64,000 bases of DNA. Source: Bradyrhizobium sp. 1(2017). GTDB lineage: Bacteria > Pseudomonadota > Alphaproteobacteria > Rhizobiales > Xanthobacteraceae. Within the stretch, counting starts at the first letter, position 1; each line of letters begins with the position of its first letter. Shown here piece after piece: positions 1-64,000 of the stretch. The stretch lies in contig NZ_CP050022.2 of NCBI RefSeq assembly GCF_011602485.2, forward strand, positions 3,926,001 through 3,990,000, read 5' to 3'. Under the pieces are notes generated by a model, which saw only the letters and a list, made by a program, of their open reading frames with translations, made no database searches and had not been told where the DNA came from. The position numbers and the translations under genes were made by a program.

Positions 1-529
1 CGTAGCTGATCGTCACGTTCCAGGGCGCGAATTTGCGCGTGAACACGGTCTTGCGAACCGGCTCGGTCTGACCGGGGCGGGGATAGAGATAGGAGGTCAC
101 GCCGCCCTGCGCAGTCTCGGCGCCGGCCTTGATGATGGCGTCGGCGATCAGGACGCCGTTGGAGTCCTTGGCGCCGGTGATCTTGCCTTCGAGCTGCTGG
201 TTGGCGCCGTTGATGAGGAGGGAGGTGTCCGCGTTGTAAACGACGGGGTAGCCCTGGCCGCCGTTGAAGCTCATGCGGCGGCCGCGCTGGTGGAACAGGC
301 CCTTGGCCTCGGTTTGCGTGAGCTTGCCGGCGGTCACCTCGTCCTGGAGCGATTGAGCGTAATTATGGAGGAGGTCCACCGCGGTCCGCATCTGCTGGAC
401 GCGATCCTCCACCATGCGGCTCTTGCTCAGCACGGCCGATACAACGATGATGGCCGTAACCGTGAGCGCCGCGAGGCAGACCATGCTGGCGAGCTTGGTG
501 CGGATCTTGAAATGACTCAGCAGCTTCAT
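1..529 (-). CDS. Methyl-accepting chemotaxis protein, N-terminal part (cut by window edge)
   Basis: The 176 visible codons start at ATG 529-527 behind an AGGGG ribosome site. They begin MKLLSHFKIRTKLASM, followed by a hydrophobic segment (about residues 13-33) and a periplasmic domain with the sequence style of single-Cache (sCache_2) sensors, such as GGQGYPVVYN and a conserved NVTISY end. This is the usual N-terminal half of a transmembrane chemoreceptor. The second membrane helix, HAMP and signalling domains would lie to the left of the window. Family is seen in sequence; ligand is unknown. The gene is open only because it runs off the edge, with no sign of damage. Confidence 0.85.
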   Translation of the reverse strand, partial: MKLLSHFKIRTKLASMVCLAALTVTAIIVVSAVLSKSRMVEDRVQQMRTAVDLLHNYAQSLQDEVTAGKLTQTEAKGLFHQRGRRMSFNGGQGYPVVYNADTSLLINGANQQLEGKITGAKDSNGVLIADAIIKAGAETAQGGVTSYLYPRPGQTEPVRKTVFTRKFAPWNVTISY

Positions 530-746
530 CGCAGCCCCTACGGAATGGTTGTTATTGCTCGCGTCGGTAGCATGAAGTTCTTACCATTCATGAACGGACG
601 CGCGCGGCGCGCTGCCACGCATGCAGCGTTCGCAGCCGCATGCGCAAATGTGCAGGCGCAACGTGCCCTGCCTGCGCATGGCGGGTCGGGTCGCGGAGAG
701 GAATGATGCTGGATTTTGGTCGTGATCGAGCCTGGTCGGGACGGCG

Positions 747-833
747 ATGAACGGATTCGTTCACCGCCTCATCATGACCGTGCTGCTCGTGGCGGCCCTC
801 GTCCTGATCTGGAACGTGCTGGGCTCGCGGTAG
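747..833 (+). CDS. Possible 28-residue single-pass membrane protein
   Basis: ATG 747 to TAG 831-833 encodes MNGFVHRLIMTVLLVAALV followed by LIWNVLGSR. This is a short basic N-terminus, about 16 hydrophobic residues and a polar end, the shape of a tiny inner-membrane protein. A perfect 10-bp hairpin starts two bases after the stop, which fits a real transcript end. The ribosome site is weak (TCGGGA). No family is recognised; the coding call is an inference from composition and context. Confidence 0.4.
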   Translation: MNGFVHRLIMTVLLVAALVLIWNVLGSR

Positions 834-834
834 G

Positions 835-860
835 TGACACCGGCGAAGCTGCCGGTGTCA
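835..860. terminator. Hairpin between convergent genes
   Basis: TGACACCGGC (835-844) pairs perfectly with GCCGGTGTCA (851-860) around a 6-base loop. It lies between the small + strand ORF and the - strand DoxX gene, so it could end transcription from both sides. There is no strong T-run, so termination is inferred from position and stem strength. Confidence 0.5.
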
Positions 861-884
861 TCCGTTACTTGCTCGTCAAGCGCG

Positions 885-1329
885 TCAGCGCCGTGCGAAT
901 GCACCGCCGGACGATTCGCTTTCATTGCCCAACGCCGCATCGACGCTGATCGGGCCTGCGCCTGCCGCCGACAGATAAAGGCAGGCGAAGCAGAACAGGA
1001 TCGCCGCGGTGCCGCCGTTGAGCAGCGGCAGGAAGACCGGCGCTTCGCCCCTGAACATGTGTCCCATGAAGTAGGCGAAAGCCATCTCACCGGACAGGAT
1101 GAAGGCCGCAAGCCGCGAGAACAGGCCGACCATCAACAGCCCGCCAAGCACCAGTTCAAGCGTGCCCGCCGCGCCGTAAATCGACATCAATTCGACTTTT
1201 GCGAACATCGGAACAGCCGGAAACTTGAACAGCTTGGCGATGCCGTACTGGAACAGCAACAGGCCGGTGATGAAGCGAAACAGGCTCAAGAGAACCGGTT
1301 GAAAGCGAGTGAGATAAGGAAAGTTCATT
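885..1329 (-). CDS. DoxX family membrane protein
   Basis: A 147-residue protein starting MNFPYLTRFQPVLLSLFRF, with four hydrophobic segments and the DoxX pattern: FRFITGLLLFQYGIAKLF near the start, then LELVLGGLLMVGLFSRLAA and GEMAFAYFMGH. DoxX proteins are small four-helix inner-membrane proteins whose biochemical role is poorly defined; some are linked to redox stress. The frame stays open upstream to 1451, but the ATG at 1329 gives the family's normal length and the upstream residues look non-native. It stands alone, convergent with the small ORF at 747. Confidence 0.85.
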
Positions 1330-1548
1330 GGTTTGTGCCCTCCATCCAATGGGCGACTTGGATCGTATTCAGTTCTGTCCCGCAAGCCACCCAGGAACAA
1401 TTCCGTCCTGACATTTTCGTCATGTAGGACAAAACACCGCACGCCCTGCATTTAGCCGGTTGCGAAGCAGGTCTTGTGCACCTGCTTGTAGGGTGCCCGT
1501 CCGTAATTTCCCGGTGACGCCGATGCGCTCAAGTTACTTCTAGGAGAC

Positions 1549-2808
1549 CTACTCCCGCAAGGCGGGGACGATCAGGAATGGAATCATCCCGAGGATCACG
1601 CTCGCAAGTGCGAAGACGAGCAACAGATCGTAGCCGTGGGTGAAGTCGTGGATGAGGCCGCCGCTCCATGAGCCGAAGGCCGAACCCAACCCGCTGCCGA
1701 TCGAGATGGTGCCGAAAATGGTGCCGACGCGTTTGCCGCGAAAGATCTTCATCGCGGTGGCGGTGATCAGCGGACCACGCGAGCCCATCATGCTGCCGAA
1801 GCAAACGACGAAACCGGTGAGCAGGATGATGTTCGGATAGAACTGCAAGAGCCAGAGCAGGACGATGCCGAGGATCGAGATCGCGTAGCTCAGCAGCACC
1901 GATGGCCGGCGCCCGATCAGCCCGTCCAGCGCGGAGACCCCGAGCATGCCGAACACCAGCACGACGCCGGAGAACCCCCAGGCGGTTGCAGCCTGCAGCG
2001 GCGCAAATCCGGCATCGATCAGGTAGGCCACGATCTGCGCGGCGATCGCGTACATGCCGACGGCGGTGAAGAAGAAGGTCGAGAACAGCGCCCAGAACGC
2101 ATGATGGCGCATCGCGCTGACGAGTGTCCAGCCGCTGTCGATGAAGTCCGGATCGCTTTTCTTGGCGACGTGCGGTGAGCCCGCCGCGAACATGCGCCAG
2201 GGCAGGAGCAGCAGCGGCACGAGCAAGCCGAGCGCGGCGAAGCCGAACAGCTGATACGTCTCGCGCCAGCCGAGACGGTCGATCAGGAGCTGCGAAGCCG
2301 GAAGCAGCGCCAGGACGCCGCCGCCCATCGCCGAATAGACCACCGCCATGGCGGTCGGCAGCCGCGGCCCGAACCAGCGGCCGAGCAGGATCGAGTTCGG
2401 TACATTGCCGATGAAGGCGACGCCGATGCCGACGCACAATCCGATCGAGAGCTGGAATTGCCAGAGCGCCTGCGCCTGGCTCGCGATCAGGAAGGCCGAG
2501 CCAAGCAGGAACAGTCCGAGCGCGTAGACGATGCGCGGACCGGAATGATCGAACAGGCGCCCGACCAGCGGCGCGGTCAGTCCGCTGATGAGCCAGGTGA
2601 GCGAATAGATCGAGACCACCTCGGCGCGATCCCAACCGAAGCTTTCGGAGATCGGCTTGAGAAAGACCGTGAAGCTCTCGCTGAGGCCGCGGCCAAGAAC
2701 AGCCAGCGTGAAGCACAGGCAGAGGATCACGAGCGCGGTGCGCACCGCGTCGTGCTTGGTGCGTCCGGCTTGTTCCTTCGACGTTTCCCTGGGCGTGTTC
2801 TGATCCAT
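1549..2808 (-). CDS. MFS transporter
   Basis: 419 residues with about 12 hydrophobic segments. The cytoplasmic loop motif GRLFDHSGPR (residues about 103-112) corresponds to the MFS motif A (GxLxDrxGrR), and FGTISIGSGLGSAFG lies in the second half. The closest family in style is the monocarboxylate/oxalate-formate type of major facilitator. Substrate cannot be told from sequence. The N-terminal 35 residues are polar and cytoplasmic. ATG 2808 is preceded by only a weak ribosome site. It lies downstream of tyrS on the same strand with a 57-base gap, so co-transcription is possible. Confidence 0.88.
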   Translation of the reverse strand: MDQNTPRETSKEQAGRTKHDAVRTALVILCLCFTLAVLGRGLSESFTVFLKPISESFGWDRAEVVSIYSLTWLISGLTAPLVGRLFDHSGPRIVYALGLFLLGSAFLIASQAQALWQFQLSIGLCVGIGVAFIGNVPNSILLGRWFGPRLPTAMAVVYSAMGGGVLALLPASQLLIDRLGWRETYQLFGFAALGLLVPLLLLPWRMFAAGSPHVAKKSDPDFIDSGWTLVSAMRHHAFWALFSTFFFTAVGMYAIAAQIVAYLIDAGFAPLQAATAWGFSGVVLVFGMLGVSALDGLIGRRPSVLLSYAISILGIVLLWLLQFYPNIILLTGFVVCFGSMMGSRGPLITATAMKIFRGKRVGTIFGTISIGSGLGSAFGSWSGGLIHDFTHGYDLLLVFALASVILGMIPFLIVPALRE

Positions 2809-2865
2809 TGCCCGTCAGGGAGCGCGCATCGGCGCGCCCTGACAAGCAGCGAAAAGCTCATACGC

Positions 2866-4119
2866 CTATGCAGGCCGGATCAGCACGTGCTTCTTCTTGC
2901 CGAAGGACAGCTTGATCACGCCCTCCGGCGTCAGATTGGCAACGGACAGCGCCATCTTCTCGTCGCCGACCGGCTCGTCGTTGACGCGCAGGCCGCCGCC
3001 CTTGATCTGGCGCCGGGCTTCGCCGTTGGAGGCAACCAAGCCTGCCTTGACGAAGGCGTTAAGCACGCCGAGACCCGCGTCGAGTTCGCCACGCGGAATT
3101 TCCACCGTCGGCAGGCTTTCGGCGAGCGCGCCTTCCTCGAAGGTCCGCCGCGCGGTTTCAGCGGCTTCGTTCGCGGCATCGCGGCCGTGCAGCAGCGCGG
3201 TGGCCTCGGTCGCGAGCACCTTCTTGGCCTCGTTGATCTCCGAGCCGCCGAGCGCCTCGAGCTTCTTGATCTCAGCCATAGGCAGCGTCGTGAACAGCTT
3301 CAAAAATTTGCCGACGTCGGCGTCCTCGGTGTTGCGCCAGTACTGCCAGAAATCATACGGCGAGAACTGGTCGGCATTGAGCCACACCGCCCCCTGCGCG
3401 GTCTTGCCCATCTTGGCGCCGGACGCGGTCGTCAGCAGCGGCGTCGTCAGCGCGAACAGCTGGTGCGTGCCCATGCGGCGGCCGAGATCGACGCCCATGA
3501 TGATGTTGCCCCACTGGTCCGAGCCGCCCATCTGCAATTTGCAGCCGGTGCGCTTGGCAAGCTCGACGAAGTCGTAGGCCTGGCAGACCATGTAGTTGAA
3601 CTCGATGAAGCTCATCTCCTGCTCGCGCTCGAGGCGCAGCCGCACGGAGTCCATGGTCAGCATGCGGTTGACCGAGAAATGCCGGCCGACGTCGCGCAGC
3701 ATCTCGATCCAGTTGAGCTTGGTCAGCCACTCCGCATTGTCGAGCATGACGGCGTCGCTCTTGCCATCGCCGTAGCGCAGCACCTTTGCGAACACGCCGC
3801 GGATCGATTCCTTGTTGGCTTCGATCTCGGCGACGGTGCGCATCGCGCGCGTCTCGTCCTTGCCGGAGGGATCGCCCACCATGGTGGTGCCGCCGCCCAT
3901 CAGCGTGATCGGCTTGTTGCCGGACTGCTGGAGCCAGTGCAGCATCATCATGGTCAGATAGTTGCCGATATGCAGCGAGCGGGCGGTGCAATCGTAGCCG
4001 ACATAGGCGGTCGCTTCGCCCTTGGCGGCGAGCGCGTCCAGCCCCTCGAAATCGGAGCACTGGTGGATGAAACCACGTTCCTGCAGGATATTGAGGAAAT
4101 CCGATTTAAATGCAGTCAT
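2866..4119 (-). CDS. tyrS: Tyrosine--tRNA ligase
   Basis: 417 residues, normal for bacterial TyrRS. The class I signature is seen as HIGN (residues 50-53) and KMGKT (236-240, the KMSKS equivalent). GSDQWGNI (199-206) is the tyrosine-binding region typical of TyrRS. The C-terminal 70 or so residues ([17 protein letters not shown]) form an S4-like RNA-binding domain. It charges tRNA-Tyr in the cytosol. It is divergent from anmK, with a 163-base shared upstream region. No T-box or other leader is visible there. Confidence 0.97.
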
Positions 4120-4282
4120 CTGTCGGCGTGCCTGACAATTCTTGGTTTACTGTTTTGGGGGCAATTTAAGGGTCTTGTGTGGGAACCCGCTGGCCGCCCG
4201 CCATTTGGCGCTGTGGCATTATAAGATGTGTCCCTCTGGCACAAGATCGGCATGCCGAGCAATCTCTTGAGGACGCTGATCC

Positions 4283-5386
4283 ATGATGTTGACGGCACTC
4301 GGTTTGATGAGCGGCACCTCGCTGGACGGGGTGGATGTCGCGCTGATCGAGACCGATGGAAAGCAGGTCAAGGCGTTCGGACCGTCGGGGTACCGGCCTT
4401 ATGGTCCGACAGAGCGCGAGGTGCTGCGCCGGGCGCTGAGCGAGGCCGTGCATTTGCCGCAGCGCGATGCCCGGCCGGGCGTGCTGGCCGAGGCCGAGCG
4501 TGCGGTGACGTGGGCTCATGCCGAGGCGGTCGCGGCCTTCATCGCCCAGAACCGGATGAAGCCGGAGGATATCGATATCGTCGGCTTTCACGGCCAGACC
4601 GTGCTGCACCGCCCCGAGCGGCGGCTGACGGTGCAGATCGGCGATGCCCCCGCACTGGCCAAGGCAATCCATATTCCGGTGATGTTTGATTTCCGCGCCG
4701 CCGACGTCGAGGCCGGCGGGCAGGGCGCGCCCCTCGTACCCGTCTACCACCGCGCGCTGGCCCAGTCGCTGGAACGCGAGGGCCCGATCGTCGTGGTCAA
4801 TATCGGCGGCGTCTCCAACATCACCTATATCGACGGTAACGACACGCTGATCGCCTGCGACACCGGTCCCGGCAACGCGCTGCTCGACGATTTCATGTAC
4901 CGCACCATGAACCAGGCGTTCGATGCGGAAGGAAAGTTCGCAGCGCTCGGCAAGGCCGATCAGGCCTGGATAGCGCGGGCGCTGGAGCTGCCGTTCTTCG
5001 CAGCGCCACCGCCAAAGTCGCTCGACCGCAACGATTTTGCCGCGCTGAGGCTTGCCGACGTCCCGCCGGCCGACGGTGCGGCGACGCTCACGGCCTTCAC
5101 CGCGGCCGCGATCGCCCGCATCATTCCACTGTTGCCGCGGCGGCCGCGCAGCTGGATCGTCTGCGGCGGCGGCGCCCGCAATCTCACCATGCTGCGCATG
5201 CTGCGAGAGCGCGTGGGGTCGGCAACCGTCGAGGCCGCCGAGACGCTCGGCTGGGCTTCCGACGCCATCGAGGCGCAGGCGTTCGGCTTCCTCGCCGCCC
5301 GCGGCCTGAAGGGGCTGCCGCTGTCCTATCCGGCGACCACGGGGGTGCCGATGCCGATGACGGGCGGGGTGATCGCGCGGCCCTGA
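4283..5386 (+). CDS. anmK: Anhydro-N-acetylmuramic acid kinase
   Basis: 367 residues of the AnmK family (ASKHA fold). The N-terminal GLMSGTSLDGVDVAL is the family phosphate-binding signature. NIGGVSNITY (about 174-183) and CDTGPGNALLDDFM (about 193-206) are also characteristic. The enzyme phosphorylates and opens 1,6-anhydro-MurNAc from recycled murein to give MurNAc-6-phosphate. A GAGGA site sits about 10 bases before ATG 4283; ATG 4286 directly after it is an alternative. The pairing with tyrS in divergent orientation is common in alphaproteobacteria. Confidence 0.96.
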   Translation: MMLTALGLMSGTSLDGVDVALIETDGKQVKAFGPSGYRPYGPTEREVLRRALSEAVHLPQRDARPGVLAEAERAVTWAHAEAVAAFIAQNRMKPEDIDIVGFHGQTVLHRPERRLTVQIGDAPALAKAIHIPVMFDFRAADVEAGGQGAPLVPVYHRALAQSLEREGPIVVVNIGGVSNITYIDGNDTLIACDTGPGNALLDDFMYRTMNQAFDAEGKFAALGKADQAWIARALELPFFAAPPPKSLDRNDFAALRLADVPPADGAATLTAFTAAAIARIIPLLPRRPRSWIVCGGGARNLTMLRMLRERVGSATVEAAETLGWASDAIEAQAFGFLAARGLKGLPLSYPATTGVPMPMTGGVIARP

Positions 5387-5400
5387 CCAACATCGGATTG

Positions 5401-5461
5401 ATGCAAGTGCATTGATCTTGACGAATTCATGCAAATGCATCTATCATAGATGCAATTGCAT
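5401..5461. promoter_or_regulatory. Three copies of a palindromic operator-like site
   Basis: ATGCAAGTGCAT (5401-5412), ATGCAAATGCAT (5429-5440) and ATGCAATTGCAT (5450-5461) share ATGCA-N2-TGCAT. The third is a perfect 12-bp palindrome ending 19 bases before the GST start codon. Centre spacings are 28 and 21 bp, the latter two helical turns. Such an array is the form expected for a dimeric repressor or activator of the GST-SMR operon. No regulator gene is adjacent, so the binding protein is unknown. Confidence 0.6.
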
Positions 5462-5480
5462 CAACCGTCGGATCTTTGCC

Positions 5481-6158
5481 ATGACCGCTTCACTGAAACT
5501 GATCAGCCACAAGCTTTGCCCCTATGTGCAGCGCGCCGTGGTCGCGCTGGAGGAGAAGGGCGTACCGTTCGAGCGGATCGATATCGATCTCGCCGCCAAG
5601 CCCGACTGGTTCCTGAAACTGTCGCCGCTCGGCAAGGTGCCGGTGCTGGTGGTGACGACAGACAAGGGCGAGGTCGCGTTGTTCGAAAGCAACGTTATCT
5701 GCGAGTACATCGAGGAGACGCAGGGCGGCGCCAGGTTGCATCCGGCCGATCCGTTGAAGCGCGCCGAGCATCGCGCCTGGATGGAATTCGGCTCTGCCAT
5801 CCTCGGCGACCTCTGGGGGCTGGAAACGACGACCGACCCAGCAACGTTCGAGAGCAAGCGTCAGGCGCTGGCCGCAAAGTTCGCTCGCGTGGAGGCGGCG
5901 TTGGGCCAAGGGCCTTATTTTGCCGGCGATGCATTCAGCCTGGTCGACGCGGTGTTTGCCCCGATCTTCCGCTACTTCGATGTGTTCGATGAACTGACTG
6001 AGCTCGGGGTCTTCGCCGATCTGCCCAAGGTCCGCGCGTGGCGAACGGCGCTCGCAAAGCGTCCGAGCGTGCGTGCCGCGGTCGGCGCGGACTATCCGCA
6101 ATTGCTGCGCGCCTTCCTCGTCCGCTACGACGCGCATCTGCTCAAGCTCGCGGCCTGA
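5481..6158 (+). CDS. Glutathione S-transferase family protein
   Basis: 225 residues. The thioredoxin-like N-terminal domain begins MTASLKLISHKLCPYVQRAV. CPYVQRA is the active-site region, with Cys as in omega/beta-like GSTs. SPLGKVPVL supplies the cis-Pro and FESNVICEYIEE the gamma-glutamyl contact. A helical C-terminal domain follows from about residue 90. It would conjugate or reduce electrophiles with glutathione in the cytosol; the substrate is unknown. ATG 5481 is chosen because the upstream frame runs through the operator palindromes. The SMR transporter gene follows after 9 bases, so the two form an operon. Confidence 0.92.
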   Translation: MTASLKLISHKLCPYVQRAVVALEEKGVPFERIDIDLAAKPDWFLKLSPLGKVPVLVVTTDKGEVALFESNVICEYIEETQGGARLHPADPLKRAEHRAWMEFGSAILGDLWGLETTTDPATFESKRQALAAKFARVEAALGQGPYFAGDAFSLVDAVFAPIFRYFDVFDELTELGVFADLPKVRAWRTALAKRPSVRAAVGADYPQLLRAFLVRYDAHLLKLAA

Positions 6159-6167
6159 GCGCACGCG

Positions 6168-6491
6168 ATGTCGCAATCTCTGGCCTGGCTGATGCTGGTG
6201 ATCGCCGGTGCGCTCGACGTCGGCTGGGCGATCTCGATGAAGTACGCGGAAGGCTATACGCGCGTGGGCTGGAGCATCGTCTCGCTGGTGCTGCTCGCCG
6301 CCTTCGTCTTCCTGCTCGGACGCGCGCTGAAAGTGCTGGAGGTCGGCGTCGCCTATTCGGTGGGGACTGGCATTGGTGCGGCCGGCACCTTCGTCATGGG
6401 CGTCGTGCTGTTCGGCGAGACCTTGAGCGCGATGAAGCTTGCCGGCATCGCTCTCGTGCTGATGGGAATTGTGGCGCTCAAGCTGGCTTGA
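6168..6491 (+). CDS. SMR family transporter (SugE/Gdx-like) with altered key residues
   Basis: 107 residues and four hydrophobic helices, the size of small multidrug resistance proteins. The family pattern AG-x-L-[E]-V-x-W-A-x-x-x-K-Y is present, but the membrane-embedded acidic residue is Asp17 (GALDVGWAISMKY) where EmrE/Gdx proteins have Glu. In AYSVGTGIG a Gly (residue 66) stands where SugE/Gdx proteins normally have Trp (AYAVWTGIG). These dimeric proton-coupled exporters usually move guanidinium or quaternary ammonium compounds. Whether this variant does is uncertain. It is in one operon with the GST. Confidence 0.88.
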   Translation: MSQSLAWLMLVIAGALDVGWAISMKYAEGYTRVGWSIVSLVLLAAFVFLLGRALKVLEVGVAYSVGTGIGAAGTFVMGVVLFGETLSAMKLAGIALVLMGIVALKLA

Positions 6492-6502
6492 GCGACGCAC
6501 CC

Positions 6503-6537
6503 GTAGCCCGGATTTCGCTTGGCTCCATCCGGGCTAC
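6503..6537. repeat. Palindromic repeat GTAGCCCGGAT...ATCCGGGCTAC
   Basis: Perfect 11-base arms (6503-6513 and 6527-6537) around a 13-base spacer, 12 bases after the SMR stop and 20 bases before the end of the convergent hydrolase gene. The sequence resembles an interspersed REP-like element of Bradyrhizobium. By position it may end transcription from both sides. Confidence 0.65.
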
Positions 6538-6556
6538 AAGGTCTTTTCGCGTAAGC

Positions 6557-7204
6557 TCAGCGAACGTTCGCCAGCCGCATGTCGAGATAGGCCGTGATGG
6601 TCTCCATCAGCGGCTCGAGCTTGGCGTCGAAGAAGTGATTGGCGCCGGGGATGACCTGCTGGTCGATCACGATGCCCTTCTGCGTCTTCAGCTTCTCGAC
6701 CAGCGTGTTGACGTCCTTCGGCGGCACCACCGCGTCCTTCTCGCCATGGACGATCAGGCCCGAAGACGGGCAGGGCGCAAGGAAGGAGAAGTCGTAGAGG
6801 TTGGCCGGCGGCGCGATCGAGATGAAGCCCTCGACCTCGGGGCGACGCATCAGGAGCTGCATGCCGATCCAGGCGCCGAAGGAGAAGCCGGCGACCCAGC
6901 AGGCGCGCGCCTCCGGATTGATGGTCTGCGCCCAGTCGAGCGCGGCCGCCGCATCCGACAATTCGCCGGTGCCGTGGTCGAACGAGCCCTGGCTGCGGCC
7001 GACGCCGCGGAAATTGAAGCGCAGCACGGAGAAGCCGCGATGCGCGAAGGCGTAGTAGCACTGGTACACGATCTGATGATTCATCGTGCCGTGGAACTGC
7101 GGATGCGGATGCAGGATCATCGCGATCGGCGCGTTCTTCTGCTTGGCCGGATGATAGCGGCCTTCGAGGCGGCCAGCAGGGCCGGTGAAAATGACTTCAG
7201 GCAT
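6557..7204 (-). CDS. Alpha/beta hydrolase
   Basis: 215 residues starting MPEVIFTGPAGRLEGRYHP. The fold is shown by HPHPQFHGTMNHQIV (oxyanion region), RFNFRGVGRSQG, the nucleophile elbow AGFSFGAWIG (Ser in G-x-S-x-G), HGEKDAVVP (acid) and GANHFFD (His). This matches the small dienelactone-hydrolase-like or KANL2-like group often annotated only as hydrolase. The frame is open to 7387, but ATG 7204 gives the family's N-terminus. The substrate is unknown. It is divergent from the suf operon. Confidence 0.88.
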   Translation of the reverse strand: MPEVIFTGPAGRLEGRYHPAKQKNAPIAMILHPHPQFHGTMNHQIVYQCYYAFAHRGFSVLRFNFRGVGRSQGSFDHGTGELSDAAAALDWAQTINPEARACWVAGFSFGAWIGMQLLMRRPEVEGFISIAPPANLYDFSFLAPCPSSGLIVHGEKDAVVPPKDVNTLVEKLKTQKGIVIDQQVIPGANHFFDAKLEPLMETITAYLDMRLANVR

Positions 7205-7545
7205 CGATGATCTCTTGATTGATTTCCTGGAGGACGGTCCTTGGCAATCAACCGATTGTGGCCTCGTCGGCAGATGCCGACGAAAGCGCGAATGAAGGGT
7301 GAGAGGGCGCGCGTAGCGGTGATGCGCTGACGGCGCGCGGTGACTTGACGGTGCGGGTTCTAACATAGGCAGAGGGTCAAAAAGCAAGCATCTTGAACAT
7401 CGCCCAATGGGCTCAAGACGTTAGCGTGTCATGGTCGCGTCACCGACGGCCCCGCATTCGGAATCATCGGTTGCCAAGCGCGGGCCCGCGGCCCATGTCG
7501 GGGACGGCGCAAGAACCTTCGTGAGGAAAGGTAATATCTTACTCG
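7205..7545. other. Intergenic region between hydrolase and suf operon
   Basis: 341 bases holding the divergent promoters of the hydrolase and the Fe-S operon. No iron-response (Irr/RirA/IscR-type) box could be recognised with confidence, and no small gene. A GAGGAAAGG purine tract lies about 17 bases before the first suf-operon start codon, rather far for a ribosome site. Confidence 0.5.
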
Positions 7546-8685
7546 ATGCCGACCCGGGTCTATCTCGACTGGAACGCGACCACGCCGCTCCGCGCTGAGG
7601 CGCGGGCCGCGATGCTGGCTGCATACGACCTGATCGGGAATCCATCCTCGGTCCACGCCGAGGGGCGCGAGGCGCGGCGCCTGGTCGAGGACGCCCGTGC
7701 CGCACTCGCTGCAGCCGTGGGGGCGCTGCCGCGGAACGTCGTCTTCACCTCCGCCGGAACCGAAGCCAATGCGCTGGCGCTGGCGCCCGGGCTGCGCAGT
7801 CCATCGAGCGGGCCGGTCGAACGGCTTCTGGTCTCGGCCGTCGAGCATGCCTCGGTGCTGGCGGGCGGCCGATTCCTGGCGGAGCGGACCAAGTTGATTC
7901 CCGTCAGGCGTTCGGGCGTGGTCGACCTTGAACATCTGAAGGCTCAGCTCGCCGGCGGTCCCCCGGCGCTGGTCTCGATCATGGCAGGCAACAACGAGAC
8001 GGGCGCGCTCCAGCCGATCGCGGAGGCGGCGCGGATCGTTCATGAGGCCGGTGGTCTCCTGCATGTCGACGCGATCCAGGCGCTCGGAAAAATCCCTTTC
8101 GATATCAGAGATATAGGCGCAGACCTTGCGACCTTTTCTGCGCACAAGATCGGCGGCCCCAAAGGTGTCGGTGCGCTGGCGGTAGCGGAAGGGCTCGCCG
8201 GGCTGGAGCCGGTGCTGCGAGGCGGCGGGCAGGAGCTCAACCGCAGGGCGGGAACGGAGAATGTCGCCGGGATCGCCGGCTTTGGTGCGGCGGTCAAAAG
8301 GGCGCTTCAGACTCTTCCGGAAGATCTGGAGCGGATGGCAAGCCTCAGAGATCATTTGGAAAATGGCCTTCGGGCCATTGCCGGGGCGACCATCTTTGCA
8401 AACGATGTCGAGCGGTTGCCCAATACCGTCCTGTTCACCGCACCCGGCCTGAAGGCGGAGACGGCGGTGATCGGCTTTGACCTCGCAGGCGTGGCGGTGT
8501 CGTCCGGCTCCGCCTGTTCCTCCGGGAAGGTTCAGCCGTCCCATGTCCTCTCGGCCATGGGCTACGATCCTGCGGTCGCCCAGGGAGCGGTGCGTCTCAG
8601 TCTGGGCTGGTCCACGGAACCAGATGACATCAATAGGGCGTTAGAGGCTTGGCGAAAGCTCGGTAATAGCCTACTTAAGGACTAA
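7546..8685 (+). CDS. Cysteine desulfurase, IscS/NifS type
   Basis: 379 residues of class V PLP aminotransferase fold. YLDWNATTPL at the N-terminus, GTEANALAL, the PLP lysine in SAHKIGGPKG, and the flexible catalytic cysteine loop SSGSACSSGKVQPSHVL are all present. It would remove sulfur from cysteine for Fe-S assembly. It is the first gene of the suf cluster and is separate from the SufS-type enzyme further down (12420-13667), so the operon carries two different desulfurases. This one is of the type with the longer SACSSG loop (group I). 113 bases separate it from sufB. Confidence 0.94.
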   Translation: MPTRVYLDWNATTPLRAEARAAMLAAYDLIGNPSSVHAEGREARRLVEDARAALAAAVGALPRNVVFTSAGTEANALALAPGLRSPSSGPVERLLVSAVEHASVLAGGRFLAERTKLIPVRRSGVVDLEHLKAQLAGGPPALVSIMAGNNETGALQPIAEAARIVHEAGGLLHVDAIQALGKIPFDIRDIGADLATFSAHKIGGPKGVGALAVAEGLAGLEPVLRGGGQELNRRAGTENVAGIAGFGAAVKRALQTLPEDLERMASLRDHLENGLRAIAGATIFANDVERLPNTVLFTAPGLKAETAVIGFDLAGVAVSSGSACSSGKVQPSHVLSAMGYDPAVAQGAVRLSLGWSTEPDDINRALEAWRKLGNSLLKD

Positions 8686-8798
8686 GCGATGAAACAGGGC
8701 TTGAACGGTTCTAAGCCCGTGCTTTCCGCGCAAAAACATCGTAATACTCGTCCGAGTTTGATCCACCGCGGTCCTTGAAACCGCGAGCGGAGGATGGA

Positions 8799-10295
8799 AT
8801 GCCAGCCGTACAAGAGACGGTCGAGCGCGTGAAGCGCATCGACGTCGACCAGTATCGTTATGGGTTTGAAACCCTGATCGACACCGAGAAGGCCCCCAAG
8901 GGGCTGTCGGAAGAGATCGTAAAGTTCATCTCGCAGAAAAAGAACGAACCCGCCTGGATGCTCCAGTGGCGGCTCGAGGCCTATCGGCGCTGGCTGACCA
9001 TGACCGAGCCGACCTGGGCACGCGTCGACTATCCCAAGATCGACTTCCAGGACCTCTATTATTACGCGGCGCCGAAGCCGAAGAAGACGGTCACCTCGCT
9101 CGACGAGATCGATCCGGAGATCCTCAAGACCTACGAGAAGCTCGGCATTCCCTTGCGGGAAGTCGCCATGCTCGAAGGCGTCGAGCCGAAGCCCGGCGAG
9201 GAAGATCCGGCCCGCCGCAAGATCGCGGTCGATGCCGTCTTCGATTCGGTTTCGGTCGCGACCACCTTCAAGGCGGAGCTGAAGAAGGCCGGCGTGATCT
9301 TCATGCCGATTTCGGAGGCGATCCGCGAGCATCCTGAACTCGTGCAGAAATATCTCGGCTCGGTGGTTCCGACCTCGGACAATTTCTATGCGACGCTGAA
9401 CTCGGCGGTGTTTTCCGACGGCTCGTTCGTCTACGTGCCGCCGGGCGTGCGCTGCCCGATGGAGCTGTCGACCTATTTCCGCATCAACGAGCGCAACACC
9501 GGCCAGTTCGAGCGCACGCTGATCATCGCCGACAAGGGCTCCTACGTCTCCTACCTCGAAGGCTGCACCGCGCCGCAGCGCGACGAGAACCAGCTGCACG
9601 CGGCCGTGGTCGAGCTCGTCGCGCTCGACGATGCCGAGATCAAGTACTCGACGGTGCAGAACTGGTATCCCGGCAATTCGGAAGGCAAGGGCGGCATCTA
9701 CAATTTCGTCACCAAGCGTGGCGACTGCCGCGGCGCCAACTCCAAGATCTCCTGGACCCAGGTCGAGACCGGATCTGCGATCACCTGGAAATATCCGAGC
9801 TGTATCCTGCGCGGCGACAACTCGCGTGGCGAGTTCTACTCGATCGCGATCTCGAACGGCTTCCAGCAGGTCGATTCCGGCACCAAGATGATCCATCTCG
9901 GCAAGAACACGTCGAGCCGGATCATCTCGAAGGGTATTGCCGCCGGCAAGTCGCAGAACACCTATCGCGGGCTCGTCACCGCGCACCGGAAAGCGACCGG
10001 CGCGCGCAACTTCACCGCCTGCGATTCCCTGCTGATCGGCGACAAATGCGGCGCACACACCGTGCCGTACATCGAAGCCAAGAACTCTTCCGCGACCTTC
10101 GAGCACGAAGCGACGACCTCGAAGATCTCCGAGGACGTGCTGTTCTACTGCGTCCAGCGCGGCCTCAGCCAGGAAGAGGCGGTCGGCCTCGTCGTCAATG
10201 GCTTCGTCAAGGACGTGCTGCAGCAACTGCCGATGGAATTCGCGGTGGAAGCGCAGAAACTGATCTCGATCTCGCTTGAAGGGTCGGTCGGCTAA
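8799..10295 (+). CDS. sufB: Fe-S cluster assembly protein SufB
   Basis: 498 residues, normal for SufB. Characteristic stretches include [12 protein letters not shown] near residue 50, [26 protein letters not shown], and the conserved [16 protein letters not shown] and [13 protein letters not shown] near the C-terminus. SufB is the scaffold subunit of the SufBC2D complex on which clusters are built, in the cytosol. ATG 8799 is preceded by GCGGAGGATGGA. A 7-bp hairpin (GGTCGGC 10286-10292 with GCCGACC 10298-10304) has the stop codon in its loop. It may tune sufB/sufC expression. Confidence 0.97.
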
Positions 10296-10356
10296 TTGCC
10301 GACCCTCGCGGTGCGCTGAGGCGCTCCAACATCAATTGAATAAACTGGATACCAAG

Positions 10357-11106
10357 ATGGCTTTGCTTGAAGTGAAAGACCTCAAGGTTCGTGTCGAGGA
10401 GCGTGAGATCCTCCACGGGCTGACGTTGACCGTGAACGAGGGCGAGGTGCACGCGATCATGGGGCCGAACGGCTCCGGCAAGTCGACGCTCTCGCACGTC
10501 ATCGCCGGCAAGCCCGGCTACGAGGTCACCGACGGCCAGATCCTGTTCAAGGGCGAGGATCTCCTGGAGATGAGCCCGGACGAGCGCGCCGCCAAGGGCG
10601 TGTTTCTGGCGTTCCAGTATCCGGTCGAAATTCCCGGCGTCGCCACCATGAACTTCCTGCGCACGGCGCTGAACGCGCAGCGCAAGGCGCGCGGCGAGGA
10701 CGAATATTCCACGCCGGACTTCCTCAAGAAGGTCCGCGAGGTCTCGAAGTCGCTGAACATTCCGCAGGACATGCTCAAGCGCGGCGTCAATGTTGGCTTC
10801 TCCGGCGGCGAGAAGAAACGCAACGAGGTGCTGCAGATGGCGCTGTTCGAGCCGAGCCTGTGCATCCTCGACGAGATGGATTCCGGCCTCGACATCGACG
10901 CGCTGCGCATCGCGGCCGACGGCGTCAACGCGCTGCGCTCGCCGGGGCGCGCGATGGTCGTCATCACCCACTATCAGCGGCTGCTGAACTACATCGTGCC
11001 CGACGTGGTGCACGTGATGTCGAGGGGCCGTGTCGTGAAGAGCGGCGGCAAGGAATTGGCGCTGGAGCTGGAAGCGTCCGGCTACGCGCAATTCGAGGCC
11101 GCGTAA
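10357..11106 (+). CDS. sufC: Fe-S cluster assembly ATPase SufC
   Basis: 249 residues starting MALLEVKDLKVRVEEREIL. Walker A is GPNGSGKST, the ABC signature is SGGEKKRNE, and Walker B is LCILDEMDSGLDIDAL with the SufC-type Asp after Glu-Met. Family-specific AFQYPVEIPGV is present. It is the soluble ABC-type ATPase that drives the SufBC2D scaffold. The longer open frame upstream overlaps the sufB end and was rejected. ATG 10357 gives the universal SufC N-terminus. Confidence 0.97.
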   Translation: MALLEVKDLKVRVEEREILHGLTLTVNEGEVHAIMGPNGSGKSTLSHVIAGKPGYEVTDGQILFKGEDLLEMSPDERAAKGVFLAFQYPVEIPGVATMNFLRTALNAQRKARGEDEYSTPDFLKKVREVSKSLNIPQDMLKRGVNVGFSGGEKKRNEVLQMALFEPSLCILDEMDSGLDIDALRIAADGVNALRSPGRAMVVITHYQRLLNYIVPDVVHVMSRGRVVKSGGKELALELEASGYAQFEAA

Positions 11107-11118
11107 GGATTGGTTGCA

Positions 11119-12423
11119 ATGAACGTTGCTGTGGCAAAGACCGGAGGTAGCCGCGCAGTGAGCGATCTCTTCGCCAGCGCCGAAGGCCGGCTGCCGGGTT
11201 CGCCCGAAGTGATCGCGGCGCGCCGCGAGGCATTCGAGACCTATGAGCGTCTCGGCCTGCCGCACCGCCGGATCGAGGAATGGAAATACACCGATCTGCG
11301 TGCGCTGGTCGGCGAGGTGCTGCCGCTGGCAGCCGCGCCCGAGGCGGCGGCGCTGAAGCGGGCCGCGGACGCGGTGAAGGCGCATGGGATTGCAGGCGCC
11401 CGCAAGCTGGTGCTGGTCGACGGTGTGTTCGTGGCGGATCTCTCCGACGTCAAGGCGCTTGCCTCCGAGGCAGGCTTCAAGACGCTGCGTGAAATGTTGC
11501 AGAAGGACGCCGGTCTGCTGAAGACCGCGGCCACCGATGCCGTGATCGCGCTGAACGCCGCAATGGCGACCGACGGCGTCGTGCTGTCGATCGCTGACGG
11601 CGCGCAGCTGTCCGCGCCGATCCAGATCATCCACATCGCGACCGCCGCCGCGGCATCGGCATTCACCCGATCGCAGGTCGCGATCGGGAAGGGCGCTCGC
11701 GCCACCATTGTCGAGAGCTTCGTTGCCGCCGGCGCTGCGGCCTACCAGGTCAACGACGCCGTGCTGGTGTCAGTCGGCGACAACGCCGATGTCGCGCATA
11801 TCCGCCTGATGGACGATGCGCCCGATGCGGTGAACGTCTCGTCGCACTTCGTCACCGTCGGCGCCAGCGTGAAGCTCAATTTCTTCAACATGACGACCGG
11901 CGCTGCGGTCAGCCGCCTGCAGGGCTTCATCACGCTGGCGGGCGAGGGCAGCGAGCTCTCGGCCAACGGCGTCAACCTGCTGCAGAAGACCGAGCATGGC
12001 GACACCACGCTGGTGGTCGACCATGCCGTGCCGAACTGCGTCAGCCGCGAGACGTTCCGCGCCGTGATCGACGATCGCGCCCATTCGGTGTTCCAGGGCC
12101 GCATCATCGTGCGCCCGGACGCGCAGAAGACCGATGGCAAGATGATGACCCGGGCGCTGCTGCTCTCGGACGAAGCCGAGGCCGACAACAAGCCCGAGCT
12201 CGAAATCTTCGCCGACGACGTCTCCTGCGGCCATGGTGCCACCGCCGGCGCGCTCGACGACAGCCTCTTGTTCTATTTGAAGGCGCGCGGCCTGCCGGAG
12301 AAGCAGGCCCAGGCGTTGCTGATCCAGGCCTTCGTCGGCGAGGCGATCGAGCAGATCGTCGATGACGGCTTGCGCGAGCACGTGATCGGCATCGCCGAGC
12401 GCTGGCTGGAGCGGCGCCAATGA
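11119..12423 (+). CDS. sufD: Fe-S cluster assembly protein SufD
   Basis: 434 residues, SufD length. RRIEEWKYTDLRAL (about residues 53-66) is the typical SufD N-terminal motif. The C-terminal beta-helix region has KTEHGDTTLVVDHAVPNC, VFQGRIIVRPDAQKTDGKM and VSCGHGATAGALDDSLLFYLKARGL in pieces matching the SufB/SufD family. It pairs with SufB and SufC. ATG 11119 lies 12 bases after the sufC stop; a TTG three codons upstream was not preferred. Its stop overlaps the sufS start as ATGA. Confidence 0.96.
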   Translation: MNVAVAKTGGSRAVSDLFASAEGRLPGSPEVIAARREAFETYERLGLPHRRIEEWKYTDLRALVGEVLPLAAAPEAAALKRAADAVKAHGIAGARKLVLVDGVFVADLSDVKALASEAGFKTLREMLQKDAGLLKTAATDAVIALNAAMATDGVVLSIADGAQLSAPIQIIHIATAAAASAFTRSQVAIGKGARATIVESFVAAGAAAYQVNDAVLVSVGDNADVAHIRLMDDAPDAVNVSSHFVTVGASVKLNFFNMTTGAAVSRLQGFITLAGEGSELSANGVNLLQKTEHGDTTLVVDHAVPNCVSRETFRAVIDDRAHSVFQGRIIVRPDAQKTDGKMMTRALLLSDEAEADNKPELEIFADDVSCGHGATAGALDDSLLFYLKARGLPEKQAQALLIQAFVGEAIEQIVDDGLREHVIGIAERWLERRQ

Positions 12424-13667
12424 GCACACATCCGGCAGTCAAGAACGGCGCCTATGACGTTGCGCGCGTGCGGGCGGATTTTCCGGCGCTGGCGATGCAG
12501 GTCTACGGCAAGAACCTGGTCTATCTCGACAACGCCGCCTCGGCGCAGAAGCCGAGCGCCGTGCTCGACCGCATGACACAGGCTTATCAGTCCGAATACG
12601 CCAACGTGCATCGCGGCCTGCATTACCTCGCCAATGCCGCGACCGAAGCCTATGAGGGCGGCCGCGCCAAGGTGGCGCAGTTCATCAACGCGGCTCGCAC
12701 CGAGGAAGTGATCTTCACCCGCAACGCGACCGAGGCCATCAATCTGGTTGCCTCGTCCTGGGGCGGGCCGAACGTCCAAGACGGCGACGAGATCGTCATC
12801 TCGATCATGGAGCACCACTCGAACATCGTGCCCTGGCATTTCCTCAGGGAACGTCAGGGTGCCGTGATCAAATGGGCGCCGGTCGATGACGAGGGCAATT
12901 TCCTCATCGACGAGTTCGAGAAGCTGCTGACCGCCAAGACCAAGCTGGTCGCGATCACGCAGATGTCGAACGCGCTTGGCACCATCGTGCCGATCAAGGA
13001 CGTCGTCAAAATCGCCCACGCCCGCGGCATTCCGGTGCTGGTCGACGGCAGCCAGGGCGCGGTGCATCTGCCGGTCGACGTCCAGGATCTCGGCTGCGAC
13101 TTCTACGTCTTCACCGGCCACAAGGTTTATGGACCGACCGGCATCGGCGTGCTCTGGGCCAAGTACGACCACCTCGTCGCGATGCGTCCCTTCAATGGCG
13201 GTGGCGAGATGATCCGCGAGGTCTCCCGCGACTTCATCACTTACGGCGATCCCCCGCACAAGTTCGAGGCGGGCACGCCTGCGATCGTCGAGGCGGTCGG
13301 GCTTGGCGCCGCCATCGACTACGTCAACTCGATCGGCAAGGAGCGCATCGCCGCGCACGAGGCCGATCTCACGGCCTACGCCCAGGAGAAGCTGCGCGAG
13401 ATCAACTCGCTCCGGCTGATCGGCACGGCGCGCGGCAAGGGGCCCGTGATCTCCTTCGAGCTCAAGGGCGCACATGCCCATGACGTCGCCACCGTGATCG
13501 ACCGCCAGGGCATCGCGGTGCGCGCCGGCACCCATTGCGTGATGCCGCTTTTAGAGCGGTTCAACGTGACCGCGACGTGCCGGGCCTCGTTCGGCATGTA
13601 TAATACGCGGGAAGAAGTCGATCATCTGGCACAGGCGCTTCTGAAGGCGCGGGATTTGTTCGCATGA
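12420..13667 (+). CDS. sufS: Cysteine desulfurase SufS
   Basis: 415 residues of group II cysteine desulfurase. YLDNAASAQKP, FTRNATEAINLVA, MEHHSNIVPW, the PLP lysine in FTGHKVYGPTG, and the catalytic Cys in VRAGTHCVMPLL, the position of SufS RAGHHCAQP. It normally works with a SufE partner, which is not in this window. Start and stop overlap neighbours by ATGA (12420-12423 and 13664-13667), indicating translational coupling in the suf operon. Confidence 0.96.
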   Translation: MSTHPAVKNGAYDVARVRADFPALAMQVYGKNLVYLDNAASAQKPSAVLDRMTQAYQSEYANVHRGLHYLANAATEAYEGGRAKVAQFINAARTEEVIFTRNATEAINLVASSWGGPNVQDGDEIVISIMEHHSNIVPWHFLRERQGAVIKWAPVDDEGNFLIDEFEKLLTAKTKLVAITQMSNALGTIVPIKDVVKIAHARGIPVLVDGSQGAVHLPVDVQDLGCDFYVFTGHKVYGPTGIGVLWAKYDHLVAMRPFNGGGEMIREVSRDFITYGDPPHKFEAGTPAIVEAVGLGAAIDYVNSIGKERIAAHEADLTAYAQEKLREINSLRLIGTARGKGPVISFELKGAHAHDVATVIDRQGIAVRAGTHCVMPLLERFNVTATCRASFGMYNTREEVDHLAQALLKARDLFA

Positions 13668-14035
13668 GTGACACGGCCGAAATCAAAGCCAATCCGATGG
13701 AGACTCAATCGGCGCTGCCGCCGGAGGAGACCGAGCGTCTGACCACCGAGATCATCGCAGGCCTCAAGACCGTGTTCGATCCGGAGATCCCGGCCGACAT
13801 CTACGAGCTCGGCCTGATCTACAAGGTCGAGATCAAGGACGACCGCTCGGTCGACGTCCAGATGACGCTGACGACGCCGAACTGCCCGGCCGCCGGCGAG
13901 CTGCCGACCATGGTCGAGAACGCGGTCGCCAGCGTCCCCGGCGTCGGCGTGGTCGACGTCAAGGTGGTCTGGGAGCCGCCGTGGTCGCCCGAGCGCATGA
14001 GCGACGAGGCCCGCCTCGTCCTCAACATGTGGTGA
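13664..14035 (+). CDS. sufT: SUF system assembly protein SufT (DUF59/MIP18 family)
   Basis: 123 residues. The MIP18 domain is seen as LKTVFDPEIPADIYELGLIYKV in overlapping pieces (PEIPADIYELGLIY), MTLTTPNCPAAGELP with the conserved Cys, and VVWEPPWSPERMSDEARL near the end. SufT proteins act in maturation of Fe-S proteins rather than in sulfur release. It is coupled to sufS by an ATGA overlap. Confidence in the family is high; its exact step is inferred from SufT studies in other bacteria. Confidence 0.94.
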   Translation: MSDTAEIKANPMETQSALPPEETERLTTEIIAGLKTVFDPEIPADIYELGLIYKVEIKDDRSVDVQMTLTTPNCPAAGELPTMVENAVASVPGVGVVDVKVVWEPPWSPERMSDEARLVLNMW

Positions 14036-14084
14036 CGGTCTCAGCTCGCATTGAATTCGCTTCGCAACGGACCACATAGATAAC

Positions 14085-14483
14085 ATGACCCAGGCAACAC
14101 CAGCTTCGACACCAAAGCCCCGGCGACCGCGCCCGCAGGTGATGCGGCTGACGGATGCCGCCGCGCAGCGGATCACCGAGCTGACCCAGCGCGCCGATTC
14201 CGAGATCGTGGGCCTGCGCGTCGGTGTGAAGAACGGCGGCTGTGCCGGCCAGTCCTACACCGTCGAATACGCCCACGAGATCCGCCCGACCGACGAAGTC
14301 GTCGAGGACAAGGGCGTCAAGATCCTGGTCGATCCCAAGGCCGTGCTGTTCCTGCTCGGCACCGAGATGGACTACAAGGCCGACAAGATGCAGGCCCAGT
14401 TCGTCTTCAACAACCCCAACCAGATCTCCGCCTGCGGCTGCGGCGAGTCCGTCGAACTGCGGCCGGCGAAGGTTGACGGGTAG
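14085..14483 (+). CDS. sufA: HesB/IscA/SufA family A-type carrier
   Basis: 132 residues. The family domain spans about residues 20-128, and its three conserved cysteines are seen in KNGGCAGQSY and SACGCGESV (C-x-C). A-type carriers hold a [2Fe-2S] or [4Fe-4S] cluster and pass it to apoproteins. The first 18 residues are a Pro/Thr/Ser-rich extension. It ends the suf operon, 49 bases after sufT. The name sufA is chosen from context; erpA/iscA-like would be equally fair by sequence. Confidence 0.9.
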   Translation: MTQATPASTPKPRRPRPQVMRLTDAAAQRITELTQRADSEIVGLRVGVKNGGCAGQSYTVEYAHEIRPTDEVVEDKGVKILVDPKAVLFLLGTEMDYKADKMQAQFVFNNPNQISACGCGESVELRPAKVDG

Positions 14484-14508
14484 TTTCGGCTTTATCGTTT
14501 CACGCCGC

Positions 14509-14647
14509 CGTCGTCCCGGCGAACGCCGGGACCCATACCGCGTGATCTCTCGGTGATGGGCAGTGCGCGTACCGACACTGGCGTGTCTGCCAGTCTTCGC
14601 TAAACTCCTCCCTGTGGCTATGGGTCCCCGCTTTCGCGGGGACGACG
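14509..14647. repeat. Interspersed repeat, CGTCGTCCCGGC...GCGGGGACGACG type
   Basis: Outer arms are near-complementary: CGTCGTCCCGGC with GACCCATA on the left, and TATGGGTCCCCGC with GGGGACGACG on the right. Each side also forms its own small hairpin (CCCGGCGAACGCCGGG and CCCCGCTTTCGCGGGG). This is the form of a long palindromic repeat familiar from Bradyrhizobium intergenic regions. It fills the gap between sufA and the TfoX-like gene and holds no gene. Confidence 0.75.
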
Positions 14648-14666
14648 TCGGGGAGACAGTTGGGCC

Positions 14667-15113
14667 ATGGACCGCGACTTCCTCAGCGACCTGTTCGGCG
14701 ATTTCGGCCCCGTCACCATCCGCAAGATGTTCTCCGGCTACGGCATCTCCGCCGACGGCGTCAACTTCGCGCTGTCCTTGCGCGCGGGACTGTTCTTTCG
14801 CGCTGACGAGACGACCATCCCGGATTTCGAAGCGGAAGGCTCGAAGCCGTTCCAGTATTCGACCCGCGCCAAGATCGTCACCGTGAACTCCTATTGGCAG
14901 TTGCCTGCGCGGCTGTTCGACGATTCCGAGGAGCTTGTGCAATGGGCGAGGGCCGCGCTCGCCGCCGCGCAGCGTGCCAAGGTGAAGAAGCGGCCTAAAG
15001 CAAAGAAGGCGGCGAAGACGCCTGTTGCAAAGAAGCGGCCGGTCAAGAGGGCAGCCCGGACAACAGCGCGTAGGGTGGGCAAAGCGAAGCGTGCCCACCG
15101 TTCAAGAGCGTGA
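14667..15113 (+). CDS. TfoX N-terminal domain protein
   Basis: 148 residues. Residues about 1-95 match the TfoX_N domain: LFGDFGPVTIRKMFSGYGI, LRAGLFFRADETT and YWQLPARLFDDSEEL. The rest is a Lys/Ala/Arg-rich tail. The domain is widespread in small proteins whose role outside competence control is not known. The last 14 or so residues (VGKAKRAHRSRA end) are encoded inside a palindromic repeat (15069-15162), so the C-terminus looks like a late addition by repeat insertion. Confidence 0.85.
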   Translation: MDRDFLSDLFGDFGPVTIRKMFSGYGISADGVNFALSLRAGLFFRADETTIPDFEAEGSKPFQYSTRAKIVTVNSYWQLPARLFDDSEELVQWARAALAAAQRAKVKKRPKAKKAAKTPVAKKRPVKRAARTTARRVGKAKRAHRSRA

Positions 15114-15162
15114 TGCATGAGGGATGGTGGGCACGATGCTGCGCGCCGTTGCCCACCCTACG
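15069..15162. repeat. Palindromic repeat CGTAGGGTGGGCAA...TTGCCCACCCTACG
   Basis: Perfect 14-base outer arms (15069-15082 and 15149-15162). Inside the left half, GGTGGGCA and TGCCCACC form a second hairpin. This is an interspersed element of the GTGGGCAAAGCG...GTGCCCAC kind. It overlaps the 3' end and stop codon of the TfoX-like gene and lies 18 bases from the end of the convergent diguanylate cyclase gene. Confidence 0.75.
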
Positions 15163-15179
15163 AGATTTGCTTCCGAAGC

Positions 15180-16247
15180 CTAGGCCACGCGGTTGTGCGT
15201 CTCGACCGCGTATTCCGGATCGACTTCGCAGATCACGCGGTTGCGGCCGTTGCGCTTGGCGGCGTAGAGGCAGGCGTCTGCACGCTCGATCAGCGCGTCG
15301 GTGTCGTCGCCCTGCTTGAGCAGGGAGACGCCGACGGAGATGGTGACGCGGCCGAGGATCTCGCCGGTGGACTTCTTCTTCAATTCCTTCGCCATCACGG
15401 CGCGGCGGATGTTATCGGCGACCGTGAGGGCCTGGCGCAGCGCCGTGTTGGGCAGCACGACGGCGAATTCCTCGCCGCCGTAGCGCGCGGTGATGTCCTG
15501 GCCCTTGATGGTCTGCTTCAGCGACAGGCCGACGAGCCGCAGCACCTGGTCGCCGGTGAGGTGGCCGTAGGAATCGTTGAACGACTTGAAGTGATCGATG
15601 TCGAACAGCAGCAGCGACAGCGGCTCGCCGGAGGCGAGCGCGCTTTGCACGGCCATGCCGATCATGCGGTCGAAATATTTGCGGTTGCCGAGGCCCGTGA
15701 GCGGATCGGTCAGGCTCTCGGCGCGGATCGCCTCCAGGCTCTGCTGCAGATTGCTGATCTCGTTCTTCGACAGCGTCAGGCGACCTTCGAGCGCCTTGTT
15801 GGCCTCGCGCATCTCGCTGGTCGAACGCAGCAGCGCCTCGACGATGGACTTGATCTGGTCGCGGCTCTTGGCCGACGACAGCCTTTCGGTCGCACCGGAC
15901 AGGCTGGCATCGTAAGCGCCGCTCATCCCGAGCGCATCGCCGAGAACCTTCATCACGTCGTCGATCTCGCCGATGACGCGCGCGCCGACCTTGTCGATGC
16001 GGTCGGTGGTCTTGATGTGGGAGAGATAGGTCTCGTAGATCTGCTCGAGATCGGCTTCGGTCAGCTTGCCGTTGCGCGCCAGCGTCTCGTTGATGATCTT
16101 GTTGAGCGGAGCGTTGTAGCCCGTCGCGTAGACGTACCAGATCTCGTAATTGCGGGGAATTGCCGTCTGCCGAAGCGATCTGATCTGACCGAGCGCTACT
16201 TCGGCGAACGCCATCGTGCGTTCGTGTTCGTCGAGCACCTTGACCAC
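15180..16247 (-). CDS. Diguanylate cyclase (GGDEF domain)
   Basis: About 355 residues. The C-terminal GGDEF domain (about 185-345) has DPLTGLGNRKYFD, DIDHFKSFND and the active signature YGGEEFAVVLP. The position of the inhibitory I-site, five residues before GGEEF, reads KGQD instead of R-x-x-D, so product inhibition may be weakened. The N-terminal half is soluble and helical (NYEIWYVYATG, KTTDRIDKVG) and matches no sensor domain that I can name. The enzyme makes cyclic di-GMP. A GTG start at 16247 behind GGGGTATG is preferred; ATG 16214 is an alternative. Confidence 0.88.
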   Translation of the reverse strand: MVKVLDEHERTMAFAEVALGQIRSLRQTAIPRNYEIWYVYATGYNAPLNKIINETLARNGKLTEADLEQIYETYLSHIKTTDRIDKVGARVIGEIDDVMKVLGDALGMSGAYDASLSGATERLSSAKSRDQIKSIVEALLRSTSEMREANKALEGRLTLSKNEISNLQQSLEAIRAESLTDPLTGLGNRKYFDRMIGMAVQSALASGEPLSLLLFDIDHFKSFNDSYGHLTGDQVLRLVGLSLKQTIKGQDITARYGGEEFAVVLPNTALRQALTVADNIRRAVMAKELKKKSTGEILGRVTISVGVSLLKQGDDTDALIERADACLYAAKRNGRNRVICEVDPEYAVETHNRVA

Positions 16248-16412
16248 TGAACATACCCCACGGCGGTCGGTGCGCACTCGACCGCGGCAATGCTTAAATT
16301 ATGTTCGTAGGCTAACGGACGATCGTGAACACCCCGTAAATATACGTTCACGATTGCGTCTAAAAAGTTGCGCCGCGGGTTTGCTCAACCGAAACCCGGA
16401 GCGCCTCACGCG

Positions 16413-17912
16413 TCAAGCACCGGCGGGGGAGCGGACCGGCCGCAGCAGGAATGCCGGAAGATGCGAGTGATCGCCCGGCTCGGCGTCTGCTTCGCGTTGC
16501 CGGCGCGGCTCTGGACGGCCGATCGACGGGACATGCGATGCATTGGCTTGCTGGCGGGCGCCGCGACGCGGCTCGGGCCCACGCTTCGATTCGGAGGCTT
16601 GTCTGGGTTCGGCGACTTGCCTTGCCTCGGACGAATGCCTTGCCTCGCCGCGCGGCTCGTGGCTGCGCTCGCGGTCGTGACCGCGTCGCTCGCCGCGCTG
16701 CGTCTTGCCGCGTCCACCGCGCGAACGTTCACGGCCGCGCTGCTCGCGCGGACGCTCGGTCCCGTCGGCAGCCTCGGAGTTGACCTCGTAGTCGCCCTCG
16801 GCGCGCGGAATGCTCTGGCCGATCAGCTTCTCGATCGCCACCATCGACTTCTGGTCGAGTGGCGTCACGATCGAGATCGCAGTGCCGGTGCGGCCGGCGC
16901 GGCCGGTGCGGCCGATGCGGTGCACGTAGTCGTCGGCGTGATGGGGCACGTCGAAATTGAAGACGTGGCTGACCTCGGGAATGTCGAGGCCGCGTGCGGC
17001 GACGTCGGAGGCCACCAGCAGCGGCAGTTCGCCCTTGCGGAACTGATCGAGCGCCGCCATGCGGGCCGGCTGGTCCATGTCGCCGTGCAGGGCGCCGACG
17101 CTGAAGCCGTGCTTCTGGAGCGATTTGTGAACGATGGCGACTTCGCGCTTGCGATTGCAGAAGATGATCGCGTTCTTGAGGTCCTTGGCTTCGCGCAGCA
17201 GGCGGCGAAGCAGCTCGCGCTTCTCATGCGCCTCGCGTCCGGCGGGCACCTGGGCCTGCGTCACGGTCACGGCGGTGGTGGCGGGGCGGGAGACCTCGAC
17301 CTTCTGCGGATTGTGCAGGAAGGCCTCGGTGATGCGCCGGATCTCCGGCGGCATGGTCGCGGTGAAGAACAGGGTCTGCCGCGTGAACGGGACGAGCTTG
17401 CAGATGCGCTCGATGTCGGGGATGAAGCCCATGTCCAGCATGCGGTCGGCTTCGTCGATGACGAGCAGCTCGACGCCGGTGAGCAGCAGACCGCCGCGCT
17501 CGGTGTGGTCGAGCAGGCGGCCCGGCGTTGCGATCAGCACGTCGACGCCGCGCATCAGCTTGGCATCCTGATCGCCGAAGGAGACGCCGCCGATCAGGAG
17601 CGCGACGTTGAGTTTCTGGCCGGCGCCGTAGCGGTCGAAGTTCTCCTTGACCTGGGCCGCGAGCTCGCGGGTCGGCTCGAGGATCAGCGTGCGCGGCATG
17701 CGGGCGCGGGCACGGCCTTTTTCGAGGATGGTGAGCATCGGCAGCACGAAGGCCGCGGTCTTGCCGGTGCCGGTCTGGGCGATGCCGAGCACGTCCTTGC
17801 GTGCGAGGACGTGGGGGATCGCCTGTTCCTGAATGGGGGTGGGGTTGGTGTAACCGGTGGCCGCCACTGCGGCGAGGACTTTTTCGGACAGTCCGAGATC
17901 TGAAAAGGACAT
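16413..17912 (-). CDS. DEAD-box RNA helicase, RhlE type
   Basis: 499 residues. Q motif PTPIQEQAIP, motif I AQTGTGKT, PTRELAAQ, motif II VIDEADRMLDMGF, motif III TATMP, and motif VI HRIGRTGRAGRTG are in order within residues 1-370. The RhlE-like length of spacing fits. The last 120 residues are an Arg/Glu/Ser-rich basic tail, which in such helicases binds RNA. It would unwind RNA in ribosome assembly or mRNA turnover. Upstream lies a weak terminator of the AraC gene, so it is probably transcribed alone. Confidence 0.95.
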   Translation of the reverse strand: MSFSDLGLSEKVLAAVAATGYTNPTPIQEQAIPHVLARKDVLGIAQTGTGKTAAFVLPMLTILEKGRARARMPRTLILEPTRELAAQVKENFDRYGAGQKLNVALLIGGVSFGDQDAKLMRGVDVLIATPGRLLDHTERGGLLLTGVELLVIDEADRMLDMGFIPDIERICKLVPFTRQTLFFTATMPPEIRRITEAFLHNPQKVEVSRPATTAVTVTQAQVPAGREAHEKRELLRRLLREAKDLKNAIIFCNRKREVAIVHKSLQKHGFSVGALHGDMDQPARMAALDQFRKGELPLLVASDVAARGLDIPEVSHVFNFDVPHHADDYVHRIGRTGRAGRTGTAISIVTPLDQKSMVAIEKLIGQSIPRAEGDYEVNSEAADGTERPREQRGRERSRGGRGKTQRGERRGHDRERSHEPRGEARHSSEARQVAEPRQASESKRGPEPRRGARQQANASHVPSIGRPEPRRQREADAEPGDHSHLPAFLLRPVRSPAGA

Positions 17913-18212
17913 TGAGCCTCTGGTCGAAACCGCCGTTCGGAATCGAGGGTAATAAGGCTGTCGCGTTCCACCCCGAAACGGCGCGCTCTCAAAGAAGCTG
18001 GGGGTGCTGACTCACGCGAACAAAGCGCCAGGCTCAGGAATCGCTCTTCGATCTGAGCCGCGTCGCCACGGAACATAGGCAGGAATCGGCCAAAGTCAAT
18101 GGAGCGGGCGCGGGAAGACCCTAAAAAACCTGAGGTTTTTGCCCAAATCACGGGCGCGGCTAGGTTTTCTGCTCACGCCCCGGGTTCGGCCGGAGGCCGA
18201 CCGAGCGACGAC
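17913..18212. other. Helicase promoter region with a short terminator-like hairpin
   Basis: 300 bases without a gene. AAAAACC (18124-18130) and GGTTTTT (18134-18140) form a 7-bp stem with a three-base loop. On the - strand it is followed by further T, so it may end the AraC-family transcript that stops at 18213. The remainder presumably carries the helicase promoter, which I cannot locate. Confidence 0.4.
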
Positions 18213-19208
18213 CTAATGCCCCTCCGGGCCCTGGGCCCGGAAATCACCGGGGGCCATGCCATAGGCGGCGTTGAAGACGCGGTAGTAGGTCGCCAGGCTC
18301 TCGAAGCCGCAGGAGGTCGCGATGTCGGCGATCAGCCGTTCCGGCGCCTCGCGCATCAGGCGGCGGCTCTGTTTCAGGCGCTCGTCGGTCACGGTCTGCG
18401 AGAAGCTCTTCTCCGCGGTCTCGAACAGGATATGCAGGTGACGTACGGATACGCCCAGCAGGTCGGCCACCATGACCGGTGCCAAATTGGGGTCCTGCAG
18501 ATGGCGCGCGATCAGGCGCCGGGCCTGGGAGAGGCGGGCAGTCCGCAGCGCGGCCTGTCCGCGCCGGCTGCCGGGCCGCAGGATGCCGCGCTCGATCAGC
18601 GCCAGATGGGCCAGAGCCTGGACGAGGGAGGCCTGGACGAGCGAAGCGCCACCGGAGGCGCCCTCATCGTCCGCGGCAGCCTCGCCGAGATCGGCGAAGC
18701 AGGCGCCGAGAAGGGGCGCCAAGCCGGGATCGCCGAACGTGCGCGGGGCAAGCTCGCGCATGCGCTTGTCCTGCCCCGGAATGCTGCTCACCGGGATCTT
18801 CAGGATCCGCAGATGGAAGCCGCCAGCGCCGAGCGGCGCGGTGCGGTAGGGCAGGTCGGTGTGGCTGGTGGCGAAGCTGCCATCGGCGATCGAAAAGTCG
18901 CTTCCGCGCATTCCGCCGAACCAGCCGCCGGTGCCGAGCTGCTGGTAGACGCAGATCGCGTCGCCGGGTGCGTAGGCGATGTCGGATGCGCTGCGTTCGA
19001 CCGAATAATGCGAGGCCTTCAGCTCGACGAGGCCAGCGTCGCCAAGCCGCTGCAGCGAGAATTCGCCGAAGAAATCAGCGCGTCGTTCGCGCTCGAGTTC
19101 GGCGGTGACGCCGAACAATCCCTTGGCGCGCACCTCGCGCCAATAGTCGAAGCGGTCGTGCGGCTCGACCTCGTCGGTACACCAGCGGTACACGGCAGCC
19201 CCCTTCAA
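18213..19208 (-). CDS. AraC family transcriptional regulator
   Basis: 331 residues. The C-terminal 100 carry two helix-turn-helix motifs: DLLGVSVRHLHILFE and ADIATSCGFESLATYYRVFNAAYGMAPGDFR, the second spanning the AraC signature. The N-terminal part (FDYWREV, AICVYQQLGTGGW) matches the AraC-binding-like/FeaR-type domain that precedes the HTH in many proteobacterial regulators. Targets are unknown; the neighbours do not form an obvious regulon. It is divergent from the caspase-like gene. Confidence 0.92.
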   Translation of the reverse strand: MKGAAVYRWCTDEVEPHDRFDYWREVRAKGLFGVTAELERERRADFFGEFSLQRLGDAGLVELKASHYSVERSASDIAYAPGDAICVYQQLGTGGWFGGMRGSDFSIADGSFATSHTDLPYRTAPLGAGGFHLRILKIPVSSIPGQDKRMRELAPRTFGDPGLAPLLGACFADLGEAAADDEGASGGASLVQASLVQALAHLALIERGILRPGSRRGQAALRTARLSQARRLIARHLQDPNLAPVMVADLLGVSVRHLHILFETAEKSFSQTVTDERLKQSRRLMREAPERLIADIATSCGFESLATYYRVFNAAYGMAPGDFRAQGPEGH

Positions 19209-19390
19209 CGGAATACGCCAGAAAAAAGCAGATTCCGCCGGACTCTGCCATAGGTCATTGATGGTATCCGGGAACGAAAGGCTCTTGAACCGTCCTTGCG
19301 CTTGGCTCGACTATCACACAGCGGCAGGGGTTCCATGAACGATCGTTCGAGGGACCAGCATGGGCCGCCATGCAACGGGATATGATTGCG

Positions 19391-20905
19391 ATGACGCGTC
19401 GGCTTTTCAGAATTCTGGCGGCCCTTGGCCTCGCGGCGGGCCTGAGCGGCTTCGCGGTTCCCGCACATGCCGAAAAGCGCGTCGCGCTCGTCGTCGGCAA
19501 CAACGATTACAGGAACGTGCCGAAACTGCTCAAGGCGGTCAACGACGCCCGCACCATGGGCGATACGCTGAGGCAGCTCGGCTTCTCGGTGATGCTCGCC
19601 GAGAACCAGAACCGGCAGCAATTCTCCGAGACGCTGCTCGCCTTCGACAAGGCGATCGAGCCCGGCGATACCGCGTTCTTCTTCTATGCCGGCCACGGCT
19701 TCGAGATCATGGGCCAGAACTATCTGCTGCCGACCGATGTGCCGGCGGCGACCGAAGGACAGGAAGAGCTGGTGCGAGACGCCTCGATCCTCGCCGACCG
19801 CATCGTCGAGCGCCTCCAGAACAAGAAAGCGCGGACCTCGATCCTGGTGTTCGACGCCTGCCGCAACAATCCGTTCGAGCGCAAGGGCACCCGTGCGGTC
19901 GCCGGCGGCGGCGGGCTTGCGCCGATGACGCAATTGCCCGAAGGCGTGTTCTCGGTGTTCTCGGCAGGGCCCCGCCAGACCGCGCTCGATCGCCTGTCCA
20001 ACGACGACGCCAATCCCAACTCGGTGTTCACGCGCACCTTCGCCAAGGAGCTGCTCAAGCCCGGCGAGAACCTCGTGCAGGTGGCGCAGCGCACCCGCCG
20101 CGCCGTCAGCGAGCTGGCCGATACCGTGAAGCACAGGCAGGTGCCCGTCTATTTCGACCAGATGGTCGACGACGTGTTCCTCGGCGGCCTCGCCAAGGAT
20201 GCGGTCGCGAGGTCCGACGATCCGCCGCCCACGAAGCTCGCGGCGCTGCCGCCGGTCTCCGTGCCGCAGCTCCCGAAGGAGGAGGCCACCAACGCGCCGA
20301 TCGCGAGCTTCTCGCGGCACAATGGCGGCTGGAGCGTGGTGTTCTCCTTCGCCGACCCGACGCTCGGCATTTCCTGGCGCATGGCCGGCAAGAGTGAGTT
20401 CCGCGAGACCGGCTTCATCGACACGCTCGATCCGCGCACGCGCAAGCGGATGCCGAATCCGTCGATCGAATTGCCGCCGGATGCTGCGGCCGGCACCATC
20501 GAGGTCCGCTATGTCGACCAGTCCGGCGACATGCAGGGCCCGTTCCCGATCAGGTTCGATCCCGAGGCCGCGCTGATCCGCGACCAGCGCAAGATCCTCG
20601 ACATGACCGCGACGAGCTGGCTGTCGTTCCGCGAGTTCAACGGCCTGCTGGTCTACTACACCCATCTCGTGTCCTACCGCTGCGCCATCCGTGAGGTCCG
20701 CATCGGCATCGACAGCGCCGTGCCCAACCAGGTGCTGAAGATGCCGCCCTGCGACATGCGCGACCCCAGCGCGGTCAGCGCCGGCATGCCGCTCTACATG
20801 AAGCTCGCACCAAGCACGCAGACCGTGTCGGTGGAGCTGACCTATCGCGACGGCAGCGTCTCCGAGATCAAAAGCTTTCGCAGCGCCAACCGCAGCAATA
20901 ATTGA
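19391..20905 (+). CDS. Secreted caspase-like (peptidase C14) protein
   Basis: 504 residues. A Sec signal peptide (MTRRLFRILAALGLAAG to AHA, about 27 residues) is followed by a caspase/metacaspase-like domain: ALVVGNNDYRNVPKL, the catalytic His in FFYAGHGFE (His102), PTDVP, and the catalytic Cys in VFDACRNNPF (Cys157). A linker of Pro/Lys (about 275-295) leads to a C-terminal beta-rich region of about 210 residues that I do not recognise. It would act in the periplasm as a cysteine protease of Arg/Lys specificity if active. The start at 19391 has GGGA at good spacing; in-frame ATGs lie at 19370 and 19382. Confidence 0.88.
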   Translation: MTRRLFRILAALGLAAGLSGFAVPAHAEKRVALVVGNNDYRNVPKLLKAVNDARTMGDTLRQLGFSVMLAENQNRQQFSETLLAFDKAIEPGDTAFFFYAGHGFEIMGQNYLLPTDVPAATEGQEELVRDASILADRIVERLQNKKARTSILVFDACRNNPFERKGTRAVAGGGGLAPMTQLPEGVFSVFSAGPRQTALDRLSNDDANPNSVFTRTFAKELLKPGENLVQVAQRTRRAVSELADTVKHRQVPVYFDQMVDDVFLGGLAKDAVARSDDPPPTKLAALPPVSVPQLPKEEATNAPIASFSRHNGGWSVVFSFADPTLGISWRMAGKSEFRETGFIDTLDPRTRKRMPNPSIELPPDAAAGTIEVRYVDQSGDMQGPFPIRFDPEAALIRDQRKILDMTATSWLSFREFNGLLVYYTHLVSYRCAIREVRIGIDSAVPNQVLKMPPCDMRDPSAVSAGMPLYMKLAPSTQTVSVELTYRDGSVSEIKSFRSANRSNN

Positions 20906-20998
20906 GGTTCCGCGGCCGCGGCTGCCTCGTCTGTCAGTCGACGCAAGGCGCGTTGCCGTTATGAACCGTGGGTCCGGGAAGTGCCGCAGCAACAGTTT

Positions 20999-21060
20999 GT
21001 GAAAATTCCCATTAACATATTTTAATTCATTTAATGCATTTAAGGATTTTAATATCGCAT
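20999..21060 (+). promoter_or_regulatory. Strikingly AT-rich promoter-like tract
   Basis: About 60 bases with very low GC (runs such as ATTAACATATTTTAATTCATTTAATG) in an otherwise GC-rich chromosome, just before the tiny Tat-exported protein gene. AT-rich tracts of this kind can serve as UP elements or as sites for nucleoid silencers. Exact -35/-10 boxes cannot be fixed. Confidence 0.45.
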
Positions 21061-21084
21061 TCCGACTCGCTACTGGAGGCCGCC

Positions 21085-21300
21085 ATGTCAGCATCAGATG
21101 ATGACCGTCGCGAATTCCTGAAGACCTGTGGAAAGTTCGCGGCCGTGACTCCTCCAACCCTGGCCGTTCTGCTGTCCACCTCCCTCACATCGGGTGCGAT
21201 TGCGCACTCCGGTGGAGGCGCGATCTACAAAGGCAACAATGGCAAGGGCAACGGCGGGGGTGATGGAAGCCCCAACGGGAAGACCGACATAGGCCGCTGA
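21085..21300 (+). CDS. Tiny Tat-exported Gly/Asn-rich protein (71 aa)
   Basis: ATG 21085 lies behind a good GGAGG site. The N-terminus MSASDDDRREFLKTCGKF carries a twin-arginine motif (RREFLK), followed by a hydrophobic stretch (PPTLAVLLSTSLTSGAIA) and an AHS-like cleavage site. The mature part is only about 34 residues, GGGAIYKGNNGKGNGGGDG then SPNGKTDIGR, rich in Gly, Asn and Lys. I recognise no enzyme domain. Tat export of so short a chain is unusual and suggests a cofactor-, partner- or modification-related role. It has its own AT-rich promoter region and terminator. Confidence 0.75.
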   Translation: MSASDDDRREFLKTCGKFAAVTPPTLAVLLSTSLTSGAIAHSGGGAIYKGNNGKGNGGGDGSPNGKTDIGR

Positions 21301-21406
21301 ATCGGTAGCGACAGCGGCACGCTGGAACGCTCCGTGACTTAGCAAGTTTCCCGATGCCCATCCCCAAGGGCAAATCGGCTGCCTTCCCCCCAAGGTAGCT
21401 TGAGCA

Positions 21407-21442
21407 GGCCCCGACTCTCTACCCCTGGAGTTGGGGCCTTTT
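21407..21442 (+). terminator. Intrinsic terminator of the tiny Tat protein gene
   Basis: GGCCCCGAC (21407-21415) pairs with GTTGGGGCC (21430-21438; one G-T pair) and is followed by TTTT. It lies about 105 bases after the stop codon at 21300. Confidence 0.8.
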
Positions 21443-21902
21443 GCTGGCGGGGCATTCCGCACTTGCCAGACACCTGACCGGACGTGGACGGGTATCGAAC
21501 CGGCCAGACGATCAGCGCGCGCGAAGCTCAAGGGGGAGCGCGTTGGCCATGCCGCGAAAGCACTCTTGCTTCCAGTGCGCCGACCGCGCGGCCTGCGATC
21601 TCCGAGGCCATGCGATCGGTTGCGTTCGGTCCCGGTGGTCGTCGTCCTCACTGTCGTGACGTTGGCCATTCGGCAGAGTGCCTGAGCTCGACAGCCAGAT
21701 TGCATCCGAGGTGTCGAGCAACCGCCTTCGTTCGTACGCGCTGAAGGCGTTGTAGTCGTCAACGATCCGCTGCGCCGACGGCTTGAGCGCCGTCCGATTG
21801 AAGGCTTGTTCGTTCTCCCAAGAAGAGCAGGCGTTCGTTCGCCGCTGGAGAAGGAACAACTCCTTCTGACTTGGATTGTCCACCAAACCAGGGAGGCAAC
21901 CC
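21443..21902. other. Region without a supported gene
   Basis: 460 bases. Open frames of 70-140 codons exist on both strands, but none has a convincing start, ribosome site or recognisable family. The last bases hold the GGGAGGCAACCC ribosome site of the next gene. It could be decayed coding DNA. Confidence 0.4.
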
Positions 21903-22349
21903 ATGATCCGCAACTCCATCCTCGTGACCATCGCTTGTGCGGCTCTTTCGACCGCTGCCTTTGCTCAAGGGGGCGGTGGTGGCGGAGGCGGCGGTGGTGC
22001 AGGAGGTGGCGCGGGTGCGGGCGCGGCGGCGGGTGCAGGGACGGGTACCGGTGGCGGCAGCGCGGGATCTGCGGGCTCATCGGGTGCCGGAATGGGCACG
22101 TCGTCCAGCAGCGCCAATTCCGGGCCGTCGGGTCCTTCCGGCATGGGGATACGTGGTACGACAACGGGCTCCAACGTGAACACCAGCACCAATACCGGCC
22201 CGATCAATTCGAACGCTCAAACGCCAACTACCGCCGGCAAGACTCCATCAGCAGCGCAAGCCGAGCGAAACATGGGTGTTGGCCATGCTCCCAATGGGTT
22301 GCCGATCGGCAGTCCGGGCACCGGGACCAGCAACGAGGATCAGAAATAA
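21903..22349 (+). CDS. Secreted Gly/Ala/Ser/Thr-rich low-complexity protein
   Basis: 148 residues. The signal peptide MIRNSILVTIACAALSTAAFA is followed by a glycine tract (about residues 23-45) and then Ala/Gly/Ser-rich sequence with repeats such as TGPINSN and AQTPTTAGK. The end is NGLPIGSPGTGTSNEDQK. No catalytic domain is visible. It is probably a periplasmic or extracellular unstructured protein. A GGGAGG site precedes ATG 21903, and a perfect terminator follows the stop. Confidence 0.75.
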   Translation: MIRNSILVTIACAALSTAAFAQGGGGGGGGGGAGGGAGAGAAAGAGTGTGGGSAGSAGSSGAGMGTSSSSANSGPSGPSGMGIRGTTTGSNVNTSTNTGPINSNAQTPTTAGKTPSAAQAERNMGVGHAPNGLPIGSPGTGTSNEDQK

Positions 22350-22367
22350 TCTGGTCCGTCTTCAGGC

Positions 22368-22390
22368 GAGGCCCGCGCTCTGCGGGCCTC
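22368..22390 (+). terminator. Intrinsic terminator
   Basis: GAGGCCCGC (22368-22376) and GCGGGCCTC (22382-22390) form a perfect 9-bp stem with a 5-base loop, followed by a T-rich tail (TTGCTGTCTT), 18 bases after the stop of the Gly-rich gene. Confidence 0.85.
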
Positions 22391-22520
22391 TTGCTGTCTT
22401 GCGGCCCTGGGCTGCTGCGAACCGGGGGCCTTGCCGCAAATTGAGACTGCCTTCGACCTGAATCACGCTAGTATCGTCCGCCATATCTCGATCGACAATC
22501 ACAGGCGGATCGCGGCTGCA

Positions 22521-23768
22521 ATGACGTCCGACCAACAATCTGACAGTGCCATGAAGGTCCGCTGCTGCATCGTCGGCGGTGGGCCAGCCGGCATGATGCT
22601 CGGCTATCTCCTGGGGCGCGCCGGCATCGATGTCGTGGTGCTGGAGAGGCATGCGGATTTCTTTCGCGATTTCCGCGGCGACACCGTGCATCCCTCGACG
22701 CTTGAGGTGATGGACGAGCTCGGCCTGATCGACGGCTTCCTGAAGCTGCCGCACCAGCGCTTGCAGAAGATGGACGGCCTGTTCGGCGGCACGCCGGTGC
22801 GCATCGCCGATCTCAGCCGGCTCCATACCAAGTACCCTTTCATCGCCTTCATGCCGCAATGGGACTTCCTGAACTATCTGCGTGAGGCCGGCCGACGCTT
22901 TGCCTCGCTCAAGGTGATGATGAGCACGGAGGCGATCGATCTGATCCGCCGCGGCGAGACGATCGCCGGCGTGCGGGCGAAGACGCCCGACGGCATCATC
23001 GACATCGAGGCCGACCTCACCATTGCCTGTGACGGCCGGCATTCGACGGTGCGCGAGCGCGCCGGCCTCGAGGTCGAGGAGATCGGCGCACCGATGGACG
23101 TGCTGTGGTTCCGCGCCGGCCGCAGACCCGACGAAACCGAGAACGTGTTCGCGCGGGTCGAGCCCGGCAAGATGATGATCACCTTCGACCGCGGCGACTA
23201 TTGGCAATGCGCCTATGTCATCGCCAAGGGGCAGCATGATGCGGTGAAGGCGAGGGGGCTGGCAGCGCTGCTCGACGACGTCGTGCGCATGGCGCCGATC
23301 CTTCGATCGGGCATCGCGGAGGTGAAGAGCTTTGACGACATCAAGCTGCTCACCGTCGCGATCAACCGCCTGACGCGCTGGACGCGGCCGGGCCTGCTGT
23401 GCATCGGCGATGCCGCGCATGCGATGTCGCCGATCGGCGGCGTCGGCGTCAATCTGGCGGTGCAGGACGCGGTCGCGACCGCAAACCTGTTGGCGGACAA
23501 GCTGCAGCACGGTTGCCCATCGGAGGATGAGCTCGACGCCGTGCGGCGCCGGCGCGAATTCCCGGTGAAGATGACGCAGCGAATGCAGGTCGTCGTGCAG
23601 AACAACATCATCAGCGGCGCCTTGCAGGGCGGTGACCGACCGTTGAAGGTGCCCCTGATCGTGCGCCTGATCACCGCGCTGCCGTGGCTCCAGGGCATAC
23701 CGGCCCGCCTGCTTGCGCTCGGCGTGCGGCCCGAGCACGTGCAGTCGAAAGCTGCGTCGTCTTCGTAG
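22521..23768 (+). CDS. FAD-dependent monooxygenase (PHBH/UbiH fold)
   Basis: 415 residues. The dinucleotide-binding motif is CCIVGGGPAGMMLGYLLGRAG (about residues 14-34, shown in part), VVVLERH closes the first beta-alpha-beta unit, DGRHSTVRERAG is the DG motif, and GDAAHAMSPIGGVGVNLAVQD is the second FAD motif GD. These define class A flavin hydroxylases of the p-hydroxybenzoate hydroxylase fold, which hydroxylate aromatic compounds. The substrate is unknown and no pathway genes flank it. ATG 22521 was chosen; a further ATG lies at 22551. Confidence 0.88.
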   Translation: MTSDQQSDSAMKVRCCIVGGGPAGMMLGYLLGRAGIDVVVLERHADFFRDFRGDTVHPSTLEVMDELGLIDGFLKLPHQRLQKMDGLFGGTPVRIADLSRLHTKYPFIAFMPQWDFLNYLREAGRRFASLKVMMSTEAIDLIRRGETIAGVRAKTPDGIIDIEADLTIACDGRHSTVRERAGLEVEEIGAPMDVLWFRAGRRPDETENVFARVEPGKMMITFDRGDYWQCAYVIAKGQHDAVKARGLAALLDDVVRMAPILRSGIAEVKSFDDIKLLTVAINRLTRWTRPGLLCIGDAAHAMSPIGGVGVNLAVQDAVATANLLADKLQHGCPSEDELDAVRRRREFPVKMTQRMQVVVQNNIISGALQGGDRPLKVPLIVRLITALPWLQGIPARLLALGVRPEHVQSKAASSS

Positions 23769-23947
23769 CGCGAGACTTACCCAGGGATAACGTCGCGTTA
23801 AATTGCGTGCGATGCGTTGCGTGCGCGCAACAGCGCGAACGGATTCAGGAATCGCTGCGCGCCGATCCGTCGCGTTAACCGTGTTGATTTCAATTTTAGT
23901 AAGAGCCCTCTGTGACCGTGCGCCCATCTGAGGACACGGGGTGTACC

Positions 23948-24721
23948 ATGCGTAATAAATTGATTGCCGCCTTCGCCTGCACGACCGCTCTGGTTTCGAC
24001 CGGCGCTGCTTCCGCCGCCGATCTCGGCGCGCGTTACACAAAGGCGCCTGCCTATGTCGAGCCGCTGTTCAACTGGACCGGTTTCTATGTCGGCGGCCAT
24101 ATCGGTGGCGCGTGGACCAACGAGCAGTTCATCAACAACGGGACCGGCGCGCCGTTCGGCGACCTTTCGCCGGGCGAAGGCTTCCGTCACCGCAAGTCGG
24201 GCATCATGGGCGGCGCCCAGATCGGCTACAACTGGCAGGCCAACAATTACGTGTTCGGCATGGAAGGCACGATCTCCGGCCTCGACAACAAGGGCTCGTT
24301 CACGAACACAGTGTTTGGCGTCGGCCTCGACGATCAATTCAGCTGGCGCGCCAATGTGCTCGCGACGATCGTCGGCCGTGCGGGCTTCGCGGTGCAGAAC
24401 AACCTGTTCTACATCAAGGGCGGCTATGCCGGCGTGAACAATCGTCTGTCGGTGATCGACAACGTGGCGAACCCGACGACGGGCTCCGGCGGCCAGACCC
24501 ATTGGCACAACGGCTGGACCGTCGGCGCCGGCTGGGAATACGGCATCACCCGCAACTGGATCGTCGGCCTCGAATACAATTACGCGGCCTTCGCCAGCCA
24601 GACCTATCAGCTCGGCGGCATCTCGGGTAACTACACCTTCGATACCAAGCCGCGTGACATCCAGTGGGCCGTCGTGCGCGCGAGCTACAAGTTCGACGCG
24701 CCGGCCATCTCCCGCTACTGA
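23948..24721 (+). CDS. Outer membrane beta-barrel protein (Omp25/RopB-like)
   Basis: 257 residues. The signal peptide MRNKLIAAFACTTALVSTG...ASA is followed by ADLGARYTKAP and then NWTGFYVGGHIGGAW, the hallmark of the Omp25/Omp31/RopB porin family in Rhizobiales. Alternating hydrophobic strands run to the C-terminal ASYKFDAPAISRY, ending in an aromatic residue as expected for barrel insertion. It is paralogous to the gene at 26123-26905. It has its own terminator at 24768. Confidence 0.93.
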   Translation: MRNKLIAAFACTTALVSTGAASAADLGARYTKAPAYVEPLFNWTGFYVGGHIGGAWTNEQFINNGTGAPFGDLSPGEGFRHRKSGIMGGAQIGYNWQANNYVFGMEGTISGLDNKGSFTNTVFGVGLDDQFSWRANVLATIVGRAGFAVQNNLFYIKGGYAGVNNRLSVIDNVANPTTGSGGQTHWHNGWTVGAGWEYGITRNWIVGLEYNYAAFASQTYQLGGISGNYTFDTKPRDIQWAVVRASYKFDAPAISRY

Positions 24722-24767
24722 GCACGTCAACGAACGACCAAGCAAAAACGATCACTGCCAAATTCAA

Positions 24768-24796
24768 AAGCCCCGGCTTCCACCGGGGCTTCCTTT
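24768..24796 (+). terminator. Intrinsic terminator of the porin gene
   Basis: AAGCCCCGG (24768-24776) and CCGGGGCTT (24783-24791) form a 9-bp stem, followed by CCTTTTTG. It lies 46 bases after the porin stop. Confidence 0.9.
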
Positions 24797-24844
24797 TTGC
24801 GTGCAGTGTTGTCTTGCGGCGCAGCCCTGTGGTGCAGGTCTGCC

Positions 24845-25615
24845 TCAGGCCATGACCGAGAAGCCGCCATCGACGGGAATCGCGGTGCCCGTGACGAAGT
24901 TCGACGCGGGCGAGGCGAGGAACACGGCGATGCCGGCGAAGTCGTCGATGTCGCCCCAACGCCCCGCGGGCGTGCGCGCCAGCACGCGCTCGTGCAGACC
25001 GGACACCTGCTGCCGCGCGCCGCGGGTGAGATCGGTGTCGATCCAGCCCGGCAGGATGGCGTTGACCTGAATGTTGTCGGGTGCCCAGGCGTTGGCGCAG
25101 GCGCGCGTGTACTGCACGATGCCGCCCTTGCTCGCCGCATAGGCGGTCGCGAAGCTCGCGCCGAAGATCGACATCATCGAGCCGATATTGATCACCTTGC
25201 CGTTGCCGGAGGCCTTCAGCGCCGGATAGGCCAGCTTTGAGCACACGAAGGCGCTGGTGAGGTTGGTGTCGATCACCTTGTTCCACTCGTCGAGCTCGAG
25301 CTCGTGCGGGGGCTTGCGGATGCTCATGCCTGCGTTGTTGATCAGGATGTCGATCCGGCCGAGATCCCGCACGACACGGTCGATCATGGCCGCAACCGCG
25401 GCCTTGTCGGTGACGTCGGTGGTGATGGCGATCGCCTTCACGCCGCGCTGCCTGAGATCGGCCACGGCGGCGGCGGACTTGGTCTCGTTGCGTCCGACCA
25501 CGGCGATATCGGCGCCGGCGTCGGCGAGTCCGTGCGCCAGGCCGAGCCCGATTCCGCCATTGCCTCCCGTGACGATCGCGACCTTGCCGCGGAGATCGAA
25601 CCGGTTCGATGTCAT
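24845..25615 (-). CDS. SDR family oxidoreductase
   Basis: 256 residues of classical short-chain dehydrogenase. NAD(P)-binding is TGGNGGIGLGL (about 17-27), NNAGMS (about 90-95), the catalytic Tyr and Lys are in YAASKGG, and PGWIDTDL follows. VDGGFSVMA is the family C-terminus. The style is that of glucose/2-deoxygluconate dehydrogenases, but the substrate is not determinable. A small membrane protein gene lies 21 bases upstream on the same strand, so the two are likely co-transcribed. Confidence 0.92.
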   Translation of the reverse strand: MTSNRFDLRGKVAIVTGGNGGIGLGLAHGLADAGADIAVVGRNETKSAAAVADLRQRGVKAIAITTDVTDKAAVAAMIDRVVRDLGRIDILINNAGMSIRKPPHELELDEWNKVIDTNLTSAFVCSKLAYPALKASGNGKVINIGSMMSIFGASFATAYAASKGGIVQYTRACANAWAPDNIQVNAILPGWIDTDLTRGARQQVSGLHERVLARTPAGRWGDIDDFAGIAVFLASPASNFVTGTAIPVDGGFSVMA

Positions 25616-25636
25616 GTTCTTATTCCCTGGTTTCTT

Positions 25637-25828
25637 CTATTGGTTGCTCTGCCAGATCAGCACCAGCCCGAAACCGGCCATGGCTGCGCCATAGCCTGCC
25701 CATTGCAGCTGGTCGACCATGAAGCTCGATCGCGGCCAGGCAACCGTGCCGGTTCCCTGTCCGATCCAGAGCAGCCCGATGGCAGTCGCAAACAGCCCTG
25801 CTACAAGCAGAAATCTGCGCGCATGCAT
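25637..25828 (-). CDS. Small two-helix membrane protein (63 aa)
   Basis: Starts at ATG 25828 behind a strong GGGAGGA site. The protein MHARRFLLVAGLFATAIGLL then polar WIGQGTGTVAWP and a second hydrophobic helix (QWAGYGAAMAGFGLVLIW) is typical of a small inner-membrane protein. No family function can be assigned. It is 21 bases upstream of the SDR gene and probably in the same transcript. The open frame continues upstream to 26053, but that part lacks protein-like character. Confidence 0.75.
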   Translation of the reverse strand: MHARRFLLVAGLFATAIGLLWIGQGTGTVAWPRSSFMVDQLQWAGYGAAMAGFGLVLIWQSNQ

Positions 25829-26073
25829 TCCTCCCATCGGTCCGCTTCTGTCGCGATGCGGCATGAACGATACCGCGGATCGCGAAAACTTGGCGCCACA
25901 GTAACCGTAGCTTCGGTGCGGACACAATGGTGCACCGGCACAAGCTGCCGGCGGGGAGGGGCGGGCGTCTCTGGAGGCCGTCGAGGCTGCGAGGCCGATT
26001 GGCGGTGATCGAATCCCGTTCACCGATGCAGACGAGGTGTCGTAGGCCGGCATCAGCCGCGGGGCCTCATAAC

Positions 26074-26101
26074 GAAAAAGCCCCGGCGATGCCGGGGCTT
26101 T
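26074..26101 (-). terminator. Intrinsic terminator of the second porin gene
   Basis: Read on the - strand, AAAGCCCCGGC and GCCGGGGCTTT pair perfectly over 11 bp around a 3-base loop (arms at 26091-26101 and 26077-26087), then continue into TTTTTCG. It lies 21 bases after the stop at 26123. Confidence 0.92.
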
Positions 26102-26122
26102 GACGTTTGACCTAAGGTTCGA

Positions 26123-26905
26123 TCAGTAGCGACCGACAGCCGGGCCGGTCCAGTTGAAGCGGTAGACCAGCGAGGTCGAGATCGTCTGGTTCCAGCTGTT
26201 GGCGCGGACGCTGTTGATGGTCGGGAGGTCGCCGATATCAGTGTTAATGGACTGAGTCTTCTGGTCGTAGAAGGCCGAACGGTACTCGGTCTTCATGAAC
26301 CAGCCCGGCGAAGCGATGCCGAAGATGTTCAGGCTGTTCTCGACACCGCCGCCGACGAACCAGCCGTGGCGATCATAACCATTGAGGTGAACACCGGCAG
26401 GCACGCCGGCGAGATCGGTGAGGTTGGTGCGGCCGAAGTGAGCGCCGGAGTAACCGCCGTTGACGTAGGAGAGAACGTTCGGGGCGACCAGCCAGCCGAG
26501 GCGGATACCAGCGGCCCAAGAGGTTTCCAGCTTCTGGCTGCCAGTGAGGTTGAAGATCGGGTCCTGGATGGTGGACCGGATGCTGCCGAACTGACCGTCG
26601 GCGAACACACCGGCGACCCAGGTGCCGCTGAACTGCCAATCGTAACCGGCGCCGACGGTGCCGAACCAGCCGGAGCCGCCCTGGCGCTGCGTGATCGTCA
26701 GCGGGATGCCGGTGGCCGTATCCACGAGGCTCTGGTCGGCATTCGAGAGGCCGCCGCCGCCGCCGCCGAACACGTAGAAGCCAGTCCAGTTGGCAACCGG
26801 CGCGGGAGCCGGGGCCTTCACGTAGGGGCGGGCGCCAAGGTCAGCGGCCGAGGCCGAACCGGTCATCGCCGCAACCGCGGTCAGAGCGAGCAAAGTCTTC
26901 TTCAT
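26123..26905 (-). CDS. Outer membrane beta-barrel protein (Omp25/RopB-like), second copy
   Basis: 260 residues starting MKKTLLALTAVAAMTGSASA, then ADLGARPYVKAPAP and NWTGFYVFGGGGGGLSN. The Omp25-like barrel ends in VYRFNWTGPAVGRY. Compared with the + strand paralogue at 23948, the N-terminal motif is the same but the strands diverge, and this copy has a five-glycine tract in the first strand. The two face each other with the SDR pair between them. ATG 26905 gives the expected signal peptide. Confidence 0.92.
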   Translation of the reverse strand: MKKTLLALTAVAAMTGSASAADLGARPYVKAPAPAPVANWTGFYVFGGGGGGLSNADQSLVDTATGIPLTITQRQGGSGWFGTVGAGYDWQFSGTWVAGVFADGQFGSIRSTIQDPIFNLTGSQKLETSWAAGIRLGWLVAPNVLSYVNGGYSGAHFGRTNLTDLAGVPAGVHLNGYDRHGWFVGGGVENSLNIFGIASPGWFMKTEYRSAFYDQKTQSINTDIGDLPTINSVRANSWNQTISTSLVYRFNWTGPAVGRY

Positions 26906-27295
26906 TTCAAAATCCCCAACCTTGGTCTGTCGTCGTGGGCGCGAGCGCGCTGAAGTACGTGTCATCTGATGTCCGGACTATAGATGGTTCTCGCCGAAAT
27001 GCTGTTGCAGGGCAGGCACAGTCGCCGGAAAACGCCCGGTCGCAGCGGTCCGGGTCGCTATTGCCGAAATCGAGAATAGTGACGAATTATCAATGTGTTA
27101 TGCCGTTCACTGCAGGTTGGTTTTTGGTAACCTCTCGTTAGCAAATGCGGCATTGTCCGAAATGGAGGCGCCCCTGCCTTAGCTTTCGCCCCCGTGAGTC
27201 GCTGGCCGAGTCGCTGCGAGCGCGGAGAATCGATCAGCGTCCCCCGGAGCGCGGGCCGTCGGAGAATCATCGGCAAGAGCTTTGTGGTCCTCAAA
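26906..27295. other. Porin upstream region
   Basis: 390 bases without a supported gene. Part of it must hold the promoter and 5' untranslated region of the - strand porin. Short open frames on both strands lack starts or families. No clear operator palindrome was seen. Confidence 0.4.
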
Positions 27296-27330
27296 AACGA
27301 AAGAGCCCCGGCGGTCGGGCCGGGGCTCTT
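27296..27330 (-). terminator. Intrinsic terminator of parE
   Basis: On the - strand AAGAGCCCCGGC (27330-27319) pairs over 12 bp with GCCGGGGCTCTT (27312-27301) around a 6-base loop, followed by TCGTTTTTG. It lies 48 bases after the parE stop. Confidence 0.9.
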
Positions 27331-27377
27331 GATGGGACGCGGCAGCGCCCGAGGCTGGAAGCGGAAGGCCAGGCGGC

Positions 27378-29426
27378 TCAGACGTCCAGCAGCTCCTCGC
27401 TGGCAAATTCGGCCTTGTCCGAGATGAAGGTGAACCGAGCCTCGGCCTTGGTGCCCATCAACCGCTCCACCGAATCCGCCGTCGTGTCGCGGTCGTCGGC
27501 GAGCAACACCACCTTGAGCAGCGTTCGCCTGCTCGGGTCCATTGTGGTTTCCTTGAGCTGCGCCGGCATCATCTCGCCGAGGCCTTTGAAGCGGTTCACC
27601 TCGACCTTGGCGTTGGCGTTGAACTCGCTCTTGAGCAGCGCCTCCTTGTGGGCGTCGTCGCGGGCGTAGACCGACTTCGAGCCATGCGTCAGCTTGTAGA
27701 GCGGTGGCACAGCGAGGAAGAGGTGGCCCTCGTCGATCAGCCGCGGCATCTGCCGGTAGAAGAAGGTGATCAGGAGTGAGGCGATGTGGGCGCCGTCGAC
27801 GTCCGCGTCGGTCATGATGATGATGCGCTGATAGCGCAGATCCTCTTCGCGGTAATGCGCGAGCTGGCCGCAGCCGATCGCCTGCACGAGATCGGAGAGC
27901 TGGGCATTGGCCGTCAGCTTGTCCTTGCCGGCGGAGGCCACGTTGAGGATCTTGCCGCGCAGCGGCAGCACCGCCTGGGTTTTGCGGTCGCGCGCCTGCT
28001 TGGCGCTGCCGCCGGCCGAGTCGCCCTCGACGATGAAGAGCTCGGAGCCTTCGGTGCCCGCGTCGGTGCAGTCGGCGAGCTTGCCGGGCAGGCGCAGCTT
28101 CTTGCCGGCCGTCTTGCGCGCCGTCTCTTTTTCCTGGCGGCGGCGCAGCCGCTCCTCGGCGCGATCGATCACGAAGTCGAGCAGCCTGTTGGCCTGGTTC
28201 GGATTACCCGACAGCCAATGGTCGAACGGATCCTTCATCGCCTGCTCGACGATGCGCTGCGCTTCGGCGGTGGCGAGACGATCCTTGGTCTGGCCCTGGA
28301 ATTCAGGCTCGCGCACGAACACCGAGAGCATCACGGCCGCACCCACCATCACGTCTTCCGACGTGATGGACGAGGCGCGCTTGCCCTGGCCGACGCGTTC
28401 GGCGTGGTCCTTCAGACCGCGCAGCAGCGCGCTCCGCAGGCCGGATTCGTGCGTGCCGCCGTCGGGCGTGGGCACGGTGTTGGTGTAGGACGAGAGGAAG
28501 CCGTCCGCATCCGCGGTCCAGGCCACCGCCCATTCGCAGGCGCCGTGCGCGCCGTTGCGCCCCGATTTGCCCGAGAAGATGTCGGGATGCACCAGCGTGT
28601 CGGCGTGGATGGCCGCGGCGAGATAATCCTTGAGACCGCCGGGGAAGTGGAACGTCGCCTCCGCGGGCACGTCCTCGACGCCCTTGAGCAGCTCGGGCGC
28701 GCAATTCCAGCGGATCTCGACGCCGCCGAACAGGTAGGCCTTCGACCGCGTCATCTTGAACAGGCGCTGCGGCTTGAACGCGGCCTTGGCGCCGAAGATG
28801 TCGGTGTCGGGCTTGAAGCGCACCCGCGTGCCGCGGCGGTTGTTGACCTTGCCGAGATCTTCGAGCTTGCCCTTGGGATGGCCGCGCTCGAACGTCATGC
28901 GATGCAGCTTCTGGCCGCGCGCGACCTCGACCTCGAGACGCGAGGAGAGGGCGTTCACCACGGAGATGCCGACGCCGTGCAGACCGCCCGAGGTTTCGTA
29001 GACCTTGGAGTCGAACTTGCCGCCCGAATGCAGCGTGCACATGATGACTTCGAGCGCCGACTTCTTCGGGAATTTCGGATGCGGATCGATCGGGATGCCG
29101 CGGCCGTTGTCGGTCACGGTCAGGAACCCGTCCGCGCTCAACTCCACACCGATGAACGTCGCGTGCCCCGCCAGCGCCTCGTCCATGGAGTTGTCGATGA
29201 CTTCGGCGAAGAGGTGATGCAGCGCCTTCTCATCGGTGCCGCCGATATACATGCCGGGCCGGCGCCGCACCGGTTCCAGGCCTTCGAGCACCTCGATGTC
29301 GGCGGCCGTGTAGTCGGCTTCTCCGCCGCTTCCGCGCGAGGCTGACTTGGCGGCGGGCGCGGGGGACTTTTGCTCGTCGGCGCCGAACAGGTCGTTTTTC
29401 GCTTTGGTTTTCAACTGCTTGGACAT
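27378..29426 (-). CDS. parE: DNA topoisomerase IV subunit B
   Basis: 682 residues, usual for alphaproteobacterial ParE. The GHKL ATPase site is seen as [27 protein letters not shown] and [14 protein letters not shown]. The TOPRIM domain has [27 protein letters not shown] and [10 protein letters not shown]. An N-terminal extension of about 40 residues ([19 protein letters not shown]) precedes [19 protein letters not shown]. With ParC it decatenates daughter chromosomes. ParE rather than GyrB is chosen because it is short and lacks the large GyrB insert. It has its own terminator. Confidence 0.95.
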
Positions 29427-29589
29427 ATATCTTGATGCGTTTTGAGGGCCGCATTTGCGGCGAATCGGTCAGGCCGACTATGCCACTTCTGGCTTGGAAA
29501 GGTTACCGCAGGGCGGGCCGGCGTGGTGGGGTTGAGAGCCAATCCCGGCGATTTTACGCCGCACTCCTGCCAATTCCCGGCAATTTGAC

Positions 29590-29632
29590 GTCCCGGCCCA
29601 CCCGGGACGGAGCTTTGTGACTTGATGTCACA
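29590..29632. promoter_or_regulatory. Hairpin and TGTGA-N7-TCACA dyad upstream of dedA-like gene
   Basis: GTCCCGG (29590-29596) with CCGGGAC (29602-29608) forms a small hairpin. TGTGA (29616-29620) and TCACA (29628-29632) form a dyad 68 bases before the DedA start. It resembles a Crp-type site but has a 7-base instead of 6-base spacer, so the assignment is weak. Confidence 0.3.
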
Positions 29633-29699
29633 CAAGCCCTTGGCTTACCAGTCCTTTTCATCGAGCAGCACCTTGAGAGGGCGGGAAGGCTAATCTGGA

Positions 29700-30230
29700 A
29701 TGGAGCAGTATGCGCACGCCCTGGCCGACTTCGTGCGCGCTCATCAGGCCTGGGCGGCTCCCATCGTGTTCGTGCTCGCCTTCGGAGAGTCGCTGGCCTT
29801 CATCTCGCTGCTGGTACCGGCCTGGGGCGCGCTGGTGGGGATCGGTGCGCTGATTGGGGCGAGCGGCATCGACTTCTTTCCGGTCTGGATCGCCGGCGGC
29901 CTCGGTGCGGCGCTGGGCGACTGGGTCTCCTACTGGTTCGGCTTCCGCTACAAGGAGAGGGTCGCCCAGATGTGGCCGCTCTCGCGCTATCCGGAACTCC
30001 TGCCCAAGGGCGAGGCCTTCGTGCGGAGCTGGGGCGTGCCCAGCATCTTCATCGGCCGTTTTTTCGGCCCCTTGCGCGCCTCGGTGCCGCTCGCGGCCGG
30101 CATCTTCGAGATGCCCTACTGGAGCTTCCAGATCGCCAATTTCGTCTCGGCGCTGATCTGGTCGGCGGCGCTGCTGCTGTTCGGCGACGTGATCGCGAGG
30201 CTGATGGAATGGATCTGGCGCCTGATCTGA
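29700..30230 (+). CDS. DedA family membrane protein
   Basis: 176 residues with four to five hydrophobic segments. FGESLAFISLLVPAWGALVG (positions about 27-46) is the DedA E-x-x-x-x-x-P/G motif. YWFGFRYKER and GRFFGPLRASVPLAAGIFEMP are the conserved F/Y-R-x-x-R-x-x-P region. DedA proteins are now viewed as lipid or phospholipid carriers (undecaprenyl-phosphate recycling) of the inner membrane. This one is slightly short for the family. Confidence 0.9.
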   Translation: MEQYAHALADFVRAHQAWAAPIVFVLAFGESLAFISLLVPAWGALVGIGALIGASGIDFFPVWIAGGLGAALGDWVSYWFGFRYKERVAQMWPLSRYPELLPKGEAFVRSWGVPSIFIGRFFGPLRASVPLAAGIFEMPYWSFQIANFVSALIWSAALLLFGDVIARLMEWIWRLI

Positions 30231-30271
30231 CCGGGCGGTGAGGCCGCCCGGTCAGGGGCGCCGGGCCCAGT

Positions 30272-31273
30272 CTAAAGCGAGGCGTTCCAGATCGACGGGA
30301 TCCAGCGGTAGCCGGAGCCATCCTTTTCCTTCTCGACGCGGACGAGGCCGGGGAAGGCGGCATGGAACGCCTGGATCGGCATCTTCTCGGCGATCGCCAT
30401 GTCGTACAGCTTGCGCCGGGTCGCCTGGGCCAGCGGCTTGTCGACATCGGACGCAATGTTCCATTCGGGATGCTTGACGAACAGGAACGCCGCGCCTGCG
30501 GTGATGTCGACTTGCACCAGCACCTTCTCCGCGCCGGATGCAACGACGAAGGAGGTGTGGCCCGGAGTGTGGCCGGGGCTCGCGAGCGCGGTGATGCCGG
30601 GCGCGACCTCCTTGCCGGAATCGTATTGCGTGACCTTGCGGCCGAGCGCGTCGAACACGCGGCGGATGTTCTTGAAGTTGTTCTCGAGGATGGGATTGCC
30701 CATCCCTTTGCTCATCTCGCCGTCGTCCATCCAGAACTTCCACTCCGTCGCCGGCACCATGATCTCGGCATTCGGGAAGGCAGGCTTGTTCTCGGCTGCC
30801 AGCAGGCCGTTGATGTGGTCGCCGTGGAAGTGGGAGATGACGACGGTGTCGACCGTTGCGCGGTCGATGCCGGCCGCCGCGAGGTTGTTCTGGAATTGGC
30901 CGACCTTGCCCTTGGTCTGCGCGAACTGGTCGGGTCCGAGACCGGTGTCGATGACGACGAGCTTCGGTCCGGTATTGACGACGACAGGGTTGAACGTGTG
31001 GGTGACCTTGTCGGTCGGTAGGTGGTGTTCGGCGAAGACCTTGTTGATGTCGTCCTTGCTGGCGCCGGCTGCGTAATTGTCGGTCAGATTGACGGTTGCA
31101 ACGCCGTCGCAGACCACCGTGACCTGGTGGGTGCCGACATTGTAGCGATAAAAGCTCGCATTCTGCTTGTCGGCCAGGGGCGCGGCGGCATGCGCGGGCG
31201 AGGTCTTGACGAAAGGCAGGAGCGCCGAGGCGGCGGCGCCGGCTAACGTTGCGCGACGGGTAATCTCGGTCAT
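30272..31273 (-). CDS. Tat-exported MBL-fold metallohydrolase
   Basis: 333 residues. The N-terminus MTEITRRATLAGAAASALLP is a twin-arginine signal ending near AHA (about residue 29). The metallo-beta-lactamase fold is shown by VIDTGLGPDQF, the zinc motif ISHFHGDHINGL, ASPGHTPGHTS and the downstream ligands. Members of this periplasmic group are often annotated as AHL-lactonase-like, but the substrate is unknown. A paralogue is at 41637-42608. The open frame runs upstream to 31531, but ATG 31273 gives the signal peptide. Confidence 0.9.
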   Translation of the reverse strand: MTEITRRATLAGAAASALLPFVKTSPAHAAAPLADKQNASFYRYNVGTHQVTVVCDGVATVNLTDNYAAGASKDDINKVFAEHHLPTDKVTHTFNPVVVNTGPKLVVIDTGLGPDQFAQTKGKVGQFQNNLAAAGIDRATVDTVVISHFHGDHINGLLAAENKPAFPNAEIMVPATEWKFWMDDGEMSKGMGNPILENNFKNIRRVFDALGRKVTQYDSGKEVAPGITALASPGHTPGHTSFVVASGAEKVLVQVDITAGAAFLFVKHPEWNIASDVDKPLAQATRRKLYDMAIAEKMPIQAFHAAFPGLVRVEKEKDGSGYRWIPSIWNASL

Positions 31274-31663
31274 GGCGTTGTCCTGGGGCTGGTTATGAAA
31301 GCTTGGACCGGCGGGGGGTGTGGCGCGTCGGTCTCTCTCTGGAACCCCCATTGCTAATCGAAATTCCGCGGCAGCCCGATGACATCTGGGCGGCATCCTG
31401 CCGTCGCGCGGTGCGGCATCCTGCCGTCGCGCCGGACCGATTTGCACTTGACGATGGAACCTGTCGGCCTTATAGCCGCGCGCCATGATCAACGCCGCGA
31501 CCATTCTGTTCGCCCGTCGCCGCCGCCGCATCTCAGCGGTTTGGGCGGTCGATCGCGTTTGAGATCATCGTCTTTGCCGCTGGATCCGATCCGCGGCATG
31601 CTCTCTCCTGTCAGTGCGATCTGATCCGGCGGCTCCCCCGAGGAGGCCCAGCAGGAGACCACG
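31274..31663. other. Divergent promoter region with a 20-bp direct repeat
   Basis: 390 bases between the MBL gene and the PaiB-like gene. A 20-base sequence (GCGGCATCC...GTCGCGC) occurs at 31390-31409 and again at 31413-31432, a tandem repeat of period 23. No gene is supported here. Confidence 0.55.
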
Positions 31664-32329
31664 ATGTATACGCCACCCTTTTTCAAGCAGGATCGCGCCG
31701 CGAGCCTGAAATTCGCCGAGGAGCGCGGCTTCGGCACCATGTGCGCCTTCGATGGCCACAAGCCAGTCGCTTCCCCGCTGCCGTTCTATCTGACCTACGC
31801 CGCTGACGGCACGCCGCAGGCCGCCTTTCATGTCGCCCGTCACAATCCGCTGCTAAGGCTTGCGGGCGGTGATGCGTCCTGGCTGCTCGCAGTCAACGGT
31901 CCCGATGCCTATGTGTCGCCGGACTGGTACGTCTCGCCCGATCAGGTGCCGACCTGGCTCTACCAGTCGGTGCATCTCAGCGGCCCGGTGCGGCTGCTGT
32001 CGGACGATGAGCTGGCGGTGCAGATCGACACGCTCAGCGACAAGTTCGAGCACTGGCTGCTGCCGAAAAAGCCGTGGACCTCGGCGAAGATGACGGCGGG
32101 CCGGCTGGCGACGATGAAGAAGGCGATCGTGGGACTGGTGATGACGGTCGAGGAGGTTGAAGGCAGCTTCAAGCTGAACCAGCACAAGTCCGACGCCGAC
32201 TATGCAGCGATCGCCAATGCCCTCGGCGGCGGCGATGCCGACGCCAAGCAGATCTCACATTTGATGCGGCAGGCAAGGCCGCAGGTTTTTGCAGACGACA
32301 CGAACATGCTCGAAGGGAGCGCACCATGA
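31664..32329 (+). CDS. FMN-binding negative transcriptional regulator, PaiB family
   Basis: 221 residues starting [20 protein letters not shown], which is the PaiB family N-terminus (MYxPxxF). The split-barrel FMN-binding fold is supported by [45 protein letters not shown] and GFxLN-like [14 protein letters not shown]. In Bacillus, PaiB affects sporulation and protease genes; in proteobacteria the role is unknown. A GCAGGAGACC ribosome site precedes ATG 31664. The stop overlaps the argC start as ATGA. Confidence 0.9.
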
Positions 32330-33309
32330 GCCTCGCTGACACCACCAAAGCCCCGACCACCGGCGCGGCGAAGAAGCCCGCAACCGTCTTCGTCGACGGC
32401 GGCTCCGGCACCACCGGGCTCGGCATCAACGAGCGGCTGAAGCTGCAAGTCGATGTCGCGGTGAAGACCATTGCCGACGACAAGCGCAAGGACCCCGCGG
32501 CCAAGAAGGCGCTGATGGAGGAGGTGGATCTCGTCATCCTCTGCCTGCCCGACGATGCCGCGAAGGAAACCGTGGCGCTCGTCGACAGCATGGGCGCCGG
32601 GGGGCCGAAGGTGCTGGACGCCTCCACCGCCTACCGGGTCGCGCCCGACTGGGCCTACGGCTTCCCCGAACTGACGGCTGACCAGGCCGGCAAGATCAAG
32701 GCCGCGAAAAAGGTCTCCAACCCGGGCTGCTATCCGACCGGCGCGATCGCGCTGCTGCGGCCGATCGTCGATGCCGGTCTGCTGCCATCAGACTATCCCG
32801 TCACCGTCAACGCTGTGAGCGGCTATTCCGGCGGCGGCAAGTCGATGATCGCGAGCTTTGAAGACGGCAGCGCGCCGTCCTTCGAGCTCTACGGCCTCGG
32901 CTTCGAGCACAAGCATCTGCCGGAGATGCAGCTCTATTCGAACCTGACGCGGCGGCCGATCTTCATTCCTTCGGTCGGCAACTACCGGCAGGGCATGCTG
33001 GTGTCGGTTCCGCTCCAGCTCGATGCGCTGCCCGGCAAGCCCGGCGGCGCCGATCTCCAGGCTGCGCTGGCAAAGCGGTACGCCGGCTCGAAATACGTCA
33101 AGGTGATGCCGCTCCAGAACGAGGCGACCAAGGGCGGCCGGCTCGAGCCGGAAGCGCTGAACGAGACCAATATGCTCGAGCTCTACGTCTTCGCCAGCGA
33201 CAAATATCACCAGGCCTTGCTGGTCGCCCGGCTCGACAATCTCGGCAAGGGCGCCTCGGGTGCGGCCGTGCAGAACATGCGGCTGATGCTGGGCCTGCCG
33301 GAGGAGTAG
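32326..33309 (+). CDS. argC: N-acetyl-gamma-glutamyl-phosphate reductase
   Basis: 327 residues, the shorter type-2 ArgC. A 20-residue N-terminal extension leads to [19 protein letters not shown] (Rossmann start). The catalytic Cys is in [16 protein letters not shown], and [14 protein letters not shown] and the late [11 protein letters not shown] motif are present. It reduces N-acetylglutamyl phosphate to the semialdehyde in arginine synthesis. Translational coupling (ATGA) to the PaiB-like gene is unusual for an arginine gene. No Arg-box was recognised. Confidence 0.94.
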
Positions 33310-33324
33310 GCGAAACTCCATCCT

Positions 33325-33413
33325 CCGTCATTGCGAGCGAAGCGAAGCAATCCAGAACTCCCGCGGGGAGGTAGCCTCGATTGCTTCGTCGCAAGAGCTC
33401 CGCGCAATGACGG
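33325..33413. repeat. Palindromic repeat CCGTCATTGCG...CGCAATGACGG
   Basis: Perfect 11-base outer arms (33325-33335, 33403-33413). Inside, GAAGCAATC and GATTGCTTC also pair. This is an interspersed element of the TCATTGCGAGCGAAGCGAAGCAATCC kind. It lies exactly between the convergent argC and MAPEG genes and may end both transcripts. Confidence 0.8.
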
Positions 33414-33423
33414 CGGAGGGGCG

Positions 33424-33822
33424 TCAAAATACTCTGAAGATCGCCAGCGCCAGCACGGCCTGGGCGAGGAAGCCGACGGTGAAGGCGAGGGTGCGGAACA
33501 CCGGGATGCCGATCGCGTAGACGATCAGATGCGCGACCCGGGACCAGAAATACACGGCGCAGGCGAGCACGGTCCATTTGCTGGAATAGTCGATCGCGTT
33601 CAGGATCAGCACCAGCGGCGCGAAGATCACGAGGTTCTCGACCGCGTTGTCGTGCGCGAACATGAGGCGGTTGGCCCATTCGGCCTGCGGCTTGTCGTTG
33701 CGCGAGGGATTGGCCATGGCGCCGCCGAGGCCGCGCACCTGACAGCGGTTGATGATGTAGGGGACCCAGAGAATGCCGGTCAGGATCACCGTCAGTGTCA
33801 GCCAGAACAATTCGCGCGTCAT
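33424..33822 (-). CDS. MAPEG family membrane protein
   Basis: 132 residues with four hydrophobic helices, starting MTRELFWLTLTVILTGILWVP. The MAPEG pattern is in AEWANRLMFAHDNAVENLVIFAPLVL (R-x-x-x-A-H-x-N-x-x-E), seen in part as AHDNAVENL, and AVYFWSRVAHLIVYAIG. The family includes glutathione-dependent transferases of the membrane; bacterial members mostly lack a known substrate. It lies 68 bases downstream of phaC on the same strand. Confidence 0.9.
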   Translation of the reverse strand: MTRELFWLTLTVILTGILWVPYIINRCQVRGLGGAMANPSRNDKPQAEWANRLMFAHDNAVENLVIFAPLVLILNAIDYSSKWTVLACAVYFWSRVAHLIVYAIGIPVFRTLAFTVGFLAQAVLALAIFRVF

Positions 33823-33890
33823 AGTCCGGTCCCCCTCTGTCGTCGCTGCTGCGTTGAGTGCGAGTCTATACAGGAGCGCGGCAGAGTCCG

Positions 33891-35708
33891 CTATGCGCGA
33901 ACCCTGACGTAGCTGCCGGGCGCATCCTCGATCGGGGGCAGCTCGTCGCTGCCCACGCTGCGCGCCGGGACCTCTTCTGGATCGAGCTCGCCCAGCCATC
34001 TGCGCCAGTCCGGCCACCACGAGCCCTTGTGCTCCACGGCGTCCTTCATCCACTGCGCGACGTTGGCTTCCTTGATGTTGTCATTGGTCCAATACTGATA
34101 CTTGTTCGAGGCCGGCGGATTGACCACGCCGGCGATATGGCCGGAGCCGGAAAGCACGTATTTCACCGGGCCGCCGAAGAACTGCGAGCCGTACAGCACC
34201 GATTCCGCCGGCGCGATGTGGTCCTCGCGGGTGGCGAGGTTGTAGACGGGCACCTTGACCTTGGAGAGATCGAGCAGCGTATTGTCGAGCACCAACGTGC
34301 CGGTCGAGAGCCGGTTCTCCAGATAGCAGTTGCGCAGGTAATAGGAGTGGTTCGCCTGCGTCATGCGCGTCGCATCGGAATTCCAGTGCAACAGGTCGAA
34401 GGCGCTCGGCTGCTGGCCCTTCAGATAATTGCTGACGACGTAGGACCAGATCAGGTCGTTGGAGCGGAGCATGTTGAATGCCATCGCCATCTTCGAGCCT
34501 TCGAGCACGCCGGCCGCCTTCATGTCCTGCTCCAGCGCTGCGATCTGCTCCTCGTCGACGAAGACGAGGAGATCGCCGGCATGGGTGAAGTCGACCTGCG
34601 CCGCGAAGAACGTCGCGGATGCCACGCGCTGGCGGCGCTTCTCGGCGAGCCAGGCCAGCGTGGTCGCGAGCATCGTGCCGCCGACGCAATAGCCGGCGGT
34701 GTGCACCTTCATCTCGCCGGTGAGCTTCTCGATCACGTCCATCGCCGTGAGCGGGCCTTCCTTCATGTAGTCTTCCCAGCTCTTGTTGCCGAGCCGCTTG
34801 TCGGGATTGACCCATGAGATCACGAACACGGTGATGCCCTGGTCGACGCACCACTTGATGTAGGATTTCTCCGGCTTGAGATCGAGGATGTAGAACTTGT
34901 TGATCCATGGCGGCACGATCAGGAGCGGGGTGCGCAGCACCGTCTCCGTGGTCGGCGAATATTGGATCAGCTGCATCATCTCGTTCTGGTAGATCACCTT
35001 GCCGGGCGTCGTCGCCATGTTGACGCCGACGACGAGATTGTCGGGGTTGGACTGGCGGATCTTCAGCATGCCCTTGCCGGCCCCGATGTCCTCGGCCAGC
35101 ATCTTCAGCCCGCGCGCGAGGTTCTCGCCGCTGGACGCCACCGTCTCGCGCAGCACCTCCGGATTGGTCAGTACGAAGTTGGACGGCGAGAGCGCATTGG
35201 TGACCTGCTGGACGTAGAACTCGGCCTTGCGACGCGTGTGCGGATCGAGGTCGGCATCGCGCACCAGCTCCTGCGCCCATTTGGTCGTGAGCAAATAGAG
35301 CTGCATCACGAAATCGAAGAACTGGTTCGACTTCCATTCCGGATCGGCAAAGCGCTTGTCGCGCGGCGAGGGCGCAATCGCGGGCTCCACGCTCTGGCCG
35401 GCCATGCGGCGCGCCGCCGAGCCCCACAGGTCGAGATAATCCTTGGCAAGCTTGGTCTGGAGATCGGAGGAGCGAGACGTGTCCGACAGCCAGTATTGGG
35501 CGACCGAGGTGAAAGTCTTGACGACCTCGGCCAGCTCGGCCGGCGGGCGATCCTGCACCTCGCCGCTCTCGCGCGGCTTGAGATAGGCGGCGAGCGCCTT
35601 GCCGCCGCTCTCCATCGCCCGCGCGACATTCATCGCGAAGGCTTCGGCATCGAATTTCGACTCGAGCTTGCTGCCGGATTTGGGCGTGTCGGTTGGGACT
35701 GTAGTCAT
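33891..35708 (-). CDS. phaC: Class I poly(R)-hydroxyalkanoate synthase
   Basis: 605 residues. The N-terminal helical domain has WKSNQFFDFVMQLYLL. The alpha/beta hydrolase core has PPWINKFYILDLKPEKS, SWVNPD and the lipase-like box GYCVGG with catalytic Cys341. The acid and base are in TREDHIAPAES and SGSGHIAGVVNP. It polymerises 3-hydroxyacyl-CoA into PHA granules. It stands without phaA/phaB; phaZ or phaR are not adjacent. The region between phaC and the lipoprotein gene (35709-35961) shows no clear operator. Confidence 0.96.
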   Translation of the reverse strand: MTTVPTDTPKSGSKLESKFDAEAFAMNVARAMESGGKALAAYLKPRESGEVQDRPPAELAEVVKTFTSVAQYWLSDTSRSSDLQTKLAKDYLDLWGSAARRMAGQSVEPAIAPSPRDKRFADPEWKSNQFFDFVMQLYLLTTKWAQELVRDADLDPHTRRKAEFYVQQVTNALSPSNFVLTNPEVLRETVASSGENLARGLKMLAEDIGAGKGMLKIRQSNPDNLVVGVNMATTPGKVIYQNEMMQLIQYSPTTETVLRTPLLIVPPWINKFYILDLKPEKSYIKWCVDQGITVFVISWVNPDKRLGNKSWEDYMKEGPLTAMDVIEKLTGEMKVHTAGYCVGGTMLATTLAWLAEKRRQRVASATFFAAQVDFTHAGDLLVFVDEEQIAALEQDMKAAGVLEGSKMAMAFNMLRSNDLIWSYVVSNYLKGQQPSAFDLLHWNSDATRMTQANHSYYLRNCYLENRLSTGTLVLDNTLLDLSKVKVPVYNLATREDHIAPAESVLYGSQFFGGPVKYVLSGSGHIAGVVNPPASNKYQYWTNDNIKEANVAQWMKDAVEHKGSWWPDWRRWLGELDPEEVPARSVGSDELPPIEDAPGSYVRVRA

Positions 35709-35961
35709 GCTCAGAACAGTAACGATTCATTCCGTATTCGTCACCGCGAAGCTCGCATGTTTGGCGTTAAACACTCTCGAAGATGTGTTGCAGTGCGATA
35801 AATTTTTCCGGTTCCGTCACAATCGAGCCGCACCGCTCGGCTTGGTAGCGCCGGGCTATTTTGTCGCTCACGCCATTTGGGCAGCAATGGTTTGAGCTTG
35901 GGCGCGGTCTTGGGTAATGTTGCCCGGGGCCGTGCTTTGGGACGAGTAGGGGATTTCCCAA

Positions 35962-36237
35962 GTGTTGGCGTTGTGGGACCTGCAAAAAACGCTGCCGATC
36001 GGCGGCGCGCTGTTGATCGCGGCGCTCGTTCTGGGCGGCTGCTCGAGCCAGCTCGCGGACATGACACCCGCGGATGCGCAGGCGCATCCCAGGGAGCCCG
36101 GCAGCTATCTGCCGGTGCATGATCTGCCGCCGGATCGCGATCAGGCGGTCATCCCGCCGGACCAGCGCGCCAAGATCGAGGCCGAGCTCGCCGCTGCGCG
36201 CGATCGCCAGGCCGTCGCTGCCAAGGACGCCAAGTGA
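35962..36237 (+). CDS. Small lipoprotein (91 aa)
   Basis: Starts at GTG 35962, 8 bases after an AGGGGA ribosome site. The N-terminal hydrophobic segment GGALLIAALVLGGCSS contains a lipobox (LGGC), so Cys27 would be acylated. The mature part is short and polar with EPGSYLPVHDLPPDRD and a charged helix KIEAELAAARDRQAVAAK. No function is known. Divergent from phaC. Confidence 0.75.
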   Translation: MLALWDLQKTLPIGGALLIAALVLGGCSSQLADMTPADAQAHPREPGSYLPVHDLPPDRDQAVIPPDQRAKIEAELAAARDRQAVAAKDAK

Positions 36238-36512
36238 GGTTAAGTGAGCTTGACGCCAAGCTTGGGCCAGGCCCGGCGACGTGAGCCGGAGCGAGCGGGA
36301 TGGTGCAAGGTAATCGCTGGCGCCCCCGTCTTGCCGTGCTAAAAGACCTCAGTTCAGCCGAGAGTCAGGGCGAACGACTTCAGTCCTCATCGCCGAATAT
36401 TGCTCTAAGTATTTGAATTTGAGTAAGTTTCGTGGGGGAATGAGTGCCTTTCCGAACGGCCGTTCTGGCCGGTCGATTCTGTCCTGACCGGTTGCCCGGA
36501 GCCCAGAGAGCC

Positions 36513-37733
36513 ATGGAAGAATTTTACCGCATCCGCCGCCTGCCGCCTTACGTATTCGAACAGGTCAACCGGGCCAAGGCGGCCGCGCGGAATGCCGGCG
36601 CCGACATCATCGACCTCGGCATGGGCAATCCGGACCTGCCGGCGCCGCCGCATGTGCTGGAGAAGCTCAAGGAGACGCTCGGCAAGCCGCGCACGGACCG
36701 TTACTCGGCCTCCCGCGGCATCCCGGGACTGCGCAGGGCCCAGGCCGCCTATTATGCCCGCCGCTTTGGTGTGAAGCTCAATCCCGACACCCAGATCGTG
36801 GCGACGCTCGGCTCCAAGGAGGGCTTTGCCAACGTGGCGCAGGCGATCACCGCGCCGGGCGACGTCATCCTCTGTCCGAACCCGAGTTACCCGATTCACG
36901 CCTTCGGCTTTTTGATGGCAGGCGGGGTGATCCGCTCCGTTCCCTCCGAGCCGACGCCGCAATTCTTCGAGGCGGTGGAGCGGGCGATCGTGCATTCGAT
37001 CCCCAAGCCGCTGGCGCTCGTGGTCTGCTACCCCTCGAACCCGACCGCCTATGTCGCGAGCCTCGACTTCTACAAGGACCTCGTCGCCTTCGCGAAGAAG
37101 CACGAGATCCTGATCCTGTCCGATCTCGCCTATGCCGAGGTCTATTTCGACGAGAGCAACCCGCCGCCCTCGGTGCTCCAGGTGCCGGGCGCGATGGACG
37201 TCACCGTCGAGTTCACCTCGATGTCGAAGACCTATTCGATGGCGGGCTGGCGCATGGGCTTTGCGGTCGGCAACGAGCGCCTGATCGCGGCGCTTGCCCG
37301 CGTCAAATCCTATCTCGATTACGGCGCCTTCACGCCGGTCCAGGTCGCGGCAACCGCCGCATTGAACGGCCCGGACGATTGCATCAAGGAGATGCGCGAC
37401 ACCTATCGCAAGCGCCGCGACGCGCTGGTGGAATCATTCGGCCGTGCCGGCTGGGAGATCCCGCCGCCGGAGGCCTCGATGTTCGCCTGGGTGCCGCTGC
37501 CGGAAGCCTTCCGCAGCGTGGGCAGCATGCAGTTCGCCACGCTGATGGTGGAGAAGTCCGGGGTCGCGGTCTCGCCCGGCGTCGGATTCGGCGAGCATGG
37601 CGAAGGATATGTCCGCATCGCCATGGTGGAAAACGAGCAACGGATCAGGCAGGCCGCGCGCGGCGTGCGCCGCTTCCTTGAAAGCGGCATCGAAACGTTG
37701 CACAACGTCGTTCCGCTCGCCAATCGGCGCTAA
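36513..37733 (+). CDS. alaC: AlaC-type aminotransferase
   Basis: 406 residues, fold-type I PLP enzyme. FYRIRRLPPYVFEQVN and IDLGMGNPD at the start, SRGIPGLRRA, GSKEGFANV, PNPSYPIHAFG, SNPTA, LAYAEVYFD, the PLP lysine in SMSKTYSMAGWRMGF, and a late Arg in YVRIAMVE. The pattern matches glutamate-pyruvate aminotransferase AlaC (YfdZ); automatic annotation often calls such proteins LL-diaminopimelate aminotransferase. It is 30 bases upstream of hom, so an operon with it is likely. ATG 36513 gives the family N-terminus. Confidence 0.9.
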   Translation: MEEFYRIRRLPPYVFEQVNRAKAAARNAGADIIDLGMGNPDLPAPPHVLEKLKETLGKPRTDRYSASRGIPGLRRAQAAYYARRFGVKLNPDTQIVATLGSKEGFANVAQAITAPGDVILCPNPSYPIHAFGFLMAGGVIRSVPSEPTPQFFEAVERAIVHSIPKPLALVVCYPSNPTAYVASLDFYKDLVAFAKKHEILILSDLAYAEVYFDESNPPPSVLQVPGAMDVTVEFTSMSKTYSMAGWRMGFAVGNERLIAALARVKSYLDYGAFTPVQVAATAALNGPDDCIKEMRDTYRKRRDALVESFGRAGWEIPPPEASMFAWVPLPEAFRSVGSMQFATLMVEKSGVAVSPGVGFGEHGEGYVRIAMVENEQRIRQAARGVRRFLESGIETLHNVVPLANRR

Positions 37734-37763
37734 TTCTTCTTCGACGGGTTTTCGAAAAGCATC

Positions 37764-39080
37764 ATGGTCGCACCCCTGAAAGTGGGCATAGCGGGGCTCG
37801 GCACCGTGGGTGCCGAAGTCGTCCGTTTGATCGAAACGCAGGCGCGCGTGCTCGCGGGCCGCAGCGGCCGGGGCATCCGCGTCGTCGCCGTCACGGCGCG
37901 CTCGAAGGCGAAGAAGCGCGGCGTCGACCTGCGCGGCGTCGACTGGGCGAAGGATCCGATGGCGCTTGCCACCCATCCTGAGGTCGATTGCTTCGTCGAG
38001 CTGATGGGCGGCGCCGGCGATCCGGCGCTGTCGGCGGTCGAAGCCGCGCTAAACGCCGGCAAGTCGGTTGTCACCGCCAACAAGGCGCTGCTCGCCAAGC
38101 ACGGCCTCAAGCTCGCCAAGGCGGCTGAAAAGCACGGCGGCGCGCTGAATTTCGAGGCAGCGGTCGGCGCGGCGATCCCCGTCATCAAGACGTTACGCGA
38201 AGGTCTTGCCGGAACCGGCATCAACCGTGTCTACGGCATTCTCAACGGCACCTGCAATTACATCCTGACCCGGATGGAGCAGGAGGGGTTGTCCTTCGCC
38301 GAGTGCCTGAAGGATGCGCAGCGGCTCGGCTATGCCGAGGCCGATCCGTCCTTCGACGTCGACGGCCACGACACCGCGCAGAAACTCGCGATCCTTGCCA
38401 GCCTCGCTTTCGGCACGAAAGTTGCTCAAAGCGCCGTGTATGTCGAAGGCATCTCATCCATCGCGCCGGAAGATCTGCGCGCCGCGGCCGATCTCGGTTA
38501 CCGCGTCAAGCTGCTCGGCGTTGCGGTCCGCACCGCGACGGGCATCGAGCAGCGCGTGCATCCCACCATGGTGCCGAAATCCTCCTCGATCGCGCAGGTG
38601 ATGGGCGTCACCAATGCAGTCACGATCGACGGCGAGGGGATTCCGCCGATCACGCTGGTCGGCCCGGGCGCCGGCGGTGCCGCGACCGCATCCGCCGTGG
38701 TCGCCGATATCGCCGACGTTGCCCGCGGCATCCGCGCCAATCCGTTCGGCCGGGCGCTCTCTCAACTGCGCGACACCAAGAAGGCGCCGATGGAGCGGCA
38801 TGAGGGTGGCTATTACATCCGACTGCTCGCGCGCGACTTCCCCGGCACGGCGGCCGCGATCGCAACGCGGCTCGCAGAGCAGAAGATTTCGATCGAGTCG
38901 ATCGTGCAGCGCCATCCCAATGGCGGCGCTGCGCCCAGCAACGGCAAGGCGGTCCCCGTGCCCGTCATCCTGATCACCTATGCGACGCATGAGGACGCCG
39001 TGCGCCGTGCGCTCGCCGCCGTGCAGAAGGACAAGGTGATCAGCGGACGGCCGCAGGTGATCCGGATCGAGAAGAACTGA
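37764..39080 (+). CDS. hom: Homoserine dehydrogenase
   Basis: 438 residues, the monofunctional form. NAD(P)-binding IAGLGTVGAEVVRL at the start, TANKALLAKHG, GAAIPVIKTLREGLAG and NGTCNYILTRM in the catalytic domain, EADPSFDVDGHDTAQKL with the conserved Asp/Lys. A C-terminal ACT domain (about 350-430, YYIRLLARDFPGTAAAIA) would sense threonine. It reduces aspartate semialdehyde to homoserine for Thr/Met synthesis. It sits between alaC and glpX. Confidence 0.97.
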   Translation: MVAPLKVGIAGLGTVGAEVVRLIETQARVLAGRSGRGIRVVAVTARSKAKKRGVDLRGVDWAKDPMALATHPEVDCFVELMGGAGDPALSAVEAALNAGKSVVTANKALLAKHGLKLAKAAEKHGGALNFEAAVGAAIPVIKTLREGLAGTGINRVYGILNGTCNYILTRMEQEGLSFAECLKDAQRLGYAEADPSFDVDGHDTAQKLAILASLAFGTKVAQSAVYVEGISSIAPEDLRAAADLGYRVKLLGVAVRTATGIEQRVHPTMVPKSSSIAQVMGVTNAVTIDGEGIPPITLVGPGAGGAATASAVVADIADVARGIRANPFGRALSQLRDTKKAPMERHEGGYYIRLLARDFPGTAAAIATRLAEQKISIESIVQRHPNGGAAPSNGKAVPVPVILITYATHEDAVRRALAAVQKDKVISGRPQVIRIEKN

Positions 39081-39081
39081 G

Positions 39082-39147
39082 GCGGTTCGAACGAACGAAC
39101 CGCGGGCGTTGTGAGTTGGTATGGGCGGAGCTGTCCGCCCCGAACCG
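39082..39147 (+). other. Competing RNA hairpins between hom and glpX
   Basis: GCGGTTCG (39082-39089) pairs perfectly with CGAACCGC (39096-39103). A second hairpin is GGGCGGA (39123-39129) with TCCGCCC (39134-39140). The core CGGTTCG of the first stem is also complementary to CGAACCG at 39141-39147, so two alternative folds exist directly before the glpX ribosome site (GAAGGAG). There is no long T-run. This may stabilise the hom mRNA end or tune glpX. Confidence 0.45.
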
Positions 39148-39164
39148 TTTGAAGGAGTGAGCCG

Positions 39165-40166
39165 ATGTCGACCCATATTTCAGTCCCGCCGCAAGCGTTG
39201 CTCGAGCGCATTCTCACGCTGGAGATCGTGCGTGTGACGGAGCGGGCGGCGGTGTCGTCGGCGCGGTTGCGCGGCCACGGCAATGAAAAGGCCGCCGACC
39301 AGGCGGCCGTGGATGCCATGCGGCGCGAGCTCAACAAGCTCCCGATCCAGGGCACCATCGTGATCGGCGAGGGCGAGCGCGACGAAGCGCCGATGCTCTA
39401 TATCGGCGAGCAGGTCGGCCTCAAGGCCGGCCCCGAGGTCGATATCGCCGTCGACCCGCTCGAGGGCACCACGCTGTGCGCCAAAAACATGCCGGGGTCG
39501 ATCGCCACCATGGCGATGGCCGACGGCGGTACGCTGCTGCACGCGCCCGACGTCTACATGGAGAAGCTCGCGATCGGTCCCGGCTACGACAAGGGTGTTG
39601 TCGAAATCGATGCCTCGCCCGCCGACAACGTTCGCCGCCTCGCCAAGGCCAAGGGCGTCAAGCCGGAGGGCATCACCGTCCTCGTGCTCGATCGTCCGCG
39701 CCATGCCGACATCATCTCGAGCGTGCGCTCGACCGGGGCCGCCGTGCGCCTGATCACCGACGGCGACGTTGCCGGCGTGATCCACTGCGCCGACCCCGAC
39801 AATACGGGCGTCGACATGTATCTCGGCACCGGCGGTGCGCCGGAAGGCGTGCTCGCGGCCGTGGCGCTGCGCTGCATCGGCGGCCAGATGCAGTGCCGCC
39901 TGATCCTCGATTCCGACGAAAAGCGCGAGCGCGCCGCCAAGATGGGCGTCAACGATCCCAAGATGATCTACGGCATCGAGGACATGGCGCGCGGCGACTG
40001 CCTGTTCGCCGCCACGGGCGTCACCACGGGCTCGCTGCTCTCGGGCGTCAAATTCCGCAAGGACGGCGTGATCGAGACCGAGACGGTGGTGATGCGCTCC
40101 GTCACCGGCACGGTGCGCTACATCAAGGCCGAGCACCGCGAGCTGGCCAAGTTCCATCTGGACTGA
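39165..40166 (+). CDS. glpX: Fructose-1,6-bisphosphatase class II
   Basis: 333 residues of the GlpX family. VIGEGERDEAPMLYIGE, VDIAVDPLEGTTLCAKN (metal/phosphate site DPLEGT), GAAVRLITDGDVAGVI, GTGGAPEGVLAA and GIEDMARGDCLFAATGVT are all characteristic. It removes the 1-phosphate of fructose-1,6-bisphosphate in gluconeogenesis and the Calvin cycle. It follows hom after 84 bases. In many alphaproteobacteria hom-glpX is directly followed by recJ; here recJ is about 7 kb away. Confidence 0.96.
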   Translation: MSTHISVPPQALLERILTLEIVRVTERAAVSSARLRGHGNEKAADQAAVDAMRRELNKLPIQGTIVIGEGERDEAPMLYIGEQVGLKAGPEVDIAVDPLEGTTLCAKNMPGSIATMAMADGGTLLHAPDVYMEKLAIGPGYDKGVVEIDASPADNVRRLAKAKGVKPEGITVLVLDRPRHADIISSVRSTGAAVRLITDGDVAGVIHCADPDNTGVDMYLGTGGAPEGVLAAVALRCIGGQMQCRLILDSDEKRERAAKMGVNDPKMIYGIEDMARGDCLFAATGVTTGSLLSGVKFRKDGVIETETVVMRSVTGTVRYIKAEHRELAKFHLD

Positions 40167-40173
40167 GGCTGCC

Positions 40174-40279
40174 GTCATTCCGGGGCGACGCGAAAGCGTC
40201 GAACCCGGAATCCATCGAGCGGCAGAGTTCGATGTGCAATGGATTCCGGGCCTGGCCCTACGGGCCATCCCGGAATGAC
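40174..40279. repeat. Palindromic repeat GTCATTCCGGG...CCCGGAATGAC
   Basis: Perfect 11-base outer arms (40174-40184, 40269-40279) with inner near-palindromes such as GGAATCCAT/ATGGATTCC. It is an interspersed repeat between glpX and the HAD gene, at the left edge of the block that separates glpX from recJ. Confidence 0.8.
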
Positions 40280-40305
40280 AACGATAAAAACAACGGGAAG
40301 CGCAC

Positions 40306-41025
40306 ATGTCCGATCTCTCCGCCGTCAAAGCCCTCGTCTTCGACGTGTTCGGCACCGTCGTGGACTGGCGCACCAGCCTCATCACCGACTTCATGTGGTG
40401 GGGCAAGCAGCGCGGCATCAGCGCGGACTGGACCGCCTTGGTCGACGGCTGGCGCGGCATGTACATGGCCTCGATGGACGACGTGCGCCAACATCCCGAG
40501 CGCGGCTACGTCATGCTGGATGATCTGCACCGCCGCTCGCTGGAAAAGCTGGTCGATCAATTCTCGATCAAGGGCCTCACCGAAGCCGATCTCGACTATC
40601 TCACCAAAGGCTGGCACCGCCTGCATCCCTGGCCCGACAGCGTCTCCGGCCTTACGCGGCTGAAATCGAAATTCGTGATCGCGCCGCTGTCGAACGGCAA
40701 CGTTGCGCTGCTCACCAACATGGCGAAGTTCGCTCGCCTGCCGTGGGACCTCGTCATGTCGGCCGAACTGTTCGAGCACTACAAGCCCGATCCCGAGACC
40801 TATCTCGGTGCCGCGCGTCTGCTCTGCCTCAAGCCGGAACAGGTGATGATGGTCGCTGCCCACAACGGCGATCTCGGCGCTGCGCAGAAGAACGGGCTCA
40901 AGACCGCCTTCGTGGCGCGGCCGACCGAGTACGGACCGCTTCAGAAGGTGGATTTCGAGGCGAACGGCAACTGGGACATCGTCGCGAAGGATTTTGGCGG
41001 GATCGCCGACAAGTTGGGCTGTTAG
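40306..41025 (+). CDS. HAD superfamily type II haloacid dehalogenase
   Basis: 239 residues. The HAD nucleophile is Asp13 in ALVFDVFGTVVDWR. Motif II Ser is in APLSNGNVALL, the Lys in EHYKPDPETYLGA, and motif III is AAHNGDLGAAQKNGLKTAFV. The pattern FDVFGTVVDWR and SNG is that of (S)-2-haloacid dehalogenase (type II). True dehalogenation is not proven, since many such enzymes have other 2-halo or phosphate substrates. Confidence 0.9.
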   Translation: MSDLSAVKALVFDVFGTVVDWRTSLITDFMWWGKQRGISADWTALVDGWRGMYMASMDDVRQHPERGYVMLDDLHRRSLEKLVDQFSIKGLTEADLDYLTKGWHRLHPWPDSVSGLTRLKSKFVIAPLSNGNVALLTNMAKFARLPWDLVMSAELFEHYKPDPETYLGAARLLCLKPEQVMMVAAHNGDLGAAQKNGLKTAFVARPTEYGPLQKVDFEANGNWDIVAKDFGGIADKLGC

Positions 41026-41102
41026 CCGCCGTCTTCATGCGGCACTTGGCTTGGGTTGCTTCAGGGGCCGCCTGACGCAGGTAACGTGACATGCGGGAGA
41101 GC

Positions 41103-41507
41103 ATGAGCAAATCGGTTCCCGAGCCCTATCGACATCTCCGGACATTTGCTTTCGGGGACAATCCTGCGCTGGCGGATGAATTGGTCGAGCTCGTCATCAA
41201 AGGCATCAAAACCGCGACGTGCAGCACCGAGGACGAGCCGAACACTTCCGCGCCCGGTGAGCGCTGGGTCGTGCTCGACGGGCGCGCCGAGCCGCGCTGC
41301 GTCATCGAAAGCATTGAGGTGACATATCGCCGGTTCAATGAGGTCGACGCAGCCTTTGCGCATGATGAAGGGGAAGGCGACCGGAGCCTGGCCTATTGGC
41401 GCTCCGCCCATCAATCCTATTTCGGCAGGCTCGGGCGATATAGCGATGACATGATGCTGATGTGTGAGCGTTTTCGTCTGGTCGAGGTCTTCAACGATAC
41501 GCCGTGA
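41103..41507 (+). CDS. ASCH domain protein
   Basis: 134 residues. The ASCH beta-barrel is seen as AFGDNPALADELVELVIKGIKTATC (shown in part: LVIKGIKTATC), TSAPGERWVVLDGRAEPRCVIES and EGEGDRSLAYWRSAHQSYF. This is the YhfF-like subgroup with the conserved EGxxDxSLxxWRxxH region. ASCH proteins bind RNA or nucleotides, and one group hydrolyses N4-acetylcytidine; this one is unassigned. ATG 41103 has GGGAGA in front; the ATG at 41091 is less likely. Confidence 0.85.
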   Translation: MSKSVPEPYRHLRTFAFGDNPALADELVELVIKGIKTATCSTEDEPNTSAPGERWVVLDGRAEPRCVIESIEVTYRRFNEVDAAFAHDEGEGDRSLAYWRSAHQSYFGRLGRYSDDMMLMCERFRLVEVFNDTP

Positions 41508-41636
41508 TACCGAACTCGCGCGCACGTTTTCATCACGGCCGCCGAGCGGCTGCAAATAATCCAGCGGCTAGGCGGCAAGCAAAAGGTCCGGGAAGCTTGG
41601 GCTGCCCGGACCTCGTGTGACAAACGACTTGGTGGC

Positions 41637-42608
41637 CTACAACGTCATCTGCATCGGTTCGGGATAGTAGCGGAAACCGTCGCCTGCCTTGGCGACATGA
41701 CCATAGCCGGGCCAGGCGAAGTGATAGGACATCACCGGGACCTTGTTCGCGGCGAGCATCGTGAGCAGTTTCACGCGCGATTCCGCCGCCTGCTTCGGAT
41801 CGGTGTCGTAGGAGAACTCCATCCGCGGCCGCTCCAGCAGCAGCACCGAATGGTGCGAGAGGTCGCCGAGGAAGGCGAAGGACTTGCCCGCCGACGAGAC
41901 CGTGAAGATGGTGTGGCCGACGGTGTGACCGGGCGCCGCGATGGCCTGCACGCCCGGCAGAAATTCCTGGCCGTCCTTGAAGAACACGATGCGGTCGCGG
42001 ACCGGCAGCAGGTTCTTGCGGGCGTGGACAACGAAGTCCTTGGCCGGGCTGCCGAGCTTGCCTTCGTCGGTCCAGAAGTCGAAATCGGTCTGGGAGATGT
42101 AGATCTGCGCGTTCGGAAACAGCGGCTTGCCGCCTTCGTCCACGATGCCGCCGATATGGTCGATATGGGCATGCGAGCAGACCACCGCGTCGATGTCCCC
42201 CGGCTTGATGCCGGCCTCGGTCATGCTCTTCTGTTGCCGCCCGGTGCTGGCACCGAACATCTTCGAACTGCCCATGCCGGTATCGAACAGGATGAGCTTG
42301 TCGCCGGTGTTCACGATCGGAGAGTTCTGCTCGAGCACGACATTGTCCGGCGACAGGAAATTGTCGGCGAGCATCTTCTTGACCTCTTCCTTGGGAACGC
42401 CAGAGAACGTCCCGGAGGGATCGCCGAGCGGTAGGGGCCCGTCGGATACGACGGTCACCTCGGCATCGCCGAGAACGAAGCGGTGCCAGTAGGGCGTCTG
42501 GGTGCCGAGCTTGGGAGCCCGCGCCATTGCGCTGCTGCCGAGCATGGCGCTGGCACCAAGGCCCGCCCCGAGTGCGAGCAGGGACCGACGAGAGACATCG
42601 ATTGTCAT
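41637..42608 (-). CDS. Tat-exported MBL-fold metallohydrolase, second copy
   Basis: 323 residues. The twin-arginine signal MTIDVSRRSLLALGAGLGAS ends near MARA (about residue 30). The zinc motif is VCSHAHIDHIGGIV, with LFDTGMGSSKMFG before it and AAPGHTVGHTIF and LGDLSHHSVLL after. The whole layout matches the protein at 30272-31273 (VxNTGxKLxxxDTG, FxNAxIxxxxxxxxFWxDxG), so these are paralogues. The substrate is unknown. It is upstream of no obvious partner. Confidence 0.9.
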   Translation of the reverse strand: MTIDVSRRSLLALGAGLGASAMLGSSAMARAPKLGTQTPYWHRFVLGDAEVTVVSDGPLPLGDPSGTFSGVPKEEVKKMLADNFLSPDNVVLEQNSPIVNTGDKLILFDTGMGSSKMFGASTGRQQKSMTEAGIKPGDIDAVVCSHAHIDHIGGIVDEGGKPLFPNAQIYISQTDFDFWTDEGKLGSPAKDFVVHARKNLLPVRDRIVFFKDGQEFLPGVQAIAAPGHTVGHTIFTVSSAGKSFAFLGDLSHHSVLLLERPRMEFSYDTDPKQAAESRVKLLTMLAANKVPVMSYHFAWPGYGHVAKAGDGFRYYPEPMQMTL

Positions 42609-42812
42609 GCGTTTCCTCGCTTTTGTCTTTTGCTTTGTGCAGTTGTTCGCGCGTCGCCGCCGCCCCGATCGGCCATCGACCGGAGGTCGGCAGGGGCCAT
42701 GCTGCGCTGCTTACGGCAAGCTAGCAAGTAGAATTGGTCCGCGGATGCGTGCGGTCACGGATGCATACAACCCCGCGAGCACGGGGTTTTTCGATGGCGT
42801 GCCGATCTGGCG

Positions 42813-43226
42813 CTACTTCGTGATCGGCGTCGTCAGCTCCTTGTCGGCCGTGTCGACCACGAACACGGCAAGCAGCTTGGCAGGCTCGGTATCGCTGGCA
42901 TTGGCGCTGACGGCGTGACGGTCGCCGGGCCTTTCGGAGAAGTTCTCTCCCTTGTGAAAGACCTTTGCGGGGCCGTCATTGACCTGACTGCGGATCGCGC
43001 CTTCGAGGACCGTGGCATAGATGAAGGCGGACGGCGCGTGAATGTGGGCCGGCGAGGAGCCTCCGGGACCATACTCGACCAGCACGCCCTTCATGCTCTT
43101 GCCCGGCACATTCGGCAGCGCCTGATCAAAGACGATCGTGACCTTGGCCAGGGGGGCCGTCTCGGCGGCATGGACGGCCAGGATAGATGCGGCGTAAACC
43201 GCCGTTGCGATCAGCAATCTGCGCAT
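42813..43226 (-). CDS. Secreted cupin domain protein
   Basis: 137 residues. The signal peptide MRRLLIATAVYAASILAVHAA precedes a single cupin barrel. Motif 1 contains YGPGGSSPAHIHAPSAFIY (metal His-x-His and Glu later), and motif 2 PGDRHAVSANASDTEP. It is paralogous to the cupin at 54049-54546 (shared ALPNVPGK, GxIRSQ, VSANASxTEPAxLxAVFV). ATG 43226 has AAGGGAA in front. The role is unknown; it is 48 bases downstream of the NmrA-like gene and probably co-transcribed. Confidence 0.85.
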   Translation of the reverse strand: MRRLLIATAVYAASILAVHAAETAPLAKVTIVFDQALPNVPGKSMKGVLVEYGPGGSSPAHIHAPSAFIYATVLEGAIRSQVNDGPAKVFHKGENFSERPGDRHAVSANASDTEPAKLLAVFVVDTADKELTTPITK

Positions 43227-43274
43227 GGGATTCCCTTTCATGGACAGTTTGCGTCGTGATGACGCTGTGGAGCT

Positions 43275-44018
43275 TCAGAGCCGCGCGAGCCATGTTGCGA
43301 GCGCGGTTTTCCCGAGCCGCGCCTCGCCGAGCGGGTTGAGCGATGTGTCGTCGATGGGGGCGCCGTAATAGGGCGCCTTTGCATCTCCCACCACCGGACG
43401 GCTGTCGCCGGACGCCTTCAGGCGCCGCGCGATGAATTCATTGAAAGGAGCCTTCTCGGGGCCTGCGATATCGATGGTGCCGTTGAGCGGCTGGCCCGTT
43501 GCGACCTCTGCGAGGCGGTCCGCGACGTCGTCGGCCGCGATCGGCTGAAATTGCGCCGTAGGAACGACGACCTTGCCACCTGTCAGACCCGTTTCGGCAA
43601 TGGCGCCGAGGAATTCGAAGAACTGAGTGGCGCGCACGATCGAGTAAGGGACCGAAGAGGACTTGATGACGGTCTCCTGAGCGAGCTTGGCACGAAAATA
43701 GGCGTTGTCGGGCGAACGTTCGGTGCCGACGATCGAGAGCGCCACGTGATGTTTCACGCCTGCTGCGGCCTCCGCCGCGACGAGGTTCTTGCTCGAACGC
43801 TGGAAGAAATCGAGCACGGCGGCCGGCTCCCAGGACGGCGCGTTGGCGACGTCGACGACGACATCGGCGCCGGCCAGCGCAGCCGCGAGGCCTTCCCCGG
43901 TCACGGCGTTCACGCCTGATTTCGGCGAGGCTGCCACGGGCTCGTGGCCTTGCTGTTTGAGCTTCGCCACGAGCTTGGATCCGATCAATCCGGTCCCACC
44001 GATCACAACAATCTTCAT
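43275..44018 (-). CDS. NmrA-like atypical SDR (NAD(P)H-binding protein)
   Basis: 247 residues starting MKIVVIGGTGLIGSKLVAKL, the atypical SDR nucleotide site GGTGxIG. VDVANAPSWEP, HHVALSIVGTERSPDNAYFRAK (catalytic-type Tyr-Lys variation) and QPIAADDVADRL fit the NmrA/TMR group. Such proteins either reduce small substrates or sense NADP. A GAGGAGACATGCC ribosome site precedes ATG 44018. It precedes the cupin gene on the same strand. Confidence 0.88.
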   Translation of the reverse strand: MKIVVIGGTGLIGSKLVAKLKQQGHEPVAASPKSGVNAVTGEGLAAALAGADVVVDVANAPSWEPAAVLDFFQRSSKNLVAAEAAAGVKHHVALSIVGTERSPDNAYFRAKLAQETVIKSSSVPYSIVRATQFFEFLGAIAETGLTGGKVVVPTAQFQPIAADDVADRLAEVATGQPLNGTIDIAGPEKAPFNEFIARRLKASGDSRPVVGDAKAPYYGAPIDDTSLNPLGEARLGKTALATWLARL

Positions 44019-44269
44019 GGCATGTCTCCTCAGCATTCGACGAGCGCGCGATGCCCCGGCGAACGGGGCGCGCTCTTCCGTTGATGACGTCGATCAACGT
44101 GATGCCAGGCCATCTTACCCGAGCAATAGGGCGAGCTCTTGCCTGGAACTGGCCTGCCTTGTCGAAATATGCTCCGGAGATTCGCCGCGAGATTACAAAG
44201 AGTTTGGTAAGGGACCATTCCCCTTTGTCTCGCAGGCGCGTCTGTTCGCGAGGCTCGCCGCAGGCGTGC

Positions 44270-45637
44270 CTAAACTTGCGATTGGCTTTGGATCGGCGGC
44301 GCCGGCTCGTTTTGGACGGCATTCAGCACAGCCTTCCGGTCATGGATGAGGTTTTCCAACCGGTGGGCCGCCACGTTCAGCGTGGCCGCATCGAGCCTGT
44401 TTGCATCGTCATCGGCACTCGAGCGTTGTGCGCGAAGCACATTGTCGATCTGATTTTCGATCTCCGAAAGCTCGGCCTCGCTCTTCGCCTGGCGTATCCT
44501 GCTTCCCAGCGCGTAGAGCGCATCAAGTGCCGGCTCTCTTGGCTTGCGTTCGCCGGATCTCAGAAATTGCCAGAGCGCAGCCGCGACTGACGCCAGGGCC
44601 CCCAGGGCCATCGGTGCCAGGAAGATTATGTTGCTCCACTTGTCCAGGAAGCTCAGCTGGCTGCCGTTGTAGTACTCCGCGGCGCCGGCATGAACGGGAA
44701 GATAGGCGCCCGCGTCGGTATCAGGCGCCTTGAATTGCGCTACGATCGGCCACTCCGGCAAAATGTCCCTGCGCGCGGCTGTGAGGGCCTTTGTGAAGTC
44801 GGCGATCACGTCGTTGTCGAGATCTTTCGTGCCGACCACGTAGTAGGCCACGCGCAAGGTGGTCACGTCGTCATCGGGGACTGGAGGCGATCCGCGCAAC
44901 GTTCCCTTGGGGATGTCGAAACTCTCATAGGCGCGCTCCTTCTCCGCAATAGCTCCCGCATTCTCGATCGGGATCAGCACAGGCGCGGTCTTGGCGTTCT
45001 GCGGGAACAATCCTCGTACCAGCGACAGATACTTGTCGCTGAGCGGCATGACGAAAAGCACCGCACGCACCTGCTTGGTGTCGAACGCGCGGCGGACTTC
45101 GTTTAGCGCAAGGCTCTTGAACGCGACGTTGGCACGGTCAAGGTCATAAGACCTGCTCAGGACACTGACTATCTTCTGATTGATGTCGCCGGCAACGACG
45201 CCCACGGTCGTACGCTTTAAACCCGCGATATCGGTTATGGTCGAGCCGGGAGGCGCCACGAGCACGGCCACCGCCTCGGCAAGGACGACGATGGCTTGAG
45301 CCTGCGACAGGTCGCCGACGTCGCCACGAACGACGGCGAGGTCGGTCTTGCCCGACGACAGCGCGGAGGCCGATTCGAGGGGGCCGCCGGTCTCGACGAC
45401 CTTGAGCCGCACCGCTGAGTTATTCGCGGCAAGCCGGCTCGCAAGGGCCGACACGATTTTCGGGGCCTCGCCATCCAGCGATCCGACCGCAATCGACAGC
45501 GTCACCGGCCGCGCATACCAAAGATATGCGAACAGGCCCGTGCCAATGACGAGCAGGATCAACGCCACGACCGCGACGACACGAAGCCAGATCGGCAGTC
45601 TGCCGGCATCAATGCCAAGTTTCGATAGATCGTCCAT
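44270..45637 (-). CDS. TAXI family solute-binding protein with two membrane anchors
   Basis: 455 residues. A cytoplasmic start and one membrane helix (about 17-40, IWLRVVAVVALILLVIG) precede the TAXI domain of TRAP transporter binding proteins (LSIAVGSLDGEAPKIVSAL, SGKTDLAVVRGDVGDL, VLVAPPGSTITDIAGLKRTTVGVV). A second helix (about 340-362, IIFLAPMALGALASVAA) leads to a cytosolic coiled tail (RIRQAKSEAELSEIENQID). Normal TAXI proteins are soluble and periplasmic. No TRAP permease gene is near. A perfect TTGAT-N4-ATCAA box lies 63 bases upstream of the start. Confidence 0.85.
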   Translation of the reverse strand: MDDLSKLGIDAGRLPIWLRVVAVVALILLVIGTGLFAYLWYARPVTLSIAVGSLDGEAPKIVSALASRLAANNSAVRLKVVETGGPLESASALSSGKTDLAVVRGDVGDLSQAQAIVVLAEAVAVLVAPPGSTITDIAGLKRTTVGVVAGDINQKIVSVLSRSYDLDRANVAFKSLALNEVRRAFDTKQVRAVLFVMPLSDKYLSLVRGLFPQNAKTAPVLIPIENAGAIAEKERAYESFDIPKGTLRGSPPVPDDDVTTLRVAYYVVGTKDLDNDVIADFTKALTAARRDILPEWPIVAQFKAPDTDAGAYLPVHAGAAEYYNGSQLSFLDKWSNIIFLAPMALGALASVAAALWQFLRSGERKPREPALDALYALGSRIRQAKSEAELSEIENQIDNVLRAQRSSADDDANRLDAATLNVAAHRLENLIHDRKAVLNAVQNEPAPPIQSQSQV

Positions 45638-45699
45638 GACACGGCTCGTTCCGGAAAGGCTCCGGCACGATCAGCATCAATTTCCGGAGGGCAGTCCCG

Positions 45700-45713
45700 T
45701 TGATTTGCATCAA
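45700..45713 (-). promoter_or_regulatory. FNR/FixK-type box
   Basis: TTGATTTGCATCAA matches the consensus TTGAT-N4-ATCAA on both arms. Its centre (45706.5) is about 69 bases before the TAXI start codon at 45637. If it sits at the usual -41.5, transcription would begin near 45665, leaving a 28-base leader. This suggests microoxic activation by a FixK/FnrN/AadR-type protein. Confidence 0.65.
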
Positions 45714-45925
45714 GACCAAGGACGAACGGATGCGGGAGAGGCGGCCCTTGCACCGCCTCGTGTCCCGGTGCCAAAGCTCTACTGGCAGAGGTGCATTTAG
45801 GCCGCCATCGTTTTTGAAGGTACCGCCGGAACCGCAGACGATGCCATCACGGGTCTTCTAATCGTTCCAGCCGTTATAGTTGTAGCAAGCCTATGTTCCG
45901 GTAGTCGGTGTCCCGAAGACCGTCC

Positions 45926-47002
45926 TCACGCCCCGCAGACGATCACGCCGTACCAGCCGAGCCCGCGATAGGTCTCATAGCCGGGGGTGGCATGGAAGGC
46001 GACCAGCGTGCCGGTGCGGTCGTGATAGAAGCCGGAGCGCTGGCCGTTCAGCGAGATCGAGATGCGCTCGCTGAGGATGCCCTGGCCGTCGGATGCCGCG
46101 ATGACGCGAAAGTTCGAATCGACCAGCAGCACGCGGGCCTTGTCGCCGTCGCCGACGCGTACGCCCTGGACGATGGCGCGGGCTTGCGGCTCCCAGTCGA
46201 AATGGATGGCGAGCACGCCGATCGGCGCGCCATTGGCCTGGCCGCCGGCGCGGACGCTGGCGCAATAGGTCGCGACCTGCGCATTGCCGAGCAGGGGCTG
46301 GTTCTCGACGTCGCCGGCGACATAGTCGTCGCCGGAGCGAAGGCCCTTCGCCTCGCGAAACCATCTGGTGTGGGCGACGTTCTGGCCGACGACGCGGAAG
46401 CGGTCCGCCCGGCCGTTGGCGATGACGTTGCCGTCGAGGTCGCAGAGCCAGAGGTCGAGATAGACGGTGTAAGCGCCGAGGATCACGCCGAGGCGCTGCG
46501 AGGCGTGGTTCACGGTCGCTGCGCCCGGAGCAGCCGCGCAATCGACCACGGCGGAATCGGTCGCCCACCAGCGCACGTCGCAGGTGCGCTCATAGAGGTT
46601 GCGGTCGATCAGCTCGATGGCGTTGAGCGACAAATCGACCATGCGCTCGCCGCGCGAGCGCTGGCTCATGCGGTCGATCGAGGCGACGAGATCGCCGGTG
46701 CGTTTGGTCAGCTGGGTCTCGAGCTCGCGGGCGATGGTCTCGACCTGCTGGCCGACGCCGCGGACCTCCTGGGCCACCACCGCGAAACCCGCGCCCTGCG
46801 CGCCGGCGCGGGAACTCTCGATCAATGCGTTTAGCGCCAGCATCTTCATCTGGTTGGTGATCTGCTGGATCGCCTTGGTCTTGTCGACCGCGATCTGGTT
46901 GACCTCTGCCGTGAGGCGGTTGATCAGCGCGGAGATATCGGAATCGTCGTCGGCGGGTTCGGTGGCGATCGGCTTGGCCTTCAGACCCAGCGCAGCAGAC
47001 AT
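45926..47002 (-). CDS. Soluble chemoreceptor-like protein with reversed domain order
   Basis: 358 residues. Near the N-terminus (about 25-100) is the tip of an MCP signalling domain: MKMLALNALIESSRAGAQG and GFAVVAQEVRGVGQQVETIA. The C-terminal 220 residues look like a Cache/PAS-like sensor: YLDLWLCDLDGNVIANG, RWFREAKGL, YCASVRAGG, LAIHFDWEPQA and a final LGWYGVIVCGA. No membrane segment or HAMP domain exists. Normal receptors have the sensor first. ATG 47002 is chosen from GGGGATTTCC upstream. Confidence 0.8.
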   Translation of the reverse strand: MSAALGLKAKPIATEPADDDSDISALINRLTAEVNQIAVDKTKAIQQITNQMKMLALNALIESSRAGAQGAGFAVVAQEVRGVGQQVETIARELETQLTKRTGDLVASIDRMSQRSRGERMVDLSLNAIELIDRNLYERTCDVRWWATDSAVVDCAAAPGAATVNHASQRLGVILGAYTVYLDLWLCDLDGNVIANGRADRFRVVGQNVAHTRWFREAKGLRSGDDYVAGDVENQPLLGNAQVATYCASVRAGGQANGAPIGVLAIHFDWEPQARAIVQGVRVGDGDKARVLLVDSNFRVIAASDGQGILSERISISLNGQRSGFYHDRTGTLVAFHATPGYETYRGLGWYGVIVCGA

Positions 47003-47274
47003 CGGGGATTTCCCTTGGCAATGAGGTCTGATCTGCAACGAACCCGGAACAACAAATTACAGATCGAATACGAGTCGTTTTCGAAGATTCCGCCTAACGC
47101 CCGCTTAATTTGCTGTTCCACGGATTGCCCAAATGATAGTCACTTCGCGCAGCAAAACGGCAATCCACTGCTTTATGCGGCGCGGACATTGCATATGTCG
47201 GTGGATTCCGGGTCAATCGTCCTTCCGGCCCACCAGCTGCCACGCTGCCGGGTTTCTCAAGCCAATCGCAATCC

Positions 47275-49116
47275 ATGACGCCGCCCGCCACTGCCTTGCC
47301 CGTCGAAGCGCCCCAGGCGTTCCTGGGGGTGACGCGCTCGCTGACCGACAAGCTGTGGCGCGACCGGCTGGACGGGCGCGGGGCGGCCAAGGCGCTTGCC
47401 ATCGTGCAACGGCACCAATTGCCGGAACTGCTGGCGCGGGTGCTTGCGGGCCGCGGCGTCGACATCGACACCGTGCCGGACTTCCTAGATCCGACCATCC
47501 GAAAGCTGCTGCCGGACCCGTTCACGGTGACGGAGATGGAAGCCGCGGCCAGGCGGATCGCGGATGCCGCGACCAAGGGCGAGAAGGTTGCGATCTTCGG
47601 CGATTACGACGTCGACGGGGCGACCTCGGCGGCGCTGCTGGCCTGGCACCTGCGCCATTGCGGGCTCGATCCGCTGATCCACATTCCCGACCGGATCTTC
47701 GAGGGATATGGGCCCAACACGGAAGCGGTGCGCGCGCTGGCGGCCAAGGGCGCCACGCTGCTGGTTACCGTCGATTGCGGCACCACGAGCATCGAGCCGC
47801 TGGCCGAAGCCAAGCGCCTCGGCATGTCCGTGGTCGTGATCGACCACCATCAATGCGGCCTCGATCTCCCGGAGGTCGATGCGCTGGTCAATCCGAACCG
47901 GCCCGACGATCTTTCCGGCCTCGGCCATCTCGCCGCGGTCGGCCTCGTGCTTGTGACGCTGGTTGCCGTGAACCGCGAGCTGCGCCAGCGCGGCTTCTGG
48001 GGCAGCGAGATGCCCGAGCCGGATCTGCTCGGCATGCTGCACCACGTCGCGCTCGGCACCGTCGCCGACGTCGCCCCACTGATTGGGCTGAACCGCGCCT
48101 TCGTCGTGAAGGGCCTGATCGCGATGCGGCGGCGCGACCATGTCGGCCACACCGCGCTGATGGACGTGGCGCGCCTCAACGGCCCGCCGGAGGCCTGGCA
48201 TCTCGGCTTCATGCTGGGGCCGCGCGTCAATGCCGGCGGCCGCATCGGCCGCGCCGACCTCGGCGTGCGGCTGCTCTTGGAAGGCGACAGCGTCGAGGCT
48301 GCGCGGATCGCGGCTGAGCTCGATCGCCTCAACAGCGAGCGCCGCGTCATCGAGCAGGCGGCGGAAGCGCAGGCCGAAGCGGAAGCGCTGGCCTCGATTG
48401 GGCTGGAGGACAAGCTCGGCGTCATCGTCACCGCGTCCGAAGGCTGGCATCCCGGCGTGGTCGGCCTCGTCGCCTCCCGCTTGAAGGAGAAATTTTCGCG
48501 GCCGGCCTTTGCCATCGCGCTCGAGCCTGGCGGCATCGGCACCGGATCGGGCCGCTCGATCGCCGGCGTCGATCTCGGCAAGGCCGTACGCCAGGCGGTC
48601 GCCGACGGCATTCTGCTCAAGGGCGGCGGCCATGCCATGGCCGCGGGCGTGACCTTGCGAAAGGAGAAGCTCGCCGAATTCCGCGCCTATATGGAGCAGG
48701 CCCTGGCACGCGACGTTGCCGAAGCCCGCCACGTCAACGAGCTCTATGTCGACGGCGCGGTCTCCGCACGTGCGGTAACGACGGAGCTAGCGACCACGCT
48801 GAACCGCGCCGGCCCGTTCGGCAGCGGCAATCCGGAGCCGGTGCTGGCCTTGCCGGCGCATCAGCTCGTCTATGCCGACGAGGTAGGACAGGCGCATCTG
48901 CGCCTGCGCTTCAAATCGGGTGACGGCGCCATCGTCAACGGCATCGCGTTCCGTTCGGTCGGCCAGAAGCTCGGCAACGCGCTGCAGGCCAATCGCGGTC
49001 AGCAGATGCACGTCGCGGGATCATTGTCGGTCGATCGCTATCAGGGCGTCGAGCGGGTGCAATTCCGCGTCGTCGACGTCGCACTACCGGATCAGGGGCC
49101 ATCCGTGATCAGATAA
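47275..49116 (+). CDS. recJ: Single-stranded-DNA-specific exonuclease RecJ
   Basis: 613 residues. DHH phosphoesterase motifs: IFGDYDVDGATSAALL, LLVTVDCGTTS, VVIDHHQCG (DHH), GLGHLAAVGLVL, and the DHHA1 region GRIGRADLGVRLLLE, ASEGWHPGVVGLVASRL, GSGRSIAGVDL and KGGGHAMAAGV. An OB-like C-terminal domain begins near 480 (GPFGSGNPEPV). It degrades ssDNA 5'-3' in RecF repair and mismatch repair. In related genomes it commonly follows glpX; here a 7-kb block intervenes. Confidence 0.96.
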   Translation: MTPPATALPVEAPQAFLGVTRSLTDKLWRDRLDGRGAAKALAIVQRHQLPELLARVLAGRGVDIDTVPDFLDPTIRKLLPDPFTVTEMEAAARRIADAATKGEKVAIFGDYDVDGATSAALLAWHLRHCGLDPLIHIPDRIFEGYGPNTEAVRALAAKGATLLVTVDCGTTSIEPLAEAKRLGMSVVVIDHHQCGLDLPEVDALVNPNRPDDLSGLGHLAAVGLVLVTLVAVNRELRQRGFWGSEMPEPDLLGMLHHVALGTVADVAPLIGLNRAFVVKGLIAMRRRDHVGHTALMDVARLNGPPEAWHLGFMLGPRVNAGGRIGRADLGVRLLLEGDSVEAARIAAELDRLNSERRVIEQAAEAQAEAEALASIGLEDKLGVIVTASEGWHPGVVGLVASRLKEKFSRPAFAIALEPGGIGTGSGRSIAGVDLGKAVRQAVADGILLKGGGHAMAAGVTLRKEKLAEFRAYMEQALARDVAEARHVNELYVDGAVSARAVTTELATTLNRAGPFGSGNPEPVLALPAHQLVYADEVGQAHLRLRFKSGDGAIVNGIAFRSVGQKLGNALQANRGQQMHVAGSLSVDRYQGVERVQFRVVDVALPDQGPSVIR

Positions 49117-49180
49117 CGCAAGATCCGACGTGGCCTTGCGGCGACAATAAGTCGCTCAAACAACAAAAAAGGGAGTGAAC

Positions 49181-49990
49181 ATGGCAGGGCAGGTTGAGGG
49201 CAAGGTGGCGCTGGTGACGGGCGGCGCCTCGGGCATCGGCGAGGCCATCGTCGAGCTGTTCGCGCGCGAGGGCGCCACCGTCATTGCAACCGACATCGAC
49301 GAGCTACGCGGCCCCGAGCTTGCCAAGCGCATCGCCACGGCCGGCGGCAAGGCGATCTTCCTGGAGCAGGACGTCACCAGCGAGGAACGCTGGATCGAGA
49401 TCGTCGCCGAAATCGCCAAGCGCTACGGCCGGCTCGACATCATGGTCTCCAATGCCGGCATCGGCATCGCCGTGCCCTCGATCGTCGACATGACGCTCTC
49501 GGACTGGCGCAAGCAGAACGCGATCAACCTCGACGGCGTGTTCCTCTCGGTCAAGCACTGCCTGCCCCTGATGCGCAAGACCGGCGGCGGCTCGATCGTG
49601 ATGATGTCCTCGCTCGCAGGCTTGCGCGGCGCGCCCGGGCTGTCGGCCTATTCCGCCACCAAGGGCGGCGTGCGGCTGTTCGCCAAATCGATCGCGATGG
49701 AGTGCGCGGCCGCCGGCGATGGCATCCGTATCAACTCCGTGCATCCCGGCATCATCGATACGCCGATCTGGGGCAAGATCCCGACCGGCGCGACCGGTGC
49801 CGGCCAGAACGCGCCGATCGATCCGGAGGAGCGCGCCAAGGTCGCTACGCCGCTTGGCCGCGCCGGCCATGCTGCCGAGATCGCCTCCGGCGTACTCTAT
49901 CTGGCCTCGGATGGCTCGCGCTACGTCACCGGCAGCGAGCTCGTCATCGACGGCGGCATGAATGCCGGGGGCGTGCCGCGGCGCGCATAG
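49181..49990 (+). CDS. SDR family oxidoreductase
   Basis: 269 residues. TGGASGIGEAIVELFA (about 12-27), NAGIGI, MSSLAGLRG with the catalytic Ser, YSATKGGVR with the Tyr/Lys, and HPGIIDTPIW. The C-terminal VIDGGMNAGG is typical. An AAAAAGGGAGTG ribosome site precedes ATG 49181. The substrate is unknown. It is next to a class II aldolase gene on the same strand (96-base gap), which may share its pathway. Confidence 0.92.
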   Translation: MAGQVEGKVALVTGGASGIGEAIVELFAREGATVIATDIDELRGPELAKRIATAGGKAIFLEQDVTSEERWIEIVAEIAKRYGRLDIMVSNAGIGIAVPSIVDMTLSDWRKQNAINLDGVFLSVKHCLPLMRKTGGGSIVMMSSLAGLRGAPGLSAYSATKGGVRLFAKSIAMECAAAGDGIRINSVHPGIIDTPIWGKIPTGATGAGQNAPIDPEERAKVATPLGRAGHAAEIASGVLYLASDGSRYVTGSELVIDGGMNAGGVPRRA

Positions 49991-50086
49991 GGCGCGCAGG
50001 GCAGGGTGGCGCCTGCAGGGGCTGACGCGCAAGCGCCGGCCCTGTACAACGCGGGGAGCTTCCGACCGACAGAGGTGTCCTTCGCC

Positions 50087-50878
50087 ATGGCGCACAATCT
50101 TCACGCCTCCTCACCCGCGCCGCAGCGTTCGAACCGGCCGGATCTCGCCACCGATGCGATCCGCACCGCGCGCGAGGATCTCGCTGCCTGCTTTCGCATG
50201 GCCGCGCGCAACGGCTTCGAAGAAGGCATCTGCAATCACTTCTCGGCCGTGGTGCCCGGGCATGACGATCTCTTCCTGGTCAACCCCTATGGCTACGCCT
50301 TCCGCGAGCTGACCGCGTCGAAGCTCTTGATCTGCGATTTTCACGGCAACGTGCTCGATGGCGAGGGCGTGCCCGAAGCGACCGCCTTCTACATCCATGC
50401 CGAGATGCACAAGCGCCTGCCGCGCGCCAAGGTCGCCTTCCACACCCACATGCCCTATGCCACGGCGCTATCGATGACGGAGGGCGAGCCCCTGATCTGG
50501 GCCGGCCAGACCGCGCTGAAGTTCTACGGCCGCATCGCCGTTGACCGCGACTATAACGGCCTCGCGCTCGACAACCGCGAGGGGGCACGCATCGCCTCCA
50601 GCGTCGGCGATGCCGACATCGTCTTCATGAAGCATCACGGCGTCATGGTGCTGGCGCCGACCATCGCGGAAGCCTGGGACGATCTCTATTATCTCGAACG
50701 CGCCGCCGAGGTGCAGGTGCTCGCGATGTCGACGGGTCGGAAAGTCCTGCCTGTGGATCCCGCTGTCGCGGCCGAAACCTACCGGCAGATGCGCGAAGGC
50801 GACTCCGAATCCGCGCGGTTGCATCTCGCCGCGATCCGCCGCCAGCTCGATGCGGAAGAGCCGCAGTACAGGCACTGA
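50087..50878 (+). CDS. Class II aldolase/adducin family protein
   Basis: 263 residues. The aldolase II domain is seen as ACFRMAARNGFEEGICNHFSAVVPG (in part), the zinc site HAEMHKRLPRAKVAFHTHMPYATAL (H-x-H motif HTHMPYA) and FMKHHGVMVLAPTIAEAWDDLYYLERAAEVQ. Members are either metal-dependent aldolases for sugar phosphates or non-enzymatic. No sugar kinase or isomerase flanks it. GAGGTG lies before ATG 50087. The frame open upstream from 50006 is not part of the protein. Confidence 0.9.
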   Translation: MAHNLHASSPAPQRSNRPDLATDAIRTAREDLAACFRMAARNGFEEGICNHFSAVVPGHDDLFLVNPYGYAFRELTASKLLICDFHGNVLDGEGVPEATAFYIHAEMHKRLPRAKVAFHTHMPYATALSMTEGEPLIWAGQTALKFYGRIAVDRDYNGLALDNREGARIASSVGDADIVFMKHHGVMVLAPTIAEAWDDLYYLERAAEVQVLAMSTGRKVLPVDPAVAAETYRQMREGDSESARLHLAAIRRQLDAEEPQYRH

Positions 50879-50899
50879 GGCAGGCGTCAGCTACAGAAT

Positions 50900-51000
50900 C
50901 ATTCCGGGGCGCGCCACTTGGCGCGAGCCCGGAGTCCATCGTGCGGTAAGCGATGCGTAGGAATGGAGTTCCGGGCTCGCGCGTCGCGCGCCCGGGAATG
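50900..51000. repeat. Palindromic repeat CATTCCGGGG...CCCGGGAATG
   Basis: Imperfect outer arms CATTCCGGGGCGCGC (from 50900) and GCGCGCCCGGGAATG (to 51000), with inner GGAGTCCATCG and related near-palindromes. It shares the CATTCCGGG edge with the repeat at 40174. It lies between the convergent aldolase and lytic transglycosylase genes. Confidence 0.75.
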
Positions 51001-51010
51001 ACGGTGTGCT

Positions 51011-52240
51011 CTACGATCCCTGCCGCAGCTTCGCCAGCACCTTGAGCCCGCCATATCCGTCCGCCGGCGTGATGCCCGCACGCTGCTGAAAATCCTTCAC
51101 GGCCTTCATCGTGTCGTTGCCGACGCGGCCGTCGGTGCCGCCGGTGTCGAAGCCGGCCTTGGTCAGGCGTGTCTGCATCTCCTGCACCTCGGCGAGCGTC
51201 AGCGCGCGCTCGGAGCCGGGGAAGGGCTGGATGAAGGGTGGCGCGCCCAGGCAGCGGTCGCCGAGATGGCAGATCGCCAGCGCATAATTCATCGACGGAT
51301 TATAGCTTTTCACCGAATAGAAGTTCGGTCCGAGCAGGAAGGTTGGCCCGCCCGCGACCGGCGTCCACATTTGCGCGGATGCGTTCGGCTGCGGGAATGG
51401 CTGGCCGTCGGCGCGGGTCACGCCGGCGGACGCCCAGGCGGCGTAGCTGCGGCTCCCGCTCATGTTGCCGGACGCGCGCACCTCGTAGCCCCAATGCTCG
51501 CCGCGGTGCCATTTGCCGCGATTGACCAGATATTTTGCGGTCGAGCCCAGCGCATCGTCGGGCTTGCCGAATGGCGAGACCTTGCCGTCGCCGTCATAGT
51601 CGATGCCGACATTGAGCCAGACTTCCGGCATCCATTGCGAATGGCCCATCGCGCCGGCCCAGGATCCCTGCATCTGCTCCGGCGTGCTCCAGCCCTTGTC
51701 GACGATGCGGAGCGCATTGATCAGCTCGGTCTCCCAATAGGCCTTGCGGCGCGGCTCGTTCCAGGCGAGCGCGGCGAGCGAGGGAAACACCGGCTTCATA
51801 TGGTTCTGCTGCACCAGCGGATCGCCATAGGCGGACTCGACGCCCCACAGTGCCAGCAGCGTGCCGCGCTCGACGCCGAAGTCGCGCTCGATGCGCGCCA
51901 GCAGCGCCTCGTTGTTCTTCAGCGCGACCTTGCCGTTGATAATGCGCCAGTCGGAAACGCGGCGGTTGATGTACTGCCACACCTGTTCGTGGAATTCCGG
52001 CTGGCTGCGCATCTGCTTGAACACGCTCATGTCCGGCTCGACCCGCGCCATCGCGCGTTGCCAGGCCGCGGCCGAAATGCCCTTTGCCATCGCCCGCGTG
52101 CGAAAAGCCTCGCGCCATTCGTCGAAGCCCGGAGGCGCGGCGAGAGCGCGTGTCGGGAGCGTGAGCAAGGCGGCCACACCGAGTGCGGATTTCAGCAGAG
52201 TGCGGCGGGCCTGATGGGCGGAGGAATCAGCATTTTTCAT
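51011..52240 (-). CDS. Lytic murein transglycosylase with peptidoglycan-binding domain
   Basis: 409 residues. The N-terminus contains ARRTLLKSALGVAALLTLP, a twin-arginine-like signal ending near ALA. The MltB-type domain has the catalytic Glu in LWGVESAYGDPLVQQ, and QGSWAGAMGHSQWMPEVW and YAWASAGV-like segments. A PG_binding_1 domain forms the last 60 residues (VQEMQTRLTKAGFDTGG, FQQRAGITPADGYGG). It would cleave murein glycan strands in the periplasm. Confidence 0.93.
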   Translation of the reverse strand: MKNADSSAHQARRTLLKSALGVAALLTLPTRALAAPPGFDEWREAFRTRAMAKGISAAAWQRAMARVEPDMSVFKQMRSQPEFHEQVWQYINRRVSDWRIINGKVALKNNEALLARIERDFGVERGTLLALWGVESAYGDPLVQQNHMKPVFPSLAALAWNEPRRKAYWETELINALRIVDKGWSTPEQMQGSWAGAMGHSQWMPEVWLNVGIDYDGDGKVSPFGKPDDALGSTAKYLVNRGKWHRGEHWGYEVRASGNMSGSRSYAAWASAGVTRADGQPFPQPNASAQMWTPVAGGPTFLLGPNFYSVKSYNPSMNYALAICHLGDRCLGAPPFIQPFPGSERALTLAEVQEMQTRLTKAGFDTGGTDGRVGNDTMKAVKDFQQRAGITPADGYGGLKVLAKLRQGS

Positions 52241-52363
52241 GCAACCATTCTAGCGGGAAACATGGCCCATGGGAGCCTGTTCCCGACGCGTCGGAACAGC
52301 CTGTTCCCGCGGAACAAAGTGTCGCAGTCCTGCATTCCCTCCGCACACATTGAGGAGGAGAGG

Positions 52364-52618
52364 ATGAGGAAAGTTCTATTTGCAGCCGCCATGGTCACCG
52401 CGATTGCGGCCCCTGCATTCGCTGGCGAAGTCGGTGTTCACGTCGGTCCGGTCGGCGCTGGTGTAACGGTTGGGCAGTCGCCGGACTACCGCGTCCGCGA
52501 GCGTGATCGCACCACGGTCATCAAGGAACGCGAACCGTCGAGCCGCACCACAGTGATCAAGAAGGAAGATGAATACGGCAATCGCAGCAAGACCGTGATT
52601 CAACACGACAACGACTGA
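52364..52618 (+). CDS. Small secreted protein with RTTVIK repeats (84 aa)
   Basis: A very strong GAGGAGGAGAGG ribosome site precedes ATG 52364. The signal peptide MRKVLFAAAMVTAIAAPAFA leads to a short mature protein, GEVGVHVGPVGAGVTVG, then two copies of RTTVIK (RTTVIKERE and RTTVIKKED) and a KTVIQHDND end. Highly charged. No function known. A perfect terminator follows, suggesting high monocistronic expression. Confidence 0.85.
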   Translation: MRKVLFAAAMVTAIAAPAFAGEVGVHVGPVGAGVTVGQSPDYRVRERDRTTVIKEREPSSRTTVIKKEDEYGNRSKTVIQHDND

Positions 52619-52625
52619 CGAGCAG

Positions 52626-52652
52626 GGCCCCGGCTCCGAGGCCGGGGCCTTT
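52626..52652 (+). terminator. Intrinsic terminator
   Basis: GGCCCCGGC (52626-52634) and GCCGGGGCC (52641-52649) form a perfect 9-bp stem with a 6-base loop, followed by TTT. It starts 8 bases after the stop of the small secreted protein gene. Confidence 0.9.
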
Positions 52653-52681
52653 GCACGATCGGCAAATCGAATCGGGGTGGA

Positions 52682-52933
52682 ATGAAGATACGCGCACATG
52701 CGGAAAGCCATGTCGTCGAGCTCGACGACGGATCGCAATGGCAGATCTTTCCCGGTGATCTCGCGACCACGCTGAGCTGGAAGCCCGAGACCGATCTGCA
52801 CCTGGAGCCGAGCCGCGACCGGGTGAGTTCGCATGTGCTGGTGAATGGCGCCGATCAGAGCCGCGTGCGGGTGATCGCCGCCGGCGAAGCCTGGCCCGAC
52901 GGCGAGGTCAAGGATGCGCTGAAGGGCGGGTAG
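52682..52933 (+). CDS. Small conserved-looking cytosolic protein (83 aa)
   Basis: MKIRAHAESHVVELDDGSQW and QIFPGDLATTLSWKP suggest an all-beta fold, followed by HVLVNGADQSRVRVIAAG and a polar end. No signal peptide or known domain. GGGGTGGA lies just before ATG 52682. The balanced composition and good start support a real gene; function unknown. It starts 63 bases after the stop of the previous gene. Confidence 0.65.
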   Translation: MKIRAHAESHVVELDDGSQWQIFPGDLATTLSWKPETDLHLEPSRDRVSSHVLVNGADQSRVRVIAAGEAWPDGEVKDALKGG

Positions 52934-52965
52934 CATTCCTTTGGACGGCGAGGCGCGCGAGCCCC

Positions 52966-53493
52966 CTAGTCCTCCTGCAACTCGGCTGCGATGCCGGCAA
53001 GCCAGCGGCGGATCGCAGTTTCCGCCTTGCTATCCAAGCCCCGGGCGAGCCGCTTTTCGAGCGCGATGACGCGCTCGCGGCAGGCCTTCAGCAGCGTCGA
53101 CCCTCGCGATGTCAGCGACCATTGCTGGATGCGGCCGTGGATGGGATGCGGCGTCATCTCGATCGCCCCGTCGCGTTCGAGATTTCGAATAATGACCCCA
53201 ACGGTCTGAGGCGTGAGGAAAGTGAGGCGGGCGACGTCGGCCCCCGACAGGCCCGGATAGGCGTTGAGCATCGTCAGCACAGCGAATTGCGGCGAGGTCA
53301 CGCCGAGATCGGCGAGGGTCCGCTCCATCGTCAGCCGAACCGCGGCGTGAGCCTGACGCAGCAGATAGCCGAGATAACCTTGCTCGCCGCGCTTGCCTTC
53401 GCCGGGCGCGGGTACGCGAACGCCGTCATCGGCCGGTGCAGGGGCCTTGCGCGCGTTTTTCGATCTTGTGAGGCCTGCGGTCTTGCGTGACAT
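52966..53493 (-). CDS. MarR family transcriptional regulator
   Basis: 175 residues. The winged helix core spans about 45-140: HAAVRLTMERTLADLGVTSPQ, LSGADVARLTFLTPQTVGVII (recognition helix), DGAIEMTPHPIHGRIQQWSLT (wing with the D-x-R-like HPIHGR). A 38-residue N-terminal basic extension (SRKTAGLTRSKNARKAP) is not typical and could be unstructured. It is divergent from the AhpD-like/cupin operon. A palindrome covers its own start codon, so it very likely represses both sides. Confidence 0.93.
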   Translation of the reverse strand: MSRKTAGLTRSKNARKAPAPADDGVRVPAPGEGKRGEQGYLGYLLRQAHAAVRLTMERTLADLGVTSPQFAVLTMLNAYPGLSGADVARLTFLTPQTVGVIIRNLERDGAIEMTPHPIHGRIQQWSLTSRGSTLLKACRERVIALEKRLARGLDSKAETAIRRWLAGIAAELQED

Positions 53494-53533
53494 ATAAGAG
53501 CTCTTATAATATGAAAGTCCTCTTACAATAAGA
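53493..53533. promoter_or_regulatory. Two MarR operator candidates
   Basis: TATAAGAGCTCTTATA (53493-53508) is a perfect 16-bp palindrome whose first base is part of the marR start codon. TCTTA-CAA-TAAGA (53521-53533) is a second dyad with the same TCTTA/TAAGA half-sites and lies 15 bases before the AhpD-like start. Both match the dimensions of MarR-type sites. Confidence 0.8.
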
Positions 53534-53547
53534 CGAGGTGAACCGCA

Positions 53548-54027
53548 ATGTCACACGCCCGCAGCGAATACGAGGATTTCAAGAAGATCGCGCCCGACGT
53601 CTATGATCTGGTGCTGGCGCTCGGTCAGCTTGCAACGAAGGCCGGCCTCGACAAGCATCTCGTCGAGCTCGTCAAGCTGCGCGCCTCGCAGATCAACGGC
53701 TGCGCCTTCTGCGTGCAGCACCACGTCCTGCTGTCGGAACGGATCGGCGTTCCCGCTGACAAGCTCCATCTCGTCGCGGTCTGGCGCGAGGCGCCGATCT
53801 TCTCGGCGCGCGAGCGCGCGGCGCTGGCCTGGGCGGAGGCGTTGACGCTGCTACCCGAGGGCGTCAGCGACGAGGTCTATTCGGAGGCAAGCCGCGAGTT
53901 CTCCGAGAGCGAGCTGACCTACCTGACGTCGGCGGTCGCCTCGATCAACGTCTGGAACCGGTTCGGTGCGGCCTATCGCTGGACGCCGGCCCAGCGGCCT
54001 GTCGCGGCGAATGCCGCGGCATCCTGA
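53548..54027 (+). CDS. Carboxymuconolactone decarboxylase/AhpD-like protein
   Basis: 159 residues. The alkylhydroperoxidase core has VKLRASQINGCAFCVQHHVLL, with the redox pair C-x-x-C and the following His (CAFCVQHH), and ERAALAWAEALTLLPEGVSDE. The CAFC-x-x-H pattern indicates the AhpD-like peroxidase subgroup rather than the decarboxylase. It would act against organic peroxides. AGACGAGGTG precedes ATG 53548. It is the first gene of the operon controlled by the MarR pair of sites. Confidence 0.92.
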   Translation: MSHARSEYEDFKKIAPDVYDLVLALGQLATKAGLDKHLVELVKLRASQINGCAFCVQHHVLLSERIGVPADKLHLVAVWREAPIFSARERAALAWAEALTLLPEGVSDEVYSEASREFSESELTYLTSAVASINVWNRFGAAYRWTPAQRPVAANAAAS

Positions 54028-54048
54028 TTGCAACACGGGGAGGTCAGC

Positions 54049-54546
54049 ATGACAGCAATGAATTTGGCCGCGACGCAGCGTCCGATGCCCTCGATGGCGA
54101 TCGCCGCCCTTGGCGGGCTTGCCTGTGCGCTCGTGATCGGCAAGGTGCTGCCGGTGACGATCGACGGTGTGTCAGGCGTGCTGGCGCCGCTCTGCGCCTC
54201 GGCGGCGGAGGGCTCGCCACTCGACAAGGTCGAGCCGATCGGCTCCTACGCGTTGCCGAACGTCCCGGGCAAGCGCGTCACCATCGTGCGCGTGTCCTAT
54301 GGTCCGGGCGGGTTTTCGCGGCCGCACCGGCATGCGGGCTCGGTGACAGCCTACATCACCAAGGGCGAGATCCGCTCGCAGCTCGGCGGCGGGCCCATCG
54401 AGACATTCGGCGTCGGCCAGTCGTTCTTCGAGCCGCCGGGCTCGACGCATCTGGTGTCGGCCAATGCCAGCATGACGGAGCCGGCGGAATTGATCGCGGT
54501 GTTCGTCGCGGATGAGGGCGCGCAGCTCACGACGCTCCTGGACTAG
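54049..54546 (+). CDS. Cupin domain protein with N-terminal membrane segment
   Basis: 165 residues. An uncleaved-type helix (about 15-50, MAIAALGGLACALVIGKVLP) is followed by a cupin barrel: VSYGPGGFSRPHRHAGSVTAY (H-x-H site in PHRHAG), GEIRSQLGGGP, PPGSTHLVSANASMTEP. Paralogous to the protein at 42813-43226. GGGGAGG lies before ATG 54049. It forms an operon with the AhpD-like gene (21-base gap), so both probably respond to the same effector of the MarR regulator. Confidence 0.88.
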   Translation: MTAMNLAATQRPMPSMAIAALGGLACALVIGKVLPVTIDGVSGVLAPLCASAAEGSPLDKVEPIGSYALPNVPGKRVTIVRVSYGPGGFSRPHRHAGSVTAYITKGEIRSQLGGGPIETFGVGQSFFEPPGSTHLVSANASMTEPAELIAVFVADEGAQLTTLLD

Positions 54547-54575
54547 CCGGCACCCGTCATCCGCGACCGCTGTGT

Positions 54576-55562
54576 TCAGGCCGGCTTCGATCGCCGCAAC
54601 AGCTTCCATGCGGGGGAGAGACAGTATTCGACCACCGGAATTGCAATTGCGCCGACAAGCAGTCCAAGAACGCCGGAGATGGCTGCCTCGACCGACCATG
54701 CGATGATGCCGGCAACGGATGGAAGGAGGTGTGCGGCAGCCTCGGTCGCGGCATGGACCGTGTGACCGATGGCAGGCGGTCCGTATTTCTCGATGCCGTG
54801 CAGGATGATGCCGCCGCCGACCCAGATCATGGCGGCGGTGCCGATGGTGCTCAGCACCGCCAGGAAGATGGGCATGCCGCGAACGACCGCGCGTCCAAGC
54901 GAGCGGATCGCGCCGCCGATGACTGAGGCGCCGTCATAGCGCGCAAGGACCATGCCCATATCGTCCGCCTTCACGATCAGGGCGACGACGCCGTAGACCC
55001 CGACGGTGATGCAAAGGCCGACCAGCGCCAGGACGAACGCTTGCATCCAGATGCTGCCGGCGGGGAGGGCCGCCAGCGTGATCGCCATGATCTCCGCCGA
55101 CAGGATGAAATCCGTCTTGATGGCGCTCGCGACCTTCTCGTCCTCGACCGAACGGGCATTCAGCGCAATCGGCTGGAGCTGGGCTTCGTGGTGATGGGCA
55201 TGATGCGGCAGCACCGCTTCGAGCACCTTTTCGGCACCCTCGTAGCAGAGAAAGGCTCCGCCCAGCATGAGCAGCGGCGTGACCGCCGCAGGCAGGAAAT
55301 AACCGAGCAACAACGCAACGGGCAGCAGGACCAGCAATTTGTTGCGCAGCGATCCGAGCGCGATCTTGCCGACGATCGGCAGCTCCCGCTTCGAGGCAAA
55401 ACCGATGACGTAGTTCGGCGTGACGGCCGCGTCGTCGATCACCACGCCAGCCGCCTTTGCGCCCGCCTTGGCGGCCTGACTTGCCACATCGTCGAGCGAG
55501 GCCGCTGCCACCTTTGCAATCGCCGCGATATCGTCGAGAAGGCCGATTAGTCCGACACTCAT
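54576..55562 (-). CDS. DUF808 family membrane protein (YedI-like)
   Basis: 328 residues. Conserved GLIGLLDDIAAIAKVAAASLDD at the start, ASQAAKAGAKAAGVVIDDAAVTPNYV (in part), FASKRELPIVGKIALGSLRNKL and several hydrophobic helices. It includes FLCYEGAEKVLE and a His-rich loop HHAHHHE near residue 115, which could bind metal. The family function is unknown. The start is ATG 55562; an adjacent upstream TTG is not needed. It ends 29 bases from the convergent cupin gene. Confidence 0.9.
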   Translation of the reverse strand: MSVGLIGLLDDIAAIAKVAAASLDDVASQAAKAGAKAAGVVIDDAAVTPNYVIGFASKRELPIVGKIALGSLRNKLLVLLPVALLLGYFLPAAVTPLLMLGGAFLCYEGAEKVLEAVLPHHAHHHEAQLQPIALNARSVEDEKVASAIKTDFILSAEIMAITLAALPAGSIWMQAFVLALVGLCITVGVYGVVALIVKADDMGMVLARYDGASVIGGAIRSLGRAVVRGMPIFLAVLSTIGTAAMIWVGGGIILHGIEKYGPPAIGHTVHAATEAAAHLLPSVAGIIAWSVEAAISGVLGLLVGAIAIPVVEYCLSPAWKLLRRSKPA

Positions 55563-55640
55563 CAATCCTGTCCTTTGATCGAGCCAGCGGTGTGCGCGAC
55601 GACATCTCTTGCACCGTCCGGCATTGGAACGAGCAAGCCG

Positions 55641-57242
55641 TCAATTGTCCTCGCCGCTCGACCCCTCGCGCAGGTCCGGCTTGATAACGTCGTCCGGCAA
55701 CGCATGTGCCACGGGCTGCGCCGTGACCGCGACGTCCGGGCCCACCTCGCGGCCGCGGGCGCGGATCAGGCGTTCATAGGCCGAGACCAGCGTGACGTAG
55801 GGGCTGACCCAGATCCAGCCGTCGCGGGTGAACACCTGCACATCGAAATGCAGATGCATGGACGTGCCGGCGGGATGGTCGAGATAGTTCGAGACGACCC
55901 CGATCTTCTCGCCTTCGGTGACGAAGCGGCCGTGGACGAGGCCGTCGGCGTTCATCGCGTGCGGGTTCATGTGCATGTAGCGGAAGCGGATGTGCTCAGT
56001 GCGGCTGTTGACTTGAAGCGTCGCGGCCTGGTCCTTGGTCGCGCGGATCACGATGGCATCGCGCACGGCGACGACGGCGCGCTGTTTGGGATCGCAGGCC
56101 TCGCGGCCGTCGCCGGGCGGTGGGCAATTGGCGGCGCGAATGTCCTCGCCCTGGTGGCCGTATCCGCCGGTGCACTGCCAGACCTCGAAGCTACGGGACT
56201 CGCAGAAATTGTCGCGCCAGGGATAAGCGGTCGGACCCTCGCTCTTGTCGCGCTTGCCGTAGGATTGCGAACGCACGAAGGCGGGCGCCTTCTCGAGCGG
56301 AAAGCGGATCTGTGCATAGGTCATCACGTCGGCATGGCCGCCTTGCTTGCGGTAACCGGTGTTCGGAATGATGTCGCCGCTCGGCCGGTAGCTGAACTCC
56401 GCCGAGCGTGCCGCAGGACGATCGAGGATGCTCGAGGCGACGTCCAGCAGCGGTCGCATTCGTTGGCCGCCGGCGACCCGCAGCGCCTTCAGAAATCGCT
56501 CCGCGACCGGATAGGCTTCCCTGCAGGCGAGCCGCCGTGGCTTGGCGGCGCTGTCGAGGCACTGGACCGACACCACATAGGCGACGCCGAAACGGGTGAA
56601 GGCGTAGCGCACATAACCTTCGCGAATGAACCTGCGCAGGTCTGGATAGGTCGTTGCGAGAGGTTTAACCGGCTCGCCTTTGCCCCCCGAGGGATCAGCA
56701 ACGTCATAGACGAGCGCCGAGCCCGTGATCTGCACTTCGACGGGCCGTGCAAACACGCGGCTCGGCATGCCGTCGCCGGCGCCGGGATCCAACGAGAAGG
56801 TCGCGCTATAGCCGGCGGGACCGGCATCGAACATATCGACGGGATTGAAGTCAGCCTGGTAGCGCGACAGCGCGAGGGTCGCCGGTGCGCCGGTGCGTTG
56901 CGCCTCGAGGTACGCGGCGGCGTCGAACGGCAGCAGCACGGGCACGGGGCTGCGGGAGATGCCGGTGAAGAAAGGCGAGGAGACCGCGTTGAGCTGCACC
57001 AGTGCGGGCATCGCGCGCGGATCGTAGCGCGGCACCGACCGGCGCGGCACGAAGATGAAATCGCCCGCAATCCGGGGACGGCTGCTGATTTCGGCGCGGA
57101 GCTGGTCGAGCGCTGCGCGCCAATCGACGCGCAGGGCCGTGAGTGAGGGGCTGCGAAACTCATCCGCAGCGAGCGGGGTGGCAATGAGGAGCGAAAGCGA
57201 CGCCAGAAGTTGCGAGACAAAGCGGAAACCCTTCCCAACCAC
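55641..57242 (-). CDS. M23 family metallopeptidase with large N-terminal domain
   Basis: 533 residues from GTG 57242. A signal peptide (FRFVSQLLASLSLLIATPLAA) precedes a region of about 330 residues that I do not recognise (FIFVPRRSVPRYDPRAMPAL). The LytM/M23 site is C-terminal: GGYGHQGEDIRAA gives the first His and Asp ligands, FRYMHMN is the middle motif, and SMHLHFDVQVF holds the H-x-H motif. It would cleave murein cross-links or act as a regulator in the envelope. It lies 44 bases downstream of efp on the same strand. An ATG start further upstream would overlap efp and is rejected. Confidence 0.88.
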   Translation of the reverse strand: MVGKGFRFVSQLLASLSLLIATPLAADEFRSPSLTALRVDWRAALDQLRAEISSRPRIAGDFIFVPRRSVPRYDPRAMPALVQLNAVSSPFFTGISRSPVPVLLPFDAAAYLEAQRTGAPATLALSRYQADFNPVDMFDAGPAGYSATFSLDPGAGDGMPSRVFARPVEVQITGSALVYDVADPSGGKGEPVKPLATTYPDLRRFIREGYVRYAFTRFGVAYVVSVQCLDSAAKPRRLACREAYPVAERFLKALRVAGGQRMRPLLDVASSILDRPAARSAEFSYRPSGDIIPNTGYRKQGGHADVMTYAQIRFPLEKAPAFVRSQSYGKRDKSEGPTAYPWRDNFCESRSFEVWQCTGGYGHQGEDIRAANCPPPGDGREACDPKQRAVVAVRDAIVIRATKDQAATLQVNSRTEHIRFRYMHMNPHAMNADGLVHGRFVTEGEKIGVVSNYLDHPAGTSMHLHFDVQVFTRDGWIWVSPYVTLVSAYERLIRARGREVGPDVAVTAQPVAHALPDDVIKPDLREGSSGEDN

Positions 57243-57286
57243 TGTCTCGCCCCCCGGCGGCACCTTCTGCGATCCCTCTGTTCCCG

Positions 57287-57853
57287 TCAGTCCTTGGCGC
57301 GCTCGGAGTAGGAGCCGTCTTCGGTCATCACCACGATGCGGGTGCCGACCGAGATGTGCGGCGGCACGGTGGTGCGGACACCGTTGGAGAGCACCGCGGG
57401 CTTGTAGGAGGAGGAGGCGGTCTGGCCCTTGGTCACCGGTTCGGTCTCGACCACTTCCAGCGTCACGCGCTGCGGCAGCGCGAGCGAGACCACATTGACG
57501 TCGTGGGTCGACAGCTTGACGATCATCTCCGGTTGAAGATACGCGGCCGCGTCGCCGACGACGTCCTTGGGCACCTGGACCTGGTCGTAGGTCTCGGGGT
57601 TCATGAAGTGGAAGCCGTCGCCGTCTTCGTACAGGAACGTGTAGTTGCGCTCTTCGATCGTGGCCTTTTCGACCTGGTCGGTGGTCTTGTAGCGCTCGGA
57701 GATCTTTACCCCGTCCGAGATTCGGCGCATTTCGATCTGGCTGACCGGGGTGCCCTTGCCGGGATGGATGTTCTCGGCGCTCACGACGACATAAAGCTTG
57801 CCGTCTTGCTCGATCACGTTGCCCTTGCGAATAGAACTGGCGATGACTCTCAA
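57287..57853 (-). CDS. efp: Elongation factor P
   Basis: 188 residues. The KOW-like domain has the modification loop [12 protein letters not shown] with Lys33, equivalent to E. coli Lys34. [29 protein letters not shown] follows in part, then OB domains and the C-terminal [19 protein letters not shown]. It relieves ribosome stalling at polyproline. The genes for its beta-lysylation (epmA, epmB) are divergent next door, so Lys33 is expected to carry beta-lysine. No epmC was seen in the window. Confidence 0.97.
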
Positions 57854-58015
57854 AGCTGTATTTCCTGCTTGCTTGGCCCGGCACCGGCCAGGACATGGTC
57901 AAATCGATGGGGGACTTGGGGCCTCAAATCAGACCTCGGCGCCCGTTTCGGGCCGCAACATACTGATTTTGCCGTTGGATGCCAGCATTTTGCTGTCGCG
58001 GGAGGCGGTGGGTTA

Positions 58016-59080
58016 ATGGCTGGGGACAAGCCGATTTCGCCGTTCTGGTCGCCCGGGCGGCACATCGACCGGCGCCCCTTCCTCCGGGCCAGGGGGGCCA
58101 TTAGCGGGGCTTTGCGCGGATTTTTCGCCGAGCAGGGCTTCGTCGAGGTCGAAACCTCAGTCCTCCAGGTCTCCCCCGGCAATGAGACCCATCTGCACGC
58201 CCCCAGGACCGAGATCATGCGGCCGGACGGCAGCCGCGCCAGCCGCTATTTGCGGACCTCGCCGGAATTCGCCTGCAAGAAGCTGCTGGCGGCCGGCGAG
58301 GAGCGGATTTTCGAGTTTGCCCGGGTGTTCCGGGACCGCGAGCGGGGTGATCTGCACCTGCCTGAATTCACCATGCTGGAATGGTACCGGGCAGGCGCCC
58401 CCTACGACGCCATCATGGCCGATTGCGTCGTCATCATCGCCCGCGCGGCGCAGGCGACCGGCACCGAGACTTTCGCCTTCCGCGGCCGGACCGCCGACCC
58501 CTTCGCGGAGCCGGAGCTTCTGACGGTCGCGGGCGCCTTCGAGCGACTCGCCGGCATCGACCTGCTGTCGACAATCTCGGGCGACGAGGGTAACCGTGCC
58601 GCGCTGGCCGAGGCAGCCAGCGGGAAGGTCCGTGTGGCCGAGGACGACACCTGGTCCGACATCTTCAGCAAGGTTCTGGTCGAACATGTCGAGCCGCATC
58701 TGGGGCAGGGGCGTTTGACCATTCTGTTCGAATACCCATCTCCAGAGGCGGCGCTGGCGCGCGTGAAGGCTGGCGATGCCAGGGTCGCCGAGCGGTTCGA
58801 GGTCTATGCCTGCGGCGTCGAGCTCGCCAACGGCTTTGGCGAGCTCACCGATGCCGAGGAGCAGCGCAAGCGCTTCACGGACTCCATGGCGGAAAAGCAG
58901 CGCCGTTACGGCGAGGCCTATCCGCTGGACGAGGATTTTCTGGCCGCAGTTGCCGCAATGCCTGAAGCGAGCGGTGTCGCACTCGGTTTCGACCGGCTGG
59001 TGATGCTGGCAAGCGGCGCATCGCGGATCGATCAGGTGGTGTGGACGCCGCCGGCAGATGAAATGCAAAGTGAGACATGA
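58016..59080 (+). CDS. epmA: EF-P--(R)-beta-lysine ligase
   Basis: 354 residues, a LysRS class II catalytic core without the anticodon domain, as in EpmA/PoxA/GenX. Motif 2 is FEFARVFRDRERGDLHLPEFTMLEWYR (in part: ARVFRDRERG), EVETSVLQVSPGNETHLHAP is the N-terminal region, and the final motif 3 is GVALGFDRLVMLASG. It attaches beta-lysine to EF-P Lys33. GGGAGGCGGTGGG precedes ATG 58016. The stop overlaps epmB as ATGA. Confidence 0.95.
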   Translation: MAGDKPISPFWSPGRHIDRRPFLRARGAISGALRGFFAEQGFVEVETSVLQVSPGNETHLHAPRTEIMRPDGSRASRYLRTSPEFACKKLLAAGEERIFEFARVFRDRERGDLHLPEFTMLEWYRAGAPYDAIMADCVVIIARAAQATGTETFAFRGRTADPFAEPELLTVAGAFERLAGIDLLSTISGDEGNRAALAEAASGKVRVAEDDTWSDIFSKVLVEHVEPHLGQGRLTILFEYPSPEAALARVKAGDARVAERFEVYACGVELANGFGELTDAEEQRKRFTDSMAEKQRRYGEAYPLDEDFLAAVAAMPEASGVALGFDRLVMLASGASRIDQVVWTPPADEMQSET

Positions 59081-60171
59081 CGAAGACCAATCTTGCACGC
59101 ACATTGCGTGATCCGGCCGAGCTCGTCGCCGAAGGCCTGGCGCCTGCCGCGGCGCTGCCGGCGCTGGAACGCGTCGCTGCGCGCTATGCGGTGGCGATCA
59201 CGCCTGATCTGGCCGAGCTGATCGATACGACCAATCCCAAGGATCCCATCGCGCGGCAGTTCGTTCCGACCGCGGCCGAGCTGGACGTGCAACCGGGCGA
59301 GAACGCCGATCCGATCGGCGATCACCCGCATTCGCCGGTTCCCGGGATCGTGCATCGCTATCCCGATCGGGTGCTGTTCAAGCTCGTACACGTCTGCGCC
59401 GTCTATTGCCGCTTCTGCTTCCGCCGCGAGATGGTGGGACCGGGCAAGGAGAACGCGCTCTCGGACAGCGCCTATCGCGCAGCGATCGACTACATTCGCG
59501 CGCATGACGAAATCTGGGAGGTCATCCTCACCGGCGGCGATCCGTTGATGCTCTCGCCGCGACGTATGAGCGAGATCATGGCCGATCTGGCCACAATCGA
59601 TCACGTCAAGATCATCCGTCTTCACACCCGCGTTCCCGTCGCCGATCCCGCGCGCATCAGCGACGAGATGGTCGCTGCGCTCAAGGTCGAGGGCGCGACC
59701 ACCTGGGTCGCGCTGCACGCCAACCATGCGCGGGAACTGACCAGAACAGCGCGCGCCGCCTGCGCGCGGCTCGTCGACGCCGGCATTCCCATGGTCAGCC
59801 AGTCAGTCCTTTTGCGCGGCGTCAACGACAACATCGCGGCTTTGTCGGATTTGATGCGAGCTTTCGTTGAATGCCGGATCAAGCCCTACTACCTGCATCA
59901 CGGCGATCTCGCGCCCGGCACCGTGCATTTGCGAACGACGCTGGCCCAGGGACAGGATTTGATGCGGCAGTTGCGCGGGCGGGTGTCAGGACTGTGTCAG
60001 CCCGACTATGTCATTGATATTCCCGGCGGAGCCGGCAAATCGCCGGTCGGACCGAATTATGTGTTGGCGGCACAAAATACCGCAGACGACGCGCGTGAAG
60101 CAGGAGCCGAAACGCGCTATCGTATCGTGGACTATTGCGGCGACGTTCATCTTTATCCGCCCGAGACGTGA
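59077..60171 (+). CDS. epmB: Lysine 2,3-aminomutase for EF-P (KamA/EpmB family)
   Basis: 364 residues. The radical SAM cluster site is CAVYCRFCFRRE (C-x3-C-x2-C). HRYPDRVLFKLVHV precedes it and GGDPLMLSPRR is the SAM-binding region. The PLP lysine is likely in the C-terminal VIDIPGGAGKSPVGPN. Short for a KamA, as EpmB proteins are. It makes (R)-beta-lysine for EpmA. Overlap with epmA (ATGA) shows coupling. Confidence 0.95.
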   Translation: MTKTNLARTLRDPAELVAEGLAPAAALPALERVAARYAVAITPDLAELIDTTNPKDPIARQFVPTAAELDVQPGENADPIGDHPHSPVPGIVHRYPDRVLFKLVHVCAVYCRFCFRREMVGPGKENALSDSAYRAAIDYIRAHDEIWEVILTGGDPLMLSPRRMSEIMADLATIDHVKIIRLHTRVPVADPARISDEMVAALKVEGATTWVALHANHARELTRTARAACARLVDAGIPMVSQSVLLRGVNDNIAALSDLMRAFVECRIKPYYLHHGDLAPGTVHLRTTLAQGQDLMRQLRGRVSGLCQPDYVIDIPGGAGKSPVGPNYVLAAQNTADDAREAGAETRYRIVDYCGDVHLYPPET

Positions 60172-60213
60172 GCGGTGCTGGAGCGTCGCCGGTTTGAGAA
60201 TGGAGAAGCGGAC

Positions 60214-60465
60214 ATGAAGAAGATCATGGTGGCAGCATCGCTCGTGGTCTTGCTCGGCGGCACGGCGGTTGCACAGACCGGCGGCTCAAAGGGATCGACC
60301 TCAGGCGGCGTGAGCTCTGGAGTGTTGCCGGCGCCCGTGGGTCACCGCCAGCCGCGCGCGGCCGACGTGCCGAGCGAGAAGAATTTGAGCAATCCGAACA
60401 CCCCTGCGAACAAGGAAGACGCGGAGCTCGATCGCAAGATCAAGAGCATCTGCCGCGGCTGCTAA
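60214..60465 (+). CDS. Small secreted protein (83 aa)
   Basis: The signal peptide MKKIMVAASLVVLLGGTAVAQ is followed by Gly/Ser-rich sequence (GGSKGSTSGGVSSGVLP), then a more ordered ADVPSEKNLSNPNTPANKED and a final DRKIKSICRGC with two cysteines. No family is recognised. ATG 60214 has TGGAGAAGCGG in front. It is 42 bases downstream of epmB and may be read with it, though the products have no evident link. Confidence 0.75.
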   Translation: MKKIMVAASLVVLLGGTAVAQTGGSKGSTSGGVSSGVLPAPVGHRQPRAADVPSEKNLSNPNTPANKEDAELDRKIKSICRGC

Positions 60466-60512
60466 AGCATGATCCGGAAAGTGCGAAGCGGTTTTCCGGA
60501 ACGATCGTGCGT
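60464..60512. repeat. Palindromic repeat AAGCATGATCCGGAAA...TTTTCCGGAACGATCGTGC
   Basis: GCATGATCCGGAAA on the left is complementary to TTTTCCGGAACGATCGTGC on the right with few mismatches, around GTGCGAAGCGG. It is the form of a widespread rhizobial intergenic palindrome (RPE-like). It begins inside the stop codon of the small secreted protein gene and may form its terminator. Confidence 0.75.
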
Positions 60513-60613
60513 AGACATGACCCTCGAGCGCGATGGCGATTGATCAAAATCTCATCGCGCGTTAGGCCGTGACGATGCGGGCATGGCGCGCAGCGTCGCC
60601 CCGCCCGCTTCTG

Positions 60614-61699
60614 CTAAGCCGTTCGCTCGTGCAGCCCCGCGCGCTGGGTATTGCGGCGGATCTCGACCGCGTCGGCGAGCTGCTCGAGCGTTGTTGCCGT
60701 CGTCGTCCAGTCGATGCAGCCATCGGTGATGCTCTGGCCGTAGGTGAGCGGCTTGCCCGGTACCACGTCCTGACGGCCGGCGACGAGATTGCTCTCGATC
60801 ATCACCCCCATGATGCGGTTCTCGCCGCCTGCGATCTGGCCGGCAATGTCGGTCATCACCAGCGGCTGGTTCTCCGGCTTCTTGCTCGAATTGGCGTGGC
60901 TCGCATCGACCATCACGAGCGGCGCGACGCCGGATTTGGTCAGTTCGTTGCAGGCGGCCGCAACGCTTGCCGCGTCGTAGTTCGGCTTGCTGCCGCCGCG
61001 CAGGATGATGTGGCAGTCCTCGTTGCCCGCCGTCGAGGCGATCGCCGAACGGCCGAGCTTGGTCACCGCCATGAAATGATGCGGATGCGAGGCCGACTTC
61101 ACGGCGTCCGCCGCGATCCGAACGTTGCCGTCGGTGCCGTTCTTGAAGCCGACCGGGCAAGACAGCCCCGACGCCAGCTCGCGATGGATCTGGCTCTCGG
61201 TCGTCCGTGCGCCGATCGCAGCCCACGACACGAGGTCGGCGATGTATTGCGGCGTCGTCATATCAAGGAATTCGGTGCCGGCGGGCAGGCCGAGATTGTT
61301 CACGGCCGAGAGCACGTTGCGCGCGAGCCGCAGGCCCTTGTTGATGTCGAAGCTGCCGTCGAGATCGGGATCGTTAATCAGGCCCTTCCAGCCGACGGTG
61401 GTGCGCGGCTTCTCGAAATAGACCCGCATCACGATCTCGAGCTGGTCGGCGAGGTCCTCGCGCAGTTTTACCAGGCGCTCGGCGTAGTCGAGCGCGGCCT
61501 TGGGATCGTGCACCGAGCACGGGCCCACCACGACCAGCAGGCGGTCGTCCTGGCCGGTGAGGATGGCATGGATGGCGTTGCGCGCGGCCATCACCACACG
61601 TGTCGCGGTAAGCGTGCGCGGGACTTCCCGCATCACCTCTTCCGGCGTGCTCAGCTCTTTCAATTCGCGGATACGAAGATCGTCGGTCGTGCTCAGCAC
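60614..61699 (-). CDS. aroG: 3-deoxy-7-phosphoheptulonate (DAHP) synthase, class I
   Basis: 361 residues from GTG 61699, which follows AGGAG by six bases. Class I DAHP synthase signatures are LLVVVGPCSVHDPKAALDYA (in part), RVYFEKPRTTVGWKGLIND, GLPAGTEFLDMTTPQYI, ARTTESQIHRELASGLSCPVGFKNGTDG (in part), and DASHANSSKKPENQPLV with metal and phosphate ligands. It makes the first step of the shikimate pathway. Which amino acid inhibits it cannot be read. It is preceded by a leader peptide gene and terminator hairpin, so attenuation is expected. Confidence 0.95.
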   Translation of the reverse strand: MLSTTDDLRIRELKELSTPEEVMREVPRTLTATRVVMAARNAIHAILTGQDDRLLVVVGPCSVHDPKAALDYAERLVKLREDLADQLEIVMRVYFEKPRTTVGWKGLINDPDLDGSFDINKGLRLARNVLSAVNNLGLPAGTEFLDMTTPQYIADLVSWAAIGARTTESQIHRELASGLSCPVGFKNGTDGNVRIAADAVKSASHPHHFMAVTKLGRSAIASTAGNEDCHIILRGGSKPNYDAASVAAACNELTKSGVAPLVMVDASHANSSKKPENQPLVMTDIAGQIAGGENRIMGVMIESNLVAGRQDVVPGKPLTYGQSITDGCIDWTTTATTLEQLADAVEIRRNTQRAGLHERTA

Positions 61700-61735
61700 G
61701 GCGGGCTCCTGTCGGTTTCGAACCTGCCGGCCAAT

Positions 61736-61760
61736 AAAAAAGCCGCCAGGTCTGGCGGCT
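61736..61760 (-). terminator. Attenuator terminator ahead of aroG
   Basis: On the - strand AGCCGCCA-GACC-TGGCGGCT (61760-61741) is an 8-bp stem with a 4-base loop, followed directly by TTTTT. It lies 36 bases before the aroG GTG and 23 bases after the leader-peptide stop. Its left arm AGCCGCCAG can pair instead with CTGGCGGC at 61813-61806 inside the leader coding sequence, an antiterminator. Confidence 0.88.
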
Positions 61761-61783
61761 TGTTCGGACGTTTGCTTCAATAT

Positions 61784-61864
61784 TCAGATTGAGCGCGATC
61801 CTCCTGCCGCCAGCGAGCTGTCGTAGCTAAAATACCAAAAATAGCTGGTGGCGACGGTGATCAT
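61784..61864 (-). CDS. aroG leader peptide (26 aa, aromatic-rich)
   Basis: ATG 61864-61862 to TGA 61786-61784. The peptide runs MITVATSYFWYFSYDSSLAA and ends GGSRSI. Residues 8-14 are Tyr-Phe-Trp-Tyr-Phe-Ser-Tyr, so six of seven are aromatic. It lies between a sigma70-like promoter and the aroG terminator. No ribosome site precedes the ATG, but the promoter spacing puts +1 within a base or two of it, so the mRNA would be leaderless. The control codons lie between RNA segment 1 (61852-61844) and segment 2 (61814-61806), which can pair. The peptide's role is to be translated, not to act as a product. Confidence 0.85.
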   Translation of the reverse strand: MITVATSYFWYFSYDSSLAAGGSRSI

Positions 61865-61871
61865 GGCAGGC

Positions 61872-61900
61872 CATATAGCGTGCCGCTGGCTCCTTGTCAC
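61872..61900 (-). promoter_or_regulatory. Promoter of the aroG leader
   Basis: On the - strand -35 GTGACA (61900-61895), a 17-base spacer, and -10 TATATG (61877-61872). These match TTGACA and TATAAT at five and four of six positions, with ideal spacing. Seven bases separate the -10 box from the leader ATG. Confidence 0.65.
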
Positions 61901-61932
61901 CCCCAAAACGGCATGAGGGGCGACGAGGCGTC

Positions 61933-62511
61933 TCAAGTGTTGCTCTTGCGCGCCGCCAGCGCCATGCCGATCAGGGTGGCGCCGCCGAACAGCAGGTTGA
62001 TACCGACGAGGACGCCGATCGCCCATTCCGCCGAGCTCGGCAGTCCCGCGATCACCATGAACGAGATCGCGATGTCGACGAGGCCCGAGATCAGCAGCCA
62101 CGACCAGCGGCTGCTCAGCTCGCGGCGATGCTCCAGTGCATACATGATGGTGGCGACGCCTTCGGCGAGAAAATAGGCGCCGAGCACGATGGTCAGCGTC
62201 AGCACGGCCTGCATCGGTCGGGTGAGCAGAATTCCTCCGGCGAGCACCGCGAGCGCAGCGGAGATCAGCGACCACCAGAAGCCCGGCGTGCTGCGCGCCC
62301 AATAGGTCACGATCAATCCGCCGATGCCGGCGATCAGGAACATCCAGCCGAGGAAGATCGCGGTCGCAAGGCTCGCGAGCGGCGGTAGGATCAGCGCGGC
62401 AATGCCGAGCGCGGCGAGCAGGATGCCTTCGAACAGAAAGGCCTTCCAATGCGCCTTCACCGCCTTGCTCATCGCGGATTGCAACCGGGAAAAATCCTCG
62501 GGCGATGTCAT
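61933..62511 (-). CDS. HdeD family (DUF308) membrane protein
   Basis: 192 residues with six hydrophobic segments in the DUF308 pattern: AFLFEGILLAALGIAALILP, FLGWMFLIAGIGGLIVTYWAR, FWWSLISAALAVLAGGILLTRP, GAYFLAEGVATIMYALEHRR and GINLLFGGATLIGMALAAR. HdeD is implicated in acid resistance at high cell density in E. coli; the biochemical role is unknown. It lies just upstream of the aroG leader promoter, with no terminator between them visible, and 68 bases downstream of the PrsW-like gene. Confidence 0.9.
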   Translation of the reverse strand: MTSPEDFSRLQSAMSKAVKAHWKAFLFEGILLAALGIAALILPPLASLATAIFLGWMFLIAGIGGLIVTYWARSTPGFWWSLISAALAVLAGGILLTRPMQAVLTLTIVLGAYFLAEGVATIMYALEHRRELSSRWSWLLISGLVDIAISFMVIAGLPSSAEWAIGVLVGINLLFGGATLIGMALAARKSNT

Positions 62512-62579
62512 CGGCAGGCTCCAGAACGAAAGGTCTAGCTCTATCTAGTCCATGTGTGGCGCGCTCGCCATGCGGCGGA

Positions 62580-63620
62580 TCAACTGCCGCCGGGCGCCGA
62601 TGAAAAACCCTCGGCGCTGGTGCGGATACGGTTGCGGCCGAGAATGTAGATCGCTGTCGTGACAATCAGAAGCGCGAGGCCGAGCAGGATCGAGACGAAG
62701 CCGATCGGGATCAGGGCCAGCGTCAGATTGCGCTCCGGATTGATCAGCCAGTGATGGATCGAGGTCAGCACGAAGGCGAGGCCGAGAAAGCCGACGCCGC
62801 CACCGGCGAGCAGCAGCGCCCACATGCGTCGCAACTGGCTGAGCCGCTCGCGGGCGACGTCCGTCCGGGGCGCGTGATGGCGCGCGACGCGCCGGACCAG
62901 GCGGATGGCGAAGGCGATCGAGCTGAAGCCTACCAACAGGCTCGCCGCGCCCAGCCACATCCGGAGCGTCGGGTCGAGATCCGGCATGCTCTGGAGGGTC
63001 AGCAGCGGAAAGTCGAACGCCGAGTGCAGCGCGAGGGGACCTGCGAAGATCAGCAGTCGGCTGGACAGGCGGGCCCAGTCGCGATTATGGCGGTTCGCTC
63101 CTAGCGCAGTGCCGGCGCGGGCAATGGTGAGATAGGCACCGGCGATGATGCCGAGCGCGCCGTGGAACGGCACCGTCAGCACGCTGCGCAGGGCAGCCAG
63201 CGAGCGCCACATTTCGGCATGATGGACGAGGTAGGCGAGGTTTTCGTAGGCGGCAAAGCCTAGGCCGACGGCGGCGCCATAGACCACGGTGTCCATCGGA
63301 TTGGCAAAGGTCCGCCGCTTGGTCGAGGAGATCAGCACGATGGCGATCACCTTGACGGCTTCCTCCGGCAGGGCGACGCCGAAGACCGAATGCATGGCAA
63401 GTGCCGCCCAGGGGTCGTCGGGGGCTGCGACCATCTTGGCGAAGGGGACGCGGGCGACGCCCAGCAGCGAGATGCTGGCCGCGCCGAGCAGGAAGGCGGT
63501 CCAGACCTGGGCGGGCGGCCCGGGGCGCTCCTCGGCGGCGATGACGAGCCACAGCATCAGCAGTGCCGGGGCGATGGCGGCCGTTCCGATGACGGTGGGT
63601 AACGCTTCAATCAGGTACAT
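62580..63620 (-). CDS. PrsW-family glutamic intramembrane protease homologue
   Basis: 346 residues with eight or more hydrophobic segments. The PrsW active-site motifs are seen: LPEEAVKV (EExxK, residues 86-90), GLGFAAYENLAYL (E126), and VPFHGALGIIAG (His153). PrsW of Bacillus cleaves an anti-sigma factor; in proteobacteria the targets are unknown. The C-terminal 120 residues (from about 215) carry additional helices and a basic loop RLVRRVARHHAPRTD, beyond the normal PrsW core, so a second membrane domain may be fused. Confidence 0.88.
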   Translation of the reverse strand: MYLIEALPTVIGTAAIAPALLMLWLVIAAEERPGPPAQVWTAFLLGAASISLLGVARVPFAKMVAAPDDPWAALAMHSVFGVALPEEAVKVIAIVLISSTKRRTFANPMDTVVYGAAVGLGFAAYENLAYLVHHAEMWRSLAALRSVLTVPFHGALGIIAGAYLTIARAGTALGANRHNRDWARLSSRLLIFAGPLALHSAFDFPLLTLQSMPDLDPTLRMWLGAASLLVGFSSIAFAIRLVRRVARHHAPRTDVARERLSQLRRMWALLLAGGGVGFLGLAFVLTSIHHWLINPERNLTLALIPIGFVSILLGLALLIVTTAIYILGRNRIRTSAEGFSSAPGGS

Positions 63621-64000
63621 CGGCGCCGAAAATAGGTTCCCTTGATCCGCTAATCTACGTCAACCGATGCGACCATGTGTCATGCGCATGCTGTCGCCTT
63701 GCTTAACATGCGCGACGGCTGGCGTTCATCAGGGGCGGTGATGTCTAGAACACGAGTGCAATCAATTGCATGACGGCGCCTGTTCGTCATCAATGGCAAC
63801 GATGGGGCCCCGTCGGCGGGGCTGATTGGTAAGTCCGATCAGGGCTGTAGGGAAGTTTCTTCGATTCACGGTTGCGCCGGTCGACCGAAGTGGACGACCG
63901 GCCGGTGGCCATGAAGGCCGGCATTTCCCGCCTTCAATGGGTGGTGGATGGCGGCGGCCCGCCGGGCGCGATGTCGAAGGCTCCGAGATAAAATTCCTCG
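63621..64000. other. Right-edge region without a supported gene
   Basis: 380 bases. On the - strand a frame entering from the right edge reads EEFYLGAFDIAPGGPPPSTT-His-stop (stop at 63936-63934). This could be the end of a gene outside the window, but the segment is too short to prove it. TGCAATCAATTGCA at 63757-63770 is an isolated near-palindrome. No promoter for the PrsW-like gene could be fixed. Confidence 0.3.

Follow-up and report, generated by a model that had tools for sequence, protein, structure and literature searches.

A predicted ribosome-mediated attenuator with an aromatic leader peptide ahead of class I aroG in Bradyrhizobium and other Proteobacteria

The window analysed here is a 64,000-nt stretch of the genome of Bradyrhizobium sp. 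1(2017), and its minus strand contains aroG, a gene for a class I DAHP synthase, preceded by the features listed in Table 1. This enzyme determines the flux towards every aromatic amino acid. The aroG product matches PF00793 at 1.1e-94 and exceeds the cut-off of TIGR00034 (aroFGH); its score with the AroG-only model NF006723, 555.3 of 568 bits, is slightly below the cut-off of that model. The gene is the sole class I match in its own 7.86-Mb genome. At another place the genome carries a gene for a class II DAHP synthase (G000:C1:3373458-3374771, L138), and no aromatic leader was noticed by eye in the DNA upstream of it. The aroG promoter lies in a very short gap: its -35 box is 32 nt from the end of a membrane protein ORF (61933-62511, minus strand), presumably HdeD-like. 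Two adjacent ORFs at 57356-60171 on the plus strand have the look, as we assume, of an EpmA-type lysyl-tRNA-synthetase paralogue and an EpmB/KamA-type aminomutase (EF-P modification).

Table 1. Features of the aroG upstream region, in window positions.
Feature	Position	Strand	Basis
Promoter GTGACA-N17-TATATG, extended -10 GCTATA	61872..61900	-	direct reading and conservation
-35 box GTGACA	61900-61895	-	read directly
-35/-10 spacer, 17 nt		-	read directly
-10 box TATATG	61877-61872	-	read directly
Gap of 7 nt from -10 box to leader ATG	ATG at 61864	-	read directly
Leader ORF, 26 codons, MITVATSYFWYFSYDSSLAAGGSRSI, leaderless by prediction (+1 on or beside the A of the ATG)	61784..61864	-	reading and conservation
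Control codons 8-14, Tyr Phe Trp Tyr Phe Ser Tyr	61823..61843	-	ORF translation
Segment 1, GCCACCAGC, pairs with segment 2	61844..61852	-	read directly and alignment
Segment 2, CTGGCGGC, antiterminator 5' arm, within leader codons 18-20	61806..61813	-	
Segment 3, GCCGCCAG, common to antiterminator and terminator	61752..61759	-	
Segment 4, CTGGCGGC, same letters as segment 2	61749-61742	-	read directly
T-run	61741-61736	-	read directly
Intrinsic terminator, hairpin of segments 3:4 with T-run	61736..61761	-	terminator scan and alignment
AGGAG ahead of aroG	61710-61706	-	read directly
aroG, class I DAHP synthase, 361 aa, GTG start at 61699	60614..61699	-	profile matches

The sequence-only reading had described a promoter, a 7-nt gap, an ATG opening a 26-codon ORF with YFWYFSY, a terminator, AGGAG and aroG; direct reading found all of these elements where it had placed them, each verified base for base. 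The pairing that it had proposed between segments 1 and 2, with one mismatch, is present in the letters (segment 1, GCCACCAGC, pairs with GCTGGCGGC at eight of nine positions), as is the proposed identity of segment 2 with the 3' arm of the terminator, both being CTGGCGGC. Six of the seven residues of the control run are aromatic. The terminator scan lists the aroG hairpin, the stretch holding two such sites vs 1.8 ± 1.4 in shuffles, and the promoter scan of the aroG upstream stretch listed no promoter, because its rule needs T at the final -10 position. Since terminator-like sites are common there and the promoter scan is blank, the statistics of a single sequence are weak proof. Across the 7.86 Mb of the genome, the pattern TWYTWYTGGTWYTWY matches at a single site, the aroG leader, which proves nothing alone, because the reversed control pattern was also found once.

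Comparison of loci is more informative. In 62 of the 63 Bradyrhizobium and Mesorhizobium loci, TGACA and a hexamer 17 nt downstream are followed after 6-8 nt by the first in-frame ATG; the exception (L037) carries CGACA. This conserved spacing supports, as a prediction, the leaderless start which had been proposed from the window, and the leader mRNA is predicted to be leaderless in Bradyrhizobium and its kin. The GCTATA extended -10 has been experimentally verified in B. japonicum at another promoter, according to the consulted part of the transcription start site study (PMC4842269), whose main text mentions neither aroG nor attenuation. Several betaproteobacterial leaders show, by eye, a longer 5' end, so leaderlessness is not general.

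A leader ORF, defined by at least four aromatic residues within seven, was found in all 56 Bradyrhizobium loci with this aroG (60 genomes searched) vs 34 of 3360 shuffles of the upstream DNA (1%); a stricter threshold of five aromatic residues retained 54 of the 56 loci vs 2/3360 shuffles, and the terminator was found by script in all 56. The class I aroG match is absent from four of the 60 genomes (G015, G032, G048, G053), so neither the gene nor its attenuator is found throughout the genus. A second, named set comprised the 80 loci best by aroG similarity, which is an uneven sample; 78 had enough upstream DNA. Two of the named loci (L032 and L034) coincide in contig and range with genus loci (L016 and L004 being the latter). 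Here a leader was present in 61/78 loci vs 227/4680 shuffles (4.9%, or about 5%), a rate at which chance would give about four loci, and in 56/78 vs 31/4680 at threshold five. The positive loci belong to Bradyrhizobium, Mesorhizobium, Devosia, Methylosinus, Phenylobacterium, Leisingera, Burkholderiaceae, Oxalobacteraceae and Xanthomonadales; the 17 without a leader at threshold include Vibrionaceae, Pantoea, Thauera, Azoarcus, Chitinimonas, Methylotenera and Ferrovum. Three of these 17 (L062, L066, L083) show, by eye, a diverged or frame-altered leader. In L066, from Candidatus Burkholderia humilis, which we take to be a leaf symbiont, the frame of the leader ORF is altered past the aromatic run, and the terminator and segments are kept.

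In total, 118 of 136 loci have the leader, and the script found a terminator behind 112 of the 118; two of the other six (L044, L095) show, by eye, a longer-loop hairpin with a T-run. The two labels leader (70 rows) and none (15 rows) require three changes on an 85-row AroG tree vs 14.1 in shuffles, with L062, L066 and L083 set to leader by hand and with L073, labelled none, having only 49 nt upstream. Among 190 alphaproteobacterial genomes, class I aroG was found at E <= 1e-60 in six, the own genome included; four of the other five carry leader and terminator, and the contig of the fifth begins 157 nt upstream. Searches of Pfam and NCBIfam gave no match for the leader peptide.

Silent bases of segment 2 are constrained. 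The wobble bases of the segment-2/antiterminator codons CTG, GCG, GGA and GGA are invariant in 56 leaders (55 counted for one GGA), with no wobble-base change in 56 sequences at codons 18 and 19, which lie in segment 2; at comparable codons of aroG in the same genomes the mean heterozygosity is 0.339 and 4/151 are invariant. For this count L030, L135 and three Mesorhizobium leaders were dropped by hand (L030 without a stated reason, its segment-2 bases being identical), and two loci were lost for a truncated aroG. In an alignment of 46 Bradyrhizobium and Mesorhizobium leaders, the cells of the 2:3 antiterminator are paired at 92.5% (slid versions <= 38%), those of segments 1:2 at 95.9% (slid <= 61.1%) and those of the terminator at 100% (slid <= 57%). 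Double changes affect one antiterminator pair and no terminator pair, covariation within the genus being weak and uninformative because the pairs hardly vary, and RNAalifold did not choose the antiterminator on this leader alignment.

Across clades, the GGCGG:CCGCC core is almost invariant and its flanks follow each other in part; the pair beside the core changes from T-A to A-T in two Oxalobacteraceae and to C-G in two other betaproteobacterial combinations, and is unpaired in 11/45 combinations. Segment 2 is fitted better by its own segment 3 than by exchanged ones (2.62 vs 2.34 ± 0.08 of five flanking pairs, with 4/5000 swaps as high; 108 of 112 loci in 45 distinct combinations, relatedness ignored). 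A null of synonymous codons in 94 distinct leaders gave p < 0.05 in two leaders for 2:3 and in 12 for 1:2, with medians of 0.35 and 0.16, so that singly the pairings rarely beat chance; this null is over-conservative, because it was drawn from the leaders' own codon usage, conserved codons included. Most of the 12 are Burkholderiaceae, where segment 1 reads, by eye, UCCGCCA before UGGCGGA. Taken together, the identity of segments 2 and 4, the helix kept in 46 leaders and the swap control indicate an antiterminator predicted to be exclusive with the terminator.

The geometry is nearly fixed: the last codon of the aromatic run is separated from the GGCGG core of segment 2 by 11 nt in 83 of 111 loci (range 8-17 nt; a 112th locus has no core). 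Folding with a ribosome mask, with an assumed footprint from A site -15 to +12 and any upstream partner of segment 3 counted as a pair, gave a mixed picture. The leader of the window keeps 8-10 segment-3 pairs up to Tyr14, then seven and five at codons 15 and 16. Eight of 15 representatives (L048, L058, L067, L077, L080, L088, L092, L107) drop to zero pairs at or near the end of the run; for three the failure falls inside the aromatic run, at the last aromatic codon in L067 and L088 and three codons early in L107. The other seven, the window included, are reduced and never reach zero at the end of the run. The pairs are weakened already inside the run in L028, L038 and L046, and they recover with the ribosome further along in L028, L043, L046, L063, L067 and, at the stop codon, the window. 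Without a ribosome, RNA that stops short of segment 4 forms pairs with segment 3 in 10/15 representatives, and the naked full-length fold contains the terminator in 14/15, L090 being the exception. This modelling supports the switch only in part, so that the case for it leans more on the fixed spacing than on the folding.

The most probable explanation, with a probability of about 0.9, is that aroG is controlled in cis by a ribosome-mediated transcription attenuator, most likely one that turns on the enzyme opening aromatic amino acid synthesis when Tyr, Phe or Trp is scarce. This reading rests on the sequence parts, their conservation, the constraint on silent bases and the fixed geometry; the four-segment arrangement first proposed from the window is supported by conservation across loci. 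From these features we infer the start site, the stalling, the read-through and the amino acids that count, as follows. Transcription would start at or about one base from the leader ATG, and translation would proceed from a leaderless 5' end. With too little Tyr-, Phe- or Trp-tRNA charged, the ribosome would stall at codons 8-14 and mask segment 1, leaving segment 2 free for a pairing with segment 3 to which GGAU:GUCC and an inner stem would contribute; transcription would then continue into aroG. When all tRNAs are charged, the ribosome would proceed over segment 2, 1:2 may then form behind the ribosome, and the 3:4 terminator would release a short RNA of ~129 nt.

The leader may sense all three amino acids. 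The alternative that the attenuator is real and only one amino acid, likeliest Phe or Tyr, controls it, the other aromatic codons being passive, has to be taken seriously, at odds well short of even. It is favoured by AroR of Corynebacterium glutamicum, whose Phe-Tyr-Phe leader contains Tyr yet responded to Phe only, as reported in the accessible part of the source (PMC11802643), and by the absence of Trp from Oxalobacteraceae (0/12 distinct runs have all three aromatic residues) and from three of four further alphaproteobacterial leaders of the class search. Against it stands the presence of all three, Trp included, in 9/9 distinct runs of Bradyrhizobium, 9/9 of the other named Alphaproteobacteria (L062 and L083, below threshold, left out) and 6/6 of Xanthomonadales, as well as a Trp codon invariant across the 46-leader alignment; in the other Betaproteobacteria and the rest, 9/16 distinct runs have all three. 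Tyr11 is kept with its codon varying (TAT in 20, TAC in 36 of 56 leaders), and in some species Tyr-Phe is exchanged for Phe-Tyr, as would follow if it is the aromatic residue that matters.

The released RNA or peptide may also act in trans. That this is its main role, as for rnTrpL/peTrpL of Sinorhizobium meliloti, with a secondary effect in cis, is improbable in spite of this precedent from the same order, of the role of Bja-peTrpL tested in B. japonicum (PMC7298713, consulted in part) and of the partial conservation of the N-terminal leader residues in the genus, since the constraint tracks the pairing segments and all inspected strong matches of an RNA model stand directly ahead of aroG. 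This model (R1), built from the 46 leaders and run over the 190 class genomes, recovered the same four leader loci at E <= 1.7e-7, all directly before class I aroG, and two weak matches at 0.005 at loci without aroG; among 149 family genomes, 16 have a match, one per genome. Sixteen loci from both searches were inspected (six family matches, two of them weak, lie outside these), and aroG is directly downstream in 14, the other two being the weak class matches; thus all 14 inspected strong loci agree with aroG as the target named by the sequence-only reading. The reading that the promoter is constitutive, the ORF there by chance and the terminator leaky, with no amino acid sensed, would draw on the abundance of terminator-like sites in the stretch and is very hard to reconcile with conservation across alpha-, beta- and gammaproteobacterial loci and with synonymous constraint.

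A broader form of the attenuator reading can be put forward tentatively, at somewhat less than even odds: an unreported, ancient attenuator family of proteobacterial class I aroG, acting as a gate opened by any one of Phe, Tyr and Trp, leaderless in Alphaproteobacteria, replaced by TyrR/TrpR in Vibrionaceae and enterics, and with a terminated RNA that may also act in trans. The leader is absent from the three Vibrionaceae loci and the one enteric aroG locus examined. According to the part of PMC5343134 that was available, E. coli DAHP synthase is under TyrR and TrpR, and, within Gammaproteobacteria, control of aroG is attributed to TyrR in Vibrionales and TrpR in Pasteurellales; the former assignment fits the missing leader in the three Vibrionaceae loci, and protein repressors may have replaced the leader in Vibrionaceae and enterics.

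One conserved RNA element offers a direct, testable answer on the control of aroG in Bradyrhizobium, Mesorhizobium, Burkholderiaceae, Oxalobacteraceae and Xanthomonadales; no description of the control of class I aroG in Alpha- and Betaproteobacteria was found in the accessible parts of the open-licence literature. Each such genome gains a probable short gene and short RNA, leaderless leader peptides are extended beyond trpL, and it becomes possible to ask if a single leader combines the signals of three tRNAs.

Attenuation by aromatic codons through the ribosome is also the mode of E. coli pheL-pheA and pheM-pheST (Rfam RF01859, Phe_leader), which control genes other than aroG. Enteric leaders carry their own ribosome binding site. 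The Rfam scan of the window gave no family at threshold; RF01859 reached 26.3 bits vs a gathering threshold of 55, in a match (61733-61800) that omits the aromatic codons, RF00513 (Trp_leader) 19.1 bits vs 41, and BjrC1505 (RF02356) 18.5 of 50 bits, an above-threshold copy of the latter (130.2 bits) lying elsewhere in the genome. The aroG leader was accordingly taken neither as a member of these leader families nor as BjrC1505.

For the leaderless form, the nearest precedent is trpL/rnTrpL before trpE(G) in S. meliloti and Bradyrhizobium, likewise an attenuator ahead of a biosynthetic gene, with a leaderless leader ORF in S. meliloti, as described in the parts consulted of PMC7298713 and PMC10117765; it reads Trp only, and its gene and peptide differ from those of the aroG leader. 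The present genome has a trpL-like ORF (G000:C1:2133572-2133616, L139) that is 93% identical to the published Bja-peTrpL over 15 residues, with a -10-like sequence, by eye, directly before its ATG. The ORF behind it reads, as we take it, like trpE(G).

The nearest functional precedent is AroR, a leader peptide before the DAHP synthase gene aroF of C. glutamicum that also acts by ribosome-mediated attenuation (Neshat et al. 2014; PMC11802643, PMC4046766, in part); it is actinobacterial, has a short Phe-Tyr-Phe control motif, answers to Phe alone, and is likened here by description, not sequence. The same applies to the uORFC-13-1 motif before aroF, a predicted Phe-containing uORF with a terminator ahead of a DAHP synthase gene, confined to Acholeplasma and environmental sequences in the text available (PMC8632094). 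A Tyr attenuator has been hypothesised for aroF of E. coli (PMC8632094, PMC2659441, in part), and Merino's attenuator database lists candidates before tyrA-containing gene clusters in several bacteria (PMC1173090, in part), so a prior in-silico listing of an aroG attenuator there is possible. The novelty that the sequence-only reading had suggested therefore narrows: aromatic leaders ahead of DAHP synthase genes had precedents, and the part that stands is that no proteobacterial aroG leader is reported among the matches listed in the open-licence literature, as far as its texts were accessible. The kind of attenuator is known from trpL, pheL and AroR; what appears new, as far as the open-licence literature shows, is a widespread proteobacterial aroG version, predicted to be leaderless in Bradyrhizobium and its kin and often to read Phe, Tyr and Trp together.
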